From: Terriglobales bacterium
GTDB taxonomy: Bacteria > Acidobacteriota > Terriglobia > Bryobacterales > Bryobacteraceae
Length of the DNA: 64,000 bases
Assembly: GCA_027485675.1 (NCBI GenBank)
Contig: JAIXQP010000006.1
Location: 124,001-188,000 of the forward strand
Reading direction: 5' to 3'
Shown here piece by piece: positions 1 through 64,000 of this stretch; position 1 is the stretch's first letter, and the number at the start of each line of letters is the position of its first letter. The translations under genes were made by a program, and so were the position numbers. The notes beneath the pieces are model-generated. The model made no database searches, was not told the origin of the DNA, and saw only the letters and a list, made by a program, of their open reading frames with translations.

Positions 1-1
1 C

Positions 2-997
2 TTCTTCGCCCTCTGCCAGCGGCATCTCTCGCCCCACGGCGTCGTCTTTGCCAGTTACAACACCTATCCCGAAGGCCACCTCCGCGAGGCCACCCGCCGC
101 ATCCTCCGCCACCCCGGCGCGGACTCCGTCGCCGGCGCCAAAGCCTATCTCGCCACCGTCCGCCAGCAGGCAACCAATCCCGTCTGGACGACGATCCTCG
201 ACTCCGAAATCGAGCGGCTGAACGCCCGCGACGAAAACGTAACCTATCACGACGAACTCGGCGGCGCCTATCACTGCTTCTACGTCGCTCACTTCCTCGA
301 ACGGGCCGCCGCGTTCGGGCTCCAATTCCTCAGCGAAGCCAAGCTCCGCGCGGTACTCTCGCCGCCGTTCTCCCGCGAAGCGCTCGCGCAGCCGAACGAG
401 GCCGCCTATCAGCAGGCGCTCGATTTCGCCACTTTTCAGGGCTTCCGGCGCACTCTCCTCTGCCGCGCCGAAAACCCCGTCGACCGGGACGGCTTCGCCG
501 GCCGCCTGCCCGAGTTACTTCTCGCCTCTCCGCTTCGCTTCGTCAGCCGTTCGGCCAACGGCGGCGAAACCTTCCGGAACGAGCGGGGTCCCGGACAGGC
601 CGAACTGAACCATCCCCAGCTTCTCGCCCTGCTCCACCAACTCGAATCGCTCTGGCCGCAAGCCCGGCCCATCGCCAGCCTCCTCCCGCCCGACCCCGAC
701 CCGGCCGTTCTCAACCAGATTCTGGCGCTCGCCGCCGCCGGGCTCGTCGCCCTGCGCAGCTTCGAGCTTCCGGCCGCCTCCGCCCCCGCCCGCTACCCAG
801 TAGCCAGCCCCCTCGCCCGGCTCCAGGCCTCCAGCGGTCCGCTGCTCACCACGCTGCTCCACACCCACGTCCAGATCGAGGAAGCGGCCGGGCGCCAATT
901 CCTCCAACTGCTCGACGGCACCCGCGCCGCCTCCAGCTTGGCCGTCGGCGGCGAGACCCTCAAAGCGCTTTACCGGATGGGCTTGATGATCGCCTAA
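2..997 (+). CDS. Class I SAM methyltransferase with methyltransferase regulatory domain, 5'-truncated by the window edge
   Basis: The reading frame is open from the first bases and ends at TAA 995-997, giving 331 residues without a start; the catalytic Rossmann domain must mostly lie upstream of the window. Near the beginning, FASYNTYPEGHLRE resembles the end of a methyltransferase core followed by the typical SYNxYPG motif of proteins carrying the methyltransferase regulatory domain (PF10119 type). The rest is a helical region rich in Leu, Ala and Pro ending in a small winged-helix-like tail, as in that family. Substrate unknown. It converges on the nucleotide-sugar dehydrogenase, overlapping it by 4 nt (CTAA supplies both stop codons). 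Family assignment is fairly sure; the function is not. Confidence 0.75.
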   Translation, partial: FFALCQRHLSPHGVVFASYNTYPEGHLREATRRILRHPGADSVAGAKAYLATVRQQATNPVWTTILDSEIERLNARDENVTYHDELGGAYHCFYVAHFLERAAAFGLQFLSEAKLRAVLSPPFSREALAQPNEAAYQQALDFATFQGFRRTLLCRAENPVDRDGFAGRLPELLLASPLRFVSRSANGGETFRNERGPGQAELNHPQLLALLHQLESLWPQARPIASLLPPDPDPAVLNQILALAAAGLVALRSFELPAASAPARYPVASPLARLQASSGPLLTTLLHTHVQIEEAAGRQFLQLLDGTRAASSLAVGGETLKALYRMGLMIA

Positions 998-2298
998 AGC
1001 CGGAACAGCTTCTCGGACTGGATGCCCTTAAACGCGTTCCGCGTATCCACCACAATCTTCGACGCGGCCAGAATCGCCTCCCGGTCAAACGCGGTGTGAT
1101 CGGTAATCAGCACGGTGCAATCGGCCGCCGCGCACGCCGCAAGCTCCTCCTGCGAATCCATCGCCAGCCCGTCCATCCGCAGATGCGGCACAAATGGATC
1201 GCTGTAGCTCAGCACGGCGCCGCGCTGCTTCAGCACATGGATGATGTCCAGCGCCGGCGACTCCCGCACGTCCTCGATGTTCTTCTTGTACGCCACCCCA
1301 AGCACATGAATCTTCGAATCGCGTAACGGCTTCCGGTGCTCGTTCAAGGCATGTTGCACCTTGTCCACCACGAAGTGCGGCATCTGGCCGTTAATGTAGC
1401 CCGCCAGATCAATGAAACGGGCCTCAATGCCTTGTTGCCGGGACTTCCAGGCCAGGTAGAACGGATCGACCGGAATGCAGTGACCACCCAGGCCGGGACC
1501 GGGATAAAACGGCATGAAGCCGAACGGTTTCGTCGCCGCGGCGTCAATCACCTCCCAAACGTTGATCCCCATCCGGTCGCACATCATCGCCATCTCGTTC
1601 ACCAGGCCGATATTGATCATGCGGAAGGTGTTCTCAAGCAGCTTCACCATCTCCGCCACGCTCGTCGAAGTCACCGGCACCACCGTATCGAGCGACTGCC
1701 CGTAAAACAGCGCGCCCAGCTCCGTGCAGGCCGGCGTAATGCCGCCGACGACTTTCGGAATGTTCCGCGTCTGATACTTCGCGTTGCCGGGGTCCACCCG
1801 CTCGGGCGAGAAGCAGACAAAAAAGTCCTCGCCCACCTTCAGGCCAGACTTTTCGAGCAGCGGCAGCACAAGTTCGTCGGTCGTCCCCGGATAGGTCGTC
1901 GATTCGAGAATCACCAGCGTCCCCGGCCGCAGATACTTCGCAATCTGCTCGGTCGAGTTCACAATGAAGCTCATGTCCGGGTCTTTCGTCTTGCGCAGGG
2001 GGGTCGGCACGCAGATGTTAATCGTGTCCATCTCGGCCAGCTTCGAAAAGTCGACGGTGGCCTGGAACCGCCCACTGTCGACCAGCGGCCGCAACACCTC
2101 GCTCGCCACGTCCTGAATGTAGGAGGTGCCCTGGTTCAGCAGGTCCACCTTCTCCTGCTGCACGTCAAAACCCACCACCGGAAATCCCGCCCGGCCGAAC
2201 TCCATCGCCAGCGGCAACCCGACGTAACCCAATCCCACGATTCCCGCAACCGCCTTCCGGCTGCTGATCTTCTCCGCCAGAGCTTCTTTATGCGTCAT
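994..2298 (-). CDS. Nucleotide-sugar dehydrogenase (UDP-GlcNAc/UDP-ManNAc 6-dehydrogenase family)
   Basis: A 434-residue protein that would oxidise the C6 hydroxyl of a UDP-sugar to a uronic acid with two NAD+, in the cytoplasm, for surface polysaccharide synthesis. The N-terminal Rossmann motif is GIVGLGYVGLPLA; the catalytic cysteine lies in GPGLGGHCIPVDPFYL, and the C-terminal UDP-binding domain begins around HVLGVAYKKN. Length and motifs fit the WbpA/WecC/TviB group rather than UDP-glucose dehydrogenase specifically. I start it at ATG 2298, preceded by AGGAAGG at good spacing; the frame stays open a further 11 codons upstream without a better site. It overlaps the end of dapF by 11 nt and is last in a run of six minus-strand genes, which fits co-transcription with the membrane glycosyltransferase. 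Confidence 0.9.
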   Translation of the reverse strand: MTHKEALAEKISSRKAVAGIVGLGYVGLPLAMEFGRAGFPVVGFDVQQEKVDLLNQGTSYIQDVASEVLRPLVDSGRFQATVDFSKLAEMDTINICVPTPLRKTKDPDMSFIVNSTEQIAKYLRPGTLVILESTTYPGTTDELVLPLLEKSGLKVGEDFFVCFSPERVDPGNAKYQTRNIPKVVGGITPACTELGALFYGQSLDTVVPVTSTSVAEMVKLLENTFRMINIGLVNEMAMMCDRMGINVWEVIDAAATKPFGFMPFYPGPGLGGHCIPVDPFYLAWKSRQQGIEARFIDLAGYINGQMPHFVVDKVQHALNEHRKPLRDSKIHVLGVAYKKNIEDVRESPALDIIHVLKQRGAVLSYSDPFVPHLRMDGLAMDSQEELAACAAADCTVLITDHTAFDREAILAASKIVVDTRNAFKGIQSEKLFRL

Positions 2299-3100
2299 GT
2301 CCTTCCTGAAAATAAAAGATCCCGGTACCAATCAACTCCGCCGGACCAACCATCACCACATCCTCATCGTCAGAAGGCCACGAAAACTCTAGTGGCCCCG
2401 CCAGGGTCTGCACGGTCACGTGGCGTCCCACAATGCCGCGGCGAATCGCCGCCACCGCCGCCCCCGTCGAACCGGTCCCCGAGCTGTTGGTCACGCCCAC
2501 GCCGCGCTCGAAAAACCGCACGTCCAGCGTCAAGCCATCCACATGCTTGACGAACGAGACATTCGTCCGGTTCGGAAACCGCGGATCCCGCTCAATGGCG
2601 GCGCCCATCGCGGCCCAATCGAAATCAAAATCCTCAACAAACACCGCGCACTGCGGATTCCCCACGTTCAGCACGGTGCAGTTCACAATCTCGGCGCCTA
2701 CCACCAGCGCCTCACGCTCGGCCTCAATCACCGGTCGGCCCATATTCATCTCGAAGACAAACCGCGGCCCCTGCCGCTCCAACCGGCGCAGCTGCTTTTC
2801 GCCCCCGCCCGTCCGGATCCGGATCGCCTCCGGCTCATAGCCGTTCGCCATCGCCCACGCCGCCGCGCAGCGCGTCCCGTTACCCGACATCTCCACTTCG
2901 CCGCCGTCCGGATTGAACAGCCGGATCCGCATCCCATCGGCCGGACGGTCGCACACCAGCCAGCCGTCGGCGCCAATGCCCGTATTCCGCTCGCAGATCG
3001 CCATCGCGGCCGCGCGGAGCTGCTCCGCCGGAGCCTCGTCGGCCCAGGTCAACAAAAAATCGTTCTTGGCGCCGTGCGCCTTCGCAAACGGAATCAACAT
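2288..3100 (-). CDS. dapF: Diaminopimelate epimerase homologue with Ser in place of both catalytic Cys
   Basis: 270 residues with the two-lobed DapF fold signature throughout: AKAHGAKNDF at the N-terminus, MSGNGTRCAAAW near residue 71, NVGNPQCAVF near 146 and ERGVGVTNSSGTGSTGAA near 198. DapF interconverts LL- and meso-diaminopimelate for lysine and peptidoglycan synthesis using a pair of cysteines as acid and base. Here both positions are serine: Ser72 (normally C-GNG) and Ser207 (normally C-GTG), both encoded by tcg. Everything else, including length, is normal, and the frame is intact. Either this is a lineage-specific variant of the enzyme or a relative with a different reaction. It follows the glycosyltransferase after 5 nt and overlaps the dehydrogenase by 11 nt. 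Confidence 0.82.
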   Translation of the reverse strand: MLIPFAKAHGAKNDFLLTWADEAPAEQLRAAAMAICERNTGIGADGWLVCDRPADGMRIRLFNPDGGEVEMSGNGTRCAAAWAMANGYEPEAIRIRTGGGEKQLRRLERQGPRFVFEMNMGRPVIEAEREALVVGAEIVNCTVLNVGNPQCAVFVEDFDFDWAAMGAAIERDPRFPNRTNVSFVKHVDGLTLDVRFFERGVGVTNSSGTGSTGAAVAAIRRGIVGRHVTVQTLAGPLEFSWPSDDEDVVMVGPAELIGTGIFYFQEGHDA

Positions 3101-3105
3101 AACTC

Positions 3106-4623
3106 TTACCGCCTCACGCGGCGATAAATCTCCAACGGTGCCGCATTCTTCACGTCTATTATCTTCACACGCGCATAGCGCGGATACTTACTGATCGCGG
3201 CGCTCACCGGGTCGTCCCGCCGCGCCACCACCCACTCCTGCCACAAAAACAGATCCGGCCGCTGGAGCACGGCTTGAAAGTACAACCCGTTGCCCTCGTG
3301 TACCGTCTCCCGCAGCGGAATGCCCGCGTCGCGGAAGATCCCGGTCAAATCGCCAAACGAAGCCACCACTCCCGTGCCCCGCTCATAATTCGCGGCCAGA
3401 TAGTTCGCCGCCTCCGCCGTCCACGCCCGCCGCGTCACCGAGTTCACCTGCGACTCTTTCCACGTCACCCACCCGTCCGCCTTCGGATAGAACACCCACG
3501 GCAGCACGGCGGCCGATACCACCAGCCCCGCCAGCCACGGCCGCGGCCACACCGAAACCAGCGCCGCCCCGCCAAACGCCAGCAGCGGAATCACCGCCAT
3601 CCCGTACCGCGTGTTGTAGTAGCTATGCGGCCACAAGTGCGGCACGTGAATCGGCGTCCCGGAGCCATGCAAGCTGATCACGTAGAAAGCCGGCGCCAAA
3701 GCCAGGAACCCCACCAGCCACCACTGCCGCCGCACCACCGCTACGACGCTGCCCACGGCGCCCAGTCCCACCAATCCCCAACCGCTCACCAACTGCCCGG
3801 CCGCTCCAAAGTACTGCGCCGACTTCAGCCAGTCCCCCCGCCCCGGATAGTCCGCTCCGCCCTGAATCGCCATCGCCGAACCCGGCCCCCGGTAGAACTC
3901 CAGCCAGTCGCCGAAAAAAACCGCGTTGTGCCCAAACCAGTACAGCGGCCCCAGCGAGGCCACCGCCCCCACCCCCACGGCCACCCGCCAGCCCTCACGA
4001 AACAAAAAGTACGCCACCACGCCCGGAATCAGGAACCATCCCTCGTACCGGGTCATCGTCGCCCCCAGCAGCCCCAATCCCGCCAACCACCACGCCGGCC
4101 GCACCATCGCGTAGAGCACCGTCATCGTGCAGGCAAAGAACAGCGCCTCGGTCATCGCAATCGCCTGCAGGTACAGCACGTTCGGATTCAAGGCAAACAG
4201 CAGCAAAGCGGTCCACGCCGCCGCTTGCGAGTCCCACAGCCGCCAAACGGCGCTGAAGAACAGGCAACCCGCCCACACAAAGCACAGGCCCATCACCGCC
4301 GACGCCGCCAGCCCGCTCCGCCACCAGGCGTCCAACTTGACGACCGGCAGCATCAGCACATGCGGCAGCGGCAGCCACACAGTCCCAATCTGCTCATAGC
4401 CCGGCGTCCGCGAATCCACAATCCGGCGGGCGATGTTCAAATGGGCGCTCGCGTCGCCCCAGTACAGCAGATACCCTTGCTGCCAGAACCACGCAATCGC
4501 CCCCAAACTCAAGACCAACAGCACGGGGACCGCCATCCATAAAGGCGGCAGCCCCCCGCGCTTCGCTTTCTGCGGCTTCCGTTTAGAAGTCCGTGAACTT
4601 GCGGAACTCTTGGAACCTGGCAT
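3106..4623 (-). CDS. Polytopic membrane glycosyltransferase-like protein (GT39/PMT-like, ArnT-like fold)
   Basis: 505 residues with a basic cytoplasmic N-terminus (SSASSRTSKRKPQKAKR) followed by about ten hydrophobic segments starting at WMAVPVLLVLSLGAIAWFW. The first periplasmic loop carries GDASAHLNIARRIVD, the acidic loop typical of GT-C enzymes that take sugars from polyprenyl-phosphate donors. The soluble C-terminal tail includes two Trp-rich stretches. The acceptor and sugar are unknown. ATG 4623 lies inside the 3' end of the PfkB kinase (41 nt overlap) with GGAG four bases upstream; a TTG one codon earlier is the alternative. The context with a nucleotide-sugar dehydrogenase suggests envelope glycan work (inference). 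Confidence 0.75.
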   Translation of the reverse strand: MPGSKSSASSRTSKRKPQKAKRGGLPPLWMAVPVLLVLSLGAIAWFWQQGYLLYWGDASAHLNIARRIVDSRTPGYEQIGTVWLPLPHVLMLPVVKLDAWWRSGLAASAVMGLCFVWAGCLFFSAVWRLWDSQAAAWTALLLFALNPNVLYLQAIAMTEALFFACTMTVLYAMVRPAWWLAGLGLLGATMTRYEGWFLIPGVVAYFLFREGWRVAVGVGAVASLGPLYWFGHNAVFFGDWLEFYRGPGSAMAIQGGADYPGRGDWLKSAQYFGAAGQLVSGWGLVGLGAVGSVVAVVRRQWWLVGFLALAPAFYVISLHGSGTPIHVPHLWPHSYYNTRYGMAVIPLLAFGGAALVSVWPRPWLAGLVVSAAVLPWVFYPKADGWVTWKESQVNSVTRRAWTAEAANYLAANYERGTGVVASFGDLTGIFRDAGIPLRETVHEGNGLYFQAVLQRPDLFLWQEWVVARRDDPVSAAISKYPRYARVKIIDVKNAAPLEIYRRVRR

Positions 4624-5500
4624 CAATCTCCGAGCGCTGTAACGTGCGGAACCGGTCTACGCCAAACTTCTCGCAGCAGTAACTCCCCATCACGGAACCG
4701 TAGATCACCGCGCGGCTGAGTTCCCGCCGGTCAATGTGGCCCTTCTGCAGGTCAATCCCTTCCTGCGCGAGATATCCCATGAAGCCACCCGCGAAGCAGT
4801 CGCCCGCGCCGGTCGGGTCAAACACGCTCTCGAGTAAGTAGCCGGGCATGATGAAGTAATCGTCGCCGCGGAACGCCATCGCGCCGTACTCCCCGCGTTT
4901 GATCACCACCGTGTTCGGCCCCATCGCCTGGATCACCTTTGCCGCCTTCCGCAGGTTCGTCTCCCCGGAAAGCTGCCGCGCCTCGTGGTCGTTCAGCAGC
5001 ACGAAGTTCCAGCCCTTCAGCGTTTCGAGCAACTCGTCGCGGAAGTCCGAAATCCAATAGTTCATCGTGTCGCCGCCGGTCACCCACGGCGCCTTCATCT
5101 GCGCCCTGACGTTCCGCTGCAGCGCCGGCTGAATGTTGCCGAGGAAGAGATAGGTCGAATCCTTGTAGCTCTCCGGCAGCTTCGGCTCAAAATTGGCGAA
5201 GACGTTCAGATCGGTCACCAGCGTCGTCCGGTCGTTCATGTCGGGCGTGTAGACGCCCTTCCAAAAAAACGTCTTGCCCGGAACCCGCTCCAGACCCTCG
5301 ATATCGACGCCCTGATTCTGCAGCAGCGCGACATCTTCTTCGGCGAAGTCGTCACCGACCACGCCGACAATCTTTGCCTTGGCAAAGTAACTCGCCGCCA
5401 ACGAGATGTAAGTGCACGAACCGCCGAGCATCCGCTCTACTTTTCCGTGCGGCGTTTCTACTCCGTCATAGGCGACGGACCCAACCACGACAATGGACAT
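4583..5500 (-). CDS. PfkB-family carbohydrate kinase
   Basis: 305 residues of the ribokinase/PfkB superfamily. The N-terminal substrate region starts SIVVVGSVAYDGVETP with the di-glycine MLGGSCTYIS, and the C-terminal PfkB signature is DPTGAGDCFAGGFMGYLA, whose Asp is the catalytic base and whose Gly-Ala-Gly forms the anion hole. The central motif LLNDHEARQLSG is also typical of the family. The phosphorylated substrate (a sugar or nucleoside) cannot be deduced; similar proteins are usually annotated only as sugar kinases. The start ATG 5500 sits just after AAAGGA, six bases past the stop of the histidine kinase gene, so translation is probably coupled. Confidence 0.88.
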   Translation of the reverse strand: MSIVVVGSVAYDGVETPHGKVERMLGGSCTYISLAASYFAKAKIVGVVGDDFAEEDVALLQNQGVDIEGLERVPGKTFFWKGVYTPDMNDRTTLVTDLNVFANFEPKLPESYKDSTYLFLGNIQPALQRNVRAQMKAPWVTGGDTMNYWISDFRDELLETLKGWNFVLLNDHEARQLSGETNLRKAAKVIQAMGPNTVVIKRGEYGAMAFRGDDYFIMPGYLLESVFDPTGAGDCFAGGFMGYLAQEGIDLQKGHIDRRELSRAVIYGSVMGSYCCEKFGVDRFRTLQRSEIDARFQEFRKFTDF

Positions 5501-5506
5501 ATCCTT

Positions 5507-6823
5507 TCATTGTACTGGCAACCGCAGCAGCGCCACACAGCCCCGCTCCGGCCGGTTCTCGAGCGTCAGCGACCCGCCGTGCCCCTCGGCAATCTGCCGG
5601 CACAGCACCAGGCCAATGCCGCTCCCGGACGGTTTCGTCGTGAAGAACGGCACGAAGAGATTCGTCGTCGCCGCCAGTCCCGGCCCCTCATCCTCCACCC
5701 GCAGCTCCACCTGCCACGGCAACACCTCCCAGCGCACCGCCACCCCGCCCCGCGTCTCGAGCGCCGCCTCCACCGCGTTCTTCACGAGATTGATCAATAG
5801 CTGCTCCAACTGGTCCGCGTCCGCCTGCAACGTCACCTCCGGCCCGCCCACCACCTGCACCGGCATCCGGACCTCCATCCGCACCACCCGCAGCACCAGC
5901 TCCCGCAGCCCCACCGGCGCCAGCGCCGGCCGCGGCAGCTTGGCAAACTTCGCATATGCCCCCATGAACCGCGCCAGCGATTCGCTCCGCGTCGCAATCA
6001 CGCTCAGCCCGCCCTGCATGTCCTCCCGCCAATCCTCCGGCAGCGGATCCCGCTTGGCAATCGCCTCGAGCGATCCCGCGATGGACTTAATCGGCGCCAG
6101 CGAATTGTTCAACTCATGCCCCAGTACCCGCACCAGCCGCTGCCACGCCTGCAACTCCTCCTCCCGCAGCGGCCGCGTCAGGTCCGTCAACACCAGCAAC
6201 CGGTGCGGCAAACCGCCCTCCCGGAACGAGCTCCGCGAAAGGCCCCACCGGCCCGATCCCCCCGGAAATACGCGCTGCACGGTCTTCACGGTCTCATCGT
6301 CCAGGTACTCCGCCAGTCCCAACTCCCCGGCCTCCCGCTCCAGCATCCGTTCGGCCGTCTGCCCCAGCAGCCGCTCTCCCGCGCGGTTCACGAGACGCAG
6401 CTTCCGCTTCTCGTCAAAGGCGAAGATGGCGACGTCGATCTCCTCCATCACCTTCCGCAGCAGCGTCGTCGCCTCCAGCGCGCCCAGCCTCTGGCTCCGC
6501 ATGGTCGCCCCCATCGCATTCACCTGCTGCATCACTTCGGCCAGCGCGTCCGTCCCCGCTGCCCCGGTCGCCCGGATCGAGTAATCCCCTTCCCGGATCG
6601 CTTCGAGCAGGTTCGAAACCGTCCGCAGCGGGGAAGCGATCCGCTCCCGCACCGCCAGCCCGAAGCCGAGCCACGCCCCGCCAATCACCAGCCCCAGCGT
6701 CCACATCGCCTTCGGCGTATAGTCCCCCGTCCCCATCACCCAGCCCGCGAACACCACGCCCGGCAGCCCCGCCGCCAGCGCCAGCAGTTGCACCGAGCCC
6801 TCATGGGAGAGCTTAAAGGCCAT
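5507..6823 (-). CDS. Membrane sensor histidine kinase, NtrY-like
   Basis: 438 residues. Two membrane segments lie within residues 10-57, followed by a HAMP-like linker (residues 60-115), a PAS-like domain (about 120-215), the dimerisation/phosphoacceptor helix with the H-box GHELNNSLAPIKS (His236) and a C-terminal ATPase domain with the N box (NLVKNAVEAAL), G1 box (VEDEGPGL) and FFTTKPSGSGIGL. This is the layout of NtrY-type kinases. Almost no periplasmic domain is present, so the stimulus is probably sensed in the membrane or by the PAS domain. The gene overlaps the upstream sigma-54 regulator by 11 nt, making the two a likely two-component pair. Confidence 0.9.
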   Translation of the reverse strand: MAFKLSHEGSVQLLALAAGLPGVVFAGWVMGTGDYTPKAMWTLGLVIGGAWLGFGLAVRERIASPLRTVSNLLEAIREGDYSIRATGAAGTDALAEVMQQVNAMGATMRSQRLGALEATTLLRKVMEEIDVAIFAFDEKRKLRLVNRAGERLLGQTAERMLEREAGELGLAEYLDDETVKTVQRVFPGGSGRWGLSRSSFREGGLPHRLLVLTDLTRPLREEELQAWQRLVRVLGHELNNSLAPIKSIAGSLEAIAKRDPLPEDWREDMQGGLSVIATRSESLARFMGAYAKFAKLPRPALAPVGLRELVLRVVRMEVRMPVQVVGGPEVTLQADADQLEQLLINLVKNAVEAALETRGGVAVRWEVLPWQVELRVEDEGPGLAATTNLFVPFFTTKPSGSGIGLVLCRQIAEGHGGSLTLENRPERGCVALLRLPVQ

Positions 6824-8177
6824 AGCGCTCCAGCCGGCGGTAGAGCGCGCTCCGCGAAAGGCCCAGGGCCCGTGCGGCGTGGCTCACATTGCCGTCGTGC
6901 TTCGCCAGGGCTTTCTTGATCAGGAAACCCTCCACCTCTTCAAGGCTCATCTCTTCGAGGCGCCCCGTGCCCTCCCGCACCGGCCGCACCGCCAGGTCCG
7001 CCACCCGAATCAGATGGTCCTGCGCCATCAGCACCGCCCGTTCCACCACGTGGTTCAACTCGCGCACGTTGCCCTGCCAGGAGTTCTCCGTCATCAGCTT
7101 CATCGCCGCCGGCTCAAATCCCGCCAGATGCTTCCGGTACCGCCGCGAATGCGTCGCCAGGAAGTAGGCCGCCAGGTGCGGAATGTCCTCCTTCCGCTCC
7201 CGCAGCGGCGGCAGATGAATCTCAATGGTGTTCAGCCGGAACAGCAGATCCTGCCGGAACCGGTTCTGAGCCACCTCTTCTTCCAGGTTCGCGTTCGTCG
7301 CCGAGATCACCCGCACATCCACGCGCTTGGTCTTCGACGATCCCACCCGCTCCATCTCGCCGATCTCGAGCACCCGCAGCAGCTTCGCCTGCAAGCTAAA
7401 GGGCACATTCGCAATCTCATCGAGAAACAGCGTCCCCGTATCGGCCAGTTCAAAGCGGCCCACCCGGTCCACCTTGGCGTCGGTAAAGGCGCCCTTCACG
7501 TGGCCGAACAGTTCACTCTCAAACACCCCTTCGGCCAACCCGCCCGCGTTCACGGTAATCATCGGCCGGTCCCGCCGCAGCGACATCGCGTGCAACGTCC
7601 GGGCCACCACTTCCTTCCCCGTCCCCGGCTCGCCCGTAATCAACACGTTGGCATCGGACGGCCCCACCCGCGCGATCAACTGCAGCACCGGCTGCATCGC
7701 CGCGCTCTCGGCAATCATCGCCGGCCGCCCTTCACTCTGCAGCAACCGGTTCTCCGCCTCGAGCCGCTGACTCTTCCGCAGCGCCTCGCTCAGTTCAATC
7801 TGCGTCCGGACAATCGCCAGCAGCCGCGCGTTGTCCCATGGCTTCTGCACAAAATCCCGCGCGCCGTGCCGCATGGCCTCCACCGCCAACTCCACCGAGC
7901 CCCACGCCGTCATCACCACCACCGGCAGCGAAGGATCCTTCGCCGCCAACTGCCGCAATACGTCGAGCCCCTCCTGCCCCGAGGTCGTGTCCCGGGCGTA
8001 GTTCAGATCCATCAGCAGAATGTCATACTCGCGGATCTCGAGCGCGGCCAGAATCGCCGCCGGCGAGGCTGCCGTGTCGATCTGGTAGCCCTCGGCCTTC
8101 AGCAGCAGCCGCAAGGCGGCGAGCACGTCGGGCTGGTCATCGGCAATCAGGATGCGGGGGGTATTAGGCTTGCTCAC
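6813..8177 (-). CDS. Sigma-54-dependent response regulator, NtrC family
   Basis: 454 residues in three domains. The receiver (about 1-125) has IADDQPD at the acid pocket, Asp57 as the likely phosphorylation site (LLMDLNYA) and a conserved Lys in QKPWDN. The AAA+ domain (about 155-385) has Walker A GEPGTGKE (182-189) and Walker B GTLFLDEI. The sigma-54 contact loop reads GAFTDA (229-234) rather than the common GAFTGA. A Fis-type helix-turn-helix ends the protein (GNVSHAARALGLSRSALYRR). It should activate sigma-54 promoters on phosphorylation by the adjacent kinase. It is the first gene of a six-gene minus-strand run; I did not find a convincing sigma-54 promoter in the 100 bases upstream. Confidence 0.93.
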   Translation of the reverse strand: MSKPNTPRILIADDQPDVLAALRLLLKAEGYQIDTAASPAAILAALEIREYDILLMDLNYARDTTSGQEGLDVLRQLAAKDPSLPVVVMTAWGSVELAVEAMRHGARDFVQKPWDNARLLAIVRTQIELSEALRKSQRLEAENRLLQSEGRPAMIAESAAMQPVLQLIARVGPSDANVLITGEPGTGKEVVARTLHAMSLRRDRPMITVNAGGLAEGVFESELFGHVKGAFTDAKVDRVGRFELADTGTLFLDEIANVPFSLQAKLLRVLEIGEMERVGSSKTKRVDVRVISATNANLEEEVAQNRFRQDLLFRLNTIEIHLPPLRERKEDIPHLAAYFLATHSRRYRKHLAGFEPAAMKLMTENSWQGNVRELNHVVERAVLMAQDHLIRVADLAVRPVREGTGRLEEMSLEEVEGFLIKKALAKHDGNVSHAARALGLSRSALYRRLERYGL

Positions 8178-8277
8178 TAGCCTCCAGAATCTGCAATCCG
8201 GGGACCAGGATGCAAATGTCTGAAAACACGTCCCAGCGCGGCCGCTGACTGTCCGCTATTGGGATGCCACCGTCCCG

Positions 8278-8973
8278 CTACCGGACGCCCGCTTTCCGGA
8301 TATAGATCGACCCATTCATCGACCGAAACGAAATCTCCGGCCCACCGCCGTTCACCCGTCCCGTCAGCATCTTCCCCGGCCGCGGCTGCTTCGTCTCAAC
8401 GGCCGTTCCGATCGCGAAATCCGATCGGATCTCGCCCCACACGTTCCGCACCTGAAAGTTCGCCGCCACATCCGGTGGCAGGGTCACGTCCACGGTCCCG
8501 TTCAGCGTGGAAAACGACATCGGCTTATCCCGGCTCACCTGCTTCAAACGCACCGTCAACTTCCCATTCAAGGCATGCGCCACCACGGTCCCGCTGACAT
8601 TGTTTAGGTTTACCGACCCGTTCACACTCTCCACATCCAGATCCCCCTCCACGTTCTCAACGAAAATACCCCTCCCGTTCACGCTCCGCAGATTCAACGA
8701 CGTCCGCTCGGGCACCCAAATCTGCAAATCGCTGTTCTTGCCCTGCCCCACCGGACTAATCCGCACGGAGCTCCCCTCCTCCTCTACGGCCCAACCTTTC
8801 GCCGCCCCCACCTCCACCAGCACCTCCTTGCCCGCATGCGTCTGCACCGTAATCGACCCGTTCAGCGCCGAGGCCTTCACCAATCCCGGACGCGACGGAT
8901 CCCGGAACGGAACGCTAATCCGCTCCGCCCAACCCACTCCGCAGACCAAGCCCAGTATCCAGATCCACCTCAT
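8278..8973 (-). CDS. Secreted DUF4097-type beta-helix protein
   Basis: 231 residues with a signal peptide (MRWIWILGLVCGVGWAERIS). The mature part repeats short strands of the form SxNGxxxVxxxxG, for example SVNGRGIFVENVEGDLDVE, SVNGSVNLNNVSGTVVAH and TLNGTVDVTL, which is the pattern of DUF4097 putative adhesin/beta-solenoid proteins. Its role is unknown; such proteins are commonly encoded beside ECF sigma/anti-sigma genes. ATG 8973 is preferred over the TTG two codons upstream because AGGAG lies eight bases before it and the ATGA overlap with the anti-sigma stop is typical of coupled translation. It is third in the sigma / anti-sigma / DUF4097 operon. Confidence 0.8.
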   Translation of the reverse strand: MRWIWILGLVCGVGWAERISVPFRDPSRPGLVKASALNGSITVQTHAGKEVLVEVGAAKGWAVEEEGSSVRISPVGQGKNSDLQIWVPERTSLNLRSVNGRGIFVENVEGDLDVESVNGSVNLNNVSGTVVAHALNGKLTVRLKQVSRDKPMSFSTLNGTVDVTLPPDVAANFQVRNVWGEIRSDFAIGTAVETKQPRPGKMLTGRVNGGGPEISFRSMNGSIYIRKAGVR

Positions 8974-9671
8974 TCCCAATTCTCCTGCTGCAAGGCCCGC
9001 TCCAGATACTTCCGGACATTCTCATCAAGATTAAGATTCGTTCTCATTTGTTCCACCCGGCCCCGCTCCCGCGCCGCCAGCAGCAGGTCGATCCCGGCCA
9101 CCTGCACCATCGGCGACTCGTTCTCGGTCAGCAGCTCCCGCGCCGCCTGCTTCACGGTCTCCGTCCGCGCGTACCGCCGCAGCGCATCGGCCGCGGCCAG
9201 CCGCACGTCCACGCTCGAATCCGTCCGCAGCGTCCGCGTCAGGGCCGCAATCACCTCCTCATCCGGCTTTTCAAGCGCTGCCGAATACCGGATCCCCCGC
9301 AGCCGTTCGCTGGCTGATTGCTGCTCGAGCAGCGCCAGCGCCACCACTTCGCGGAGCCCGCGAACCTCCTGCCGCAGGTCCGAGACGTCGGTCGTCGTCC
9401 GGCCCGCAAAGAAGCTGACCACGATCGCCGCCGCCACCCCGGCCCACCGCATCCAGCCGCGCCCCATTGGCTTCGTTTCGTTATTCAGCCTCTGCCGGAA
9501 CCGGACCGCCAGACCGGCATCGGGCGCTTCGTCGGCCCACCCACCCATCCGTTGCCACATCCCGAGCAGCGCCTGGCAGTCCGGACACTGCGCCAAGTGC
9601 GCGGCAAACTCCGGATTCGCCACCCCTTCGAGATGTTCGGCCAGTTCAGTTTCCCGTCCGCGACAAGGCAT
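8970..9671 (-). CDS. Anti-sigma factor-like zinc-finger membrane protein with HEAT-like repeats
   Basis: 233 residues. The N-terminus has an HxxxCxxC motif (His25, Cys29, Cys32; HLAQCPDC) typical of zinc-binding anti-sigma domains. A single membrane span follows (WAGVAAAIVVSFFAG). After it come a short coiled-coil-like stretch and helical repeats resembling HEAT repeats (residues about 140-230, for example VDVRLAAADALRRYARTE and SPMVQVAGIDLLLAA). The expected role is to hold the neighbouring ECF sigma factor at the membrane and release it on a signal; the HEAT-like part would be extracytoplasmic and could be the sensor or a docking surface (inference). AGGAGGG precedes the ATG, and the gene starts 26 nt inside the sigma gene. 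Confidence 0.8.
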   Translation of the reverse strand: MPCRGRETELAEHLEGVANPEFAAHLAQCPDCQALLGMWQRMGGWADEAPDAGLAVRFRQRLNNETKPMGRGWMRWAGVAAAIVVSFFAGRTTTDVSDLRQEVRGLREVVALALLEQQSASERLRGIRYSAALEKPDEEVIAALTRTLRTDSSVDVRLAAADALRRYARTETVKQAARELLTENESPMVQVAGIDLLLAARERGRVEQMRTNLNLDENVRKYLERALQQENWE

Positions 9672-10200
9672 GCTGCCCTCCTGTTAACCCTTCGTAGATT
9701 CCCCGCAACTGCTGCAGCGCCCGGAACACCCGCACCTTGATCGTCCCCGTCTCCACGCCCAGCAACTCCCCGATCTGTTCATACTTCATCCCCTGATAGC
9801 GGCTCAGCACCAGCAGTTCCCGCTTGTCCGGCGGCAGTTGCGCGAGCGCCTGCCGCACCAGTTCCCACTCCTGCTCCTGCTCATAACCGTTCCCCTGCGG
9901 AGCGGGTACATCAAATTCGGGCGCCATCTCCGTCTCCCAGCGTTGCTTCCGTTGGTAATCGATAAACACATTCCGCGCAATCCGGTACATCCAATTCACG
10001 AAGCGCGAGTCCGCCCGCCAGGTCTCCCCGGCCCGGAGCATGCGGAAAAACACCTCCTGGGTCAGATCTTCGCTTAAACTCCGGCTGCCGCCCAGCCGGA
10101 GAAAGTAGCGGAACAGCGCCGTATGGTGCCGGTCGAACAGCACCCCCAGCCGGCGGGTGTCGCCTCGCTGCACGGCAGTCATCAACTCTTCGTCTGTCAC
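9646..10200 (-). CDS. ECF-type RNA polymerase sigma factor
   Basis: 184 residues with sigma region 2 (about 20-90: LFRYFLRLGGSRSLSEDL, then FVNWMYRIARNVFIDYQR for promoter melting and -10 recognition) and region 4 (about 115-168: LPPDKRELLVLSRYQGMKYE, then the HTH IGELLGVETGTIKVRVFRA). There is no region 1 or 3, as expected for group 4 sigma factors. The start is GTG 10200. The product should direct transcription of its own operon and an unknown regulon, controlled by the downstream anti-sigma protein. A possible ECF-type promoter lies directly upstream. Confidence 0.92.
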   Translation of the reverse strand: MTDEELMTAVQRGDTRRLGVLFDRHHTALFRYFLRLGGSRSLSEDLTQEVFFRMLRAGETWRADSRFVNWMYRIARNVFIDYQRKQRWETEMAPEFDVPAPQGNGYEQEQEWELVRQALAQLPPDKRELLVLSRYQGMKYEQIGELLGVETGTIKVRVFRALQQLRGIYEGLTGGQHALSRTGN

Positions 10201-10214
10201 GTTCTGCCTATCCT

Positions 10215-10238
10215 ACGAACCAACCACCAAACGGTTAC
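10215..10238 (-). promoter_or_regulatory. Possible autoregulated ECF promoter of the sigma operon
   Basis: Read on the minus strand, GTAACC (10238-10233) is followed after 15 bases by CGTAGG (from 10217), close to the AAC...CGT pattern many ECF sigma factors use at -35 and -10. It lies 15 bases before the sigma gene start, so the leader would be very short. The match is to a loose consensus only. Confidence 0.3.
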
Positions 10239-10247
10239 ACTGCGGGG

Positions 10248-11195
10248 ATGCGGATCGCCTGCGCAGCCCTCTTCGCCGCAACCCTGGCCCTTGGACAAAC
10301 CGAGAGCTTCGACAAATATACCTATACGCCTCCCACCGGCTACACCGGCAAAGCCGCCAACGGCCGCATGGAATGGACCAAGATCGATCAGGCGCGGAAG
10401 TTCTACTGCCAGATCGTTCTCTTCGAGTCCCAAAACTCGCTCGGCTCGGCCGCGGCCGACCTCGCCGCCGAATGGAAAGCGGTCGTCGATATCTCCTTCG
10501 ATACCAAAACCGAGATCCTGCAGCGCGACCTCCCGCTGCCCACCGCCCCCGGCAGCGTCGTCCGCGTTGCGGACACGCTCAACAAGCAGAACAAAAGCCG
10601 CGTCATCGTCAGCCTCTACGTCCTCCGCTATCCCGGCCGCTACGTCGGCATCATGCAATTAATGCCCAACGAACAGGCCTTTGCAGCCTGCCAGGGAGAC
10701 TTGGCGCCGGTGCTGCCCAGCCTCTCGCTCACGACGGCCCCGCCGCCGGTCTCCGCCGTGCCCGGATCCGTCACCGGCGTCTGGCAGCGCATCATCGCCA
10801 GCCAGACCCCGACGCGCTACAACATGTTCACCAAGCAGTGGGAACACGATCCCGTCGCCGCCATGAACCAGTTCCGTAACGAGTACAAGTACACCCTGCA
10901 GCCCGACGGGCAGTATACCTATGAGGTCGAATTCGACAGCTTCAACCGCTACCAACGGGACCGCACATCGGAGCAGGGCCGCTACACCGTCAACGGCGCC
11001 AGCATCCAGTTCGAACCGAAAGAGTACAAGAAGGGCTCCTCCGACCGGCGCCAGCCCACCGTTCTCGCTCCCGCACCCGTCCCGGCCCCGTACTCGCGCC
11101 GGTTCCTCCTCGGCAAGCACCCCCAGTACGACTCCGTCGGCCTCAACTTCCAGGAATCAGACGGCTCCTGGAGCAGCTTCACCCCGCCCAAGTAG
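10248..11195 (+). CDS. Secreted protein of unknown function
   Basis: 315 residues with a clear signal peptide (MRIACAALFAATLALGQTES). I do not recognise a family. The first half (to about residue 165) is an alpha/beta region (FDKYTYTPPTGYTGKAANG, AAADLAAEWKAVVDISFD). The second half (from about GVWQRIIASQTPTRYN) looks like a lipocalin-like or small beta-barrel domain: GVWxR, YKYTLQPDGQYTYEVEF, EQGRYTVNGASIQF and RRFLLGKHPQYDSVGLNF all occur in the order seen in such domains. It is divergent from the sigma operon with 47 bases between, so it may share regulation with it. GGGG directly before the ATG is the only ribosome-binding element seen. Confidence 0.75.
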   Translation: MRIACAALFAATLALGQTESFDKYTYTPPTGYTGKAANGRMEWTKIDQARKFYCQIVLFESQNSLGSAAADLAAEWKAVVDISFDTKTEILQRDLPLPTAPGSVVRVADTLNKQNKSRVIVSLYVLRYPGRYVGIMQLMPNEQAFAACQGDLAPVLPSLSLTTAPPPVSAVPGSVTGVWQRIIASQTPTRYNMFTKQWEHDPVAAMNQFRNEYKYTLQPDGQYTYEVEFDSFNRYQRDRTSEQGRYTVNGASIQFEPKEYKKGSSDRRQPTVLAPAPVPAPYSRRFLLGKHPQYDSVGLNFQESDGSWSSFTPPK

Positions 11196-11228
11196 TGGCC
11201 AACCCCACCGCCATGCGTTAATGGTTGC

Positions 11229-12296
11229 ATGTCCAAAATGCTCGAAGAGATCCGCCAGCAACCGGCGGCGCTCGAGCGCACGTTCCGCGCCGAACTGCGC
11301 TCTATTGAAAAACTGAAGAAGCACTTCGCCGTTCGCAAGCCGAAGTTCATCATCCTGTCCGCGCGCGGAACCTCCGACAACGCCGCCCAGTTCGGCCGCT
11401 ATCTTCTCGAAATCGCCACCGGCATCCCGGTGTCGCTGGCCGCGCCCTCCATCGTCACCCTCTACGGCGCGCCGATGGCCTACAGCGAAGATACGCTCGT
11501 CATCGCCATCTCGCAGTCCGGTGAGTCCACCGACACGAACCTCGTCCTCGAACGGGCCAAAGCCGCCGGCGCCTTCACCATCGGCATCACCAACGAGCCC
11601 GAAAGCTCGCTCGCCAAAATGGCCGGCCACGCCTTCCTCGTCCGCGCCGGCCGCGAAAAGAGCGTCGCCGCCACCAAGACCTACACGGGCCAGCTCCTGG
11701 CCATGTACCTCATCGCCTACGCCCTCGGCGCCCCGGTGGACCTCGACGAGATCCGCCAACTGCCGGAGGCCGCCAACGCCGCGCTCAGCATCTTCCCGCA
11801 AGTGGCCGAACGCGCCATCCGCTACCGCTTCATGGAGCACGCCGTGGTCGTCGGCCGCGGCTTGAACTACGCAAACGCCTTTGAGTTCGCCCTGAAGATG
11901 ATGGAAACCAGCTACGTCGTCGCCGAGCGGTTCTCCTCCGCCGACTTCCTGCACGGCCCCATCGCCATGGTCGAAGCCGCCTTCCCGGTCTTCCTGTTTA
12001 CGCCCCCGGGCGTCACCTGGCCGTCCATGCAGGAGATGCTCGCCAAGCTCACCGGCCTCGGCGCGGAGACCATGCTCATCACCGACCAGAGCAACAAGGC
12101 CGCGGCCACGCTCAAGTCGAGCCGCCCCATCGTCATCCCCACGAGCCTGGGCCGCAAGAAGGCGCTGCCCGAGGAGCTCTACACCCCCATCCCCTACATC
12201 ATCCCGGCGCAAATGTTCGCCGCCTGCCTGGCGGCGGAAAAGGGCCTCAACCCGGACCAGCCGCGTACGCTCTCAAAAGTGACGCAGACGCTCTAG
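11229..12296 (+). CDS. SIS-domain sugar-phosphate isomerase/deaminase (GlmS C-terminal type)
   Basis: 355 residues made of two SIS domains and lacking the glutamine amidotransferase half of GlmS. The first SIS domain has SARGTSDNAAQFGRYLLE and ISQSGESTDTN, the phosphosugar-binding loops; REKSVAATKTYTGQL closes it. The second begins around YRFMEHAVVVGRGLNYANAF. Such stand-alone proteins include NagB-II-type glucosamine-6-phosphate deaminases and AgaS/FrlB-like enzymes; the substrate cannot be fixed from sequence. The end overlaps the small minus-strand gene by 4 nt (CTAG gives both stops). It may belong to amino-sugar catabolism, but no neighbouring pathway genes support this. Confidence 0.85.
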   Translation: MSKMLEEIRQQPAALERTFRAELRSIEKLKKHFAVRKPKFIILSARGTSDNAAQFGRYLLEIATGIPVSLAAPSIVTLYGAPMAYSEDTLVIAISQSGESTDTNLVLERAKAAGAFTIGITNEPESSLAKMAGHAFLVRAGREKSVAATKTYTGQLLAMYLIAYALGAPVDLDEIRQLPEAANAALSIFPQVAERAIRYRFMEHAVVVGRGLNYANAFEFALKMMETSYVVAERFSSADFLHGPIAMVEAAFPVFLFTPPGVTWPSMQEMLAKLTGLGAETMLITDQSNKAAATLKSSRPIVIPTSLGRKKALPEELYTPIPYIIPAQMFAACLAAEKGLNPDQPRTLSKVTQTL

Positions 12297-12493
12297 CCTT
12301 CGGCCATTCGCTCGGCCCACCGCAGGAAGCGCCACAGCTCCCGGCGGTGGGTCCAGCCGAAGCTTACGAACTCGCGGAAGCCAATGGTTTCCGCGTGAAT
12401 GCCCCAGTAGGTCTCAATCCGCCAACGGATGTACGGGCTCGCCCACGGCCGGAGCCGGTAGCCTTTTGCCGCGCGCCACAGATAGACCAACAT
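12293..12493 (-). CDS. Small Trp/Arg-rich protein of unknown function
   Basis: 66 residues: 7 Trp and 11 Arg, with the ordered segments YIRWRIETYWGI and RRELWRFLRWAERM. No signal peptide or clear membrane helix. I believe it is real because it begins three bases after the stop of the VWFA gene upstream, fills the gap exactly, and ends in a 4-nt shared-stop overlap with the SIS gene, as several other convergent pairs in this window do. The function is unknown; a nucleic-acid- or membrane-surface-binding role would fit the composition but is speculation. Confidence 0.6.
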   Translation of the reverse strand: MLVYLWRAAKGYRLRPWASPYIRWRIETYWGIHAETIGFREFVSFGWTHRRELWRFLRWAERMAEG

Positions 12494-12496
12494 CGA

Positions 12497-13420
12497 CTAG
12501 GACTTCTCTCCGGTCTTGGCGTAGTAGCCGCTGCGCGTCCGAACGCTGGGGTTGCCCGGAGCCTTCACCGTGAGCTTCACCTGACGGAACGCCCCGTCGT
12601 CCGGCTTGGTGGGGCTATAGGCGATGATGTACTGGCTGCGGATCTCTTTGGCGATGGCAATCGCCATCGCTTCCACGGCTTCGAGGGTCTCCGGGAAGTG
12701 CGCCACGCCGCCGCTCTGCTTCGCGAGCATGTCCAGCGCCCGCTTGGCTCGTTTGGCCTCCCGCGCGCGCTCCTCGTTCAAAATGCCAATGGCAAACACC
12801 AGGACTTCGGTCCGCTGCGCCTTCGACAGCAGCTTTTCGAGCGTATTGGTGTCGCTCGAAGCGGTGTCATCGCCGTCGGTGATTAGCAGCAGAACCTTCT
12901 TGTCTTTCTTGCCCTTCTCCTTGACGTGGTCGAGCGACATCGAGAGCGCATCGCGAAACGCCGTGCCGCCGCGCGAGTCGATCCGAGTGAGCCCGGCTTC
13001 GAGCTTCTTGATGTCACTCGTCAGCGGAACATCCAGATAGGCGTCTTCATTGAAGTTGACAATGAAAACCTCGTCAAACGGATTCGAAGCTTTCACGAGT
13101 TGCAGGGCCGCCACTTCGACGCGCTTCCGCTTCGGCCGCATACTGCCCGAATTGTCGATGATCAGCCCGAGCGATACCGGGACGTCTTCCTGCCTAAACA
13201 CCTTGATCGGCTGTTCCACGCCGTCTTCGTACACCTTGAACGCTTCGCGCTTCAGGTCGGTGATGAAGGTGCCTTTCTTGTCGACCACCGTCGCGTGGAG
13301 CAACACCTCGCGGGTATCGGAACGAAACGTTAAGCCACCCGTATCCTGTCCGTACAGGCTGGAGGCGGCGACGGCCTGCGCCACGTACCGGGCGAAGTCG
13401 CGTCTATTGAGCTGGTGCAT
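12497..13420 (-). CDS. VWFA-related acidobacterial domain protein (second of tandem pair)
   Basis: 307 residues. The N-terminus (NRRDFARYVAQAVAASSLYG) looks like a Tat or Sec export signal. A beta-sandwich follows with VxVxVxDKKGxxITDLxxE and FKVYEDGVEQPI, then a von Willebrand A domain whose metal site is DNSGSM with a distal LLLITDGDDTAS. The C-terminal RSQYIIAYSPTKPDDGAFRQVKL and VRTRSGYYA complete the family signature (TIGR03436 type), abundant in Acidobacteria. Role unknown, probably periplasmic protein binding. AAGGA precedes the ATG, and the start lies 17 nt inside the upstream paralogue. Confidence 0.88.
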   Translation of the reverse strand: MHQLNRRDFARYVAQAVAASSLYGQDTGGLTFRSDTREVLLHATVVDKKGTFITDLKREAFKVYEDGVEQPIKVFRQEDVPVSLGLIIDNSGSMRPKRKRVEVAALQLVKASNPFDEVFIVNFNEDAYLDVPLTSDIKKLEAGLTRIDSRGGTAFRDALSMSLDHVKEKGKKDKKVLLLITDGDDTASSDTNTLEKLLSKAQRTEVLVFAIGILNEERAREAKRAKRALDMLAKQSGGVAHFPETLEAVEAMAIAIAKEIRSQYIIAYSPTKPDDGAFRQVKLTVKAPGNPSVRTRSGYYAKTGEKS

Positions 13421-14444
13421 AGTATCCTTGTCGCCAGAACGGCCGTAGAGGGGGCAGTCCTCGGGGTTGAACCAGTTTTACCTGCACGCGGCGGTACTTG
13501 CCGTCGCGGTTTCCATTGGTAGGGACGTATCCTATCACGTACTGGTTGCGCAGCTCCATGCCGATCTTCCCGGCGACGTCGGGCAGATCATTCAGATTCT
13601 CAATGGGGAAGTGCCGGCCGCCGGTCTGCTCCGCCATCTCGCTCAGCAACCCCGGGCCCGAGAGCTCCTCGGCCGTGCGGCCCCGGGCGGAAACCGGCTC
13701 GAAGATGCCGATGGCATAGATCTGCACATCCGCTTCGCGAACCAGGTTCTTGATTTCGCTTTCGGTGTAGCGGCTCGAGTTGTCGCCGCCGTCCGAGAGG
13801 ATCAGAATCGCCTTCCGGGTGTTCCGCGCCTTCTTCATGTGGTTCAGCGCCATGTACACACCATCCAGCAGCGCCGTCCGGCCCTTGGCTTGGGTAAAGG
13901 TCAGCCGGTTCTGTATCTCTTCAGTATTCGTCGTGAAGGGCTGCGTCAGCTCCGGCCGGTCATTGAACTGAACGAGGAAAAACTCGTCCTCCGGGTTCGC
14001 GGTCTTGAAGAACTGCGCGGTGGCGAGCCGGGCCTTCTGGAGCTTCGACCCCATGCTGCCGCTCGCGTCAAACACCAGACCAACCGACAGCGGAGCGTCC
14101 TCACTGGCAAAGGTGGCGATCTTCTGCTCGGCCTTATCTTCGAGCAGTTTGAAGTGCTCGGCTTCGAGGCCGGTGACAAACCGGTTCAGGGGATCGGTCA
14201 CGGTGACATTGATCAGCACGAGGTTGGTGTCCACCCGGATGCTGGGCGGACGGCCACTCAACTCTTTGTCTTCCGCACTGGCGGTAGGGGCTTTCTTGCG
14301 GGGCGCCACAGCGTCCCGGGTAGAGTTCTTCGCAGGACCGGCAGTTTGCTCCGGCGGTTTGGGATTCTTGTCCCCCGCGAGCGCCACGGTGATCCAGGCG
14401 GCGCCGACGGTCGTTAAGAGGAGAACGAGTTGACGCAGTCGCAC
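13404..14444 (-). CDS. VWFA-related acidobacterial domain protein (first of tandem pair)
   Basis: 346 residues from GTG 14444, chosen because GAGGG precedes it and it gives a proper signal peptide (RLRQLVLLLTTVGAAWITVALAG); an upstream extension would place charged and aromatic residues before it. A Pro/Lys/Ala-rich linker (to about residue 70) leads to the same architecture as the next gene: LVLINVTVTDPLNRFVTGLE, DASGSM metal site, AILILSDGGDNSSRYTE, and NQYVIGYVPTNGNRDGKYRR with RQGYYAP at the end. The two are tandem paralogues of moderate similarity, probably translated together. Confidence 0.87.
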   Translation of the reverse strand: MRLRQLVLLLTTVGAAWITVALAGDKNPKPPEQTAGPAKNSTRDAVAPRKKAPTASAEDKELSGRPPSIRVDTNLVLINVTVTDPLNRFVTGLEAEHFKLLEDKAEQKIATFASEDAPLSVGLVFDASGSMGSKLQKARLATAQFFKTANPEDEFFLVQFNDRPELTQPFTTNTEEIQNRLTFTQAKGRTALLDGVYMALNHMKKARNTRKAILILSDGGDNSSRYTESEIKNLVREADVQIYAIGIFEPVSARGRTAEELSGPGLLSEMAEQTGGRHFPIENLNDLPDVAGKIGMELRNQYVIGYVPTNGNRDGKYRRVQVKLVQPRGLPPLRPFWRQGYYAPAQ

Positions 14445-14570
14445 GAAAATGCCCTCTTTACCAGTCCAATGGTGAAAGTATATCACCCACCCTATTTGAG
14501 TCGATTCCAAAAGTGGAAGAATCGTTTCATTTCTCGAACGATCTTCGGCTTACGATCGTAGGGAGTAAAC

Positions 14571-15443
14571 ATGGAACTGGTCATCCAAGGGTTGTCAAAG
14601 ACATACGCCAATGGCGTCAAGGCGCTCGACGGCGTTTCGCTCCGGGTACCGAAGGGGATGTACGGGCTGCTCGGCCAGAATGGCGCCGGGAAAAGCACGT
14701 TGATGCGCACCATCGCCACGCTGCAGGAGGCCGACAGCGGCTCCATCCAGTTGGGCGACATCGATGTCCTCCAAAACAAGGAGGCCGTCCGCCAGCGCCT
14801 CGGTTATCTGCCGCAGGATTTCGGCGTCTATCCGCGGATCAACGCCGTCGACATGCTGGACCATCTGGCCCTGCTCAAAGGCCTCGTCAAAGCGTCCGAG
14901 CGGCGCGCCATGGTCGACGCCATGCTCCAGCGCGTGAACCTGTACGAGCACCGCAAAAAGGCACTCGCTAGCTACTCCGGCGGCATGCGCCAGCGCTTCG
15001 GCATCGCCCAGGCGCTGATCGGCAATCCCCAGTTGTTAATTGTGGACGAACCCACGGCCGGCCTCGACCCCGGCGAGCGCAACCGGTTCTATAACCTCCT
15101 GGCCGAAGTCGGCGAAAGCGTCATTGTCATCCTCTCGACCCACATCGTCGAAGACGTCCTCGAACTCTGCAGCCGTATGGCGATCATCCACCAGGGCCGG
15201 GTGCTCTACGAGGGCGAACCCGAAGCTGCCGTCGCCTCGCTCAGCGGCAAGATCTGGCAGCGGCGGATTCCGAAGGCGGCCCTCGCCGAAATCGAAGGGG
15301 CCCACAAAGTCATCTCCAGCAAGATGGTGGCCGGACAGCCGCTGGTGCATGTTTACGCGGAGGCCTCGCCCGGCGAAGGGTTCACGGAGACCGCTCCCAG
15401 CCTCGAAGACGTCTTCTTTGCCCGGATTGGTGGCCTATGCTAG
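14571..15443 (+). CDS. ABC transporter ATP-binding protein
   Basis: 290 residues. Walker A is GQNGAGKST, the Q-loop is YLPQDFG, the ABC signature is YSGGMRQRFGIA and Walker B is LLIVDEPTAGLDPGERN, followed by the H-loop in STHIVEDV. The extra C-terminal 80 residues are the type seen in ABC-2 exporters. It powers the permease encoded immediately downstream (7-nt overlap). GGGAG lies five bases before the ATG. The 126-base divergent intergenic region contains a 10-bp palindrome TACGATCGTA (14551-14560) just before the gene, which may be chance or an operator. Confidence 0.93.
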   Translation: MELVIQGLSKTYANGVKALDGVSLRVPKGMYGLLGQNGAGKSTLMRTIATLQEADSGSIQLGDIDVLQNKEAVRQRLGYLPQDFGVYPRINAVDMLDHLALLKGLVKASERRAMVDAMLQRVNLYEHRKKALASYSGGMRQRFGIAQALIGNPQLLIVDEPTAGLDPGERNRFYNLLAEVGESVIVILSTHIVEDVLELCSRMAIIHQGRVLYEGEPEAAVASLSGKIWQRRIPKAALAEIEGAHKVISSKMVAGQPLVHVYAEASPGEGFTETAPSLEDVFFARIGGLC

Positions 15444-18400
15444 CCGAGTTTCTGCGGTTCGAACTGCGCTTCTGGCTGCGCGGCATGATGCTGTGGGTGT
15501 TCTTCTTCATCATCGGCACGCTCGTCTTCTCGGCCACCGCCTCAGACAAAATCACGGTGGGCAGCAGCCTCGAAAACACCTTCCGCAACGCCCCCTTCGT
15601 TGTGCAGAACTTCTACTCCATCATGGGGATCTTTACCCTGATGATGACCACGGCGTTCGTCAACTCGGCCGCCAGCCGCGACTTCGCCTACGGAACGCAG
15701 CAGCTTCTTTTCGCCACCCCGCTCCGCAAGCGGGACTACCTGCTCGGCCGCTTCCTCGGCTCGGTGGGCGTCGCCGTGATCCCCTTCCTCGGCATCTCCG
15801 CGGGCATTCTGCTTTCGGCCGTCATGCCCTGGAATGACGCCGAACGCTGGGGGCCGGTGGTGGCCGCGGCGCACTGGAAAGGCATCCTCGTGTTCGCGAT
15901 TCCGAATACCTTCTTCTGCGGCGCGGTCGTCTTCACCATCGCCACCCTGACGCGGAGCACCGCCACCAGCTTCATCGGCAGTCTGCTGCTGCTGACGGCT
16001 TATGTCGTCTCCGATGTTCTTATGGAGGACCTCGACAACGAAACGCTCGCGGCTCTCCTCGACCCGTTCGGCGCACGGACCTTCGGCCTGATGACCAAGT
16101 ACTGGACCGTAGCCGACAAGAACACGCTCTCCCTCGGCTGGGAGGGGCTACTGCTCTGGAACCGTCTGCTGTGGCTGGCCGTCGGCGGACTCATTTTCGG
16201 ATTCGGCTACTGGCGGTTCTCCTTCTCCGAGCGTTCAAAAGCCGGAGCGGCGGTCAAGGACACGGACGCAGCGCCGGCGCGGAGTATCGCTCTGCCGGCC
16301 GTGAGTTACCGGCAGTCGGCCGTCCCGCAGTTCCTGGGTCTGCTGCGGTTCGAGTTCTGGGGCCTCGTCAAGACCACCAGCTTCCTCGTACTGCTCTTCG
16401 CCGCGCTGCTGAACACGGTGCCGACCCTGATCTTCTCCTCCACCGAAGGCTATGGCAATACCTTTCTGCCCGTCACCTACCGGATTGTTGAATCCATTCA
16501 GGGCTCGCTCTACCTCTTCTTGCTGGCGATGATCACCTACTACGCCGGGGTCCTCGTCTGGCGGGAGCGCGACGCGCGCATGGACGAAATCACCGACGCC
16601 GCCCCCCACGCCTCCGCGCTCTCGTACGCCGCGAAGTTCGCCGCTCTGCTCGGCATCATTGCCATGATTCAGGCGCTCATGATGGCCGTCGGCATCGCCT
16701 TCCAGGCCTATAGCGGCTACACGCGCTACCAGATCGGACTCTATCTCTCCGAACTGTTTGTCTACGACTTCTCCCTCTTCGTCCTACAGGCTGTGCTTGC
16801 CTTCTTCATCCACGTCCTCTCGCCGAACAAGTACGTGGGCTACTTCGGTTACATCATCTTCCTGGTGGCCAACGGCTTCGTCTGGGCGCCGCTGAACGTG
16901 GCCACGCGCCTCGTCCGTTATAGTTCCCGGCCCGAGTACATCTATTCCGATTTCTACGGCTACGGGCCCTTCCTCACCAACTGGTGGAGCTTCACGGCCT
17001 ATTGGCTGCTCATCGCCGCGGTCCTGGTCCTGCTGAGCATCGCCCTATGGCCGCGCGGCAAGGAGCGCCGGTTCGCCCTCCGCGGCGCCCTGCGCACGGC
17101 CACCCTGGCCTGCGGCACCGTCGCGGCGGCGTGGGGCGGCTGGCTCTACTACAACTCCGCCATCCTGAATCCGCTCTACGGCCCTGAAACGCGGCTCGAC
17201 CGGCAAGCCGAGTACGAGAAGCTCTACAAACAGTACGAAAAGCTTCCGCAGCCCCGCATCCTGAATCTCCGCTACCACATCGAGCTCTATCCGGATCGCC
17301 GGGCCCTGGTGATGAAGGCCGAGCAGGAAGTCGTCAACGCCCACGCCGAACCGCTCGCCGCCATCCACATCGTGCTCGACCGCGACTACGAGCACGACAT
17401 CCAAATGGCCGGCGCCACCCTGGAGAAGGACGACCCCGACCACTCCTATCGCATCTACAAGCTCTCCCCGCCCATGGCGCCGGGTGAGAAGCGGCAGATG
17501 CGCATCACCACCTCCTTCCAGCCCAAGGGAATCCAGAACTCCACCCCGGTCCTCGAAGTCACCGAAAACGGAACCTTCTTCAACAACTCCATCCTGCCGC
17601 AGATCGGCTACCAGGCCGGCTATGAAATCAGCGAGCGGAACGACCGCAAAAAACGCGGACTTCCGGAAAGGGATCTGATGCCAGCCCTGGAGCGGGACTG
17701 CAAAGAGAACTGCCGGAACACGTACCTCAGCAACAACTCGGATTGGGTGAGCGTAGAAACCGTCATCGGCACGGCGGCGGACCAGATCGCCATCGCGCCG
17801 GGGTCGCTCGTAAAGGAGTGGAACCAGGATGGCCGCCGCTACTTTCAGTACCGGCTCGACCACGACTCCATGAACTTCTACAGCTTTCTCTCCGCCCGCT
17901 ACGCCGTGGCCCGGGAGGAGTGGAACGGCATAAAGACCGAGGTCTACTACTATCCCGAGCACAGTTGGAACGTGCCGAAGATGATGAAGTCCATGCAGAA
18001 GTCGCTCGACTACTACACCAAAAACTTCGGCCCCTACGCCCACAAACAGGCCCGCATCATCGAGTTCCCCCGCATCGCTATGTTCGCGCAGGCCTTCCCC
18101 GGCACGATGCCCTACTCGGAGGCGATCGGCTTCATCTCCAAACTCGGTAAGCCCGACGATATCGACATGGTCTACTACATCGTGGCGCATGAGATGGGCC
18201 ACCAGTGGTGGGCGCATCAGGTGATCGGCGCGAACATGCAGGGAGCGACGCTGCTCTCGGAAACCCTGGCGCAGTACTCGGCGCTGATGGTGATGGAAAA
18301 GGAGTATGGGCGGGACATGATGCGGAAGTTCCTCGAATACGAGGTGGACCGCTATCTCGGCGCCCGGGGCCGCGAACTGCTGAAGGAGCGGCCGCTACTC

Positions 18401-18976
18401 CGCGTCGAAGCCTCGCAGGGCTACATCCACTATCAGAAGGGCAGCGCCGCCATCTACCATTTGAAGGAGATGATCGGCGAGGAGGCCATCAACCGCGCGC
18501 TCCGCAAAGTCATCGCGCAGTACGCCTACCAGGCGCCGCCCTACCCGACCTCCCACGCGCTCGTCGACGCCCTCCGCGAAGAGACGCCCGCCGAACTCCG
18601 GCCTCTCATCCAGGATCTGTTCGAAGAGATTACGCTCTTCGCCAACCGGACGACGGCGGCGACGGCCAAAAAGCGCGCCGACGGAAAGTTTGACGTGACG
18701 ATCAAGGTCGAAGCCCGGAAGTACAAAGCCGACGAGAAGGGCAACGAAACCGAGGTTCCGGTGGCCGACCAGATCGAGATCGGAGCCTTCGCCAAACCCG
18801 AAAAGGGCCAACGCTACGGCAAGACACTGCACCGGCAGCGCGTGCCCCTGAAGTCCGGCGCCGCGGAGTTCACTTTCACCGTGGACGAGCTGCCCGAAAA
18901 GGCCGGCATCGATCCGTTCCGCCTGCTGATCGACCGGCTGCCTTCGGACAACCTGAAGTCGGTGACCGTGCTTTAG
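15437..18976 (+). CDS. ABC-2 type permease fused to M1 family zinc aminopeptidase
   Basis: 1179 residues. The N-terminal half (about 1-580) consists of two ABC-2-like blocks of membrane helices, beginning FWLRGMMLWVFFFIIGTLV and again after residue 295 (FLGLLRFEFWGLVKTTSFLV). The remainder is an extracytoplasmic M1-type peptidase: an N-terminal beta domain (LRYHIELYPDRRALVMKAEQ), then HEMGHQWWAH (His918-Glu919...His922) with the third ligand Glu in SETLAQYSA, and a C-terminal helical domain. Peptidase and permease in one chain with a dedicated ATPase is a known but uncharacterised arrangement; it may cleave a peptide during or after export (inference). It converges on the ADOP permease with a 4-nt overlap (TTAG). 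Confidence 0.9.
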   Translation: MLAEFLRFELRFWLRGMMLWVFFFIIGTLVFSATASDKITVGSSLENTFRNAPFVVQNFYSIMGIFTLMMTTAFVNSAASRDFAYGTQQLLFATPLRKRDYLLGRFLGSVGVAVIPFLGISAGILLSAVMPWNDAERWGPVVAAAHWKGILVFAIPNTFFCGAVVFTIATLTRSTATSFIGSLLLLTAYVVSDVLMEDLDNETLAALLDPFGARTFGLMTKYWTVADKNTLSLGWEGLLLWNRLLWLAVGGLIFGFGYWRFSFSERSKAGAAVKDTDAAPARSIALPAVSYRQSAVPQFLGLLRFEFWGLVKTTSFLVLLFAALLNTVPTLIFSSTEGYGNTFLPVTYRIVESIQGSLYLFLLAMITYYAGVLVWRERDARMDEITDAAPHASALSYAAKFAALLGIIAMIQALMMAVGIAFQAYSGYTRYQIGLYLSELFVYDFSLFVLQAVLAFFIHVLSPNKYVGYFGYIIFLVANGFVWAPLNVATRLVRYSSRPEYIYSDFYGYGPFLTNWWSFTAYWLLIAAVLVLLSIALWPRGKERRFALRGALRTATLACGTVAAAWGGWLYYNSAILNPLYGPETRLDRQAEYEKLYKQYEKLPQPRILNLRYHIELYPDRRALVMKAEQEVVNAHAEPLAAIHIVLDRDYEHDIQMAGATLEKDDPDHSYRIYKLSPPMAPGEKRQMRITTSFQPKGIQNSTPVLEVTENGTFFNNSILPQIGYQAGYEISERNDRKKRGLPERDLMPALERDCKENCRNTYLSNNSDWVSVETVIGTAADQIAIAPGSLVKEWNQDGRRYFQYRLDHDSMNFYSFLSARYAVAREEWNGIKTEVYYYPEHSWNVPKMMKSMQKSLDYYTKNFGPYAHKQARIIEFPRIAMFAQAFPGTMPYSEAIGFISKLGKPDDIDMVYYIVAHEMGHQWWAHQVIGANMQGATLLSETLAQYSALMVMEKEYGRDMMRKFLEYEVDRYLGARGRELLKERPLLRVEASQGYIHYQKGSAAIYHLKEMIGEEAINRALRKVIAQYAYQAPPYPTSHALVDALREETPAELRPLIQDLFEEITLFANRTTAATAKKRADGKFDVTIKVEARKYKADEKGNETEVPVADQIEIGAFAKPEKGQRYGKTLHRQRVPLKSGAAEFTFTVDELPEKAGIDPFRLLIDRLPSDNLKSVTVL

Positions 18977-21234
18977 CGGAGCGTCTGCGCGGGGTCGGCG
19001 CGGCGGGCGCGGAGGGCGGGGAGCAGACCCGCCGCTACCGCCAGCAGGCCGATCCCGAGCACGACGCCGCCCAGCGCCAGCGGGTCCGTGGCGCCCACGC
19101 CGAAGAGCTGACTGCGCAGAACATCGGAGAACCAAAACGCCGCGCCTAGCCCGAGCAGCAACCCGGGCAGCGTAAGGCGCAACGCCTGCCCCAGCACCAG
19201 CCGCAGAATGTCTCCCGGCGAAGCGCCCAGCGCCGAACGCAGCGCCATCTCCCGGTGGCGCGCCGCGGCCAGCGAGGCGATGACGCCATAGAGTCCCACC
19301 CCGGCCAGCGCAATTGCCAACAGGGCGAGGCCGGCGCTGATCGAAAGCGTCAAGCGGCGCTCACCGACACTGCGCTCAATCCATGCCGTCATTGGCTCGG
19401 GCTTGATGGACTGCAGATCCGGATCCGTGCGGCGGAGCGCCTCGGCCAGACCGTTGGCGCCGTCGCGCGTCCGGGCGACCACCTGCATGCCGTCAATGGG
19501 AAACTGGGCCACGTTCAAATACATCTCCGGCAGCGGAGCGGCGTCGAGAGAGACCTGCGGCACGTCGGCCACCACGCCGACAATGGTGGCCTGCTGCGGC
19601 GTATTCCATTGGAACTGCACCCGCTCGCCCAGGCCACGGCCGAACTGCCGGACGAAGGCTTCGTTCACCACAACGACGTTCCCCGCCTCTTCCACGCGGA
19701 ACAGGCGGCCATCGCGAAGCCCGATGCCGAGCGTCTCAAAGTAGCCGTTCGAGGCGATGTTCCGCCGCGCCGTTTGCGGCTCTTCGCCGGGAAAGTTGAA
19801 GCGCGGATTCGTGCTGTTGCCAAACAGCGGCAGGCGCATGCCGACGCCCGCAGCCGAGACGCCGGGGATCGCTTTCAGTTCGGCTTCGAGGCGCGGATAG
19901 AACGCAGCCATCTTCGCTTCCGTGTTGTAGCGGCCCTCGGGAATCCCGAGGCCGAAACGGTACACCTGCTCCACCTGGAAGCCCGGGTTCACGGCGAGCA
20001 CCTCCTGCAAGCTGCGAGCGAGGAGCAGGCAGCCCGTGAGCAGCACGACGCTGACGGCGACCTCCGCCGTGACAATCGCGGCGCGGACCCGGTGGCTACG
20101 GCGGCCTCCGGCCACGGCCGGGCCCCCTTCGCGCATCTCGCGTTCGAGCACCAGCCGGCGGGCTTGCCACAGGGGCAGCACCGGCAGCAGCAAAGCGGCC
20201 GCCACCCCCGATGCGGCCGCAAAGGCGAAGGTGACGCCGGAGGGCGCCACACCAAACGGCACCAGCCGCAAGAGGCCCACGGCAATCGCGGCCCCGGCCA
20301 GGGTGCCGGCCGCGGCGATCAGCGCGCTTTCGCCGAAGAAGGCCCGCGCCAGATCCGCGAAGCGCGCACCGAGCGACAGGCGGATGGCCAGGTCCCGGCG
20401 GCGGCGTTCAAACTGCACGAGCAGCAGATGGGCCAGGTTGGCCAAGGCGATCAGAGTCAGCAGCAGCGCCCCGGCGGCCAGCAGTTCGAGGGGGCGTTGA
20501 TAAGGCCCCTGCAACTCCTGCCGCAGATCGCGGAGCAGCAGGCCGCCGTCGCGATGGGTGGGGTAAGCCTGGCTCCACTGTTGGGCCAGCACGTTCAGCG
20601 CGGCCTGGGACTGCGCCGCGTCCTTCGCCAGGCGGGCGATGCCGGAGAGCGTCCGCGGATCGCGGCGGCCGCCGTAGTCGGCGTGGGAAAGGGGAACCCA
20701 GGCATCGAGGCGCAGGTCGCGCCAAATGTCCTGCACGTTAGCCGGCAGCACCCCGATGACGGTGGCCGGCTGGCTGTTGATGGCCACGGTGCGGCCCAGG
20801 GCGGGTTCGGCGCCGAAGAGCCGCGTCCGCGCGGCGGCGGAAAGCACTACGACGTTGGGCTCATTCTCGCGGAACAGGCGGCCTTCGGCCGGCGCGATGC
20901 CGAGCGTGGGCAGCCACTCCTGCGTCACCATGCCGGCGATGAAAACCTGCACGGCGCCTCCGTTCGGCCCTTGAAAGCCAAAGCTGCGCGGACGGCCGAC
21001 GGCGACGGATTGGAACGCGCCCGTACCACGGTAGTCAGCCAAAGCTTCCAGCGTCGTATCAGCCTCCGCGCCATTGCGGAGCACCTCATGGAGAGCCACC
21101 AACTGGGGCGCGTCGCGATAGGGCAACGGCCGCAGAATCAGGGACTCGGCGGCGGTAAAGACCGCGGTGTTGGCGCCGATGGCTAAAGCCAGGATCACGG
21201 CGGCCAGGACGAAGAAGCCCGGAGATTTTCTCAT
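18973..21234 (-). CDS. ABC transporter permease, FtsX/MacB-type ADOP family, lacking the usual N-terminal extension
   Basis: 753 residues. Starts directly with the first membrane helix (MRKSPGFFVLAAVILALAIG, then NTAVFTAAESLILRPLPYRD), followed by a periplasmic MacB-like domain, an FtsX block (about 260-340), a second helix and periplasmic domain (about 390-620) and a final FtsX block ending RARRADPAQTLR. This repeated layout is that of acidobacterial duplicated orphaned permeases. Most relatives have a cytoplasmic N-terminal extension of some tens of residues; here the upstream gene ends three bases before the ATG, so none can be present. No cognate ATPase gene is adjacent. Confidence 0.88.
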   Translation of the reverse strand: MRKSPGFFVLAAVILALAIGANTAVFTAAESLILRPLPYRDAPQLVALHEVLRNGAEADTTLEALADYRGTGAFQSVAVGRPRSFGFQGPNGGAVQVFIAGMVTQEWLPTLGIAPAEGRLFRENEPNVVVLSAAARTRLFGAEPALGRTVAINSQPATVIGVLPANVQDIWRDLRLDAWVPLSHADYGGRRDPRTLSGIARLAKDAAQSQAALNVLAQQWSQAYPTHRDGGLLLRDLRQELQGPYQRPLELLAAGALLLTLIALANLAHLLLVQFERRRRDLAIRLSLGARFADLARAFFGESALIAAAGTLAGAAIAVGLLRLVPFGVAPSGVTFAFAAASGVAAALLLPVLPLWQARRLVLEREMREGGPAVAGGRRSHRVRAAIVTAEVAVSVVLLTGCLLLARSLQEVLAVNPGFQVEQVYRFGLGIPEGRYNTEAKMAAFYPRLEAELKAIPGVSAAGVGMRLPLFGNSTNPRFNFPGEEPQTARRNIASNGYFETLGIGLRDGRLFRVEEAGNVVVVNEAFVRQFGRGLGERVQFQWNTPQQATIVGVVADVPQVSLDAAPLPEMYLNVAQFPIDGMQVVARTRDGANGLAEALRRTDPDLQSIKPEPMTAWIERSVGERRLTLSISAGLALLAIALAGVGLYGVIASLAAARHREMALRSALGASPGDILRLVLGQALRLTLPGLLLGLGAAFWFSDVLRSQLFGVGATDPLALGGVVLGIGLLAVAAGLLPALRARRADPAQTLR

Positions 21235-21237
21235 TGC

Positions 21238-22062
21238 TTAGGAGCGGGAAAGATGGCGGTCGATGATCGCGATCTGTTGTTCGACGCGGTCCCGATCCCG
21301 GGCTTCGGGCATGAGAGCGAGGTAGCGTTCGAAGTCGGAACGGGCGGCCTGGAACTTCTTCAGTTCCACGTTCACCGCGCCGCGGAGGATGTAGCTATCG
21401 GCGTCGGTGGGGCACGCCTTCAACAGGAGATCCAAAACCTGGGAGGCCTTGGGATACTCTTTGCCCCGCAGGTAGATGCTGCGGAGGTTGTTCAACATCC
21501 GGACCAGAATCTGCTGCGGAGTGACGGGTTTGAGAAGCTGCGGCGTGGCGGAGAGGTCCATGCCCGTGAGGGTGCGGGCGAAGTCGATACACTGCTCGGC
21601 GGTCATCAGGGTGCCCTGGTGGAAGACGTCGATGTAGGTCTGGAAGCCTTCATCCTCGTAACTGCAGAGGAAGTGGCCGGGCAGACCGATGCCGAAGACG
21701 GGCATCTCCAGGCGCTCGGCGACCGCCATGTAGACGACCGAAAGCGAGATGGGAATGCCGGTGCGCGCGGCGATGACTTCATTCAGGCAACTGTTGCGCG
21801 GGTTATAGAAGTCCCGCTCGTTGCCGGCGAAACCCTGCTCGCGGAACAGAAACTCGTGCAGCACCTGCAGGCGCTCCACGCCGTCGTACTCCATCCGCAT
21901 CCGTTCGTCGATCTCGTTGGCGTAGGAATCGAGGATGTCGATGAAGGGCTCCGGGTCCAGACGCGGGAACTCGATGGCGGCCAGTTCGAGAGCCGCTAAA
22001 TCCAACGGAGCATCAGAGTCCGCGCGTGTCAGGATGTCGATCAGCGCATCCATGGGAGCCAT
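21238..22062 (-). CDS. SirB1 family protein (transglutaminase-like plus TPR)
   Basis: 274 residues. The N-terminal transglutaminase-like region includes LHEFLFREQGFAGNERDFYN, the Cys in NSCLNEVIAARTGIPISLS and GIGLPGHFLCSYEDEG (His), the arrangement of the SirB1 family. The C-terminal third is a pair of TPR-like helices (KASQVLDLLLKACPTDADSY and AARSDFERYLALMPEARDRD). The biochemical role is unknown. ATG 22062 or the ATG three codons later are both possible; neither has a clear Shine-Dalgarno. It is followed by the ADOP permease gene after 3 nt. Confidence 0.85.
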   Translation of the reverse strand: MAPMDALIDILTRADSDAPLDLAALELAAIEFPRLDPEPFIDILDSYANEIDERMRMEYDGVERLQVLHEFLFREQGFAGNERDFYNPRNSCLNEVIAARTGIPISLSVVYMAVAERLEMPVFGIGLPGHFLCSYEDEGFQTYIDVFHQGTLMTAEQCIDFARTLTGMDLSATPQLLKPVTPQQILVRMLNNLRSIYLRGKEYPKASQVLDLLLKACPTDADSYILRGAVNVELKKFQAARSDFERYLALMPEARDRDRVEQQIAIIDRHLSRS

Positions 22063-22079
22063 CGTTAGAATATCAAAGC

Positions 22080-22970
22080 GTGCGGCTCTGTTTAATCGCC
22101 CTATGGGGTATCGGCCTCTGCGGGCAGGGGTGGGAGTGGCGGCGGGAACTGCCGGGCGAAGGCCTGGTGGGCGGCGCCGGGAGCTTCACGTGGGGGCGGC
22201 GGGTGCTGGCCTGGAACGGCCCGGCGTATCGCGAAGTGGCGCGGGCGGAGCATGGGTACCACGATGGCGGATGCGTGCTGGGTGGCCGGAATCTGGTGCT
22301 GGCGGAGCGCCCGGCCGCGGGCGAACTGGGGCGGCTCGTCTTCCTCAAAGCCCCGGATTATCGGGCCGAGACGATCGACACCGACGTCGAACTCCACGAT
22401 TGCCTTCCGGCGACGCTCTTCGGCCGGAGCGGATTTTTGATGGTGCACCGTTTTCTGCAGGTCCGCTTCTACTGGCGGGCGGATGGCCGCTGGCAGATGC
22501 GGGAGATCTATTCCATCTACACGCCCTCGCGCCAGGGCGGCCTGGCGCTCGAGGACGTGGACGGCGACGGGCGCCCGGATGTTTACTGCGGTAACTATTG
22601 GGTTCGCAGTCCCGAACGGTTCGATCTGCCCTGGCGGATCTTCGCCATCAACCTGCTCGAAGCGAACTTCGTCCTGGCGCCTTGGCGCGATGGCTTGCTG
22701 GCTCTGCAGCGGGAGATCGCCGGGGCGCCGCTGCGGTTTTTCCGCCGGCCGACCGATCCGCAGCAGCTTTGGCCGGAGGTGACGGACGGGCAATACACAG
22801 CGCCCCGCGCCGTGCGGGCGATGGGCGCCGCGTTGTGGATTGGTCACGCCGGCGGGGTGACCGAGTGGCCGTCGGGACGGCCGGTCACCGCGGGCGGGCC
22901 AGTGGTGGCGCTGCTGCCGGGAGGAGTGGTGGTGAGCCCGGAGGCGGTGGGTCAGCCGCGGCGCAGGTAG
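22080..22970 (+). CDS. Secreted FG-GAP/VCBS-like repeat protein, uncharacterised
   Basis: 296 residues from GTG 22080, which gives a signal peptide VRLCLIALWGIGLCGQGWE. Further in, ALEDVDGDGRPDVYCGNYW is a calcium-binding DxDGDGxPD motif as in FG-GAP/VCBS beta-propeller repeats; the surrounding strands (GSFTWGRRVLAWNG, ALWIGHAGGVTEWPSG) fit blades of a degenerate propeller. I cannot name a substrate. An upstream ATG at 22026 would overlap the start region of the SirB1 gene and lose the signal peptide. The 3' end overlaps the cupin gene by 19 nt in convergent orientation. Confidence 0.65.
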   Translation: MRLCLIALWGIGLCGQGWEWRRELPGEGLVGGAGSFTWGRRVLAWNGPAYREVARAEHGYHDGGCVLGGRNLVLAERPAAGELGRLVFLKAPDYRAETIDTDVELHDCLPATLFGRSGFLMVHRFLQVRFYWRADGRWQMREIYSIYTPSRQGGLALEDVDGDGRPDVYCGNYWVRSPERFDLPWRIFAINLLEANFVLAPWRDGLLALQREIAGAPLRFFRRPTDPQQLWPEVTDGQYTAPRAVRAMGAALWIGHAGGVTEWPSGRPVTAGGPVVALLPGGVVVSPEAVGQPRRR

Positions 22971-23302
22971 GCGTCGTCGCCGCGCAGCCAGTCGGCGCGG
23001 ACGGGGGCGAACAGGTCGAAGACCCAGGAGTCTTCAAGGGCGATGACACGATGGACGACGTTTGAGGGGATCTGCATCACCTCACCGGCTTCGATGGTCA
23101 GATCCTGGTCGGCCGTGATGAATTGCAGCTTGCCGGCCATGAGAATGGTGACCTGCTCATTTTCGTGGTGATGATCCGGCACGACGGCGCCCTGCTTGAG
23201 TTCGAGGCGGGCGATGGTGATCCGGTCGGTGTGGATCGCCTGGCGCGCCAGAGCCGCGCTGAGCTGTTCAAGGGGGATCGACTTCCACTGATGGAGCTTC
23301 AT
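22952..23302 (-). CDS. Small cupin-domain protein
   Basis: 116 residues forming a single cupin: motif 1 VVPDHHHENEQVTILMAG gives the metal ligands (HHH...E) and motif 2 is GEVMQIPSNVVHRVIALED. The start is the ATG at 23302 (KLHQWKSIPLEQ); an open extension upstream reads as non-coding and crosses toward the rfbA leader. Single cupins of this type act as sugar-phosphate isomerases, dioxygenases or binding proteins; the function is not resolvable. It is divergent from rfbA with 57 bases between and could be co-regulated. Confidence 0.82.
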   Translation of the reverse strand: MKLHQWKSIPLEQLSAALARQAIHTDRITIARLELKQGAVVPDHHHENEQVTILMAGKLQFITADQDLTIEAGEVMQIPSNVVHRVIALEDSWVFDLFAPVRADWLRGDDAYLRRG

Positions 23303-23359
23303 GGGTTTGATCGTGTATTCTAACAAGAGTTGTAAAACGCTGGTATTGAAAGGGTTTCG

Positions 23360-24094
23360 ATGAAAGGTGTTGTTTTGGCCGGAGGCACGGGAAGCCGGCT
23401 TTTCCCGCTCACAAAGATTACGAATAAGCATCTGCTGCCGATCTACGACAAGCCGATGATCTACTACCCCATCCAGACCCTGGTCGATGCGGGTATTCGC
23501 GACATTTTGATCGTCACCGGAGGCCGCAACGCCGGCGACTTCCTGCGGCTCCTGGCCAATGGCAAGGAGTTCGGATTAACGCATCTGGACTTCACCTATC
23601 AGGAAGGCGAAGGCGGCATCGCCGAAGCGCTCTCGCTGGCTGAGCACTTTGCCGACGGCGAACGCATCTGCGTGGTGCTCGGGGACAACATCATCGAAGG
23701 GTCGATTAAAGAGGCCGTCGATGAGTTCCGCTCCCAGGCCGGCGGCGCCCGGATCCTGCTGAAGGAAGTGGAAGACGCCGAACGGTTTGGCGTCGCCGAG
23801 ATCGTGGGCGACAAGATCATCGGCATTGAAGAGAAGCCGAAGCAGCCCAAGTCGAACTGGGCGGTGACCGGTTTCTACCTTTACGACGAGCACGTTTTCG
23901 AGAAGGTGAAGGGGCTGAAGCGCTCTGAGCGCGGCGAGTTGGAGATCACGGACGTGAACAACTCCTACATCGCCGACGGCACGATGGCGTTCTCCTACCT
24001 CGAGGGCTGGTGGACCGACGCTGGCACCTTTGAAAGCCTCCTCCGCGCCAACAATCTGGTCGCCGAGACGGCGGAAAAGAGGAAGAGCGATTGA
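23360..24094 (+). CDS. rfbA: Glucose-1-phosphate thymidylyltransferase (RmlA, short form)
   Basis: 244 residues. The nucleotide-binding motif GVVLAGGTGSRLFPLTKIT and the substrate loop NKHLLPIYDKPMIYYP are those of RmlA; ICVVLGDNIIEGS holds the catalytic metal Asp, and GIEEKPKQPKSNWAVTGFYL and EGWWTDAGTFESLL follow in order. It makes dTDP-glucose from dTTP and glucose-1-phosphate. At 244 residues it lacks the C-terminal helical part of long-form RmlA (about 290 residues), matching the short forms seen in several phyla. AAAGGG lies before the ATG. First gene of rfbA-rfbC-rfbB. Confidence 0.93.
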   Translation: MKGVVLAGGTGSRLFPLTKITNKHLLPIYDKPMIYYPIQTLVDAGIRDILIVTGGRNAGDFLRLLANGKEFGLTHLDFTYQEGEGGIAEALSLAEHFADGERICVVLGDNIIEGSIKEAVDEFRSQAGGARILLKEVEDAERFGVAEIVGDKIIGIEEKPKQPKSNWAVTGFYLYDEHVFEKVKGLKRSERGELEITDVNNSYIADGTMAFSYLEGWWTDAGTFESLLRANNLVAETAEKRKSD

Positions 24095-24603
24095 ACGAGA
24101 AAGGCATTGGCAAAGTCATCCTGAAGCCGGAGAGTGAACATCTCATCCCGGGCGTGAAAGTGGTGAAGGTGGATCTGTGGCCGGACGACCGCGGCTACTT
24201 CCTGGAGGTCGCGCGTTTGGGCCAGGGTCTGGTGGCGGAGTTTCCGCCGGAGTCGACCCAGGTTTCGACGGCGCTGAGCTATCCGGGCACGATCAAGGCT
24301 TTTCACATTCACCAGAAGCAGACCGATTGCTGGCTCGCGGCCGCGGGGATGTTTCAGGTGGCACTGGTGGATTTGCGCGCGGGTTCGGCCACCTATGGCC
24401 TGCGGAACACGCTCTACATCGGCAAGCTGCGCCCTTGGCAACTGCTGATCCCGCCGGGCGTGGCGCACGGCTACAAGGTGATCGGCGGGGAGCCGGGCGT
24501 ACTCGTTTATCTCACCAACCGGCTGTATGATCCGTCCGACGAAGGGCGGATCGCTTACAACGACGCGTCCATCGCCTACGACTGGGAGTTACAACACAAG
24601 TGA
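24091..24603 (+). CDS. rfbC: dTDP-4-dehydrorhamnose 3,5-epimerase family protein
   Basis: 170 residues, cupin-type RmlC fold. GYFLEVARLGQG, TIKAFHIHQKQTDCWLAAAG, FQVALVDLRAGSATYG, LLIPPGVAHGYKVIGGEPG and the C-terminal RIAYNDASIAYDW align with the family in order, including the catalytic His in FHIH. The sequence is divergent from housekeeping RmlC around the catalytic Tyr (LVYLTNRLYD), so the exact epimerisation is uncertain. Starts at TTG 24091 overlapping the rfbA stop by 4 nt (TTGA), indicating coupled translation. Confidence 0.85.
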   Translation: MNEKGIGKVILKPESEHLIPGVKVVKVDLWPDDRGYFLEVARLGQGLVAEFPPESTQVSTALSYPGTIKAFHIHQKQTDCWLAAAGMFQVALVDLRAGSATYGLRNTLYIGKLRPWQLLIPPGVAHGYKVIGGEPGVLVYLTNRLYDPSDEGRIAYNDASIAYDWELQHK

Positions 24604-25610
24604 AGCTAATCGTCACCGGTGGCGCCGGGTTCATCGGCTCCGCCTTCGTTCGCCTGCTGCTGGCGGGACCGGAATCGTTGCACGTCACTGTGCTCGATCA
24701 GCTGACCTACGCGGGCAACCTGGACAACCTGGCCCCGGTCGCAGCAGATGCCCGTTACCGTTTTGTGCAGGGCGACATCGCCGACGCGGTGGCCGTGAAC
24801 GCGCTCGTCGAAGAGACGCAGCCGGACGCCATTGTCCATTTCGCCGCCGAAAGCCACGTGGACCGGAGCATTCTTTCGCCGGAGCCGGTGGTGCGGACCA
24901 ACCTGTTCGGCACCTTCACGCTGCTCGAAGCGGCGCGGAAGTTCGGCGTGAAGCGGTTTCTGCATGTCTCGACCGATGAGGTGTATGGCTCCATTCCCGA
25001 ACCGCACGAGGCCGACGAGAACTATCCGCTGGTGACCAGCAGCCCGTACTCGGCTTCGAAGGCCGGCTCCGATCTGCTCGCGCTCTCTTACTACACGACC
25101 TACAAAATGGCCGTGACGGTGACCCGCGCCTCCAACAACTACGGGCCGTATCAGTTCCCCGAAAAGCTGATTCCGCTGATGATCGCCAACGCCCTCGAAG
25201 GCAAATCGCTGCCGGTGTACGGCGACGGGCAGCAGGTGCGGGACTGGCTCTACGTCGACGACCACTGCCGGGCGATCCGCGCGGTGCTCGACCGGGGACG
25301 GTCCGGCGAGGTGTACAACATCGGCGGCAGCCGCTCGCTGCCGAATCTGGAAGTGGTGGAGAAGATCATCGCCGCCACGGGCCGCGACCGTTCGTTAATC
25401 AAGTACGTCACCGACCGGCCCGGCCACGATCGGCGCTACGCCCTGACGAGCGACAAGATCACCCGCGAAACCGGGTGGGCGCCGGAGGTGGAGTTCGAAG
25501 CCGGCCTAGCGGCCACCATCGACTGGTACCGGCAGAACACGCAGTGGATTGAACGGGTCCGTTCGGGCGCGTATCGCGAGTATTACGACCAGAACTACGC
25601 CAACCGCTAA
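24600..25610 (+). CDS. rfbB: dTDP-glucose 4,6-dehydratase
   Basis: 336 residues, short-chain dehydrogenase/extended SDR. NAD-binding TGGAGFIGSAFVRLLL, HFAAESHVDRSI, the catalytic region STDEVYGSIPE and the YSASKAGSD Tyr-Lys pair, then RASNNYGPYQFPEKLIPLMI and RPGHDRRYAL, all as in RmlB. It converts dTDP-glucose to dTDP-4-keto-6-deoxyglucose. The start is GTG 24600 with a 4-nt GTGA overlap on rfbC. No rfbD reductase follows; the operon ends at a convergent 4-nt overlap with a small secreted-protein gene. Confidence 0.95.
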   Translation: MKLIVTGGAGFIGSAFVRLLLAGPESLHVTVLDQLTYAGNLDNLAPVAADARYRFVQGDIADAVAVNALVEETQPDAIVHFAAESHVDRSILSPEPVVRTNLFGTFTLLEAARKFGVKRFLHVSTDEVYGSIPEPHEADENYPLVTSSPYSASKAGSDLLALSYYTTYKMAVTVTRASNNYGPYQFPEKLIPLMIANALEGKSLPVYGDGQQVRDWLYVDDHCRAIRAVLDRGRSGEVYNIGGSRSLPNLEVVEKIIAATGRDRSLIKYVTDRPGHDRRYALTSDKITRETGWAPEVEFEAGLAATIDWYRQNTQWIERVRSGAYREYYDQNYANR

Positions 25611-25915
25611 CGGCGGGCGAGGCCCGGGGCGGCCGGCGGCAGCGGCTTCAGATAGACGCCCGCCGGCTTGCCCGCTTTGTCGAGCAGGCAGACGAAATCG
25701 CGCTGCTCGGTGACCCCTTGTTTTGACGAAACGAAGCCGCGGCCCCAGATCACCTTGGCGATCTTGGGGTCGGCCGGACGCGTCTCTTCGAGGAGCTTCT
25801 CCCGGGCGGGAATGCGAAAGGTCACCCCCGGGGGCAACTGCGCCTGATAGTGCTGCTGGCAGGCCTCGTTGGCCCAGAGGGCGGGGGCGGCAAGACCCAG
25901 CAGGAGGAGCTTCAT
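25607..25915 (-). CDS. Small secreted protein of unknown function
   Basis: 102 residues from ATG 25915, which gives a signal peptide (KLLLLGLAAPALWANEACQQ); ATGA overlaps the pruA stop by 4 nt. The mature part is about 85 residues with two Cys and segments IPAREKLLEETRPADPKIAK and WGRGFVSSKQGVTEQRDFVC. No family recognised. It converges on rfbB with a shared CTAA tetranucleotide. Confidence 0.7.
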   Translation of the reverse strand: MKLLLLGLAAPALWANEACQQHYQAQLPPGVTFRIPAREKLLEETRPADPKIAKVIWGRGFVSSKQGVTEQRDFVCLLDKAGKPAGVYLKPLPPAAPGLARR

Positions 25916-27468
25916 GGGAGCTTGGTCGCGATGGACTTGGCTTGCAGGAACTGGAGCAGATAGTCCGGACCGCCGGCCTTGGAATCGGTGCCGGAGAGAT
26001 TGAAGCCGCCGAAGGGATGCGCCCCGACCATGGCGCCGGTGCACTTGCGGTTCAGATAGAGGTTGCCGACGTGGAAGTCGCGGCGGGCGCGTTCGAGATG
26101 CGCGGGGACGTTTGAATAGACCGCGCCGGTGAGGCCGTAGTCGCTATCGTTGGCCAGGGCGAGAGCATGGCCGAAGTCATCGGCCTTGGTGACCGCCAGG
26201 ACGGGGCCGAAGATCTCTTCCTGGAACAGGCGGGCCGTGGAGGAGACGCCGGTGAAGACGGTGGGTTCGAGGAAGTAGCCGTCGCCGGGGGCCGCCTTGC
26301 CGCCAATGAGCAATTGGCCCTCTTCGCGGCCGATGTCCATATAGGCGAGAATGCTCCGGCGGGCCGAGGCGCTGATGACCGGGCCCATCGAGAAGGCGGG
26401 ATCGGCGGCGTCGCCGATGGTCAACGCGGCCACGCGGGGCTCGAGCCGGCGCAGGAACTCGTCGTAGACCGCGGCATGAACGATGGCCCGGCTGCAGGCC
26501 GAACACTTCTGCCCTTGAAAGCCAAAGGCCGAGGCGACCACGCCGGCGACCGCGGCTTCGAGGTCGCAATCGGCGTCGACGACGATCGCGTCTTTGCCAC
26601 CCATTTCGGCGACGACGCGGCGGATCCACTTCAAGCCTTTCGCAGGCTTGGCGGCGAGTTCATTGATATGCAGGCCGACTTCGCGGGAGCCGGTGAAGCT
26701 GATGAAGCGGGTTTGGGGATCGACGATGAGCAGGTCGCCGATTTCGCTGCCGCTGCCGACACACAGGGCCAACGCCCGCGGCGGCAGGCCGGCCTCCCAG
26801 AGCACTTCGACGAACTTGGCGGCGATGATGGGCGTTTCGCTCGAAGGCTTCAGGACGACGGTGTTGCCGCAGACGAGAGCAGCCACCGTCATGCCGGCCA
26901 GGATGGCGAGCGGGAAGTTCCAGGGCGGAATGACGATGCCGGCGCCGAGCGGCAGATACTCGAGTTCGTTCCGTTCGCCGGGCATCTGGAGCAACGGATC
27001 CGGATTGGCCCAGCGCAGCATCTGGCGGGCGTAGTATTCACAGAAGTCGATCGCTTCGGCGGTGTCGGCTTCGGCCTCGGCCCAGCTTTTGCCCGCTTCG
27101 AGCACGAGCCAGGCGTTGAACTCGTTCTTGCGATCGCGCAGGATCGCGGCGGTTTTGACAACGATGGCGACGCGGCCGGCGACGGGCGTCCGCGCCCATT
27201 CCGGGAAGAACGCGGCGGCATCGGCGATGGCTTCCGCGGCCAGAGCGGCGGAGGCCTTCGAGTGAGAGCCAACGATTTCAGCGGGATGCGACGGATTTAC
27301 GGAACGAAGCCAATCGCCGGTGGTGACGGCGCGGCCCGCGATCCACAACGAGTACTCGCGGCCGAAGGAGGCGCGGACCTGGGCGAGAGCGGTCTCCATA
27401 GCCGCCCGGTTTTCCGGGAGCGAGAAGTCCGCGTACGCTTCGTTGCGGAAGGCGGGTAGCGGGGTCAT
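25912..27468 (-). CDS. pruA: L-glutamate gamma-semialdehyde (1-pyrroline-5-carboxylate) dehydrogenase
   Basis: 518 residues, aldehyde dehydrogenase superfamily. It oxidises glutamate semialdehyde to glutamate with NAD+ in proline catabolism. The catalytic Cys322 lies in GFQGQKCSACSR and the general base Glu in AEMGGKDAIVV; VIPPWNFPLAI, NTVVLKPSSETP and FISFTGSREVGL are the cofactor motifs. The N-terminal FRNEAYADFSLPENRAAME is characteristic of the P5CDH (RocA/PruA) branch. The proline dehydrogenase gene is not in this window. Starts at ATG 27468 five bases after the YtxH gene. Confidence 0.92.
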   Translation of the reverse strand: MTPLPAFRNEAYADFSLPENRAAMETALAQVRASFGREYSLWIAGRAVTTGDWLRSVNPSHPAEIVGSHSKASAALAAEAIADAAAFFPEWARTPVAGRVAIVVKTAAILRDRKNEFNAWLVLEAGKSWAEAEADTAEAIDFCEYYARQMLRWANPDPLLQMPGERNELEYLPLGAGIVIPPWNFPLAILAGMTVAALVCGNTVVLKPSSETPIIAAKFVEVLWEAGLPPRALALCVGSGSEIGDLLIVDPQTRFISFTGSREVGLHINELAAKPAKGLKWIRRVVAEMGGKDAIVVDADCDLEAAVAGVVASAFGFQGQKCSACSRAIVHAAVYDEFLRRLEPRVAALTIGDAADPAFSMGPVISASARRSILAYMDIGREEGQLLIGGKAAPGDGYFLEPTVFTGVSSTARLFQEEIFGPVLAVTKADDFGHALALANDSDYGLTGAVYSNVPAHLERARRDFHVGNLYLNRKCTGAMVGAHPFGGFNLSGTDSKAGGPDYLLQFLQAKSIATKLP

Positions 27469-27473
27469 GCCAT

Positions 27474-27737
27474 TTAGCCCTCGACCATCTTGCGGCCGCG
27501 TTCGAACAGGTCGGCGGCTTCATCGGCCATCTTGCGGCCCTGCTCGTAGAGTTCGCGGCCGCGTTCCACCATCTCCTGCCCCTTTTCCGAGAGGACATCG
27601 GCGCTCTCTTCGGCCCGGCGGACAATGCGGCGCCGCGTCACTTCGCCGCTGGCCGGGGCGTAGAGCAGCGCAACGGCCGCGCCGATGGCTGCGCCGGTGA
27701 GAAACCAAACTGCTTTGCTGGTGTTATCTTCTGCCAT
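27474..27737 (-). CDS. YtxH-like membrane-anchored stress protein
   Basis: 87 residues from ATG 27737 (GAGG eight bases upstream). One N-terminal membrane helix (AVWFLTGAAIGAAVALLYAP) followed by ASGEVTRRRIV and an amphipathic, charged helical tail with a loose repeat (EKGQEMVERGRELYEQGRKM, then ADEAADLFERGRKM). This is the YtxH layout. Function unknown, often general-stress associated. It sits between comEC (25 bases upstream) and pruA (5 bases downstream). Confidence 0.85.
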   Translation of the reverse strand: MAEDNTSKAVWFLTGAAIGAAVALLYAPASGEVTRRRIVRRAEESADVLSEKGQEMVERGRELYEQGRKMADEAADLFERGRKMVEG

Positions 27738-27762
27738 ATAGGAAACCTCAACTAGCATTGTT

Positions 27763-30270
27763 TCAGAATGCCGGCAGGAATGTGCGGTGCGCCGGGTTCC
27801 ACGGGAGCAGTTCGACGGTGAGTTGGCGACCATCGGTCAGGACGCGAACAAGCCCGAAGCGGTCGGTGCGGAGGAGGCCGACGCGGCTCTCTTCGAGGCG
27901 CTTGACGACGTCGGGGTGGGGGTGGCGATAGAGGTTGTCCTGCCCGGCCGAGATGATGGCGAACTGGGGTTGGAGGCGGGCGAGGAGGTCGGCGGTGGTG
28001 GAGGTGCGGCTGCCATGGTGGCCGGCTTTCAGGATGTCCGTGGGCAGGATGCGCCCTTCGTCAACCAGGCGGAACTCCACCTCCTTTTCGAGGTCGCCCG
28101 TCAGCAACATGCCGCGCTGGCCGAGGGAGATGCGCAGGGTGAGCGAATCGTTGTTGCGGGCGACCTCGGTGGGCGGCATGTCGCGATAGGGCGCCAGGAC
28201 ATCGAAGCGGGCGCCTCCCCAAACGAACCCATCGCCGCCCCACCGGGGGATGATTTTGACGCCGCGGGAGAGCGCTTTGGCGCGGATGCGCTGCCAGGTG
28301 GGGCTCTCGCCCATGGCGCCGGTCCAGAGTTCGGCGGGGGAGAAGTTGTCGATCAGGGCTTCGAGGCCGGCGGCGTGATCGTCGTGGGCGTGGGTGAGGG
28401 CGATGGCGTCCAGGTGGCGGATGGAGCGGGTCCAGAGGTAGGGGGAGACGACGTCTTCGCCGATGTCGAGTTTCGGCTTGGGGCGGCCTTTGAACTGCGG
28501 CAGGCCGCCGCCGTCGACGACGAGCGTTTTGCCTTCCGGGGTGACGACAAGCAGACTATCGCCCTGGCCGACGTCGATGGCCGTGAGCTCGAGTTGGCCC
28601 GCGGTGCGGACCGGGGCGAAGGGATGCCAGATGATGACCCCGAACAGCAACATCGTCACAACGAAACAAACCCAACGGAGCCGGGGGGCATGGCGGGCGG
28701 TGACGGCCAGGGCGACCAAGCTGGCCGCGAAGCCGATGGCGAGCAGGAGGGGCGGATCGGGAATGCGCCAGTTGGGTTCGAGGGCGGCGCAGGTGGCGGC
28801 GACCCATTGGCCCGCGTCGAGGAACCAGCCGGCGATGGTGGCCACCCACTGCCAGCCGGTGAAGACGGCGAGGAAGCCGGCGACGATGGCGCCGTTCATC
28901 AGCGGGACGACGAAGACATTGGCGACCATGCCGGAGAGAGAGGCGCGGTGGAAGTAGAAGGCCATCGGCAGCGCCAGGGCCACCTGCATGATGCAGGAGA
29001 TCATGAAGACCTCGAAGGCGTTGACGAGCAAAGCCAGACCGGAGCCAAGCGCCCGGCAGAGCCAGGGCATGGGGAGTTTGGTCCAATAGCTGACGGTTTG
29101 GGCGAACAGACGGGTTTCGACGCGAAAGGCGGCGATGCGGAAGGGCTTGCGCAGATCCTGCCGCCAGTCTTCGAGTTCGGCGAGACCGCGGGCGAGGGGC
29201 CGGGAGTTCTGTTCAAAGAGCGGGTCGGCGAGCGAGGCGATGGCGGCGACGCTTAAGAAGGTGAGTTGGAAACTGGCTTCGAAGAGCTGGCCGGGGTCGA
29301 GGGCGAGGACCGTGATGGCGACGACGGCCAGGAAGTTGAGAATGCGGGGGTCGCGATACCAGAAGCGGCAGAGGCTGAAGAGCATGAAGCCGGCGGCGGC
29401 GCGGAGGACGGGGGCCGTCATGCCGGAGGTGGCGGCGTAGAGCCAGGCGAGGATGACGGTGGCGATGAGGCTGAAGGTCATCTTGCCGGTGGCCATGCGG
29501 ATCAGGCCGAACAGGATGCCGGCGACCATCGTGATGTGGATGCCGGAGATGACGAGGGCGTGGTAGGTTCCGGTGCGGCGGAAGCTTTCCGTCCAGGCTT
29601 TCTGCAGGCGGGTGTTCTCGCCGATCAGGAGCGCCTGCATCATCCAGGCTTTGTAGTTGTCGCCGGGGTAGAGGGTTTCGAGACGTTGCAGGATCCAGCC
29701 GCGGAGGGAGTAGAGGACGGCCGTGGCGGCGTGGCCGCACTCGCCGGGAAGTACGGTGACTTCGGTGCCGGTGCGGGTGGAGATGGTCCAGTAGATCTGG
29801 CGGCGGGCGAGATAGTGGACCAGATCGAAGGCGCCGGGATTGCGGAAGTTGGTGGGTTTGCGGACGCGGCCTTCGAATTCGACGCGCTGGCCGTAGCGGA
29901 GGTTCGGGGCGGGTTGGCCCTCGCGGAGGTTGAGGCTGACGCGGGCGCGGGCGTCGCGGTCGAGTTCGAGGGTAAACTGCTCGCGCCGGTCAGCGAAGAC
30001 AGAGGGTTCGACAACGCAGCCTTCGATGAGCAGGGTTTCGCCGGCTTCGGCGTCGAGTTCGGGCGGCGGCTCCGCCGGGCGGAGGACGGGGAGCAGAGTA
30101 CCGGCGGCGACGAAGGCGAGACCCACCATCCACGGCCGGCGGCCGAGCGCGGCAAGCAGGCCAAGCGCGGCCGTGGCCGCCATGGCTTCGTTTCGGGAAA
30201 ACGGGATGAATTGGGCCAGGAGGAGGCCGGCGATGAGGCCCACACACGGCAACAGAAGAGGTTCGCGCAC
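27763..30270 (-). CDS. comEC: ComEC/Rec2 family DNA uptake channel
   Basis: 835 residues. N-terminal hydrophobic segments and an OB-like domain (residues about 80-180, GCVVEPSVFADRREQFTLEL), the competence domain with many helices (from about ALVISGIHITMVAGILFGLI), and a C-terminal metallo-beta-lactamase-like domain (ITAIDVGQGDSLLVVTPEGK, ALTHAHDDHAAGLEAL, ILKAGHHGSRTSTT). It would form the inner-membrane channel and possibly the nuclease for single-strand DNA import. Starts at GTG 30270, divergent from recN with 49 bases between. The other competence genes are not in the window. Confidence 0.92.
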   Translation of the reverse strand: MREPLLLPCVGLIAGLLLAQFIPFSRNEAMAATAALGLLAALGRRPWMVGLAFVAAGTLLPVLRPAEPPPELDAEAGETLLIEGCVVEPSVFADRREQFTLELDRDARARVSLNLREGQPAPNLRYGQRVEFEGRVRKPTNFRNPGAFDLVHYLARRQIYWTISTRTGTEVTVLPGECGHAATAVLYSLRGWILQRLETLYPGDNYKAWMMQALLIGENTRLQKAWTESFRRTGTYHALVISGIHITMVAGILFGLIRMATGKMTFSLIATVILAWLYAATSGMTAPVLRAAAGFMLFSLCRFWYRDPRILNFLAVVAITVLALDPGQLFEASFQLTFLSVAAIASLADPLFEQNSRPLARGLAELEDWRQDLRKPFRIAAFRVETRLFAQTVSYWTKLPMPWLCRALGSGLALLVNAFEVFMISCIMQVALALPMAFYFHRASLSGMVANVFVVPLMNGAIVAGFLAVFTGWQWVATIAGWFLDAGQWVAATCAALEPNWRIPDPPLLLAIGFAASLVALAVTARHAPRLRWVCFVVTMLLFGVIIWHPFAPVRTAGQLELTAIDVGQGDSLLVVTPEGKTLVVDGGGLPQFKGRPKPKLDIGEDVVSPYLWTRSIRHLDAIALTHAHDDHAAGLEALIDNFSPAELWTGAMGESPTWQRIRAKALSRGVKIIPRWGGDGFVWGGARFDVLAPYRDMPPTEVARNNDSLTLRISLGQRGMLLTGDLEKEVEFRLVDEGRILPTDILKAGHHGSRTSTTADLLARLQPQFAIISAGQDNLYRHPHPDVVKRLEESRVGLLRTDRFGLVRVLTDGRQLTVELLPWNPAHRTFLPAF

Positions 30271-30319
30271 TCAAGAAGAGAGTGGCGTGGCCCGGCGGCT
30301 TCTCTCTAGACTGAAGAGA

Positions 30320-31996
30320 ATGCTTGTAGAGCTCTACGTGGAGAACTTCGCGGTGGTGGAACGCTTGCGGGTTCGTTTTCATCCGGGCCTGAACCTGCTG
30401 ACGGGGGAGACGGGCAGCGGCAAGTCGATTGTGGTGGATTCGTTGGGGTTACTGTTCGGCGGCCGGGCTTCGGCGGAGGTGGTGCGAACGGGGACGGACC
30501 GGGCGCGGGTGTCGGGTATCTTCGTGGCGCCGCCGGACCCGGCGTTCCGGTCGCTGCTCGAAGAGGCGGGCATTGCGCTCGAAGAGGATGAGCTGATTGT
30601 GGAGCGGGAGGTGACGGCGGGGGGAAAGTCGCGGGCGTTACTGGCCAACCGGCCGGTGACGGCGACGCTGCTGAAAGCGCTGGCGCCCTGGCTCGGGGAT
30701 ATTCACGGGCAGAACGAGCAGCAGCGGCTGCATTCGCCGGAGTCGCAGCGGGAGATGCTCGATACGTTCGCCGGTTGCGGGTCCGTGGTGGCCGAGGTGG
30801 GGGAGCTGTTTACCGCGTGGCGGGACTGCGCGCGGGAGCTCGAAGAGATCGACCGGGCGGAACAGGAGCAGTTGCGGCTGGCGGACCTGTGGAGTTTCCA
30901 GCGGAAAGAGATTGAAGAGGTGGACCCGCAGGTGGGCGAGGACGTCGAGTTAGAGGCCGAAAAGCGGGTGCTGCAGAACGTGACCCGGCTGGCCGAGCAC
31001 GCCGAGGCGGCCTACACGGCGCTCTACGACGCGCCGGATTCGGCCGTGGCGCAGGCGCGGATTGCCGCCAAGCGGGTGCAGGAGCTGGTCCGGATCGACC
31101 CGAGTTTGGCGGAGGTGGCCGAGCTGTTGCGGCCGGCGGTGATTGGGCTCGAAGAGGCCGGATTTACGCTGCGGGACTATCTGGGCAAGCTGCACGGGGA
31201 TCCGCGGCGGCTCGATGAGGTGGAGACGCGGTTGGCCGCGATGGACCGGCTGCGGCGGAAGTACGGCACGACGATCGAGGAGATTTTGGAGTTTCTGGGG
31301 GCGCTGCGCGGGAAGATGCAAACCGTGGCGGAGGCGGGGGAGCGGCGGGCGGCGATCGAAGCCCGTCGGGAGAAGCTGGCCGGGGAGTATACGGCGGCGG
31401 CGGGGCGGTTGACCAAAGCCCGGAAAGAGGCGGCGAAAAAGCTGGAGAAGCGGGTGGAGAAGGAGTTGGCGGCGCTGGCGATGGCGGGTACGCGGTTTCA
31501 GGTGGCCTTCGCCGTGGCGGGCTGGTCGGCGGAGGGAGTGGACGCGGTGCGGTTTCTCGTGTCGGCGAACGTGGGTGAGGAGCCGCGGGAGCTCGATAAG
31601 GTGGCCTCCGGCGGCGAGGTTTCGCGGATTGCGCTGGCGATCAAGACCTGTATCGAGAGCGAGCGGCCCGGCGCATCGCAGCACTTGCTGGTTTTTGACG
31701 AGGTCGACGCCGGGATTGGCGGCGAGGCATCGGAGGCCGTGGGGCGGCGGCTGAAGGGGTTGAGCCGGTCCAACCAGGTGCTGTGCGTGACGCATCAGGC
31801 GAATATCGCGTCGTTCGCCGACCACCACTATCGCGTGGAGAAGCAGCAGGCGCATGGACGGACGGTGGCGGTGATGACGGAGTTGACCGGGGAGGAGCGG
31901 ACCAGGGAGATTGGCCGGATGCTTTCCGGGCAGCGGCTGACGCCAGAGGCGCTGCGGCACGCCGAACAGTTAATTCAGGCCGGGGCCTTAGCCTAA
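30320..31996 (+). CDS. recN: DNA repair protein RecN
   Basis: 558 residues, SMC-like ATPase for double-strand break repair. N-terminal Walker A GETGSGKS (29-36), a long coiled-coil middle (many Glu/Arg/Ala stretches such as EEIDRAEQEQLRLADLWSFQ and KARKEAAKKLEKRVEKELAA), and the C-terminal signature SGGEVSRIALAIK with Walker B LLVFDEVDAGIGG and the switch His in VLCVTHQANIASF. Length is typical. ATG 30320 is chosen because the family begins MLxELxVENFA; the frame is open upstream but reads antisense to comEC. Confidence 0.95.
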   Translation: MLVELYVENFAVVERLRVRFHPGLNLLTGETGSGKSIVVDSLGLLFGGRASAEVVRTGTDRARVSGIFVAPPDPAFRSLLEEAGIALEEDELIVEREVTAGGKSRALLANRPVTATLLKALAPWLGDIHGQNEQQRLHSPESQREMLDTFAGCGSVVAEVGELFTAWRDCARELEEIDRAEQEQLRLADLWSFQRKEIEEVDPQVGEDVELEAEKRVLQNVTRLAEHAEAAYTALYDAPDSAVAQARIAAKRVQELVRIDPSLAEVAELLRPAVIGLEEAGFTLRDYLGKLHGDPRRLDEVETRLAAMDRLRRKYGTTIEEILEFLGALRGKMQTVAEAGERRAAIEARREKLAGEYTAAAGRLTKARKEAAKKLEKRVEKELAALAMAGTRFQVAFAVAGWSAEGVDAVRFLVSANVGEEPRELDKVASGGEVSRIALAIKTCIESERPGASQHLLVFDEVDAGIGGEASEAVGRRLKGLSRSNQVLCVTHQANIASFADHHYRVEKQQAHGRTVAVMTELTGEERTREIGRMLSGQRLTPEALRHAEQLIQAGALA

Positions 31997-32027
31997 AGGT
32001 TCTAGCGCCTTCGGCCGATAGCCCTGT

Positions 32028-32915
32028 GTGCCAGAGCATACCTCCACCAATCGACGCCGGCAGAACCGGCAGGCTTGGACGACCGGAAAGCGAATCCAGT
32101 TGTGGGTCGAGAAGGAGGAGGACTCCTGGCAGCGGGTGGCGGCAGAGCTTGAAAACGGTACGGAGTTTGGCCTGGGGGTGATCAGCCAACGCCGGCTCGA
32201 CCCGGGGCAACGGGTTCTGGTGGATGGCGCGCCGTTCGCGGCGTCGCAGGGGGGGCGCGCCAAGGGGATGGTGATCTGGTGCGATCCGCTGCCGGATGGG
32301 CGGTTCCGCATTGGGGTAACCGTGGAACGGCTGCCGACGGGGGGGAAGGATCCTAATGCGGAGTTTTGCGACTTCTATGCGCTGCTCGAAGTGCACTGCG
32401 AGGCCAGCGCGGATACGATTCACCGCGTCTACCGGATTCTGGCGCAGCGGTTTCATCCGGACAACCCGGAGACGGGCAACGAAGAGCACTTCAAGCTGCT
32501 ATCGACCGCTCATCGAGTCCTGACGAATGCCGACCTGCGGGCGCAGTATGACGCTTACTACCGGCAGCGGGTGGGCCGGCAGTGGAAGATTTTCGACGCG
32601 AAGTCAGCGCTGGCCGGGGTGGCCGGGGAGCGCAAAAAGCGGAACGCGGCGCTGGCGGCGCTGTATGTGAAGCGAGCCCAATGCCCGGAGCAGCCGACGA
32701 TCACGATTCCGGAGTTGGAGGAGCTGCTCGGGGTGCCGCGGGAGCATCTGGAATTCACGCTCTGGTTTTTACGGGAGCAGGCGTGGGCGACGCGGACCGA
32801 CAATGGCCGGTTTGCGATTACGGCGAAAGGGGTCTTGCAAGCCGAGGAGTCGGGAGCCTGGCAGGCGCCGGCCGGAAACGACCAGCACCTGCTCGCGAGC
32901 GTTCACCCGGCTTAG
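32028..32915 (+). CDS. PilZ-like / J-domain / winged-helix protein
   Basis: 295 residues in three parts. Residues about 8-105 look like a degenerate PilZ-type beta-barrel (RRRQNR near the start and NGTEFGLGVIS in place of the D/NxSxxG motif). Residues about 112-185 are a J-domain with the diagnostic HPD in AQRFHPDNPETGNEEH, preceded by FYALLEVHCEASADTIHRVY and followed by AHRVLTNADLRAQYDAY. Residues about 220-280 look like a winged helix (ITIPELEELLGVPREHLEFT). GTG 32028 is the apparent start; the ribosome-binding site is weak. A c-di-GMP or DnaK link is possible but the PilZ arginines are not convincing. It converges on an AAA+ gene with a 4-nt overlap. Confidence 0.7.
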   Translation: MPEHTSTNRRRQNRQAWTTGKRIQLWVEKEEDSWQRVAAELENGTEFGLGVISQRRLDPGQRVLVDGAPFAASQGGRAKGMVIWCDPLPDGRFRIGVTVERLPTGGKDPNAEFCDFYALLEVHCEASADTIHRVYRILAQRFHPDNPETGNEEHFKLLSTAHRVLTNADLRAQYDAYYRQRVGRQWKIFDAKSALAGVAGERKKRNAALAALYVKRAQCPEQPTITIPELEELLGVPREHLEFTLWFLREQAWATRTDNGRFAITAKGVLQAEESGAWQAPAGNDQHLLASVHPA

Positions 32916-34258
32916 TCGTCCTCTTCCGTACTGACGAAGTTGCTTTCAAACGCCATGGTCAGGACCTCATCGTTGAGGACGAGGGGGCGGCGTTCGAAGC
33001 GGAGGATATCGATGGCGTGCGAAAGCACGTCGCGGGGATGGCAGCGGCGGCGCGGCTTGCCGGTGCGCCGGTAGTGCCGGTCGAGGAAGCGGGCCACCAG
33101 ATCCGGCGTGCAGGCGAGCCCCTGGCTGGCGGCGAACTTCAGGAAGATATTGGTGAACTCCTCCTCGCTCGGCGACTTCATCAACATTTTGTATTGAATC
33201 CGGCGCAGGAAGGCCTCGTCGCCGAGATTTTCGGGTTTCAGGTTGGTGGAGAAGACGAGGAAGCACTCAAACGGGATGGTCATCTTCGCGCCGTTCTGGA
33301 ACGTGAGGTAGTCCACGCGGCGTTCCATCGGGACGATCCAGCGGTTGAGGACCTCGGCCGGGGTGACCTTCTGGCGGCCAAAGTCGTCGATGAGGTAGAT
33401 GCCGTTGTTGGCCTTCAACTGGAGCGGGGCGTCATAGAACTTGGCGACGGCGTTATAGCTCAGGTCGAGCATTTCGGGGGCGAGTTCGCCGCCGGTGACG
33501 ATGAAGGGGCGGCGGCACTTGAACCAGCGCTTGTCAAAAGACGGTTCGGTGGTAAAGGCCGAAATCGTATCCTGTACCTCGTCGACGGCATGGTGGTAGA
33601 CGGGGTCGTACATCTTGATGATCATGCCCTGCGCTTCGATCGCGTACGGGACGTAGATGTAGGTGGGGTCGACGTTGAAGAGCGCTTCGGCGAGATAGGT
33701 TTTGCCGTTGCCGGGTTGGCCGTAGATGAGGAACGACTTGCCGGAATTGACCGCGGGACCGATCTGATTGAGCAGTTGCGGGGTGATGACCATGTGCTTG
33801 TAGGCGTCTTTGAGCGCCTCCATGGTCAACCACCCATCGGTCTGCTTCTGCCGGCGGACCATGTCGACGTACTGAAACAGGGGCACCGGGACGCGGCCGG
33901 AGTAGGCGTTGGTGGTCACATACTCTTTGGCGAGGTCGCGGCCGGCTTCGGTGAGTACAAAGCGGGAAGAGATCGCGCCCATACCGAGCGAACTTTTGAC
34001 CGCCACCTGATGCGCCCGTTTGAAGTTGTCGAGCATGGAGTCGATCACGCTGAACTGCAGACCCAGGTGCTGGGCCAGTTCGCGGCCCACCATCTCCCCC
34101 TTGTAGTAGAGAGCCTTGAGAATCAGTTGCTCGATCATCGTCGCGGGAATTCCGGTGTGCTCGATCGTTTCGGGCACGGGCGGCATCAACTCCTGCGGCT
34201 CGGACGAGTTTTCGAGGTCAAGAAATGACGAAAGGTTGGTGAGATCCGTGATGGGCAT
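32912..34258 (-). CDS. AAA+ ATPase with N-terminal winged-helix domain
   Basis: 448 residues. Residues about 38-115 form a winged-helix-like domain (GIPATMIEQLILKALYYKGE, then RFVLTEAGRDLAKEY). The ATPase core has Walker A YGQPGNGKTYLAEALF (about 180), Walker B GIYLIDDFGR, a sensor in FLVFSTNLKPENLGDEAFL, and an arginine-rich C-terminal lid with RHYRRTGKPRRRCHPRDVLS. No transmembrane helices. Target unknown; a remodelling ATPase acting on a DNA- or protein-bound partner would fit. The pairing with the PilZ-like/J-domain gene, which also ends in a winged helix, hints at a common process (inference). Confidence 0.75.
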   Translation of the reverse strand: MPITDLTNLSSFLDLENSSEPQELMPPVPETIEHTGIPATMIEQLILKALYYKGEMVGRELAQHLGLQFSVIDSMLDNFKRAHQVAVKSSLGMGAISSRFVLTEAGRDLAKEYVTTNAYSGRVPVPLFQYVDMVRRQKQTDGWLTMEALKDAYKHMVITPQLLNQIGPAVNSGKSFLIYGQPGNGKTYLAEALFNVDPTYIYVPYAIEAQGMIIKMYDPVYHHAVDEVQDTISAFTTEPSFDKRWFKCRRPFIVTGGELAPEMLDLSYNAVAKFYDAPLQLKANNGIYLIDDFGRQKVTPAEVLNRWIVPMERRVDYLTFQNGAKMTIPFECFLVFSTNLKPENLGDEAFLRRIQYKMLMKSPSEEEFTNIFLKFAASQGLACTPDLVARFLDRHYRRTGKPRRRCHPRDVLSHAIDILRFERRPLVLNDEVLTMAFESNFVSTEEDD

Positions 34259-34287
34259 CGAAATTTCTCTGTATAGGTCTTAATCGG

Positions 34288-34306
34288 CAGACTTGGCGAA
34301 AGTCTG
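34288..34306. repeat. Inverted repeat in divergent intergenic region
   Basis: CAGACTT and AAGTCTG form perfect 7-base arms around GGCGA between the divergent AAA+ gene (start 34258) and the Gfo/Idh gene. Position and symmetry fit a repressor operator or the 5' leader hairpin of the downstream gene; short enough to be chance. Confidence 0.35.
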
Positions 34307-34344
34307 AGTAGGGCGATACCATGAGATTTCAAGGCAAATACCTT

Positions 34345-35688
34345 ATGTCTACGACCCGCCGCTCCTTCCTGACGACTTCCGGCCTCACGACGGTGCTGGC
34401 TGCGGCCCCCGCCGCCGCCCAACCGAAGAGCCCGAACGACAAGATTAACTTTGCCTGCATTGGTTTCGGCATCATGGGCCAGGGCGACGTGGCCACGGCG
34501 GTGACCGTTCCGGGCACCAAGTTGGTGGCAGTGGCGGACATCTACCAGGGACGGCTCGACCTGGCGAAAGAGCGCTACGGCAAAGAGATCTTCACAACGC
34601 GCGACTACCGCGAGATTCTCGCCCGCCCCGATATCGACGCCGTGATTGTGGCGACGCCCGACCACTGGCACCAGCAGCAGGCCATCGACGCGATGAAGGC
34701 CGGCAAGGACGTCTACTGCCAGAAGCCGATGGTGCAGAAGGTGGAGGAAGGCGCTGCCGTGATCAAGACGGCCGCCGAGACGAAACGGATTCTGCAGGTG
34801 GGCAGCCAGCGGGCGAGTTCGATTCTGTACGCCAAGGCGCGGGATCTGGTGAAGCAGGGCGTGTTGGGCGAAGTGCGCATGGTGGAGGCGTTCTGGGACC
34901 GGAACTCGCCGCAGGGCGCCTGGCAGTATTCGATTCCGCCCGACGCTTCGCCGACCACGGTGGATTGGGACCGCTTTCTGGGCTCGGCGCCGAAGCGGCC
35001 GTTTGAGCCGATCCGGCTGTTCCGGTGGCGCAACTATCAGGACTACGGCACGGGCGTGGCCGGGGACCTGTTCGTCCACCTGTTCACGGGCATCCATTAT
35101 GTGATGGATTCCAATGGCCCGAATCGCGTGATGACCACGGGTGGTCTGTACTACTGGAACGACGGGCGGGACGTGCCGGACCTGATGATGGGCATCTACG
35201 ACTACCCGAAGACGGCGTCGCATCCGGAATTCAACCTGAGCCTGCGGCTGAACTTCCTGGCGGGCGGTGGTGACGGCAGCGGCTTCCGGTTCGTGGGTTC
35301 CGAGGGCGTGCTGGACTTGGCCGTGGGCGGGGCGCTAGTGCTGCGGCGGAAGCCGAAGGTGACCGACCCGGGCACGACGGCGGGGACCTTCTCGAAGGCC
35401 ACGGCGACGGAGATTCTGCGGCAGCACGCGGCGAAGTATCCGGCGCAGCGGCCGTCGGCTGATGGCATGCAGGCCAATACGGAACAGCGGTGGGTGCTGC
35501 CCCCGGGCTACACGGAGCAGTACGCGCACCACGCCAACTTCTTTGAACATATCCGTTCGCGGCAGCCGGTGATTGAAGACGCGACGTTCGGGCTACGGGC
35601 GGCGGGTCCGGCGCTGTTGTCGAACGTCAGTTACTTCACCAAAAAGACGGTACACTGGGATCCCGAGAAGATGGTCGTCAAGGGATAG
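34345..35688 (+). CDS. Tat-exported Gfo/Idh/MocA family oxidoreductase
   Basis: 447 residues from ATG 34345, giving a twin-arginine signal (STTRRSFLTTSGLTTVLAAA, then PAAAQP); an ATG eight codons earlier (34321) with AGTAGGG upstream is the alternative. The Rossmann domain has FACIGFGIMGQGDVATA, VAVADIYQGR, VIVATPDHWHQQQAIDAMKA and the family Lys in KDVYCQKPMVQKVEEG. The C-terminal dimerisation domain follows. These are NAD(P)-dependent sugar oxidoreductases; periplasmic copies in Acidobacteria and Planctomycetes are common but their substrates are undefined. Confidence 0.87.
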   Translation: MSTTRRSFLTTSGLTTVLAAAPAAAQPKSPNDKINFACIGFGIMGQGDVATAVTVPGTKLVAVADIYQGRLDLAKERYGKEIFTTRDYREILARPDIDAVIVATPDHWHQQQAIDAMKAGKDVYCQKPMVQKVEEGAAVIKTAAETKRILQVGSQRASSILYAKARDLVKQGVLGEVRMVEAFWDRNSPQGAWQYSIPPDASPTTVDWDRFLGSAPKRPFEPIRLFRWRNYQDYGTGVAGDLFVHLFTGIHYVMDSNGPNRVMTTGGLYYWNDGRDVPDLMMGIYDYPKTASHPEFNLSLRLNFLAGGGDGSGFRFVGSEGVLDLAVGGALVLRRKPKVTDPGTTAGTFSKATATEILRQHAAKYPAQRPSADGMQANTEQRWVLPPGYTEQYAHHANFFEHIRSRQPVIEDATFGLRAAGPALLSNVSYFTKKTVHWDPEKMVVKG

Positions 35689-35708
35689 GTTTCGAGTAGG
35701 AGGCCGCC

Positions 35709-36137
35709 ATGGACTGGTGGATTTGGCTCGTCGCGGGCATCGCGTTAATGCTGGGCGAGTTACTCACGCCTGGCGGCTTCTATCTGATCTTCTTTGGCGT
35801 GGGGGCGGTGGCGGCGGGGTTGGCCGCGGCGCTAGGGTTGAGCAGTTTGACGGGGCAGGTGATCCTGTTTCTGGCCGTGTCGGTGGGGGCATTGCTAGTG
35901 TTTCGGCGTCCCTTGTTAGAGCGGTTGCGGCGGGGGCAGCCGTCGGCGCAGGATGAGTTGACGGGCGAGGTGGCTGTACCGATGGGCGAGATTGCCGTCG
36001 ATGCCGTGGGGCAGGCGGAGTTGCGAGGGACGGTCTGGTCGGCACGCAATGTGGGCAAGCGTCCGCTGCTAGCCGGAGAGCGGTGTCTCGTGAAACGGGT
36101 GGACGGATTGACGATATACTTGCGCCCGGAGGAGTAA
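35709..36137 (+). CDS. NfeD-like membrane protein
   Basis: 142 residues: three closely spaced N-terminal membrane helices (WIWLVAGIALMLGELL, FYLIFFGVGAVAAGLAAALG, VILFLAVSVGALLVF) and a C-terminal OB-fold (GEVAVPMGEIAVDAVGQAEL, then GERCLVKRVDGLTIYLRPEE). This is the short NfeD form without the ClpP-like protease part. It partners the SPFH protein encoded four bases downstream in membrane microdomain or membrane quality-control complexes. TAGGAGG gives a strong ribosome-binding site. Confidence 0.92.
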   Translation: MDWWIWLVAGIALMLGELLTPGGFYLIFFGVGAVAAGLAAALGLSSLTGQVILFLAVSVGALLVFRRPLLERLRRGQPSAQDELTGEVAVPMGEIAVDAVGQAELRGTVWSARNVGKRPLLAGERCLVKRVDGLTIYLRPEE

Positions 36138-36141
36138 TCCA

Positions 36142-37101
36142 ATGGTTGAGTTAATCGTCCTGGGTTTTCTGTTACTGCTGTTCCTGATCGTGGTCGCCAA
36201 GACGGCGATTGTTGTTCCGCAGCAGAGCGCCTTTGTCGTTGAGCGCCTGGGGGCCTTTAGCGGCACCCTCAACGCCGGTTTCCACGTGCTGATCCCGTTT
36301 CTTGATGTGATCCGGTATAAGCACTCGTTGAAAGAACAGTCCATCGACATCCCCGAGCAGGTGTGTATCACGCGCGATAACGTGCAGGTCGCCGTTGATG
36401 GGGTGCTGTATCTCAAGGTGTTGAACGCCGAACGCGCCTCCTACGGCATCTCCGACTACCTGTTCGCCATTACGCAGTTGGCGCAAACGACGCTCCGCAG
36501 CGAAGTGGGCAAGATTGAACTCGACCGGACGTTCGAGGAACGGACCAACATCAACATCTCCGTCGTCAGTGAGCTCGACAAAGCCTCGGAATCGTGGGGT
36601 GTGAAGGTGCTGCGGTACGAGATCAAGAACATTACGCCTCCTGCCGATATCTTGTCGGCGATGGAGAAGCAGATGCGCGCAGAACGCGAAAAGCGGGCCG
36701 CCATTCTGACTTCCGAGGGTGTACGCGACTCGGCGGTCAACCTGGCCGAGGGCGAAAAGCAGAAGGTGATCAAGGCTTCCGAAGCGTTTAAGCAGCGGCA
36801 GATCAATGAAGCCGAAGGCGAAGCGAAAGCGATTTTGACCATGGCCGAGGCGACCGCGACGAGCCTGCGGCAGGTGGGCCTGGCGATTCAGGACCCCGGG
36901 GGCCGCGAAGCGGTGCAACTGCGGGTGGCTGAGCAGTACGTCACCAGCTTCGCGAATCTGGCGCAGACCTCGAACACGATGATTGTGCCGGCGAATGTAG
37001 CCGATATTGCCGGGATGATCGGGACGGCGATGGGCGTGTTTCAAGCCGCACAGCGCGGAGGCAGCGCCACCGCGCCGCCTCCACCGCCGACGTTCGGCTA
37101 G
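36142..37101 (+). CDS. SPFH/Band 7 domain protein (paraslipin/QmcA type)
   Basis: 319 residues. One N-terminal membrane anchor (VELIVLGFLLLLFLIVVAK) followed by the SPFH domain (IVVPQQSAFVVERLGAFSGT, then DNVQVAVDGVLYLKV and AQTTLRSEVGKIELDRTFEE) and a helical coiled region (MEKQMRAEREKRAAILTSEG; KQRQINEAEGEAKAILTMAE). The C-terminus is Ala/Pro rich. It should oligomerise into ring-like assemblies with NfeD at the membrane. GGAGGAG precedes the ATG. Confidence 0.92.
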   Translation: MVELIVLGFLLLLFLIVVAKTAIVVPQQSAFVVERLGAFSGTLNAGFHVLIPFLDVIRYKHSLKEQSIDIPEQVCITRDNVQVAVDGVLYLKVLNAERASYGISDYLFAITQLAQTTLRSEVGKIELDRTFEERTNINISVVSELDKASESWGVKVLRYEIKNITPPADILSAMEKQMRAEREKRAAILTSEGVRDSAVNLAEGEKQKVIKASEAFKQRQINEAEGEAKAILTMAEATATSLRQVGLAIQDPGGREAVQLRVAEQYVTSFANLAQTSNTMIVPANVADIAGMIGTAMGVFQAAQRGGSATAPPPPPTFG

Positions 37102-37103
37102 AT

Positions 37104-38015
37104 TTAGGCAAAGGCCGTCCGCAACACGTCGTAGCTCTTCTGCACGGCGCCGAGCGGGTCGGCCTTGCCCTCCATTTCAAGGGAGATCCAGCCTTTGAAG
37201 CCCGCCTGCCTCAGGATGCCGGCGATCTTTTTGTAGTCGAGATCGAGCGTGTACCATTCGCCGCCGCCGTAGTAGGTTTTGGCTTGGACGATGGTGGCTT
37301 GGGAGGCGAGTTTGGCGATGCCGGCGTAGGGGTCGCCGGGGTAGTTGCCGGTATCCATGTTGATGCCGAGCCAGGGCGAGTTCACGGCTTTGTGGATTTT
37401 GAGCAGGGTGTCGATATTCGTCGTGAGGCCCCAGTGGTTTTCGAGCGCCAGCATGATGCCTTCGCGTTCGCACACTTTCAGGCATTTGTTGATGGAGTCG
37501 ATGCACCAGTCGATGGCGTTCTGTTCGGTGAAGCCCGGCAGGGCGGGCTCGTCGCCCTTCACCTTCATCAGGTCGTCGAAGGACTTGATGGTCTTCCAAC
37601 GGCCGGAGTTGAGGCGGACGCAGGGGATGCCGAGGCGGGCGGCGAGCTCGACACAGTGGGTGGTGTGTGTAATATTTTTGTCGCGTTCGGCCTGTTCGGG
37701 GAAGACGAAGTCCTGATGAATGGAGAGCATCGGCAGGGCGAGGCCGCGTTCAAAGGCCATTCTTTTCAACTTGGTAACGTAGGCCGGCGACTCGTCCACC
37801 ATCTGCCGGTGGAGGATTTCGACTCCATCAAACCCAATGTCTGCAGCGTGTTGGATGACTTTCTCGATACTGTACCTTTCTGTCCGAAAATGCCAGAATG
37901 AGTACGTCGATACCGCCAAGGGTTGACGCCGGGCTGGACTAGCGGATTGCGCCGGGGCAGCCGATGAAAGAGAAAGCGGGCCTGCGGCCAGGATTGCACG
38001 TCGCGAAAGTGTCAT
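37104..38015 (-). CDS. Exported sugar phosphate isomerase/epimerase-like TIM barrel
   Basis: 303 residues with an N-terminal twin-arginine-like signal (TLSRRAILAAGPLSLSSAAP). The barrel shows AADIGFDGVEILHRQM, PMLSIHQDFVFPE, IPCVRLNSGRWKT, LALENHWGLTTNIDTLLKIH (metal-binding Glu), LGINMDTGNYPGDPY and ISLEMEGKADPL (Glu), the metal ligands of the xylose isomerase-like AP2 superfamily. Substrate unknown. Converges on the SPFH gene with a 2-base gap and diverges from the desaturase gene. Confidence 0.87.
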   Translation of the reverse strand: MTLSRRAILAAGPLSLSSAAPAQSASPARRQPLAVSTYSFWHFRTERYSIEKVIQHAADIGFDGVEILHRQMVDESPAYVTKLKRMAFERGLALPMLSIHQDFVFPEQAERDKNITHTTHCVELAARLGIPCVRLNSGRWKTIKSFDDLMKVKGDEPALPGFTEQNAIDWCIDSINKCLKVCEREGIMLALENHWGLTTNIDTLLKIHKAVNSPWLGINMDTGNYPGDPYAGIAKLASQATIVQAKTYYGGGEWYTLDLDYKKIAGILRQAGFKGWISLEMEGKADPLGAVQKSYDVLRTAFA

Positions 38016-38073
38016 AGACCAAGAATAACTGGTGGAGGGCGCCTGCTACAGTGAAGGAATTCTTTAATCTTTT

Positions 38074-38940
38074 ATGACCCAAACGGCCTCTGGGGCCACC
38101 CCCATCAATCGCTATGACAAGGTGAACTGGGTTACCACCACCTTTTTCGGCATTTTCCACGTGGGCGCGCTGGCCGCCCCGTTCTTTTTTGAGTGGCGTT
38201 CGTTGATCGTCGCCGCGATTCTCTACTGGATTACGATCGGCTGGGGCATCGGCATGGGCTACCATCGCCTGCACACGCACCGCGCCTACATCGTGCCGAA
38301 GTGGCTCGAACACTTCTTTGCCATTTGCGGGACGCTGACCATGGAAGGCGGACCGATCTTCTGGGTGGCGACGCACCGGATTCACCATCAGCATTCCGAT
38401 CTGGACGGCGATCCGCATACGCCGCGCCACGGCAAGTGGTGGTCGCATATGGGCTGGATCCTGTTTGGCGAAGCCAAGCACAACCAGACGCAGGCGATGA
38501 TGAAGTACACGCCGGACCTGGCCAAGGACAAGTTCTACCTGTGGCTGAACTCCTATCACTGGGTGCCGATCATCGTTCTTTCGGCGATTCTTTATGCCTG
38601 GGGCGGGCTTTCGATGTTCCTGTGGGCGACCTGCGTCCGCGTGGTGCTCGGCCTGCACTCGACCTGGCTCGTGAACTCGGCCAGCCACTTGTGGGGTCCG
38701 CGCCGGTTTAACATCCGGGACGATTCGCGGAACAACTGGTGGGTGGCGATTCTGACGTTCGGCGAGGGCTGGCACAACAACCACCATGCGCACCCGAACT
38801 CGGCGCGGCACGGCTTGGCCTGGTATGAATATGACCAGACCTGGCTGCAAATCCGCCTGCTCGAGATCCTCGGCATCGCCCGCAACGTGAAGGTGGCGAG
38901 CGTCGATACGCCTTCGGCGATGGAACGCAAGGTCGCCTAG
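38074..38940 (+). CDS. Membrane fatty-acid (acyl-CoA type delta-9) desaturase
   Basis: 288 residues with the three histidine boxes of integral membrane desaturases: GYHRLHTHRAY, THRIHHQHSDLDGDPHTPRH and GWHNNHHAHPNSARHGLAWYEYD. Four hydrophobic segments lie around them (FFGIFHVGALAAPFFF; LIVAAILYWITIGWGIG; VPIIVLSAILYAWGGLSMFL; plus a shorter one). It would insert a double bond into acyl chains using a di-iron centre and molecular oxygen, adjusting membrane fluidity. AAGGA is 15 bases before the ATG, rather far. A perfect hairpin follows immediately after the stop codon. Confidence 0.93.
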   Translation: MTQTASGATPINRYDKVNWVTTTFFGIFHVGALAAPFFFEWRSLIVAAILYWITIGWGIGMGYHRLHTHRAYIVPKWLEHFFAICGTLTMEGGPIFWVATHRIHHQHSDLDGDPHTPRHGKWWSHMGWILFGEAKHNQTQAMMKYTPDLAKDKFYLWLNSYHWVPIIVLSAILYAWGGLSMFLWATCVRVVLGLHSTWLVNSASHLWGPRRFNIRDDSRNNWWVAILTFGEGWHNNHHAHPNSARHGLAWYEYDQTWLQIRLLEILGIARNVKVASVDTPSAMERKVA

Positions 38941-38949
38941 GATGCATTG

Positions 38950-38987
38950 GCATGCTGCTTGCGACATAATCATCGCAAGCAGCATGC
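38950..38987. repeat. Perfect 15-bp inverted repeat (hairpin) over the start of the DUF1549 gene
   Basis: GCATGCTGCTTGCGA (38950-38964) and its exact complement TCGCAAGCAGCATGC (38973-38987) flank the 8-base loop CATAATCA. It starts ten bases after the desaturase stop and its right arm contains the likely ATG (38984-38986) of the next gene. There is no run of T after it, so it is not a standard intrinsic terminator. It could act as an RNA structure blocking the start, a transcription-factor site, or an mRNA-end stabiliser. Confidence 0.75.
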
Positions 38988-41710
38988 GCCTCGTTCTTCT
39001 ACTTGCCGGCGCCGTCTCCCTGGCGGCGCAGCCTCTTGCATTCAACCGCGATATCCGCCCGATCCTGTCGGATCGCTGTTGGACCTGCCACGGATCCGAC
39101 GCCGCGGCGAAGGGAATCCGGCTGCGGCTGGATCAGCCGCAGGCCGTGGCCGCGGCCCGGCAGAGCATTGCCGAACGCATCGCGACCCCGAACAAGGCCA
39201 AACGGATGCCGCCGGTGCACACCGGGGCCGGGCTTTCGGCGGCGGAAATCGCCACGCTGAACAAGTGGGTGGAGGCGGGGACGCCGTGGCAGAAGCACTG
39301 GGCTTACCTGCCGCCGCAACGGAGCGCCGGGCAGACGATCGATTCGCTGGTCCGGGCCCGGCTGGCGAAAGAAGGCCTCTCCCCTGCCCCCGAGGCTTCC
39401 CGGGAGACGCTGTTGCGCCGCGCCTCGCTGGACCTGACGGGCCTGCCGGCGCTGCCGGGCGAGTATGACGGGATGAGTTATGAGCAGGCCGTGGACCGGA
39501 TGCTCTCCACCGCCCGTTACGCTGAACGGATGACGGCCAAGTGGCTGGACGCCGCGCGCTACGCCGATTCGAACGGCTATCAGACCGACGGCGAACGGCA
39601 GATGTGGCGCTGGCGCGATTGGGTGCTGAACGCGTTCCGGTCGAACAAACCGTTCGACCGGTTTGTGATTGAGCAGATGGCCGGCGACCTGCTGCCGAAC
39701 GCGACGCTCGATCAGAAGATTGCCACGGGCTTCCAGCGGAATCATCGCGGTAACGGCGAGGGCGGCATTGTGCCGGAAGAGTATCTGGCCGAGTATGCGG
39801 CGGACCGGGTGGAGACGATGTCGACCGTTTTGCTGGGCTCGACGATTGGCTGCGCCCGCTGCCATAACCATAAGTACGACCCCTTTACGCAGAAAGAGTT
39901 CTATCAGCTTTTCGCCTACTTCCATAACATTGGCGAACGCGGCCGCTACTTCAAGTTCGGCAATACCCCACCATTCATCTACGCGCCCACGGAACCGCAG
40001 CAGGGGAAGCTGGCTGATTTGGAAGCGCGGCTGGCCGCCGCGGAAGCCAAGCTCCGCCCCGGCTCGGCGTCCGGGCCGCTGACCTGGAAGCCGACGCTCG
40101 ACCTGACAACGCCTGAAAAGTACACGCCGCACTATACGGCCCGGTTCACCATCGCGGCCCGGTTTACGCCTCCGGCTCCGACGGCGAACATCGTCTCGAA
40201 GGCGCTGCCCGAGGCGGAGTCCGCGGGGCTTCGCTTTGAGATGAAAGAGGGACGGCTGCAGGTGAACCTCGTGATGCGATGGCTCGACGATGCCTTGCGC
40301 GTGGAGACCGAACGGGTGCTGACGCCCGGCCAGAGCTACCATCTCGCCTTCACCTACGACGGCTCCAAACTCGCCGCCGGCATCAAGGTGTATATCGACG
40401 GCAAGCCGGAGAAGCTGCGGGTGCTGGTGGACGAGCTGAATCAGGACTTCCTGGTGAAAGAGCCGTTCACTGTGAAAGCGCCGGAGGTGAAGATCTACTC
40501 GCGGGCGCTGCCGGCGCTCGAAGTGGCGTTTCTGGCGGGGACGGCGAGCGGGCCGGAGGCGGCGCGGCGGCAGTTCCTCGAGACGAGCGACGCGCAGGCC
40601 TGGGCGGAGGTCGTCCGGCTGCGGCGGGAGCGGGAGGCGTTTCTCGATGAGGTGCCGACCGTGATGGTGATGCAGGAGACGGGTAAGCCGCTCGATGCGC
40701 ATGTGCTCATCCGCGGCGCGTATGACCGGCCTGGTGAGAAAGTCTCTCCCGGGGTTCCCGCGATTTTCTCGGACAAGCCCATCAACAACCGGCTGGACCT
40801 GGCCCGCTGGCTCGTCTCGCGCGAAAACCCGCTGACGGCGCGCGTGACGGTGAACCGGTTTTGGCAGGCGCTGTTCGGCGTGGGGCTCGTGAAGACGGCG
40901 GAGGATTTTGGCGCGCAGGGCGAGTGGCCATCAAACCCGGAGCTGCTCGACTGGCTGGCGGTAGAGTTCATGGACTCGGGCTGGGATGTCAAGCACCTCC
41001 TGAAGACCATCGTGCTTTCGCAGACGTATCGCCAATCGTCGCGCGTGAGCCCGGAGCTCTTGTCGCGGGATCCGGAAAACCGGCTGCTGGCCCGGGGGCC
41101 GCGGATCCGGCTGGACGCCGGGGCGGTGCGGGACCAGGCTCTGTATCTTTCGGGCCTGCTGGTCGAACGCTTTGGCGGCCCGTCCGTGAAGCCGTATCAA
41201 CCGGCGGGGCTTTGGAAGGAGCTTTCGGGCGGCGCCGATTATGTGCCCGACTCGGGCGAAGGGCTCTATCGCCGGAGCATCTACACGTTCTGGAAACGCA
41301 CGTCCCCGCCGCCGACGATGGCGAACTTCGACGCGGCCGGGCGGGAGACCTGCACGGTGCGTGAGTCGCGGACGAACACGCCGCTGCAGGCGCTGAACCT
41401 GATGAACGACGTCACGTTCCTCGAAGCGTCGCGGCGGTTGGCGGAAAAGATCATGACGCATCCGGCGGGTTTAGCCTACGGCTTCCGGCTGGTCACGGGG
41501 CGCGCGGCCACGGCGGAGGAGTTGACGGTGCTGCTCAACGCGCTGGAGCGTCACCAGGCGACTTACGCAAAGGACGAACTGGCCGCCCGGAATCTGTTGG
41601 CTCACGGCGACTCCCGCCGGAACACGGACCTGCCCGTGGCCGATCTGGCCGCCCATACGCTGGTGGCGAGCCTGCTGCTGAATCTCGACGAAGGAATCAC
41701 CAAAGAATGA
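38984..41710 (+). CDS. DUF1549/DUF1553 protein with N-terminal cytochrome c-like motif
   Basis: 908 residues from ATG 38984, which yields a signal peptide ([19 protein letters not shown]). CWTCH (Cys32-Cys35-His36) is a haem c-type motif as in the PSCyt1 domain. Then come DUF1549 (about 105-320, including the second motif [14 protein letters not shown]), a LamG/concanavalin-like insert (about 365-490; [37 protein letters not shown]), and DUF1553 (about 560-840; [37 protein letters not shown]). An in-frame ATG at 38942 would add 14 residues encoded by the hairpin. These proteins occur with DUF1501 partners in Planctomycetes and Acidobacteria and are thought to be periplasmic redox or polysaccharide-related proteins. 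Confidence 0.88.
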
Positions 41711-43065
41711 AGCGCCGCGACTTTCTTTCCGCTGCTGCCGCCGCCACGCTGGCCCGGGGCGCCACCGACTTCGCGCCGAAGGCCAAGCGGGTGATCTATC
41801 TGTTCCAATCCGGCGCGCCGTCGCAACTGGAAACCTTCGACTATAAGCCGGCGCTTGAGAAGATGCGCGGGGTGGAACTGCCGGACTCCGTGCGGCAGGG
41901 CCAACGGCTGACCGGCATGACGGCGACACAGACGAGTTTTCCGCTCGTGCCTTCGCAGTTCAAGTTCCAGCGGCGGGGCCAATCGGGCGCGTGGGTCAGC
42001 GACCTGATGCCGCATATTGCCAAGGTCGCCGACCGGCTTTGCTTTATCAAATCGCTGCATACGGAGGCGATCAACCACGACCCCGCGGTGACGTTCTTCC
42101 AGACCGGCTTCCAGTTGGCCGGGCGCCCGTCGATTGGCTCGTGGATCTCCTACGGCTTGGGCAGCGAGAACCAGGACCTGCCGGCCTTTGTCGTGATGAT
42201 TTCGCAGGGCACCGGCAACATTGCCGACCAGCCGCTCTACGACCGCTTGTGGGGCAGCGGGTTTCTGCCGACGAAGTATCAGGGCGTGAAGTTCCGTTCG
42301 CAGGGTGATCCGGTGCTGTTCCTCAAGAATCCGGAGGGCGTGACGGCGGCGACGCGGCGCAGCTATCTCGATGATCTCGCCAAGCTGAACACGTTCAAGT
42401 TGAACGAAGCCGGCGACCCGGAGATTGCCACGCGAATGGCGCAGTATGAGATGGCGTTCCGGATGCAGACGTCGGTTCCGGAGTTGACGGATCTGTCGAA
42501 AGAGCCGGAGCATGTGTTTGCGCGCTACGGCCCGGAGTCGCGGACGCCGGGGTCTTATGCGGCCAACTGCCTGCTGGCCCGGCGGCTGGCCGAGCGGGGG
42601 GTGCGGTTTATTCAGCTCTTCCACCGCGGGTGGGATCAGCATAATCATTTGCCGGCGCAGATTGTGAACCAGTGCCGCGACGTGGACCAACCGACGGCGG
42701 GCTTGATTGAAGACCTGGCGGAGCGGGGGCTGCTCGAGGACACGCTGGTGGTGTGGGGTGGTGAGTTTGGGCGGACGGTGTACTGCCAGGGCAAGATGAC
42801 GGCCGATGATTATGGGCGCGACCATCATCCGCGCTGCTTCACGGTGTTTATGGCGGGCGGGGGCGTGAAGCCGGGCTTCAGCTTTGGTGAGACGGACGAC
42901 TTCTCTTACAACATCGTGAAGGATCCGGTGCATGTGCATGATCTGCACGCGACGATTTTGCACCAGTTGGGCGTGGACCACACGAAGCTGACCTTTAAGT
43001 TCCAGGGCCGCCACTTCCGGTTGACGGATGTGCACGGCAACGTGGTCCGCTCCGTGCTGGCTTAG
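41707..43065 (+). CDS. DUF1501 family protein (sulfatase-like fold, exported)
   Basis: 452 residues. N-terminal [17 protein letters not shown] is a twin-arginine signal. [20 protein letters not shown] begins the alkaline-phosphatase-like core, followed by [48 protein letters not shown] and [20 protein letters not shown], the conserved order of DUF1501. Overlaps the DUF1549 gene by ATGA, the standard pairing of the two families. Converges on the alkyltransferase-like gene with a 4-nt overlap (TTAG). Confidence 0.92.
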
Positions 43066-43364
43066 GGCTTTCCGTCCCAACCGTATTCGTCGAGCCGGAT
43101 GCGGGCGCCGAGCAGGCGCACGCCTTCGGCTTCCAGGCGCAGGACCTGCTCGACGCCGTTCGCGCCGCGGAGGAGCACCTTACCGTACCTGGCGCCATCC
43201 TTGCCGATGACCCGGTGCCAAGGGAGGCTGGGGTCGAACTGCCGCAGCGCCCAGGCGACCTGGCGGGAGCCGCGCGGGTGGCCGGCGAGTGCGGCGATAA
43301 AGCCGTAGGTCGCCACTTTACCGGCGGGGATCCGGCGCACCACGGCGCGCATCTCCTCAAACAT
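43062..43364 (-). CDS. atl: Alkyltransferase-like (ATL) DNA repair protein
   Basis: 100 residues, the C-terminal DNA-binding fold of [35 protein letters not shown] and [14 protein letters not shown]. The catalytic Cys of PCHRV is Trp here (PWHRVI), the defining change of alkyltransferase-like proteins, which bind O6-alkylguanine without repairing it and hand it to nucleotide excision repair. So it should flag damage rather than remove it. It begins three bases after the outer-membrane-like gene. Confidence 0.92.
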
Positions 43365-43367
43365 CGC

Positions 43368-44675
43368 CTACCAGGTTCCCATGGTCAGCACGAAGCCCAT
43401 GGAGGCGCGGAGGCCTTCCTGGGAGCGGACGTTTTCGAGTTCGCGGGAGAAGGTGCGCACGTACTCGACGCCCGCGACGCGCCAGGAGAGGGCGTTGGTG
43501 ATCTTCAGGTCGAGCCCGCCGCCGGCCGCCAGGGCGAGTCCGTTGGCTTCGGTGCGGACGGCGAATTCGTCGTAGGGCACGGTCTGTCCGGTGCCGGCGT
43601 TGCGTTCGAGCACGATCTTTTTGAGTTCGGGATCGATGAGTTCGCGGGTGGTTTTGTTGCCGCCGAGGAGGAACTGCAGGTGGGGTTTCCAGCGGGCCTC
43701 CGGGCGGGGTTTCCATTGGAGACCGGCGAGATACTGGAGGGAGTCCGAACTGACGCGGGTGGGCATATCGAGCATCTTGCAACCGCTGATATCGAGGACG
43801 GCGTACCAGTTGGGGTTGAGCCGGTAGGCGCCCTGGGCTCCGCCGCCGGCGCACTGGCCGCCGTGCAGGGCGGTGGTTTGCGCGCGGGAGGTGAACTCGA
43901 AGACCGGGGTGGGCTGGGGATCGCCGCCACGGCCGGAGTTGTCGACATAGGACATGCCGCGGCGGTAGCTCTTGATGCCGGGCCGGGTGTCGCGGTGCCA
44001 GGGGGAATCGCCGCGCATCATGTTCGCCATGCTGCGGGAGGGGTTCAACCAACCGCGCACCATCATGCGGACACAGATGTTTTCGATCCGGTTTTCGATC
44101 TTCTGGATGATGAAGCGGTCGACGGCGTCTTCGCTGACCTGCCAACCCAATCCGATGACGGGGGTGACCACGTGGTCCACGAAGCCGTGCTGCGGCCAGC
44201 GTGACTGGATGGTGCCGATGGTGGCCTCACTGATCGGACCGATCTCGAACTGGGTGCTGTAGGCGAACGAGAAGGCCGTGGCGCGGAGGCGGCCCTTCCA
44301 ATAAGCGCGGGAGGTGCCGAACTCGACGCGGCGGTAACGCGGGTCGTTCTGCGCGAAGATATAGCCCGAGACGGCGCCCTGCATGGGGTGGCCGACATAG
44401 TTGACGAGGGCGATGTCGCCGTCGGACCAGCCCCGCAAACTACCGATACTCTTAGCGACGTTCCGTAAGTAGGGACCTTCGAATCCCCGCCGCGTCCCTT
44501 TTTCGGTAGCCAGGCGAAATCCATGCTGGATTCCCAGAAAATACATGGACTGCTCCATCAGCGGGCGCCATTGAATCGAATCGGATCCTCCTCCTTGTCC
44601 AGCGGGCTTGTCGGCGCCGAAGCTCCGCATAACCAAAACCAGCGCAGCGATCGCTACGCGTCTACCCAAGACCAT
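43368..44675 (-). CDS. Predicted outer-membrane protein of unknown function
   Basis: 435 residues from ATG 44675, which gives a signal peptide VLGRRVAIAALVLVMRSFGA; a TTG 14 codons upstream is the alternative. The N-terminal half is mixed (SIQWRPLMEQSMYFLGIQHG, GYIFAQNDPRYRRVEFGTSR). The C-terminal part alternates hydrophobic and polar residues in strand-like runs (QLHFLL-type pattern in WKPHLQFLLGGNKTTRELID, ALAAGGGLDLKITNALSWRV, RASMGFVLTMGTW) and ends in Trp, as outer-membrane beta-barrels usually do. No family recognised. It shares a probable transcript with the ATL gene. Confidence 0.65.
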   Translation of the reverse strand: MVLGRRVAIAALVLVMRSFGADKPAGQGGGSDSIQWRPLMEQSMYFLGIQHGFRLATEKGTRRGFEGPYLRNVAKSIGSLRGWSDGDIALVNYVGHPMQGAVSGYIFAQNDPRYRRVEFGTSRAYWKGRLRATAFSFAYSTQFEIGPISEATIGTIQSRWPQHGFVDHVVTPVIGLGWQVSEDAVDRFIIQKIENRIENICVRMMVRGWLNPSRSMANMMRGDSPWHRDTRPGIKSYRRGMSYVDNSGRGGDPQPTPVFEFTSRAQTTALHGGQCAGGGAQGAYRLNPNWYAVLDISGCKMLDMPTRVSSDSLQYLAGLQWKPRPEARWKPHLQFLLGGNKTTRELIDPELKKIVLERNAGTGQTVPYDEFAVRTEANGLALAAGGGLDLKITNALSWRVAGVEYVRTFSRELENVRSQEGLRASMGFVLTMGTW

Positions 44676-44772
44676 ACTTAACCAGAGTCGCGCACTCCGG
44701 CCTAAAGTTTCAATCAAATGAATGCGTGACGGGATTTGTTTACCGCTGCCGCGTAAACTAGCGAGGGGACTC

Positions 44773-44778
44773 TATAAT
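44773..44778 (+). promoter_or_regulatory. Perfect -10 hexamer upstream of the protease cassette
   Basis: TATAAT occurs 27 bases before ATG 44806, a rare sequence in this GC-rich window. No good -35 at 16-18 bases is visible; TTTAC...GTAAA (44739-44757) forms short inverted arms just upstream and could be an activator or repressor site. The predicted leader would be about 20 bases and contains no Shine-Dalgarno. Confidence 0.4.
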
Positions 44779-44805
44779 ACAAGTCACCCTGCGTTTCCCC
44801 CCTCT

Positions 44806-45444
44806 ATGAACGTTCGGCTTCTTATCGACGGCAACACGATCCTGGTCAGTAACACCCCTCCCCGGCGGGGTGAGGTGAACCTGCGGAACCAGCGGCTGGA
44901 CGCGACGGCGATGCGCGGTCTGCGGCAGATGCTGGCCGCGGAGCTGGGGGCGGCCGCACTGAAGCTTACCGACCAGAAGGTGCTCGAGGAGGCGGCCAAG
45001 CGGCTCGCCTCGAAACGCTGGACCCAGATTGTGGCGGACTCCGCCCCGCTGATGGGGCGCAGCGCCGGGGCGGAGACGGCGAAACCGACGAATGCGGAGG
45101 CCAAGGGCGGTAGCGGCTCCGGGTCCGGATCCGGAAGCGGCAAGGGGACGGGGAGCGGGTCGGGCAGCGGAACGGGCAGCAGCAGCGGCGGCGCAGGGAC
45201 GGGGACCGGCGGGGGCGCGGCGAAGGAACCAGACCTGACCTGGATTGAGATCCAGATCGTCGATGAGGACGGCCAGCCGCTGGTGGGCGAAACGTACGAA
45301 TTCAGCAAAACGGACGGCGCCGTGGCCAAGGGCACGACCTCCGGCGCGGCGCTACGGGGCGAGCAGATCCCTCCCGGCAAGTGCAAACTCAAACTGCCCG
45401 ACCTGCACAAGAACGGCTGGACGGGCCACGGCAAGGCGCGCTAA
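44806..45444 (+). CDS. Two-domain protein with Gly/Ser linker, candidate adaptor of the protease cassette
   Basis: 212 residues from ATG 44806. Residues 1-90 are a small alpha/beta region (NVRLLIDGNTILVSNTPPRR, LTDQKVLEEAAKRLASKRW). Residues 101-139 are almost only Gly, Ser and Thr. Residues 145-200 (WIEIQIVDEDGQPLVGETYE to GKCKLKLPDL) are a small beta domain of the type often appended to tip and adaptor proteins of contractile injection systems (VgrG/PAAR/LysM neighbours). No signal peptide. The product is read as a cargo adaptor for the protease encoded three bases downstream; this is inference from domain company. Confidence 0.65.
   Translation: MNVRLLIDGNTILVSNTPPRRGEVNLRNQRLDATAMRGLRQMLAAELGAAALKLTDQKVLEEAAKRLASKRWTQIVADSAPLMGRSAGAETAKPTNAEAKGGSGSGSGSGSGKGTGSGSGSGTGSSSGGAGTGTGGGAAKEPDLTWIEIQIVDEDGQPLVGETYEFSKTDGAVAKGTTSGAALRGEQIPPGKCKLKLPDLHKNGWTGHGKAR
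45106..45222 (+). repeat. Low-complexity Gly/Ser/Thr-coding tract
   Basis: Imperfect tandem GGC/AGC/TCC/ACG-type codons encode the interdomain linker of the adaptor-like protein. Such tracts can expand or contract by slippage. Codons are mixed, not a pure repeat unit, so selection on the peptide composition is more likely than recent slippage. Confidence 0.7.
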
Positions 45445-45447
45445 CCC

Positions 45448-48432
45448 ATGTCTGAGATCAAGATTACCCGCCGCGATTTCAACCTGCTGTTTGAACGGCA
45501 GACGACGACCGTCCATAAGATCGTGGTCACCCGCTTTCAGGGCCATCGTCTCGAGATGGAGGACTTCCACTTCCATCTCGACAGCGCCGTACTGATGCCG
45601 GACTACGACATCGAAGAGGGCGCCAAGGACCATGTGACCGCGTTGACGGTGCTGGCTACCGGCCTGGCGCACGCCAAGCTGAATCCCGCGCGGAAGGCGC
45701 TGGTGGCCGGGCACACGGATAGCTCTGGAGCCGCTGACTACAACATCAAGCTTTCGCAGCAGCGCGCTGATTGCGTGCTGGCCTGCTGGATGGGGGACAA
45801 GGCGGGCTTTACCAACATCTGCGTGGTGAAGAGCAAGACGGAGGATTATCAGCAGATCCTCAAGTGGGCCCATCAGTCGAAGGGTTGGGATTGTGATCCC
45901 GGGCCTATCGACAACTCGCATGGCAATGGCACGTCGACGGCGCTCAAGAACTTCAAAACGGCGTACAACGCCGAGTTTTCGCAGTCGCTGCCGATTACGG
46001 GCACTTGCGACAAGGCGACTTGGGACGCCTTTTTCGACCTGTACAACCAGGCCATCGCCAACTTTCTCTCTACCGACATTGAAGGCCTGGCGGCGTACCG
46101 GGCGGGGCTGAAGTTCGTCGACCCCGGCCGGAAGACGGTGGGATGCGGGGAGAGCTGGCCGGTAGAAGGCATCGGGGTGGATGGACTGCAGAGCGCGGCG
46201 AACCGCCGCGTGGAGATTCTGTTTTTTGATCCCGGCCAGGAGCCGCTGCTCGAATGCCATCCGGCGCCGAACCAGTGCAAGGCCACTGAATGCGAGCTCT
46301 ATTGGACGAAGTGCTTCAAGCACACGCCGATTCCCGTGAAGGCCGGCCCGGTGCCGGTAACGGACGAGCTGCTCGACATCGTGAGCTGCGACGATCACTT
46401 CGCTCCGTCGGCGGAGACGCTGAGCATTGCGTATAAGCTCAAGAGCCTGGAGGGCAAGCCGGTAACGCTCGAAATCACCTCGGCGCATGCGGACGCCACG
46501 CCTCTGTTCTCGAAGGAATTGACGCCAGAAGAAAAGACCTCGGGCGACCACACGTTTGAATGGGACGGCAAGCCCACAGCCGGGGCGCTGAAGGGTTTGT
46601 ACATCCATCCGCTGTGGTCGCCCTACAAGGTGACACTGAAGAGCGGCAGCTTGCAGGACGAGGCAGAGTTCAAGGTCCTTTATCATTCTGTCGAGATTTC
46701 GCGCGGCCCTTGGGCGCATGACGAGAAAGCTCCGCCCAATTCAGACCAAAAGAATTGGGTGGCCTACCGACTGAACGAACTGGGTTTTTATGGTGGTCCC
46801 GTGTACCATGACCGCGAAAGCTACCTGGATAAAGCGATCATCCGGTACAAGGTCAATCACAAGGCCATGCACCTGAAGTACATCAAGGACTACAAGCCGG
46901 ACATCACGCCGGCTTTGCTAGCGGCCTTGAGCGCGGGCGACAACAAGCGGGTGGATGTTGAACCGGAGGCGATCAAGGATCCCACTGCTACTTCTCGTAT
47001 CTGGGTCGAGGGGCTGACTTATGAGCGGACTACCGGGACCGGGAACGAGTTCCGCGACAAGATCAACCGGGCGACGACGGATGCGGAACGCCTCAACCGC
47101 CCTATCCTGCCGCTGGAAGTCGAGATCTTCCTCAAGTCCAAGTCCGATGCCAAGACGGCAGCGCCAGAAGCGATCGGGCCGGTTCGCGTCAACTGGAAGC
47201 ATACGGACATTGACGAAGATCTGACGCTGCTGCCGGAGGACAAAGCCTCCTCGCCGAGCAAGGCCCGCAAGTACGTCGAGAAGGCGCATAAGCTGGAAGG
47301 CGGCGGCCCGGGGATGGATAACTGCCCGCGCTCGCTCGGCGGCATCCGGAATCCGGCCGCGACGCAATATCAGGCTCCTTGGTTCCAGGGCACGCCGTAC
47401 GAGCCCTACAATGTGGAAGACGACGCGGCCAACAAGACGGTGTTCGTCAAGGCGTGTACGGATAAGGCGAAGTACCCGAAGCGCCTGGGCCGGGCCGGCA
47501 TCATGGTCCGGACGTCCATCATTGCCGGCGATGACTATAAGTTCAAGGCCGAGATTGACTTTACCGGAGAGCCGAACAAGGCGGACCTTGAAAAGTTCCA
47601 CGGCTACACGAACGAGGCGTCCCGCATCCATGCCGACACGGGCATCTTTCGCGTCTGGCGGCAGAACCGGGTGGCCTACGAGGTGAACTGGCCGGCGCGG
47701 ACCGGCGGCGGGGAGTGGGATCTGATCCACAACGAGTATAAGGCCGCGTATCTGGATCTCGACGTGGATGGGATGGCTAAGGTCAAGATCTCTGAGGTAC
47801 TGACGCAGAAGCAGTATCAGGATATTGTCATCGCGAATACCGCCAACAAAGTTCGTGCGAATATCTCTCTCAAGGACACAGCGGTGTATGGACTCACCCT
47901 GCCGGCTCAGGGAGCGACGGAGTCCCCCGATGACTACCGTACCCGGCTAAACACACTGACGGGCGCACAATACTGGGATCTGATCGTGGAACCGATCGTC
48001 GAAGCCCTCGGAGCCGCCATTCGACCCAAGGCCCCGGTAGGATTCGTGGTGATGAACTTCCATACGCACGAAGCCGTGGACGTGAAGAAGACAGACGGTA
48101 CCATTGACGAGGCTGGATACATCTCGTGGACCACTTCGTATGGCAAGGCGGACTCTCACGCCATGATCGATATGAAAGACGTCGATAAGGTCTACTACGT
48201 CGTCGGCCACGAAATGGGGCACAATCTGTATCTTCGGCATTCAGACAACACGCCCGACAACCCGCCGGGCCATCACGACACCGAGGATCACAACTGCATC
48301 ATGTCCTACTCATCGAGATCCTCGGGCTTTGCGCACCAAGCCCCGGGGGTCTTTGCGCCACGTTTCTGCGGCAAGTGCAATCTAAAAATGCGCGGGTGGG
48401 ATATGGACAAGCTGCCCGGAGACTCCAAGTAG
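45448..48432 (+). CDS. Large OmpA/peptidoglycan-binding protein with C-terminal metzincin-like zinc protease
   Basis: 994 residues, no signal peptide. Residues about 55-115 form the first half of an OmpA-like domain (LVAGHTDSSGAADYNIKLSQ); its second half (SAANRRVEILFFDPG, 249-263) comes after an inserted peptidoglycan-binding-type segment (LKNFKTAYN...GTCDKATWDAFFDLY, 166-199). A second such segment is at about 436-470 (NWVAYRLNELGFYGG). The middle is unassigned. The C-terminal domain has HEMGHNLYLRH (921-931), a HExxHxxxxxH zinc motif, followed by the Met-turn-like HNCIMSY (948-954) and a Cys pair FCGKC. The consensus Gly at the eighth position is Tyr. Read as a secreted effector or cell-wall-targeted protease. 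Part of the sequence is locally AT-richer (47821-47880 is 27/60 GC), hinting at transfer. Confidence 0.75.
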   Translation: MSEIKITRRDFNLLFERQTTTVHKIVVTRFQGHRLEMEDFHFHLDSAVLMPDYDIEEGAKDHVTALTVLATGLAHAKLNPARKALVAGHTDSSGAADYNIKLSQQRADCVLACWMGDKAGFTNICVVKSKTEDYQQILKWAHQSKGWDCDPGPIDNSHGNGTSTALKNFKTAYNAEFSQSLPITGTCDKATWDAFFDLYNQAIANFLSTDIEGLAAYRAGLKFVDPGRKTVGCGESWPVEGIGVDGLQSAANRRVEILFFDPGQEPLLECHPAPNQCKATECELYWTKCFKHTPIPVKAGPVPVTDELLDIVSCDDHFAPSAETLSIAYKLKSLEGKPVTLEITSAHADATPLFSKELTPEEKTSGDHTFEWDGKPTAGALKGLYIHPLWSPYKVTLKSGSLQDEAEFKVLYHSVEISRGPWAHDEKAPPNSDQKNWVAYRLNELGFYGGPVYHDRESYLDKAIIRYKVNHKAMHLKYIKDYKPDITPALLAALSAGDNKRVDVEPEAIKDPTATSRIWVEGLTYERTTGTGNEFRDKINRATTDAERLNRPILPLEVEIFLKSKSDAKTAAPEAIGPVRVNWKHTDIDEDLTLLPEDKASSPSKARKYVEKAHKLEGGGPGMDNCPRSLGGIRNPAATQYQAPWFQGTPYEPYNVEDDAANKTVFVKACTDKAKYPKRLGRAGIMVRTSIIAGDDYKFKAEIDFTGEPNKADLEKFHGYTNEASRIHADTGIFRVWRQNRVAYEVNWPARTGGGEWDLIHNEYKAAYLDLDVDGMAKVKISEVLTQKQYQDIVIANTANKVRANISLKDTAVYGLTLPAQGATESPDDYRTRLNTLTGAQYWDLIVEPIVEALGAAIRPKAPVGFVVMNFHTHEAVDVKKTDGTIDEAGYISWTTSYGKADSHAMIDMKDVDKVYYVVGHEMGHNLYLRHSDNTPDNPPGHHDTEDHNCIMSYSSRSSGFAHQAPGVFAPRFCGKCNLKMRGWDMDKLPGDSK

Positions 48433-48438
48433 ACCCCG

Positions 48439-49863
48439 ATGCCCTTCCACCTCCAACTCGCCACGACGACCCGGGACATCACCACCTTCGATTCGCCGAA
48501 GCTGCAATTGACGCTCTCGCACGATGACGACAAGACGCTGATGGTGCCCAAGCCCTCCCGCGACGGCGGCGCATTGACCATCCTGTTTCGCGACGCGGCG
48601 GGCGACCCGGTGCGGCGGGTGAGTTCCCTGCTCCGGCAGCAACTCTTCAACACCGGGCGGGTGGACGAGACGCTGGTCCTTGAACCGCTGGCGCCGGGGG
48701 GATCGCTGACGTGGACGGTGAATCTGGCCAAGTACATGTGGCCGCTGGCGGCGGGCGAGTATACGGCCACGGCATACCTGGCTTGTCCCGGCGAGACGAA
48801 TCCGGTGCAGAGTTCGCCGCTTACGCTCCGGGTCAAACCGGCTAAGCTGACCGACCTTGACGACGACCGCGACAACCCGATCCTCGACCGCCTGGATCTT
48901 CTGCTGACCAGCCAAGGCGACGGCGCGGCCCGGGCGTGGCTCCGGCAGTTTAATCCGGGACGGCCGCTCGGCGCCTGGTACAACGAGCCGGTGCCCATGC
49001 TTCCCGGCGCCGCGAACCTATTCTGCGCGGCGGCGGCTTTCCGGCAGACCGAGAGCTTTGAGCCGACGATGCGGCGGTGGATCGTGTGGCAGAACGGGAC
49101 GCAGGTGCAGGCGGCCCAGGTGTCAGAGGGCAAACCGACGGGCCTCGGCAAACGCGGGAAGGCGCCCGCCGGCCGCCAGCTTCTGCGTCAAGCCTTTTAC
49201 AACGCCGCCAATCAGCTCTACATTCTGTTCTGGAACCCTTCCGGGCGTCTTGAGTGCTGCGAGCTGACCGAATCGGCCGTGGTTCCGGTGGCGGCTTTTC
49301 CGCTGCCGGTGCAGGACCCAAGCCAGTTGGTGGTCCGATGCCTGGACGAGGTGCTCCACATTGCCGGCCCCCATGAGGGGCTGACGTATTGGACCGCGAG
49401 CCTGCAGGGGAAGATTCTGTCGACGAAGCTCATCCACGCCTCGCCGTTGCCGTTGCGGGCCGTGACCGTGCAGCCGGAGTTTGGCCGGTTTACCGCCATC
49501 TTCAGCGAGCCGGGCGACCCGCCGACGATTGAGATGGTCCTGCTGGACCCGCGCTACCGGGAGCAGCCGTTCATCGTCCGCCGGGAGTTGCCGATCGCCG
49601 GTCCGTTTCCGGAACTGGCCATGGACGCCGACCGGAACGGACGGTTTCATCTGCTGGTGACGACTACCGGGCAGCAGCTGTACTACTGTGGACCCAATCT
49701 GGAGCCGCTGCTGCTGGCCACCGGCGAAGAGCGTTACTTCCCGCGGGTTCTCTGTCCAGGCCAAGTGTATCTGGGTTTCTATGAACATGCGGCGGGTTAC
49801 CGCTTCCGCCAGTTCGCCACGAGCGCCAATCCGCCCGCGTTTCTCGAGTACCAAAACCTATGA
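48439..49863 (+). CDS. BsuPI-like N-terminal domain plus propeller-like protein, candidate inhibitor in the cassette
   Basis: 474 residues without a signal peptide. The first 135 residues look like a beta-sandwich (KLQLTLSHDD, TILFRDAAGDPVRRV, LEPLAPGGSLTWTVNL, LAAGEYTATAYL, SSPLTLRVKPA), a pattern close to that of BsuPI-type intracellular proteinase inhibitor domains. The rest (about 150-474) is repeated strands (PTMRRWIVWQNGTQVQAAQV, NAANQLYILFWNPSGRLECC, GPFPELAMDADRNGRFHLLV) suggesting a beta-propeller. I do not recognise a named family. It lies six bases after the protease gene and overlaps the next gene by ATGA, so the three are probably one transcript. A role as inhibitor or chaperone of the protease is inference. 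Confidence 0.6.
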   Translation: MPFHLQLATTTRDITTFDSPKLQLTLSHDDDKTLMVPKPSRDGGALTILFRDAAGDPVRRVSSLLRQQLFNTGRVDETLVLEPLAPGGSLTWTVNLAKYMWPLAAGEYTATAYLACPGETNPVQSSPLTLRVKPAKLTDLDDDRDNPILDRLDLLLTSQGDGAARAWLRQFNPGRPLGAWYNEPVPMLPGAANLFCAAAAFRQTESFEPTMRRWIVWQNGTQVQAAQVSEGKPTGLGKRGKAPAGRQLLRQAFYNAANQLYILFWNPSGRLECCELTESAVVPVAAFPLPVQDPSQLVVRCLDEVLHIAGPHEGLTYWTASLQGKILSTKLIHASPLPLRAVTVQPEFGRFTAIFSEPGDPPTIEMVLLDPRYREQPFIVRRELPIAGPFPELAMDADRNGRFHLLVTTTGQQLYYCGPNLEPLLLATGEERYFPRVLCPGQVYLGFYEHAAGYRFRQFATSANPPAFLEYQNL

Positions 49864-50348
49864 CGCGGCGGTGCTTCCTCTTCTTTCCCTGCTTCGCACC
49901 GAGCGCCCCCATGTTTAGCCTGGACCTTCGCCTGACCGGAACCCAATTGACGGCCACTTTGCGCAACCAGGGAAAGACGGCGCAGCGATACTTTCATCAC
50001 CGGATGATTCAGCCGGTTACTCTGACGCTGGTGGACGCCAAGGGCCGCCAGGTGGAGCCGGAGGATACCCGCGAGACGGCTAAGTTCGACGCGACGCCTT
50101 ACCAGGACCTGTACCAGGTGCTCGATCCCGGCGCCGCGGTGACGCTGCTGACCGCGGAGGTGCAGCGGGGCGCGCTTCGCTGGGGCCCGCTGCAGTGGAG
50201 AGATCTGGCTCCGGGCCGTTACACGGCGACGGCCCGCCTCGACCATCAGAGGAACCAATGGGTGGACCGGGCGACGAAACAGACCGGGACTTGGCCGGAC
50301 CTCTGGCGCGGAGAACTTACCTCGCGGCCGATTCCTTTGAAAATTTAA
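49860..50348 (+). CDS. Small exported BsuPI-like beta-sandwich protein, candidate immunity protein
   Basis: 162 residues with a signal-like N-terminus (TRRCFLFFPCFAPSAPMFS). The body reads FSLDLRLTGTQLTATLRNQG, TLTLVDAKGRQVEPED, VLDPGAAVTLLTAEVQ, DLAPGRYTATARLD and ends SRPIPLKI, matching in order the first domain of the preceding protein (LTLSHDD, TILFRDAAGDPV, LAPGGSLTWTV, AAGEYTATAYL, SSPLTLRV). An exported single-domain inhibitor next to a protease that may act in the envelope is the arrangement expected of an immunity protein, but no experiment is known to me. Last gene of the cassette. Confidence 0.6.
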   Translation: MTRRCFLFFPCFAPSAPMFSLDLRLTGTQLTATLRNQGKTAQRYFHHRMIQPVTLTLVDAKGRQVEPEDTRETAKFDATPYQDLYQVLDPGAAVTLLTAEVQRGALRWGPLQWRDLAPGRYTATARLDHQRNQWVDRATKQTGTWPDLWRGELTSRPIPLKI

Positions 50349-50385
50349 TCAAGACACCGTTCCGGCTGGTCGATACGACTTACAA

Positions 50386-51264
50386 ATGCCGCCGAACGCA
50401 GCTAATTTCGCGGGTAGCAGTTCCCTCGTTTCCGACGTCCCCCAACTGCTGCAAAACCTTCCGGCGTTGCCGACCATATCGACCCGGCTGCTGGCCATGA
50501 TGGGCCGACCCGACGCGGATCTGAAGGGGGTCGGTACGTTGATTGCCTCGGACGGCGTTTTGACCGCCGAAGTTCTCCGGATCGCCAACTCTTCGATGTT
50601 CGGGTTGCGGTCGGAGGTACGGAGCGTCCTGCAGGCGATTGCCTTTCTGGGACTTGAACGGACCAAGGCGTTGGCCTGTACGGTGGCGATCAAGAACTAT
50701 CTGGGGAACGCGTTACAGATTCCGGCGCTGCAACGGACCTGGCGGCATAGCCTGGCGGTCGCGGTGCTGGCCGACGAGTTGGCCACCTGGACGCAGGCCG
50801 ACGGCGCCGAGGCGTACACGGCCGGGATTCTCCATGACTTAGGGGCGCTGGGACTGATTGCGATGTCCCCGACGCGATATCTCAAGTTGCTCGATGAGGC
50901 CGTCGCCTCCGAGACGACCCTGCTCGAATTGGAACGGATCCACTACGGGCTGGACCACTGTGAAGCTGGTGGATTTCTGGCGGGCGTCTGGAATCTGCCG
51001 CCGTTCATGGGCGAGGTGATGCGGCTGCACCATGCTCCGCTGAAGCAGGCGCCGTTTACCCTGCTCGGTCTGACGCATTACGCCTCACGGGGCGCGGATC
51101 TGTTGGGTTTCTCGGTGGTGAACCGCCCGCCGGATACCACTTCGCCGAATGCGATTGAAGAGTTCTACGAGCAACTGACTCCGCGCCAGAAGGAACGGGT
51201 CGCCCTGAGCCTTGCCGATTTGCAGATGCTGATTGCCACGCGCGTCAACGCCATGGAGTCGTAG
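50386..51264 (+). CDS. HDOD-domain signalling protein
   Basis: 292 residues. The HDOD core runs from about residue 18 to 215: LLQNLPALPTISTRLLAMMG, ASDGVLTAEVLRIANSSMFG, VRSVLQAIAFLGLERTKALA, WRHSLAVAVLADELATW and TAGILHDLGALGLIAMSP. HDOD proteins lack HD-GYP phosphodiesterase activity and act in signal transduction. A C-terminal helical region of about 70 residues follows (FYEQLTPRQKERVALSLADL). 37 bases separate it from the upstream cassette. The target pathway is unknown. Confidence 0.9.
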   Translation: MPPNAANFAGSSSLVSDVPQLLQNLPALPTISTRLLAMMGRPDADLKGVGTLIASDGVLTAEVLRIANSSMFGLRSEVRSVLQAIAFLGLERTKALACTVAIKNYLGNALQIPALQRTWRHSLAVAVLADELATWTQADGAEAYTAGILHDLGALGLIAMSPTRYLKLLDEAVASETTLLELERIHYGLDHCEAGGFLAGVWNLPPFMGEVMRLHHAPLKQAPFTLLGLTHYASRGADLLGFSVVNRPPDTTSPNAIEEFYEQLTPRQKERVALSLADLQMLIATRVNAMES

Positions 51265-51292
51265 CGTTCCCGAAACCCGCTACCCTAGAGGT

Positions 51293-52726
51293 ATGAGCCT
51301 TTCCAGCTCCTTCTTTGGGCTAAAGTTCGGAATCACGGAGCGCGACCTGGATCGCTACCTCGCCGAGGCGCTCGGCCGCGGCGCCGAATACGCCGACTTG
51401 TACTTCGAGTACCTGGCGACCTCGTCGATCTCCATCGATGAGTCGATTGTGAAATCCGCGACGCAGGGTGTTTCGCTCGGGGTCGGGGTGCGCGTGATCT
51501 CCGGCGAGCGTACCGGCTATGCGTACTCGGACGACTTGAGCCCCGCCAAGATCCTGAAGGCGGCCGCGACGGCGGCCTGCATTGCGGACTCGCCGTCGAA
51601 GGTCGATACCGTGGGGCTGACGCCGTCGCTGCAGCACGATCTCTACCCGGTGCTGCGCGCGCCGATCGACCAGCCGCTCGAAGAGCGCGTTCTTTTCGTC
51701 AAGCGCGCCGACGCGGCCGCCCGCGCCAAGGACGCCCGCGTGATTCAGGTGCAGGCCTCCTACGCGGATTCGCTGCGGCATGTGCTGGTGGCGACTTCCG
51801 ATGGCAAGCTGAGTTTTGACCGGCAGCCGATGGCGCGGCTGAACGTGAGTGTGCTGGCCCGCGAAGGCGACGGCACGCCGCAGCAGGGATATTCGGGCGG
51901 CGGGGGCCGGGTGGGGCTCGACTTCTTTGCGGGGGCGAACTCGCCGGAGGCTTACGCCGAAGAGGCCGTGCGCCAGGCGATCGTCCAACTGGGCGCCATT
52001 GAGGCCCCGGCGGGGGAATCGGTGGTGGTGCTGGGACCGGGCTGGCCCGGGGTGCTGCTGCACGAAGCGGTGGGCCATGGCCTCGAAGCGGACTTCAACC
52101 GGAAGGGCACTTCGGCGTTCTCGGGACGGATCGGCCAGAAGGTGGCCAGCGAACTCTGCACCGTGATCGACGACGGCACCATCGACAGCCGCCGCGGCTC
52201 GCTGAACGTGGACGATGAGGCCAACCCGACGCGGCAGAACGTGCTCATCGAGAACGGCATTCTGCGCGGTTATTTGACCGACCAGCTTTCGGCCCGCTTG
52301 ACGGGTACGCAATCGACCGGCTCCGGCCGCCGCGAAAACTATCAACACATTCCCATGCCCCGCATGACCAATACCTTTATGCTCTCCGGCTCCTCAACGC
52401 CCGAAGAGATTATCCGCTCCGTTCCCAAAGGGATTTACTGCGCGAACTTCGGCGGAGGACAGGTGGACATCACGAGCGGGAACTTCGTCTTCTCCGCTTC
52501 GGAGAGCTATCTGATCGAAGACGGCAAGCTGACGCGGCCGGTGCGCGGGGCGACGCTGATCGGCAACGGGCCGGAGGCGATGCAGTACATCTCGATGGTG
52601 GGCAACGACCTGAAGCTCGACCAGGGGATCGGCATCTGCGGCAAGGACGGCCAGAGCGTTCCGGTAGGGGTGGGGATTCCCACCGTTCGCATCGATAAGA
52701 TGACCGTGGGAGGCACGGCTCGCTAA
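51293..52726 (+). CDS. tldD: TldD metalloprotease subunit
   Basis: 477 residues from ATG 51293 (AGAGG just upstream). The zinc site is LLHEAVGHGLEADFNRKG (HExxxH), with the later Cys and strands (ICGKDGQSVPVGVGIPTVRI) of the TldD fold. N-terminal DLYFEYLATSSISIDES and GVRVISGERTGYAYSDDLSP are also typical. TldD and TldE form a heterodimeric protease that threads and cuts unfolded peptides and matures some ribosomal peptides. The partner gene starts at the stop codon of this one. No candidate precursor peptide is visible nearby. Confidence 0.95.
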   Translation: MSLSSSFFGLKFGITERDLDRYLAEALGRGAEYADLYFEYLATSSISIDESIVKSATQGVSLGVGVRVISGERTGYAYSDDLSPAKILKAAATAACIADSPSKVDTVGLTPSLQHDLYPVLRAPIDQPLEERVLFVKRADAAARAKDARVIQVQASYADSLRHVLVATSDGKLSFDRQPMARLNVSVLAREGDGTPQQGYSGGGGRVGLDFFAGANSPEAYAEEAVRQAIVQLGAIEAPAGESVVVLGPGWPGVLLHEAVGHGLEADFNRKGTSAFSGRIGQKVASELCTVIDDGTIDSRRGSLNVDDEANPTRQNVLIENGILRGYLTDQLSARLTGTQSTGSGRRENYQHIPMPRMTNTFMLSGSSTPEEIIRSVPKGIYCANFGGGQVDITSGNFVFSASESYLIEDGKLTRPVRGATLIGNGPEAMQYISMVGNDLKLDQGIGICGKDGQSVPVGVGIPTVRIDKMTVGGTAR

Positions 52727-54075
52727 TGACCGAAGAACAACTGCGCGCAACGGCCGCCTCCGCCGTGCAGCAAGCCCTGGCGCTGGGCGCGACGGACGCC
52801 GAGTGCACGATCGCCGATGGCAGCGAGTTTTCAGTTTCGGTCCGGCTGGGCGAGGTGGAGAAATTGAAAGAAGCCGACTCCTGCGGCGCGGGGCTGCGGG
52901 TCCTGCTCGGCCAGAAGCAGGGGTCGTCCTACACCTCCGACCTGACGCCGGAGGGGATCCGGCAGATGGTGGCGAGCGCTGTCGAGATCGCCCGGATCAC
53001 GGAGCCCGACCCGTACGCCGGCCTGCCGGGCAAGGACGAACTGGGCCAACTGACGGGAGACCTGGGCCTGGCTTCGGACCTGACGCTTTCGACGGCGGAG
53101 AAGATCGAGTTGGCCAAGCGGGCCGAGAAGGCGGCGATGAGCGTCGACCCGCGCATCACCAACTCCGACGGCGCGTCGTTCGACTCCCACTCCGGCACCC
53201 GGGTGTTTGCTAACTCGCGGGGCTTTCTGGGCAGCTACCGTTCGACGAGCTGCTCGCTCTCGGCCGTTCCGGTGGCTAAGTCGGGCGACCGGATGGAGCG
53301 GGATTACTGGTACACGATTGGCCGGGACCACACGAAGCTCGAATCGCCGGAGCAGGTGGGCCGGATCGCGGCCGAACGGGTGCTCCGCCGTTTGGGCGCG
53401 CGGAAAATTCCGACGCAGCAGGCGACGATCGTCCTCGATCCGCGCGTGGCCCGGTCGCTGGTGGGCCATGTGTTTTCGGCCGTTACGGGCGACGCCATCT
53501 ATCGCAAGAGTTCGTTTCTGCTCGACAAGATCGGCCAGACCGTGGCTCACCCGTCGGTCACCATCGTTGATGACCCCACGATTCCCGGCCTGTTCGGCAC
53601 CTCGCCGTTTGATGACGAAGGGGTGCCCGGGCGCCGGCACCTGATCATCGAGAAAGGCGTGCTGAAGACCTACCTGCTGCACACCTACACGGCGCGGAAA
53701 CTCGGCCTGCAGACGACCGGCAATGCCTCGCGCGGGTTGACGGGCAGCCCCGGCACGGGGCACGGCAACCTGTTCCTCGAAGCGGGCGCCATGACGCCGG
53801 AGGAGATCCTGAAGACGGTCGGCACGGGCCTCTTCATCACCGAACTGATTGGGCAGGGCGTCAACACCGTCAACGGCGACTACTCGCGCGGCGCTTGCGG
53901 CTTGTGGATTGAAAACGGCGAGTTGACCTACCCTGTTGCGGAGGTCACGGTTGCTGGTAATCTGAGCGAGATGCTCAAGAACATCCTGCATATCGGCAAC
54001 GATCTGGAATTCCGCGGCTCCACGTCCGCCCCCACGATTGCCATTGGGGGCATGACCATCAGCGGGGTCCAATGA
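52726..54075 (+). CDS. tldE: TldE/PmbA protease subunit
   Basis: 449 residues, the partner of TldD without the zinc motif. Recognisable by DAECTIADGSEFSVSVRLGE, DSHSGTRVFANSRGFLGSYR, DEGVPGRRHLIIEKGVLKTY, LGLQTTGNASRG and IGQGVNTVNGDYSRGACGLW, which occur in order in PmbA/TldE. Start ATG overlaps the tldD stop by one base (TAATG), implying stoichiometric production. The downstream gene overlaps by ATGA. Confidence 0.95.
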   Translation: MTEEQLRATAASAVQQALALGATDAECTIADGSEFSVSVRLGEVEKLKEADSCGAGLRVLLGQKQGSSYTSDLTPEGIRQMVASAVEIARITEPDPYAGLPGKDELGQLTGDLGLASDLTLSTAEKIELAKRAEKAAMSVDPRITNSDGASFDSHSGTRVFANSRGFLGSYRSTSCSLSAVPVAKSGDRMERDYWYTIGRDHTKLESPEQVGRIAAERVLRRLGARKIPTQQATIVLDPRVARSLVGHVFSAVTGDAIYRKSSFLLDKIGQTVAHPSVTIVDDPTIPGLFGTSPFDDEGVPGRRHLIIEKGVLKTYLLHTYTARKLGLQTTGNASRGLTGSPGTGHGNLFLEAGAMTPEEILKTVGTGLFITELIGQGVNTVNGDYSRGACGLWIENGELTYPVAEVTVAGNLSEMLKNILHIGNDLEFRGSTSAPTIAIGGMTISGVQ

Positions 54076-54500
54076 TCAAGATCGTCCTGCTTATCGTCCT
54101 CGTCTTTGGCGGGGCGGCGTACTGGTATATTTCGCAGCCGAAGGTGGCCACCGGCCCCGCGCCGATCACGCCGGAGGCCAAGGCCTATGTCCGCAGCCTG
54201 CAACTGGCCGAGGTGGAGATGAAGGCCGCCGAGAGCTTTGCCTCGCAGCGCGTGGTGGAGATTACGGGCAAGATCACGAACAATGGCGACCGGCGGCTGA
54301 AGCTGGTAGAGCTGAACTGCGTCTTCGCCGACGCCTACGGGCAGCCGTTGACGCGAGAGCGCGTGGCCATTGTGCGCGCGAGCAAAGGCGGCCTGGCGCC
54401 GAACGAGACCAAGACCTTCCGCCTGCCGTTCGACAACCTGCCGCCGGGCTGGAACCAGGCGCTGCCGCAACTCGTGATCGCCCAAATCGAATTCGAATAA
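54072..54500 (+). CDS. Membrane-anchored FxLYD/DUF2393-like protein
   Basis: 142 residues with one N-terminal membrane helix (IKIVLLIVLVFGGAAYWYIS) and an exported beta-sandwich: VVEITGKITNNGDRRLKLVE, LNCVFADAYGQPLTRERVAI, LAPNETKTFRLPFDNLPPGW, LVIAQIEFE. The GxxxNxxxxxLxxVxxxxxFxDxxG pattern resembles FxLYD or DUF2393 domains. Probably an envelope protein; function unknown. It is part of the tldD-tldE transcript by overlap. Confidence 0.75.
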   Translation: MIKIVLLIVLVFGGAAYWYISQPKVATGPAPITPEAKAYVRSLQLAEVEMKAAESFASQRVVEITGKITNNGDRRLKLVELNCVFADAYGQPLTRERVAIVRASKGGLAPNETKTFRLPFDNLPPGWNQALPQLVIAQIEFE

Positions 54501-54503
54501 ACC

Positions 54504-56018
54504 ATGCCGAAACTGCTTCTTGTCGAAGACGATCCGGACCAGCTCGAGATCCGCTCGCTGATTCTCGAACAGGCCGGCCATGAGGTTTTCGGCGCGGCCT
54601 CCCGCGCGCAGGCCTTGGCCCTCGCGAAAGAGCACGCGCCAAGCCTGGTCGTGATGGACCTGCGGCTGCCGCGCACCGCCGACGGCGTCGCGTTGATTGA
54701 GGCGCTGCGGGCGCTGTCTCCCGCGCCGCGCATCGTGGTGCTCTCCGGCTGGACTGCGGACTTGGCCACGGCGCCGGAGGTGGACGCCGTGCTGGCGAAG
54801 CCGGTGCGTACGCCGGAGCTGATTCACCTGATTGCCCGGCTCTCGGCGGCGCTGCTGTTCTGCTGGCTGCCGCTGGCGGGCGCGGTGATCGACCTCAAGG
54901 AACCCGCCGAGGTTCTGGCCGAGATCACGGCCCCGGTCTCCGACTGGCAGACCCAGCCGAAGATCGCCGACCTGCTGGTGGACGGGAAAGCGAGGCTGCA
55001 GGTGCCGCTCGCTGCTCCGCGGCAGACCGTGTTCCTCGGCCGCCTGCCGGCCGGGCGGCACGAAGTGACGATGCCGCAGGCGGCGATTCAGCTTTCGACG
55101 ACCACCGACCCGATCCATCTGCACACGCCCGTGCTGTTTGAGCGGAAGAACGCCATTGGCAAGTTCTCGGACGTTCCGCTGCTGACGTACGCGGAGTGGC
55201 TGAACGAGAACGGCCAGAAGGTGCTCCAGTATTCGGTGATTTTCTCGAACGAAGACGGCGGCACGTCCACTCGCTTTCTGATGGCGCGCTGGGGCCGGAC
55301 CACGGACATCGAGTTCGTCTACAAGGTTTACTTCCGCGCGGATGGGGCGAAGGAGAAGGCAATCATCCAGGGACGGGGGCATAAGGACCTGACCTTTACG
55401 GGGCCATTTGAGGACAGTCATCCGCTGCTGATGCCGGTGACGGACAACAACATGGTGGCCGGGGAAGGCCCCTCGGCGGTCCGCTACCAACCGGCGGCGA
55501 CGCTGGTGGATCTGGAGTCGGCCTCGCGCGAGTCGGTGATGGACCAGGCGCCGTTCACCTGGCAGGCCATGACGAAGGAATTGATCCGCGAAGGGAAGTT
55601 GCGGCCGTTTGGCGTGGAGCGGGGCGAAGATATCTCGGATCCGCGGAACTATCTGTACCTGGAGTTCGCCGTGAAGAACCGCCTGTCGCGGGTGGCCGCG
55701 ATGGTAAAGCTACGAAACGAAGCCAAATGGCGGATGTCGCATCTTGGGGTTCCGGGCGGGGCGATTGACCGGGATGGCTGGGTGCGGACGACGATTGAAC
55801 TGCCGCCCGGCACGAAGACCGCCGATGTGGCCGAGATCGGCATTCAGTGCCTGGCCGCCGAGCGCGCCAAGCAACTCGGCCGCTGCGAGATTCCCGCGGT
55901 GAGCAAGGCGTTCTTCCTGCGGCCGGATATGCTGCCGGGCGACTCGTTCTTCTCCTCGCGCGCGCCGGTGCAAATCGGCGTGGGCGAGGCGTGGACATGG
56001 ACCTTAAGCTCAAAGTGA
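54504..56018 (+). CDS. Receiver domain fused in frame to a secreted-type domain of unknown function
   Basis: 504 residues. Residues 1-112 are a response-regulator receiver: acid pocket at LLLVEDDPDQ, phospho-acceptor Asp52 (VVMDLRLP), Ser81, Lys99 (LAKPV). It is followed directly by a hydrophobic segment (LSAALLFCWLPLAGAVI, 113-129) and about 370 residues of beta-rich sequence (QTVFLGRLPAGRHEVTMPQA, YSVIFSNEDGGTSTRFLMAR, FVYKVYFRADGAKEKAIIQG, WRMSHLGVPGGAIDRDGWVR) that looks extracytoplasmic. A receiver placed in front of an exported domain is topologically odd. A GTG at 54789 (residue 96) with GGAGG eight bases upstream would begin an independent product whose first 34 residues form a signal peptide. 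So this may be two overlapping genes or a real fusion. Confidence 0.7.
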   Translation: MPKLLLVEDDPDQLEIRSLILEQAGHEVFGAASRAQALALAKEHAPSLVVMDLRLPRTADGVALIEALRALSPAPRIVVLSGWTADLATAPEVDAVLAKPVRTPELIHLIARLSAALLFCWLPLAGAVIDLKEPAEVLAEITAPVSDWQTQPKIADLLVDGKARLQVPLAAPRQTVFLGRLPAGRHEVTMPQAAIQLSTTTDPIHLHTPVLFERKNAIGKFSDVPLLTYAEWLNENGQKVLQYSVIFSNEDGGTSTRFLMARWGRTTDIEFVYKVYFRADGAKEKAIIQGRGHKDLTFTGPFEDSHPLLMPVTDNNMVAGEGPSAVRYQPAATLVDLESASRESVMDQAPFTWQAMTKELIREGKLRPFGVERGEDISDPRNYLYLEFAVKNRLSRVAAMVKLRNEAKWRMSHLGVPGGAIDRDGWVRTTIELPPGTKTADVAEIGIQCLAAERAKQLGRCEIPAVSKAFFLRPDMLPGDSFFSSRAPVQIGVGEAWTWTLSSK

Positions 56019-56221
56019 TTCCGCGCAGCCCGCGGACGGAGTTCGCCGGGGAGATGGCGGACGGCACCGTGAAACTGAAGCTGAAGGCGGTGCCCGAGGA
56101 CGGGAAGGCGAATGCGGCGCTGATCGCATTTCTGGCGGCGCACTATGGCGTGGCCCAGTCGGCGGTGGAGATTCTCGCGGGGGCTACTTCTCAGCGGAAG
56201 CTGGTGCGGGTGCACCTTTAG
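55997..56221 (+). CDS. DUF167/YggU family protein
   Basis: 74 residues from ATG 55997, whose first 22 nt overlap the preceding gene in another frame. DLKLKVIPRSPRTEFAGEMA, then KLKLKAVPEDGKANAALIAF and SAVEILAGATSQRKLVRVHL match the whole length of DUF167. Function unknown. It converges on the next minus-strand gene with a 38-nt overlap. Confidence 0.88.
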   Translation: MDLKLKVIPRSPRTEFAGEMADGTVKLKLKAVPEDGKANAALIAFLAAHYGVAQSAVEILAGATSQRKLVRVHL

Positions 56222-56729
56222 CCTTCTGGTAGTCGTCAGCGAGGCGCTTGGCCACCTTGTCCGCCACGTCCGCCGCCGCGCCCTTGAACTTGCCGCCGAG
56301 CGACTCCTGCGTGGTGGACCAGATCACGTCGCCGTCGGGGGTCACCAGCCGCACGGACGCCGTGGCTTCGTGTTTTCGTTCGACGATGCGCTGCGCTTCA
56401 CTGTCACCGACTTGGGCGCCAATGCCGCGGCCGAGCATGTTGCCGCGATTGTTTCCGGCGCCGATGCTGGTGCGGGCGGAGATCCCTTCGCTGGTTTGGA
56501 AGGTGTCGGTGAAGATGAGGTCCTCGGCCGAGCCGCGGAGGATGGCGTCAGCGCGGTCCGGGTTTTCGGTGAGTTGAAAGAGCTTGGTGGCCTGGATGGC
56601 GGTGATGATCATGTCGCGCATGTGACCGGCCGTGTCCCCACCGTTCAACTTCTCGACGCAGATCCGCTTCACTTGCACCAGCTCTTCGCCATACAGGCTG
56701 CCGGCGATCAGGAAGATCAGCAATCTCAT
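56184..56729 (-). CDS. Secreted protein of unknown function
   Basis: 181 residues with a signal peptide (RLLIFLIAGSLYGEELVQV). The body includes DMIITAIQATKLFQLTENPD, RADAILRGSAEDLIFTDTFQ, a Gly/Asn stretch (TSIGAGNNRGNMLGRG) and ASVRLVTPDGDVIWSTTQES followed by an alpha-helical tail (ADVADKVAKRLADDYQKA). The combination of a predicted ADAxLxG strand and VRLVxxDGxVIWS resembles CsgG/TolB-like envelope proteins, but I would not assign it. Overlaps the upstream gene by ATGA. Confidence 0.7.
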   Translation of the reverse strand: MRLLIFLIAGSLYGEELVQVKRICVEKLNGGDTAGHMRDMIITAIQATKLFQLTENPDRADAILRGSAEDLIFTDTFQTSEGISARTSIGAGNNRGNMLGRGIGAQVGDSEAQRIVERKHEATASVRLVTPDGDVIWSTTQESLGGKFKGAAADVADKVAKRLADDYQKAKGAPAPASAEK

Positions 56730-57172
56730 CCCTTGCCCGCCTTTCTCGCCTCTTCGTCCTGGAAGGTGACCTTGCGTCCGGTGCGGGCTTCAAGACTCAC
56801 GAGCAGGGCCCGGACGTCGCCTTTTTCGACGCGGAAGATCATCGCCTGCTGGCGGCCTTCGGCGTCTTCGTAGCCGACGGTGAGGAAGTGTTTGCGCGTC
56901 TTGGCGAGCAGAAAGATGGGCGAGACGAGCGCGGCGGAGAGATAGCGGCGGTCCACTTTCTGGCCGTATTCCAACTGATTGATCCGCTCGAAGGGAACGG
57001 TGAGGGCGAGCTTCTTGAACTGCACGACCAGTTGCTCGGCACCGGCCGTATTCATCCGCCCGTCGGCCTTCTCCGTGAGTTCAGAGACGGTGCCCCCGAT
57101 GTATTCGACGCGCCCCCCCGGCCCCTCGGCCAGCGCCAACCCCGTCCACATGACGAACGCCACTACGCGCAT
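56726..57172 (-). CDS. Secreted protein of unknown function
   Basis: 148 residues. Signal peptide RVVAFVMWTGLALAEGPG, then GRVEYIGGTVSELTEKADGR, LVVQFKKLALTVPFERINQL, YGQKVDRRYLSAALVSPIFL, KTRKHFLTVGYEDAEGRQQA and a basic C-terminus. The middle hydrophobic stretch (LSAALVSPIFLLAK) is short for a membrane span. No family recognised. It is the first gene of a two-gene unit with the next secreted protein. Confidence 0.68.
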   Translation of the reverse strand: MRVVAFVMWTGLALAEGPGGRVEYIGGTVSELTEKADGRMNTAGAEQLVVQFKKLALTVPFERINQLEYGQKVDRRYLSAALVSPIFLLAKTRKHFLTVGYEDAEGRQQAMIFRVEKGDVRALLVSLEARTGRKVTFQDEEARKAGKG

Positions 57173-57234
57173 ACGGCAAGAGAGTGGGAATATCTCCGCG
57201 ATTCTCTCTTTCTTTTTTCGGCATCATAGTAGCA

Positions 57235-57823
<589 letters not shown>

Positions 57824-57834
<11 letters not shown>

Positions 57835-58174
57835 GCTGCCCTTTGTTCTCGGGGTCCTGCTGCTCGTGGCCCAGCTCGGGGCCATCGTCTATTCGCGCTT
57901 CACGCCGTTGCGTTACTTCTGCTGGGCGCCGTTTGACCAGCAGACGCAGTACACGATTGCGGTTGCAATCGGCGGCGAGGGGTTGACGGAGATGCAGATT
58001 CAAAGGCGCTACCGCCGGCCGGCGGAGGGAACGGACAACCGGAGCGCCCACCACCTGTTCGATCTGATTGAACGCGCCGAGAGGAAGCTGGAACCCGCCG
58101 GACGCAGCCGCGTCACGGTGACCTATCGCGTGAATGGGGGTCCCGAAGAGATATGGCAATACCCGCGGCCCTAA
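57824..58174 (+). CDS. Small membrane-anchored protein of unknown function
   Basis: 116 residues starting at TTG 57824 with GGAGGAG upstream. One N-terminal helix (LPFVLGVLLLVAQLGAIVYS) then RFTPLRYFCWAPFDQQTQYT, RRYRRPAEGTDNRSAHHLFD and SRVTVTYRVNGGPEEIWQYP. The start is inside the previous gene and its end is inside the next, suggesting co-translation with the molybdoenzyme and the DCC fusion. No family recognised. Confidence 0.7.
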
Positions 58175-59298
58175 CGCGCCCGTTCCGGCTCAACGGACTG
58201 GATCTGCCGCCGCAGACGGTTCTGTTGTGCCGGTTGCTCGCGCTGACTCTTTTGGTGACGGGGCACGCCGCGGTGATTCAGACGCCGTTTCTGCCGTTTC
58301 TCCCGGGCCTGGATGAGCTTCCCGGAGTTCCGTTTCAGCGCGTGCTGCAAGCGGGCGTCGTTCTGGGATCGGTGGCGATGCTGTTTTCGACGCGCTTGCG
58401 GCTGGCCGCTTTGGTCACCGGGTCGGCGCTGCTGCTGGCGGTGCTGAGTTCGCGGGCCTACTACGGCAACAACAAGGCCTTCACGGCATTGCTGCTGATC
58501 CTGGCCGCCGCCGGCGACTTGCGGCTACTCCGCTGGCAGGTGGCGATTCTCTACTTCGGGGCGGGACTGAATAAGGCCCTGGACCCCGATTGGCATTCGG
58601 GACAGTTCTTCCACCACTGGGCCGGCGCTCGGCTCGAGAACGCCTTTTACCTGTGGGCGGCGCCGCTGCTGCCGCCGCTCGTGCTCGGCAAGATCTTCTG
58701 CTGGGCGACGATTGCGATGGAACTCGCGCTGGCGGGGCTGATGCCGTTCCGCCGGTTTGCGTGGCCGGCCATCTGGATAGCGACGCTGTTCCAGTGCGGG
58801 TTGCTGCTGTTTACCGGCCAGACGTTTACGCTGTTCTTCTTCGCTTCGCAGATTGCCCTGCTGGCTTTCGTTGAGTGGCCGAAGGAGCGCATTACGGTGA
58901 TCTGGGACGGAGAGTGCGGCTTCTGTGCGCAGACGAAGGAGCGGATCAACCGCTTCGATGCGGATGGGATTTTTGATTGGGTGCCGCAGCAGACCAACAT
59001 CGGGGAGCGGTGGGGGTTGACGCGGGAGACGCTGGCCAATGCGATGTATACGGTCTCGGGCGGAACGGTCCGCCACGGCTACGCCGCGTTTCGGGCGATG
59101 GCTGTGTGGCTGCCAGCGTTCTGGTATGCCGCGCTGGTGGCGGTCGCGGTGGCGCCGCGGTCCGCGGTGGTTGGGCTGCTGCTGTTTCTGACGCCGCTGT
59201 CGAACCCGGTGGGCGAAGCGGTCTATCGCTGGGTGGCCCGTAACCGCCATCGCTTGGGGGACCAAACTTGCGCCCTGCCCAACCGTCCGCCCTCGTGA
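58153..59298 (+). CDS. HTTM-like membrane domain fused to a DCC1-like thiol oxidoreductase domain
   Basis: 381 residues. About six membrane segments from residue 22 to 240 (VLLCRLLALTLLVTGHAAVI, VLGSVAMLFSTRLRLAALVT, WQVAILYFGAGLNKALDPDW, IWIATLFQCGLLLFTGQTFT) resemble the HTTM/vitamin-K-dependent carboxylase-like fold. The C-terminal domain begins ITVIWDGECGFCAQTKERIN with the DGxCxxC motif (252-258) of DUF393/DCC1-like thiol oxidoreductases, continuing WVPQQTNIGERWGL and GGTVRHGYAAFRAMA. A thiol-redox role at the inner membrane is likely. Overlaps the previous gene by 22 nt. Confidence 0.82.
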   Translation: MAIPAALTRPFRLNGLDLPPQTVLLCRLLALTLLVTGHAAVIQTPFLPFLPGLDELPGVPFQRVLQAGVVLGSVAMLFSTRLRLAALVTGSALLLAVLSSRAYYGNNKAFTALLLILAAAGDLRLLRWQVAILYFGAGLNKALDPDWHSGQFFHHWAGARLENAFYLWAAPLLPPLVLGKIFCWATIAMELALAGLMPFRRFAWPAIWIATLFQCGLLLFTGQTFTLFFFASQIALLAFVEWPKERITVIWDGECGFCAQTKERINRFDADGIFDWVPQQTNIGERWGLTRETLANAMYTVSGGTVRHGYAAFRAMAVWLPAFWYAALVAVAVAPRSAVVGLLLFLTPLSNPVGEAVYRWVARNRHRLGDQTCALPNRPPS

Positions 59299-59331
59299 GC
59301 CTTTTCGCGCGTTAAATCCGAGATCCCTGGC

Positions 59332-59751
59332 ATGTTCATCCTTTCTTCCGCCATGATGGAACACCTCGCCTACCGGCTGGCCGCGCGCACGGGACTGCAG
59401 CTCAAGACCTGCCGCAACATCCTGGCAGGCCGGTACCGAAAGTATAACCGCGGCATCCAGCTGCGGGCCGCCGAAGGGATCCGCAGCATCCTCTCATCGG
59501 ACGGCGGTTCGCCGGTGGTCTATGCCGACTCCGGCGCATTGGCTCCCAAGGACAGCAGCTTTCTTGGCAACCTCGCCAGCGCTATTGTGGCCGGCTACGT
59601 TCAATTTGGAAGCAATCTCGCTACCCATGCCGCCAAAGGCTTCGTTGCCTGGGTCACCGGCGCCAGCGCCGGCACCGGCAACTCCGAAGAAGGAGAAGGC
59701 GAGGGTGACGGCGAAGGCGAGGGTGAAGAGGGAGGCGGCGAAGAGAAGTAG
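59332..59751 (+). CDS. Protein with HTH-like N-terminus and acidic Glu/Gly repeat tail
   Basis: 139 residues. The N-terminal 55 residues (RLAARTGLQLKTCRNILAGR, then RGIQLRAAEGIRSIL) look like a helix-turn-helix of LacI/XRE style. A hydrophobic helix follows (FLGNLASAIVAGYVQFG) and then ATHAAKGFVAWVTGASAGTG. The last 25 residues are nearly all Glu and Gly with one Asp, encoded by an imperfect GGCGAA/GGCGAG hexamer repeat (about 59690-59745). Start uncertain: ATG 59332 or 59353. No family recognised. Confidence 0.6.
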   Translation: MFILSSAMMEHLAYRLAARTGLQLKTCRNILAGRYRKYNRGIQLRAAEGIRSILSSDGGSPVVYADSGALAPKDSSFLGNLASAIVAGYVQFGSNLATHAAKGFVAWVTGASAGTGNSEEGEGEGDGEGEGEEGGGEEK

Positions 59752-59753
59752 AT

Positions 59754-59981
59754 CTAGGTCGTCAACACGCCGTGCAACTTCTCGTTCATCAGGTCCTTGA
59801 CGTACAACTTCAGCTTTTTGAGCCGCGCTTCTTCAAGCTGCTCCTGGTCGGAGAGATATTCCTGACTCTCCATTTGCGTCACACGACGGTCCAACTCAGC
59901 ATGCTTCTGGGCGAGTAGCCGGAACTCCTCGCTGGTCGCCATCAGATGCGCTTTCACTTCATCCTGGTTCTGCAATTCCAT
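59754..59981 (-). CDS. DUF465 (YdcH-like) small helical protein
   Basis: 75 residues from ATG 59981, with GGAGG ten bases upstream. SEEFRLLAQKHAELDRRVTQ, then SDQEQLEEARLKKLKLYVKD and a C-terminal EKLHGVL fit DUF465 over its whole length: a single long amphipathic helical hairpin. Function unknown. It is downstream of rimI by 25 bases and ends two bases from the convergent gene. Confidence 0.88.
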   Translation of the reverse strand: MELQNQDEVKAHLMATSEEFRLLAQKHAELDRRVTQMESQEYLSDQEQLEEARLKKLKLYVKDLMNEKLHGVLTT

Positions 59982-60006
59982 GAACTCGGAACCTCCTTTT
60001 TGAACT

Positions 60007-60375
60007 TCAGGTATTCGCACCGTACACCTTTCGAAGTTCCATGACAAGGGCATCCTCCCGGGGGCCGCGGTAGTAATCCTTCCGCCTCCCGGTGACGGCG
60101 AAACCCAAAGTGCTATAGAGCGCTATGGCGGCGGCGTTGCTCTCGCGCACCTCGAGAAACACGGTTCCGGCCAGCGCGGCGTGGAGCAGGGCCTTGGCCA
60201 GTCCGCGGCGCCGGAACGCTTCCTGGACCTCGATTTCGAGGAGTTCGCTCTCGCCTTCACCCAGGCTGCGGAGGGCGGCCCAGCCGCGGACGGCGCCGTC
60301 GATTTCGACGACCCAGATCTCATAGGCCGACCACTCGGGCGGCGCCTCGGCGGCCGTGCCGCGGCGCACCGTCAT
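60007..60375 (-). CDS. rimI: GNAT acetyltransferase, RimI-like
   Basis: 122 residues. VVEIDGAVRGWAALRSLGEG, LLEIEVQEAFRRRGLAKALL (acetyl-CoA loop R-R-R-G-L-A), FLEVRESNAAAIALYSTLGF and RRKDYYRGPREDALVMEL follow the RimI order. It is about 25 residues shorter than E. coli RimI at the N-terminus but has all the core motifs. Acts on N-terminal amines of ribosomal or other proteins. Overlaps the glycosyltransferase gene by ATGA. Confidence 0.85.
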   Translation of the reverse strand: MTVRRGTAAEAPPEWSAYEIWVVEIDGAVRGWAALRSLGEGESELLEIEVQEAFRRRGLAKALLHAALAGTVFLEVRESNAAAIALYSTLGFAVTGRRKDYYRGPREDALVMELRKVYGANT

Positions 60376-61955
60376 AGCAGCTCCCGCCAGATCCGCTTCT
60401 GCTCGCGGCCAATCGCTTCCCAGCCGAAGTGTTCTATAGCAATCTCTTCCGCGCGGCGCGCGATCGCTTCCCGGCGGCCGGCATCGCGGAGGAGCGCGAC
60501 GATGCCTTCGGCCATGGCGGCCGCGCCTTCGGCCACCCAGACGCTTTCGCCGTGGCGGAGGCCGAGGCCATCGCAGCCGCTGGGGGTGGCGACGACGGCC
60601 CGGCGCATGGCCATCGCCTCGAGGACTTTCAGATTGGTGCCGGCGGAGACGAGCGTGGGCGCGAGCACCAGATTCGTGGCTTCATAGAACGGCACGACAT
60701 CGGCCACAAAGCCGTGGAAATCGAGGCCCGGGGGAATGGTGGCGTACAGCTCCGGCTGGGGGCCGGCGATCACAGTCAAGCGGGCCTCCGGCTCTTCGGC
60801 GAGCACCAGCGGCCAGACCTGGTCCCAGAGAAAGCGGAAGGCGGTGACGTTAGGGAAATGACGAAACGAACCCACGAAGAGGACGCGCCGGCCGGCGGGT
60901 TCGGGCGTTGCGCGGAAGCGGGCGAGGTCGACGCCGTTCGGAAGGACGCGGACGCGGTCCGGGTCGGCGAGCAGGGCGGCGTCCTTCTCCGCCATCGCCA
61001 TAACGCGGCGGAAGCGCCGGATGGCGGCCTTTTCAAAGCGGCGCCAGCGCCAGGCGCTCCAGCGGGCGCCCAGCTGCTGATAGAGGTCGAAGGTGACATC
61101 GTGCTCGACGAGGACGTCACCAGGATAACGGGCGAGATAGGTGTACTCGACCTGCAGCAGGCCCCACTTGCCGCGGTCCCGCGCCAGCCGTTCGCGGACG
61201 GCGCGGCTCTCGTACTCGCGCACCTCCGGCGGCACGAGACTGGCCCAGCGCGGTTCGCGGTAGCGCGGCATTTCAAACAGCACGGCTTCGTGGACGAGGG
61301 CGAGAACCGGTTCCGCGTTCTGGGCGCTGCCGGGTTCGGCGAAGCAGTAGAACCAGATGTCGAAGTCCTGGGCGGCCTCGCGGAGTAGGGAGTAGATGCG
61401 GACGGCGCCGCCGTGGCCGAGGGGCCAGGGGAAGTAGGGCGAGAGGATCGCGACGCGGGGCCGGTTGGCGAGCGGGCGTCCGGCCAGGGTGACGCTGGCC
61501 GTGGAGGGGCGGCTTCGCTCGCGGGCCCACGGCCACCAGGCGGGGCGGAGCCAGATGCGGTCGAGGGGCACGCCGGCCGCGAAGAGCGCCGAGGCGATGG
61601 CGGTGCGCAGGCGCAGATGGTGGCGCTCGCCGCGGGCGTTGAAGGCGAGCATCTTTCGCGGGGCGGCCTGGAAGACCAGCCAGCAGAGGGGATCCTTACC
61701 GAGGAGAAACGGCGCGAGGCCGATGCGTTTGGGCCCCAACTGCATGCGCAACTCGGCGAGCGAGGGCGCGTGGAGCACGAGCGGAATGCCGAAGCCGAGG
61801 GGCTCGCCGATGGAGACGACGAAGTGTTCGCGGTGGGGTTCGAGGGCGTGGATCTCGTCGAACATGGCGCGGACGCGGTCCACCGGCCCGGAGGCGAAAT
61901 GGACGATGACGGCTTCTGCCTCGTAGCCCAGCAACCGCCGCAGCGCCTTCCGCAT
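60372..61955 (-). CDS. GT4-family glycosyltransferase with N-terminal extension
   Basis: 527 residues. The first 150 residues form an additional alpha/beta domain (AEAVIVHFASGPVDRVRAMF, LRMQLGPKRIGLAPFLLGKD) of unknown role. From RVAILSPYFPWPLGHGGAVR the GT-B core begins; the acceptor domain includes LQVEYTYLARYPGDVLVEHD, the donor domain VLPNGVDLARFRATPEPAGR, VLFVGSFRHFPNVTAFRFLW, GLDFHGFVADVVPFYEATNL and the family Glu motif APTLVSAGTNLKVLEAMAMR (EAMA). Sugar and acceptor unknown. Strong ribosome-binding site AAGGAG before the ATG, immediately after the MFS stop. Confidence 0.9.
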   Translation of the reverse strand: MRKALRRLLGYEAEAVIVHFASGPVDRVRAMFDEIHALEPHREHFVVSIGEPLGFGIPLVLHAPSLAELRMQLGPKRIGLAPFLLGKDPLCWLVFQAAPRKMLAFNARGERHHLRLRTAIASALFAAGVPLDRIWLRPAWWPWARERSRPSTASVTLAGRPLANRPRVAILSPYFPWPLGHGGAVRIYSLLREAAQDFDIWFYCFAEPGSAQNAEPVLALVHEAVLFEMPRYREPRWASLVPPEVREYESRAVRERLARDRGKWGLLQVEYTYLARYPGDVLVEHDVTFDLYQQLGARWSAWRWRRFEKAAIRRFRRVMAMAEKDAALLADPDRVRVLPNGVDLARFRATPEPAGRRVLFVGSFRHFPNVTAFRFLWDQVWPLVLAEEPEARLTVIAGPQPELYATIPPGLDFHGFVADVVPFYEATNLVLAPTLVSAGTNLKVLEAMAMRRAVVATPSGCDGLGLRHGESVWVAEGAAAMAEGIVALLRDAGRREAIARRAEEIAIEHFGWEAIGREQKRIWRELL

Positions 61956-61956
61956 G

Positions 61957-63111
61957 CTACTCCTTAGTGCTATATAGCACTAGAACCCCGAGGAGCGGGA
62001 GCACGGCCGTGGCCCAGCAGACCGGGCCGAAGCCGTAGAGGTCCACGATGCGGCCGACGAGCGGGGAGGTGACGGCCTGCATGAGGGCGTAGGCCGCCGT
62101 GAGACTCGCCACGGCGAAGCCGGCCCGGCCGGCGCCGAACAGATCGAGCGGGAGGGCATAGACGTTGACGCTCAAGATCAGCGAGCCGAGGAAACTCATG
62201 CCGATGGCGACAGAGGCCCACAGGGCGCCGGGCATGGCCGGGACGGAGGCGGTGGCCAGGCCCAGGACGATGGCGCCGACGAGGGCGGCCCGCCGCCGCG
62301 CGGCCGGCGCCGGCAGACCGGCTTTCATCCAGCGGAAGGCCAGGGTGCCGCCGATGACCCCGCCACCGACGGCAAAGACCGGCGGCAGCCAGGCGAGGCC
62401 GCCGTCGCCCCAGGTCTTGACGAGATAGGCCGTCGTCCAGGAGCTCCAGAGGGCGTAGGCCATCATGCCAAGGCCGTTGGCCAGCAGGACGCCCCAATAG
62501 GAGCGGCGGCGCAGGAGATCGCCGACGGGGGCGGGCGCTTTCGTGACGGGCTGTTCGGGCGCGCCTTTCGTGGCCCACCACATGAGCGGGATCCACAGGA
62601 ATCCGAGCAGTCCGGGGCCGAGGAACGCCTGGCGCCAGCCGAAGTATTGCGTGGCCCAGTTGATCCAGAGAGGCGCGAGGATCATGCCGAGCGAGATGCC
62701 GATCTGGTTGCTGGCGGTTCCGAAGGCCCGCTCCTCCGGCGGGAGAAACGTGCCGAAGGCTTTGCCGGTGGCCGGAATGCCGCCGCCCTGGGCGAAGCCG
62801 AGCAACATGCGAAAGCCGACGAGGCTGCCGAGCCCGCCCACCCAGCTCATGCCGACGGTGGCGAGTGACCATAGGCCGACCGTGAGCGCCGAGCCGCCGC
62901 GGAGGCCGAGACGGTCCAGGGTCAAGCCCAGCACGGTGGCGCCGACGGCGTAGATCAACGCGTAGGCGGTGATGAGGTAGCCGAAGCCTTCATAGCTGAG
63001 GGCGAACTCCTTGCGGATGACCGGTTCGAGGGCCGCGAAGAGTTGGCGGTCCAGGTAGTTCAGCGTCGAGGAGAGGACAAAGATGGCGACGGCCACCCAC
63101 CGCGTCTGCAC
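61957..63111 (-). CDS. MFS transporter
   Basis: 384 residues from GTG 63111 (a TTG at 63117 overlapping the previous stop is also possible). Twelve predicted membrane helices starting VAVAIFVLSSTLNYLDRQLF; the conserved motif between helices 2 and 3 reads GLTLDRLGLRGG. FRMLLGFAQGGGIPATGKAF is the helix 4/5 region. The sequence resembles ACS-family anion/sugar-acid symporters (YLDRQLFAALEPVIRKEF). An open extension of about 220 codons upstream is only the shadow of the next gene in another frame. Substrate unknown. Confidence 0.9.
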   Translation of the reverse strand: MQTRWVAVAIFVLSSTLNYLDRQLFAALEPVIRKEFALSYEGFGYLITAYALIYAVGATVLGLTLDRLGLRGGSALTVGLWSLATVGMSWVGGLGSLVGFRMLLGFAQGGGIPATGKAFGTFLPPEERAFGTASNQIGISLGMILAPLWINWATQYFGWRQAFLGPGLLGFLWIPLMWWATKGAPEQPVTKAPAPVGDLLRRRSYWGVLLANGLGMMAYALWSSWTTAYLVKTWGDGGLAWLPPVFAVGGGVIGGTLAFRWMKAGLPAPAARRRAALVGAIVLGLATASVPAMPGALWASVAIGMSFLGSLILSVNVYALPLDLFGAGRAGFAVASLTAAYALMQAVTSPLVGRIVDLYGFGPVCWATAVLPLLGVLVLYSTKE

Positions 63112-63113
63112 GC

Positions 63114-64000
63114 TCAATCGATCTTCACCCGCGTCACTTCGCGCGTCTTGCTGAGATACTCCACTGTCACGTTGAGAACCGGCTTCTGCACACCGCAACT
63201 CAGTGTAGCGCCGCTGGGTCCTTCGAGGGTGAGTTGGGCGATGTTCTTGACCGTGAGCGGCGTTAGCTTCTTGTCGGCTCCGCGGACCTGGAGGCGTAGG
63301 GCGCCGCCGACGCAGTCGACGCGTTCGAGTTTTCCGCTCAGGGAGGCATCGCCCTTGGGGCCTTCCCACCACTCTTCCACCTTGCCCTGGACGGGTCCTT
63401 TGCCGTCGTTGGCCTTGGCTTCGGCCATGCGAATGCGGTTGAGCGCCTCCTGGCGGAGCCGTTCGATTTCGGCGCGCTCCTTTTCCTCTTCGGCCCGCTT
63501 GGCGGCGAGTTCGGCTTCGACGCGCCGGTCCTGGGCGGCCAAGCGTTCGGCGTGGAGGCGCTCGCGTTCGGCGCGGGTGGGGGCGGCTTTTTCCGCCGCG
63601 ACAAGGCACTTGGTTTCTTCGGCGAACAGTTCGGCCTTGGCGAAAGAGGCCGCGGCCTTCTTCCAGAGTTCGACGTCGCGCATGGCCAACTGCGCGGCAT
63701 GGCGCCAGCGTTGGGCGCGGCGGCTCTCTTCGGTTTCGAGGGCGGCCATTTGGACGTGGGGTTCGGGCCAGCGGGGCCACTTCTGTGCCTGTTCTTCGAG
63801 CTGGACCATCGAGAGCCCTTTCAATTCCGGCGGGGCGCCGTTCCAGCGGGTGAGGAGTTCGGCGGTCTCTTGCGCGTTCAGGACCTCTTCGCGCCAGCGC
63901 CGGGGGTCGATGGGCTTGCCGTTGAGGGCGGCGGTGCCGAACTGGCCGCGGGCGAGATGGGCCTTGGCTTCCTCCGTAATCGCGGCTTCCTTGACGCCGA
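63114..64000 (-). CDS. Coiled-coil protein of unknown function, 5'-truncated by the window edge
   Basis: The reading frame is open to the window end on the minus strand and stops at TGA 63114-63116, giving at least 295 residues. The visible part has a region of tandem Ala/Trp-rich helices (QLAMRDVELWKKAAASFAKA), a charged coiled coil (ERERLHAERLAAQDRRVEAE, LAAKRAEEEKERAEIERLRQ), and a C-terminal beta domain (GKLERVDCVGGALRLQVRGA, KNIAQLTLEGPSGATLSCGV). The C-terminal domain is of the kind found in acidobacterial proteins annotated only as hypothetical. It precedes the MFS gene by two bases. Confidence 0.7.
   Translation of the reverse strand, partial: GVKEAAITEEAKAHLARGQFGTAALNGKPIDPRRWREEVLNAQETAELLTRWNGAPPELKGLSMVQLEEQAQKWPRWPEPHVQMAALETEESRRAQRWRHAAQLAMRDVELWKKAAASFAKAELFAEETKCLVAAEKAAPTRAERERLHAERLAAQDRRVEAELAAKRAEEEKERAEIERLRQEALNRIRMAEAKANDGKGPVQGKVEEWWEGPKGDASLSGKLERVDCVGGALRLQVRGADKKLTPLTVKNIAQLTLEGPSGATLSCGVQKPVLNVTVEYLSKTREVTRVKID

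Follow-up and report, generated by a model that had tools for sequence, protein, structure and literature searches.

A probable T6SS metallopeptidase effector module with a candidate cognate inhibitor, resident in an acidobacterial lineage

In a 64,000-nucleotide stretch of a Terriglobales bacterium genome (hereafter the window), we observed a row of four genes that we read, with fair confidence, as an orphan T6SS effector module. It would consist of a spike adaptor (g1), a metzincin effector (g2) and a cognate inhibitor (g3), together with a small protein (g4) whose part is unproven. Secretion, proteolysis, toxicity and inhibition by the module are roles predicted from sequence.

On re-reading the sequence, we found the layout to be as the first-pass annotation had described it: four adjacent ORFs on the same strand, with 3- and 6-nt gaps, an ATGA overlap and the motifs named there. 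The genes are:

44806..45444, plus strand: g1, 212 aa (240 aa with the start at 44722), with an N-terminal domain, a Gly/Ser linker and a C-terminal TTR-like domain; proposed spike adaptor
45448..48432, plus strand: g2, 994 aa; proposed T6SS effector
48439..49863, plus strand: g3, 474 aa; proposed cognate inhibitor/immunity protein
49860..50348, plus strand: g4, 162 aa; small protein

The following segments were recognised in g2:

45676..45795, plus strand: OmpA-like segment (residues 77-116); PF00691 at 27.4 bits, cut-off 27.2; YfiB model at 3.2e-11, below cut-off
45850..46029, plus strand: PG_binding_1-like segment (residues 135-194); PF01471 at 17.3 bits, below the cut-off of 23
46384..46710, plus strand: FlgD-Ig-like segment (about residues 313-421), common to the homologues; Pfam score below cut-off
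47095..47697, plus strand: middle domain (about residues 550-750), common to homologues with other N-terminal parts
48025..48429, plus strand: metzincin-type domain (about residues 860-994); PF12388 over cut-off
48208..48240, plus strand: zinc-site motif HEMGHNLYLRH (residues 921-931); HExxHxxxxxH kept in 18 of 18 homologous loci
48295..48309, plus strand: CIMSY, Met-turn candidate (residues 950-954); CxMxY in 18 of 18 loci

The metzincin signature is HExxHxxGxxH ... M, that is, a three-histidine zinc motif and a Met-turn. In the g2 family the third histidine stands at the metzincin spacing, and the usual Gly is replaced in all the loci except L094 (HEIGHTLGIAH). When the profile A1 was searched against the PDB, the matches were secreted protease C (E 4e-5), ADAM8 (0.0052) and matrix metalloproteinases (0.53 and above). 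All the matches below E 0.7 were metalloproteases and unrelated chains first appeared at 0.77 and above; archaemetzincins came up only at E 0.12 and above. Among Pfam families, Reprolysin_5 matched 7 of the 13 members at E 0.1 and Peptidase_M57 matched 2. The zinc motif, the Met-turn candidate and these profile matches indicate a C-terminus of metzincin type. An AlphaFold model of g2 residues 540-994, built from five close rows and covering the 860-994 stretch on whose fold the first-pass annotation had staked its reading, was of low confidence (mean pLDDT 30.5).

In the 13-row alignment (alignment position plus 730 gives the g2 residue number), G135, H191, E192, H195, H201, H213, D214, C220, M222 and Y224 are invariant, and so are C244, C247, L249, R252, G253 and W254. 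Four of these, H943, C950, C974 and C977 in g2 numbering, possibly form a second metal site. Archaemetzincins hold a second metal.

At the other end of the protein, the OmpA and peptidoglycan-binding segments claimed earlier fared differently: OmpA, like Peptidase_M57, passes its Pfam cut-off, and PG_binding_1 falls short of it. The NCBIfam matches of g2 were OmpA-type lipoprotein models, all below their cut-offs, and no N-terminal hydrophobic segment or signal peptide was visible by eye. There was no VgrG family among the Pfam matches at E 1, so g2 is not a VgrG-fused metallopeptidase. We propose that g2 would be the cargo, that its OmpA/PG-binding part would serve loading and/or wall attachment in the prey, and that its zinc metzincin would cleave envelope proteins of the target bacterium.

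The link to a T6SS comes from the end of g1 and from the gene row of one relative.

45232..45441, plus strand: g1 C-terminal domain, with homology to the VgrG C-terminus of the same genome

An HMM of g1-type rows, from which the VgrG row had been excluded, matched the VgrG C-terminus at E 1.2e-23 among 2578 ORFs; by this homology, the g1 end is the same domain. We name it TTR-like after the comparable part of VgrG2b. Upstream of the effector, and on its strand, there is a TTR match in 12 of the 16 readable homologous loci (the window, L043, L032, L033, L034, L035, L038, L039, L040, L087, L088 and L094), five of which (the window and L032-L035) are rows of the TTR model itself; it was missing from L036, L041, L086 and L096. 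Two loci were left out of this count as unreadable, namely L009, at a contig edge, and L093, where the effector is 0.8 kb from the contig start and the TTR gene is on the opposite strand. In L094, whose host belongs to a different family of the same phylum, one strand carries a VgrG tail (Gp5_trimer_C over cut-off), DUF4123 (7.9e-26, over cut-off), an unnamed protein, a TTR protein, a LysM/PG protein, the metzincin and a g3 homologue. DUF4123 is a T6SS effector chaperone family. These homologies connect the module with spike components. We propose g1 as a spike adaptor: its TTR-like domain, related to the C-terminal domain of VgrG but free-standing, would attach the cargo to the tip of VgrG.

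The locus had at first been taken for cargo of a contractile injection system, unlinked to VgrG in the window. This is upheld, with the T6SS as the system, given the VgrG-like end of g1 and the VgrG/DUF4123-linked relative. The eCIS (extracellular contractile injection system) part was set aside because the sheath family PF04984 gave 0 matches in the window genome at E 0.01, with control genomes positive. The build of g2 is cargo-like, as eCIS cargo would be, and PMC10673891 counts LysM proteins among the core components of eCIS. Nevertheless, the lack of a sheath, the match of the g1 end to a T6SS VgrG and the DUF4123 gene of L094, T6SS-type as noted above, make an eCIS origin very improbable.

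VgrG and PAAR, which the first-pass annotation had proposed to look for elsewhere in the genome, were recognised in a T6SS cluster on contig C9. We read this cluster as TssB, TssC, Hcp, TagJ, TssA, TssE, TssF, TssG, TssH, VgrG, a LysM/PG protein and PAAR; VgrG, TssC and PG_binding_1 are family matches, and the remaining names are our reading of the sequences. TssC was found in 8 of 8 effector-bearing family genomes as against 55 of 81 in the background (p 0.038, uncorrected for kinship and with a weak ninth genome dropped). A second, weaker PF05943 match on C54 was considered as a second T6SS and rejected, as no other T6SS genes were recognised around it.

Models of TssK, TssL and TssM matched nothing in the window assembly (6.59 Mb, 54 contigs), while TssK was matched in 56 and TssL in 53 of the same 81 genomes, including both of the others from the genus. 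A comparison of genes from the TssK-TssL region of the sister genome with the 6-kb ends of the 54 contigs (an inner stretch was used for C13) gave no orthologous flank, and loss of TssK/L/M is therefore indistinguishable from missing sequence. Loss of these three components from the T6SS, with the cassette now decaying or out of use, would be consistent with their absence from the assembly, and also with the g3 of L015, which reads in two frames. We consider such decay quite improbable, since TssK and TssL were matched in the two congeners searched, the frames are intact in the window and in L011-L013, and dN/dS of g1-g4 is well below 1 (0.045-0.319 in all 16 comparisons, 14 of which have dS above 1). 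All four are genuine genes, kept by purifying selection.

The cassette is also a resident locus of its lineage. All four genes lie between the same neighbours in L011, L012, L013 and L015 (MAGs named Acidobacteria, Sulfopaludibacter or Bryobacteraceae), with g2 identities of 69-89%. The contig of L014 breaks off at residue 519 of g2, and before this it has g1 and the same upstream side. About 1.6 kb extra is present between two upstream neighbours in L012, L014 and L015. These shared neighbours speak against the recent transfer that had been read from low GC, and 60-base stretches as GC-poor as 47821-47880 number 12 in 1066. The departure of g2 is mild, both in GC (59.4% against 64.2 +/- 2.0% in 3-kb windows) and in GC3 (0.777 against 0.828 +/- 0.032). 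Compared with L015, identity is 0.69 for the whole of g2 (0.83 for residues 20-290 and 0.54 for residues 860-994), 0.63 for g1, 0.46 for the compared part of g3 and 0.48 for g4, as against 0.85 for the flanking HDOD gene and 0.89 and 0.95 for two that we take to be DUF1501 and TldD-like. The contrast between cassette and flanks is not uniform, because in L013 HDOD (0.75) is no better conserved than g3 (0.69).

We found 18 distinct effector loci: G000:C16 (the window), G004:C20, G053:C52, G062:C82, G032:C112, G050:C142, G028:C7, G064:C1 (twice), G028:C39, G004:C4, G000:C13, G004:C11, G004:C7, G062:C784, G409:C612, G322:C249 and G032:C147. Effectors of this kind are scattered, occurring in 8 of 81 family genomes (one weak match dropped), and multi-copy (at least two loci in 6 of these 8). 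In the phylum sample, A1 matches occurred in at least 4 of 396 genomes, a lower bound because six candidates were scored per listed genome. Excluded from the 18 loci and 8 genomes were G079/L092 (METZ 6e-5, without CxMxY or partner) and G429 (8e-6, on a short contig). The counts also exclude L008/L042, which have HEAAH effectors with a 226-aa lipoprotein, a 1315-aa HECGH protein of L034 with its 437-aa neighbour, neither of which matched the models, and L011, L013 and L015, which are orthologous to the locus in the window; L012 and G004:C20, equal in length, are apparently one contig. A Caulobacter candidate, L016, was dropped, as its match covered 20 residues only. Among plasmids there was no match for g2 at 1e-3 or for g3 at 1e-2. 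Partner-like matches were also seen in G012 and G030, with no effector match in the stretches read.

The homologues have in common a core of the Ig-like segment, the middle domain and the metzincin, and their N-termini vary. The OmpA/PG type is found in the window and, by alignment, in L033 and L034; L036, L041 and L009 have another N-terminus, read as LysM-like (in L009 without a Pfam match), and L035 and L038-L040 have nothing ahead of the Ig-like segment. A shared core with differing N-termini is the build of polymorphic effectors.

This pattern bears on another explanation, in which g2 would be an envelope protease, either housekeeping or exported, accompanied by its regulator. Pairs of metzincin and inhibitor do exist outside the T6SS, such as Listeria Mtz/Tim and the Pseudomonas alkaline protease (serralysin) with AprI (PMC8235301), and the stability of our locus within one lineage would suit such a role. 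Those pairs resemble the module in joining a metzincin to an envelope inhibitor or inhibitor-like protein; they differ from it in that their enzymes are secreted and their inhibitors have other folds (TIMP-like, AprI), and the available part of the source mentions no T6SS adaptor. An envelope protease is improbable for g2, which has no visible signal peptide and belongs to a patchy, multi-copy family with a constant core and variable N-terminal parts, and T6SS-type adaptor genes adjoin the effector in most of the readable loci.

We return to the effector module and to its third gene, in which two parts were distinguished:

48439..48846, plus strand: g3 N-terminal beta-sandwich (residues 1-136), resembling BsuPI and the AsaP1 propeptide
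48898..49860, plus strand: g3 beta-propeller-like part (about residues 154-474); model confidence mostly under pLDDT 50 at residues 135-258

Neither Pfam nor NCBIfam matched g3, and the Pfam HMM of the BsuPI family matched none of 12 A2 members or 5 A6 members at E 1. The solved structure closest to the modelled N-domain is the propeptide part of AsaP1, an M35 aspzincin of Aeromonas salmonicida (2x3a), with a similar fold and weak sequence similarity; we take AsaP1 residues 23-159 to be a propeptide that inhibits the enzyme. The model also resembles BsuPI, the intracellular proteinase inhibitor of Bacillus subtilis (3isy). Thus, as modelled, the N-domain has the BsuPI/AsaP1-propeptide beta-sandwich fold, and the rest of g3 looks like a beta-propeller. 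The AsaP1 propeptide acts in cis on an aspzincin, whereas in g3 the sandwich is part of a protein of its own, which includes a propeller and has a metzincin as its partner.

A g3 homologue is directly downstream of the effector in 16 of 17 readable loci, 10 of the 16 by construction of the model. Of the seven loci outside the model, L043, L095, L086, L088, L093 and L094 have the partner and L087 has none. The partner appears, on this gene order, to be co-inherited with the effector, and these pairings, together with the homologies and the VgrG-linked gene row of L094, support the adaptor, metzincin-type effector and inhibitor-like partner that had been proposed.

By a hydropathy rule, g3 has no signal peptide. 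Signal-like starts were seen in 8 of 13 partners (L033b, L035, L036, L038, L039, L040, L088 and L095), and the other five (the window g3, L032, L033a, L041 and L009) have none; the threshold was 1.9, some start codons were chosen by hand, and L086, L093 and L094 were left out. The five without such a start, the propeller, which is large for an inhibitor, and the partnerless L087 would all fit g3, and perhaps g4, being dedicated chaperones or loading factors, which would maintain g2 in a folded, inactive state up to its arrival at the spike, immunity being needless if the substrate is absent from the producer's own envelope or the target is eukaryotic. We regard this as unlikely: the eight signal-like starts would be needless for a cytoplasmic chaperone, the N-domain is closest to what we take to be a protease's propeptide, and partner genes without a recognised effector (L089, and L037 near a broken effector-like stretch) are expected of immunity genes.

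The preferred reading is that g3 would be a cognate inhibitor, a beta-sandwich of inhibitory-propeptide type supplied in trans and borne by a beta-propeller. In the window clade, where no signal peptide is visible and a cytoplasmic role is suggested, it would keep the protease inactive in the producer cytoplasm; in relatives whose partner has a signal-like start, it would guard the periplasm. A wider proposal, which we put forward tentatively and with considerable doubt, is that the partners are a new immunity family acting as a propeptide in trans: a family of T6SS-delivered metzincins would be blocked by an inhibitory sandwich of AsaP1/BsuPI type that belongs to no protease and sits on a beta-propeller. 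Beyond the Met-turn, the toxins would have another conserved Cys/His site, and the adaptors would be free relatives of the VgrG tip domain, so that orphan modules anywhere in the genome could be loaded on one spike.

Of the two BsuPI-like inhibitor proteins first proposed, g3 is borne out by its modelled sandwich, but g4 has no demonstrable relation to it (hhalign probability 19.9 over 17 columns; hmmsearch E 0.14 against the sandwich profile). There was no PDB match for g4 at E 5 and no Pfam or NCBIfam match over cut-off. It is conserved in L011, L012, L013 and L015, and no g4-like ORF was seen 3' of g3 in L032. Its start, MTRR and a short hydrophobic stretch, has a hydropathy of 1.62, below the 1.9 threshold, and is a weak possible export signal; as a guess, g4 may be an exported protection in the window clade.

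Among known systems, VgrG2b of the Pseudomonas aeruginosa H2-T6SS combines, within a single VgrG, a TTR-like part with an HEXXH metallopeptidase; a periplasmic immunity protein, PA0261, binds and neutralises it (PMC6899460). It has in common with the module a TTR-like part, a metallopeptidase, T6SS delivery (here proposed) and a cognate partner. However, the VgrG2b enzyme is fused to VgrG, whereas ours would be free cargo with a stand-alone TTR adaptor, and its HEXXH site differs from the HExxHxxxxxH and CxMSY of g2. LysM proteins of vgrG loci aid VgrG-effector binding, and PG_binding_1 has a similar genetic organisation in T6SS loci (PMC10673891); the PG-binding part of g2 may therefore act in loading, in anchoring to the wall, or in both. 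We read a LysM/PG-type gene at L033, L034, L035, L087, L094 and L096, Pfam-tested for L094 and for the gene beside the window genome's VgrG, the other loci being a reading of sequence. The same kinds of domain stand alone at those loci or, as in the OmpA/PG part of g2, at the effector N-terminus. In the available part of PMC10673891, the effectors named are not described as metzincins; the word metalloprotease is used once in that text, and OmpA is not mentioned. Among the titles and abstract starts consulted, none described a T6SS metzincin with a BsuPI-type immunity protein, no paper combined BsuPI with 'immunity protein', and no title was on Acidobacteriota T6SS effectors.

The module is probably a T6SS metallopeptidase effector with its cognate inhibitor, a resident orphan of its lineage. 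As such it would add a modular metzincin toxin family, and a partner family that Pfam does not name, to the T6SS biology of Acidobacteriota. Stand-alone TTR adaptors with Gly/Ser linkers may offer a search handle for orphan T6SS cargo. If the partner is a propeptide in trans, protease-toxin immunity and protease prodomains would have one inhibitory fold in common.

The genome that holds the window (G000) encodes a second metzincin effector of 1232 aa (locus L009:13119-18273, contig C13), which is accompanied by a g3-type partner of its own; the upstream side of this locus ends at the contig edge. We also observed two metzincin motif sets in one 2101-aa protein of genome G004 (L087:9318-15623, contig C7), with LysM-like and TTR genes upstream and the partner gene absent downstream. 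At L089:3600-5117 (G062:C818), a partner gene of the g3 type is not preceded by any effector gene.

In several metzincin modules, the adaptor genes are preceded by genes for an unnamed family of proteins of about 250–280 aa, with the following members.

Members of the unnamed family
L035:6732-7475, family member
L038:6233-7075, family member
L039:13175-13948, family member
L040:5267-6046, family member

The L035 member, the only one tested, had no Pfam match.

Related OmpA/PG-binding effectors ending in HEAAH were found at L008:7491-11044 (G000:C31) and L042:7709-11373 (G004:C1). These have a TTR match inside the effector itself (7e-9), and the next gene encodes a 226-aa lipobox protein, whose similarity to the g3 sandwich was not significant (E 0.06–0.14). 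At L034:4281-9525 (G032:C112), a HECGH-bearing 1315-aa protein has its own TTR-type gene upstream and is followed by a 437-aa protein; neither of the two proteins matched the metzincin or partner models.

The T6SS cluster of the window's genome lies at L030/L031 (G000:C9). The TssK, TssL and TssM models gave zero matches in this assembly; TssK and TssL are present in both of the congeneric genomes that were searched. At L104:11545-17800 (G004:C10), two TssK genes lie near each other, adjoining TssL; genomes of this family commonly have two TssK matches. A divergent, stand-alone TssC-like gene was recognised by its PF05943 match at L098:14883-16466 (G000:C54), with no other recognisable T6SS genes around it.

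Finally, a protein at L010:7912-11165 (G000:C10) resembles the OmpA/PG portion of g2, at 25% across residues 79–278. The next gene looks like a tyrosinase, and this locus is perhaps a further cargo module.
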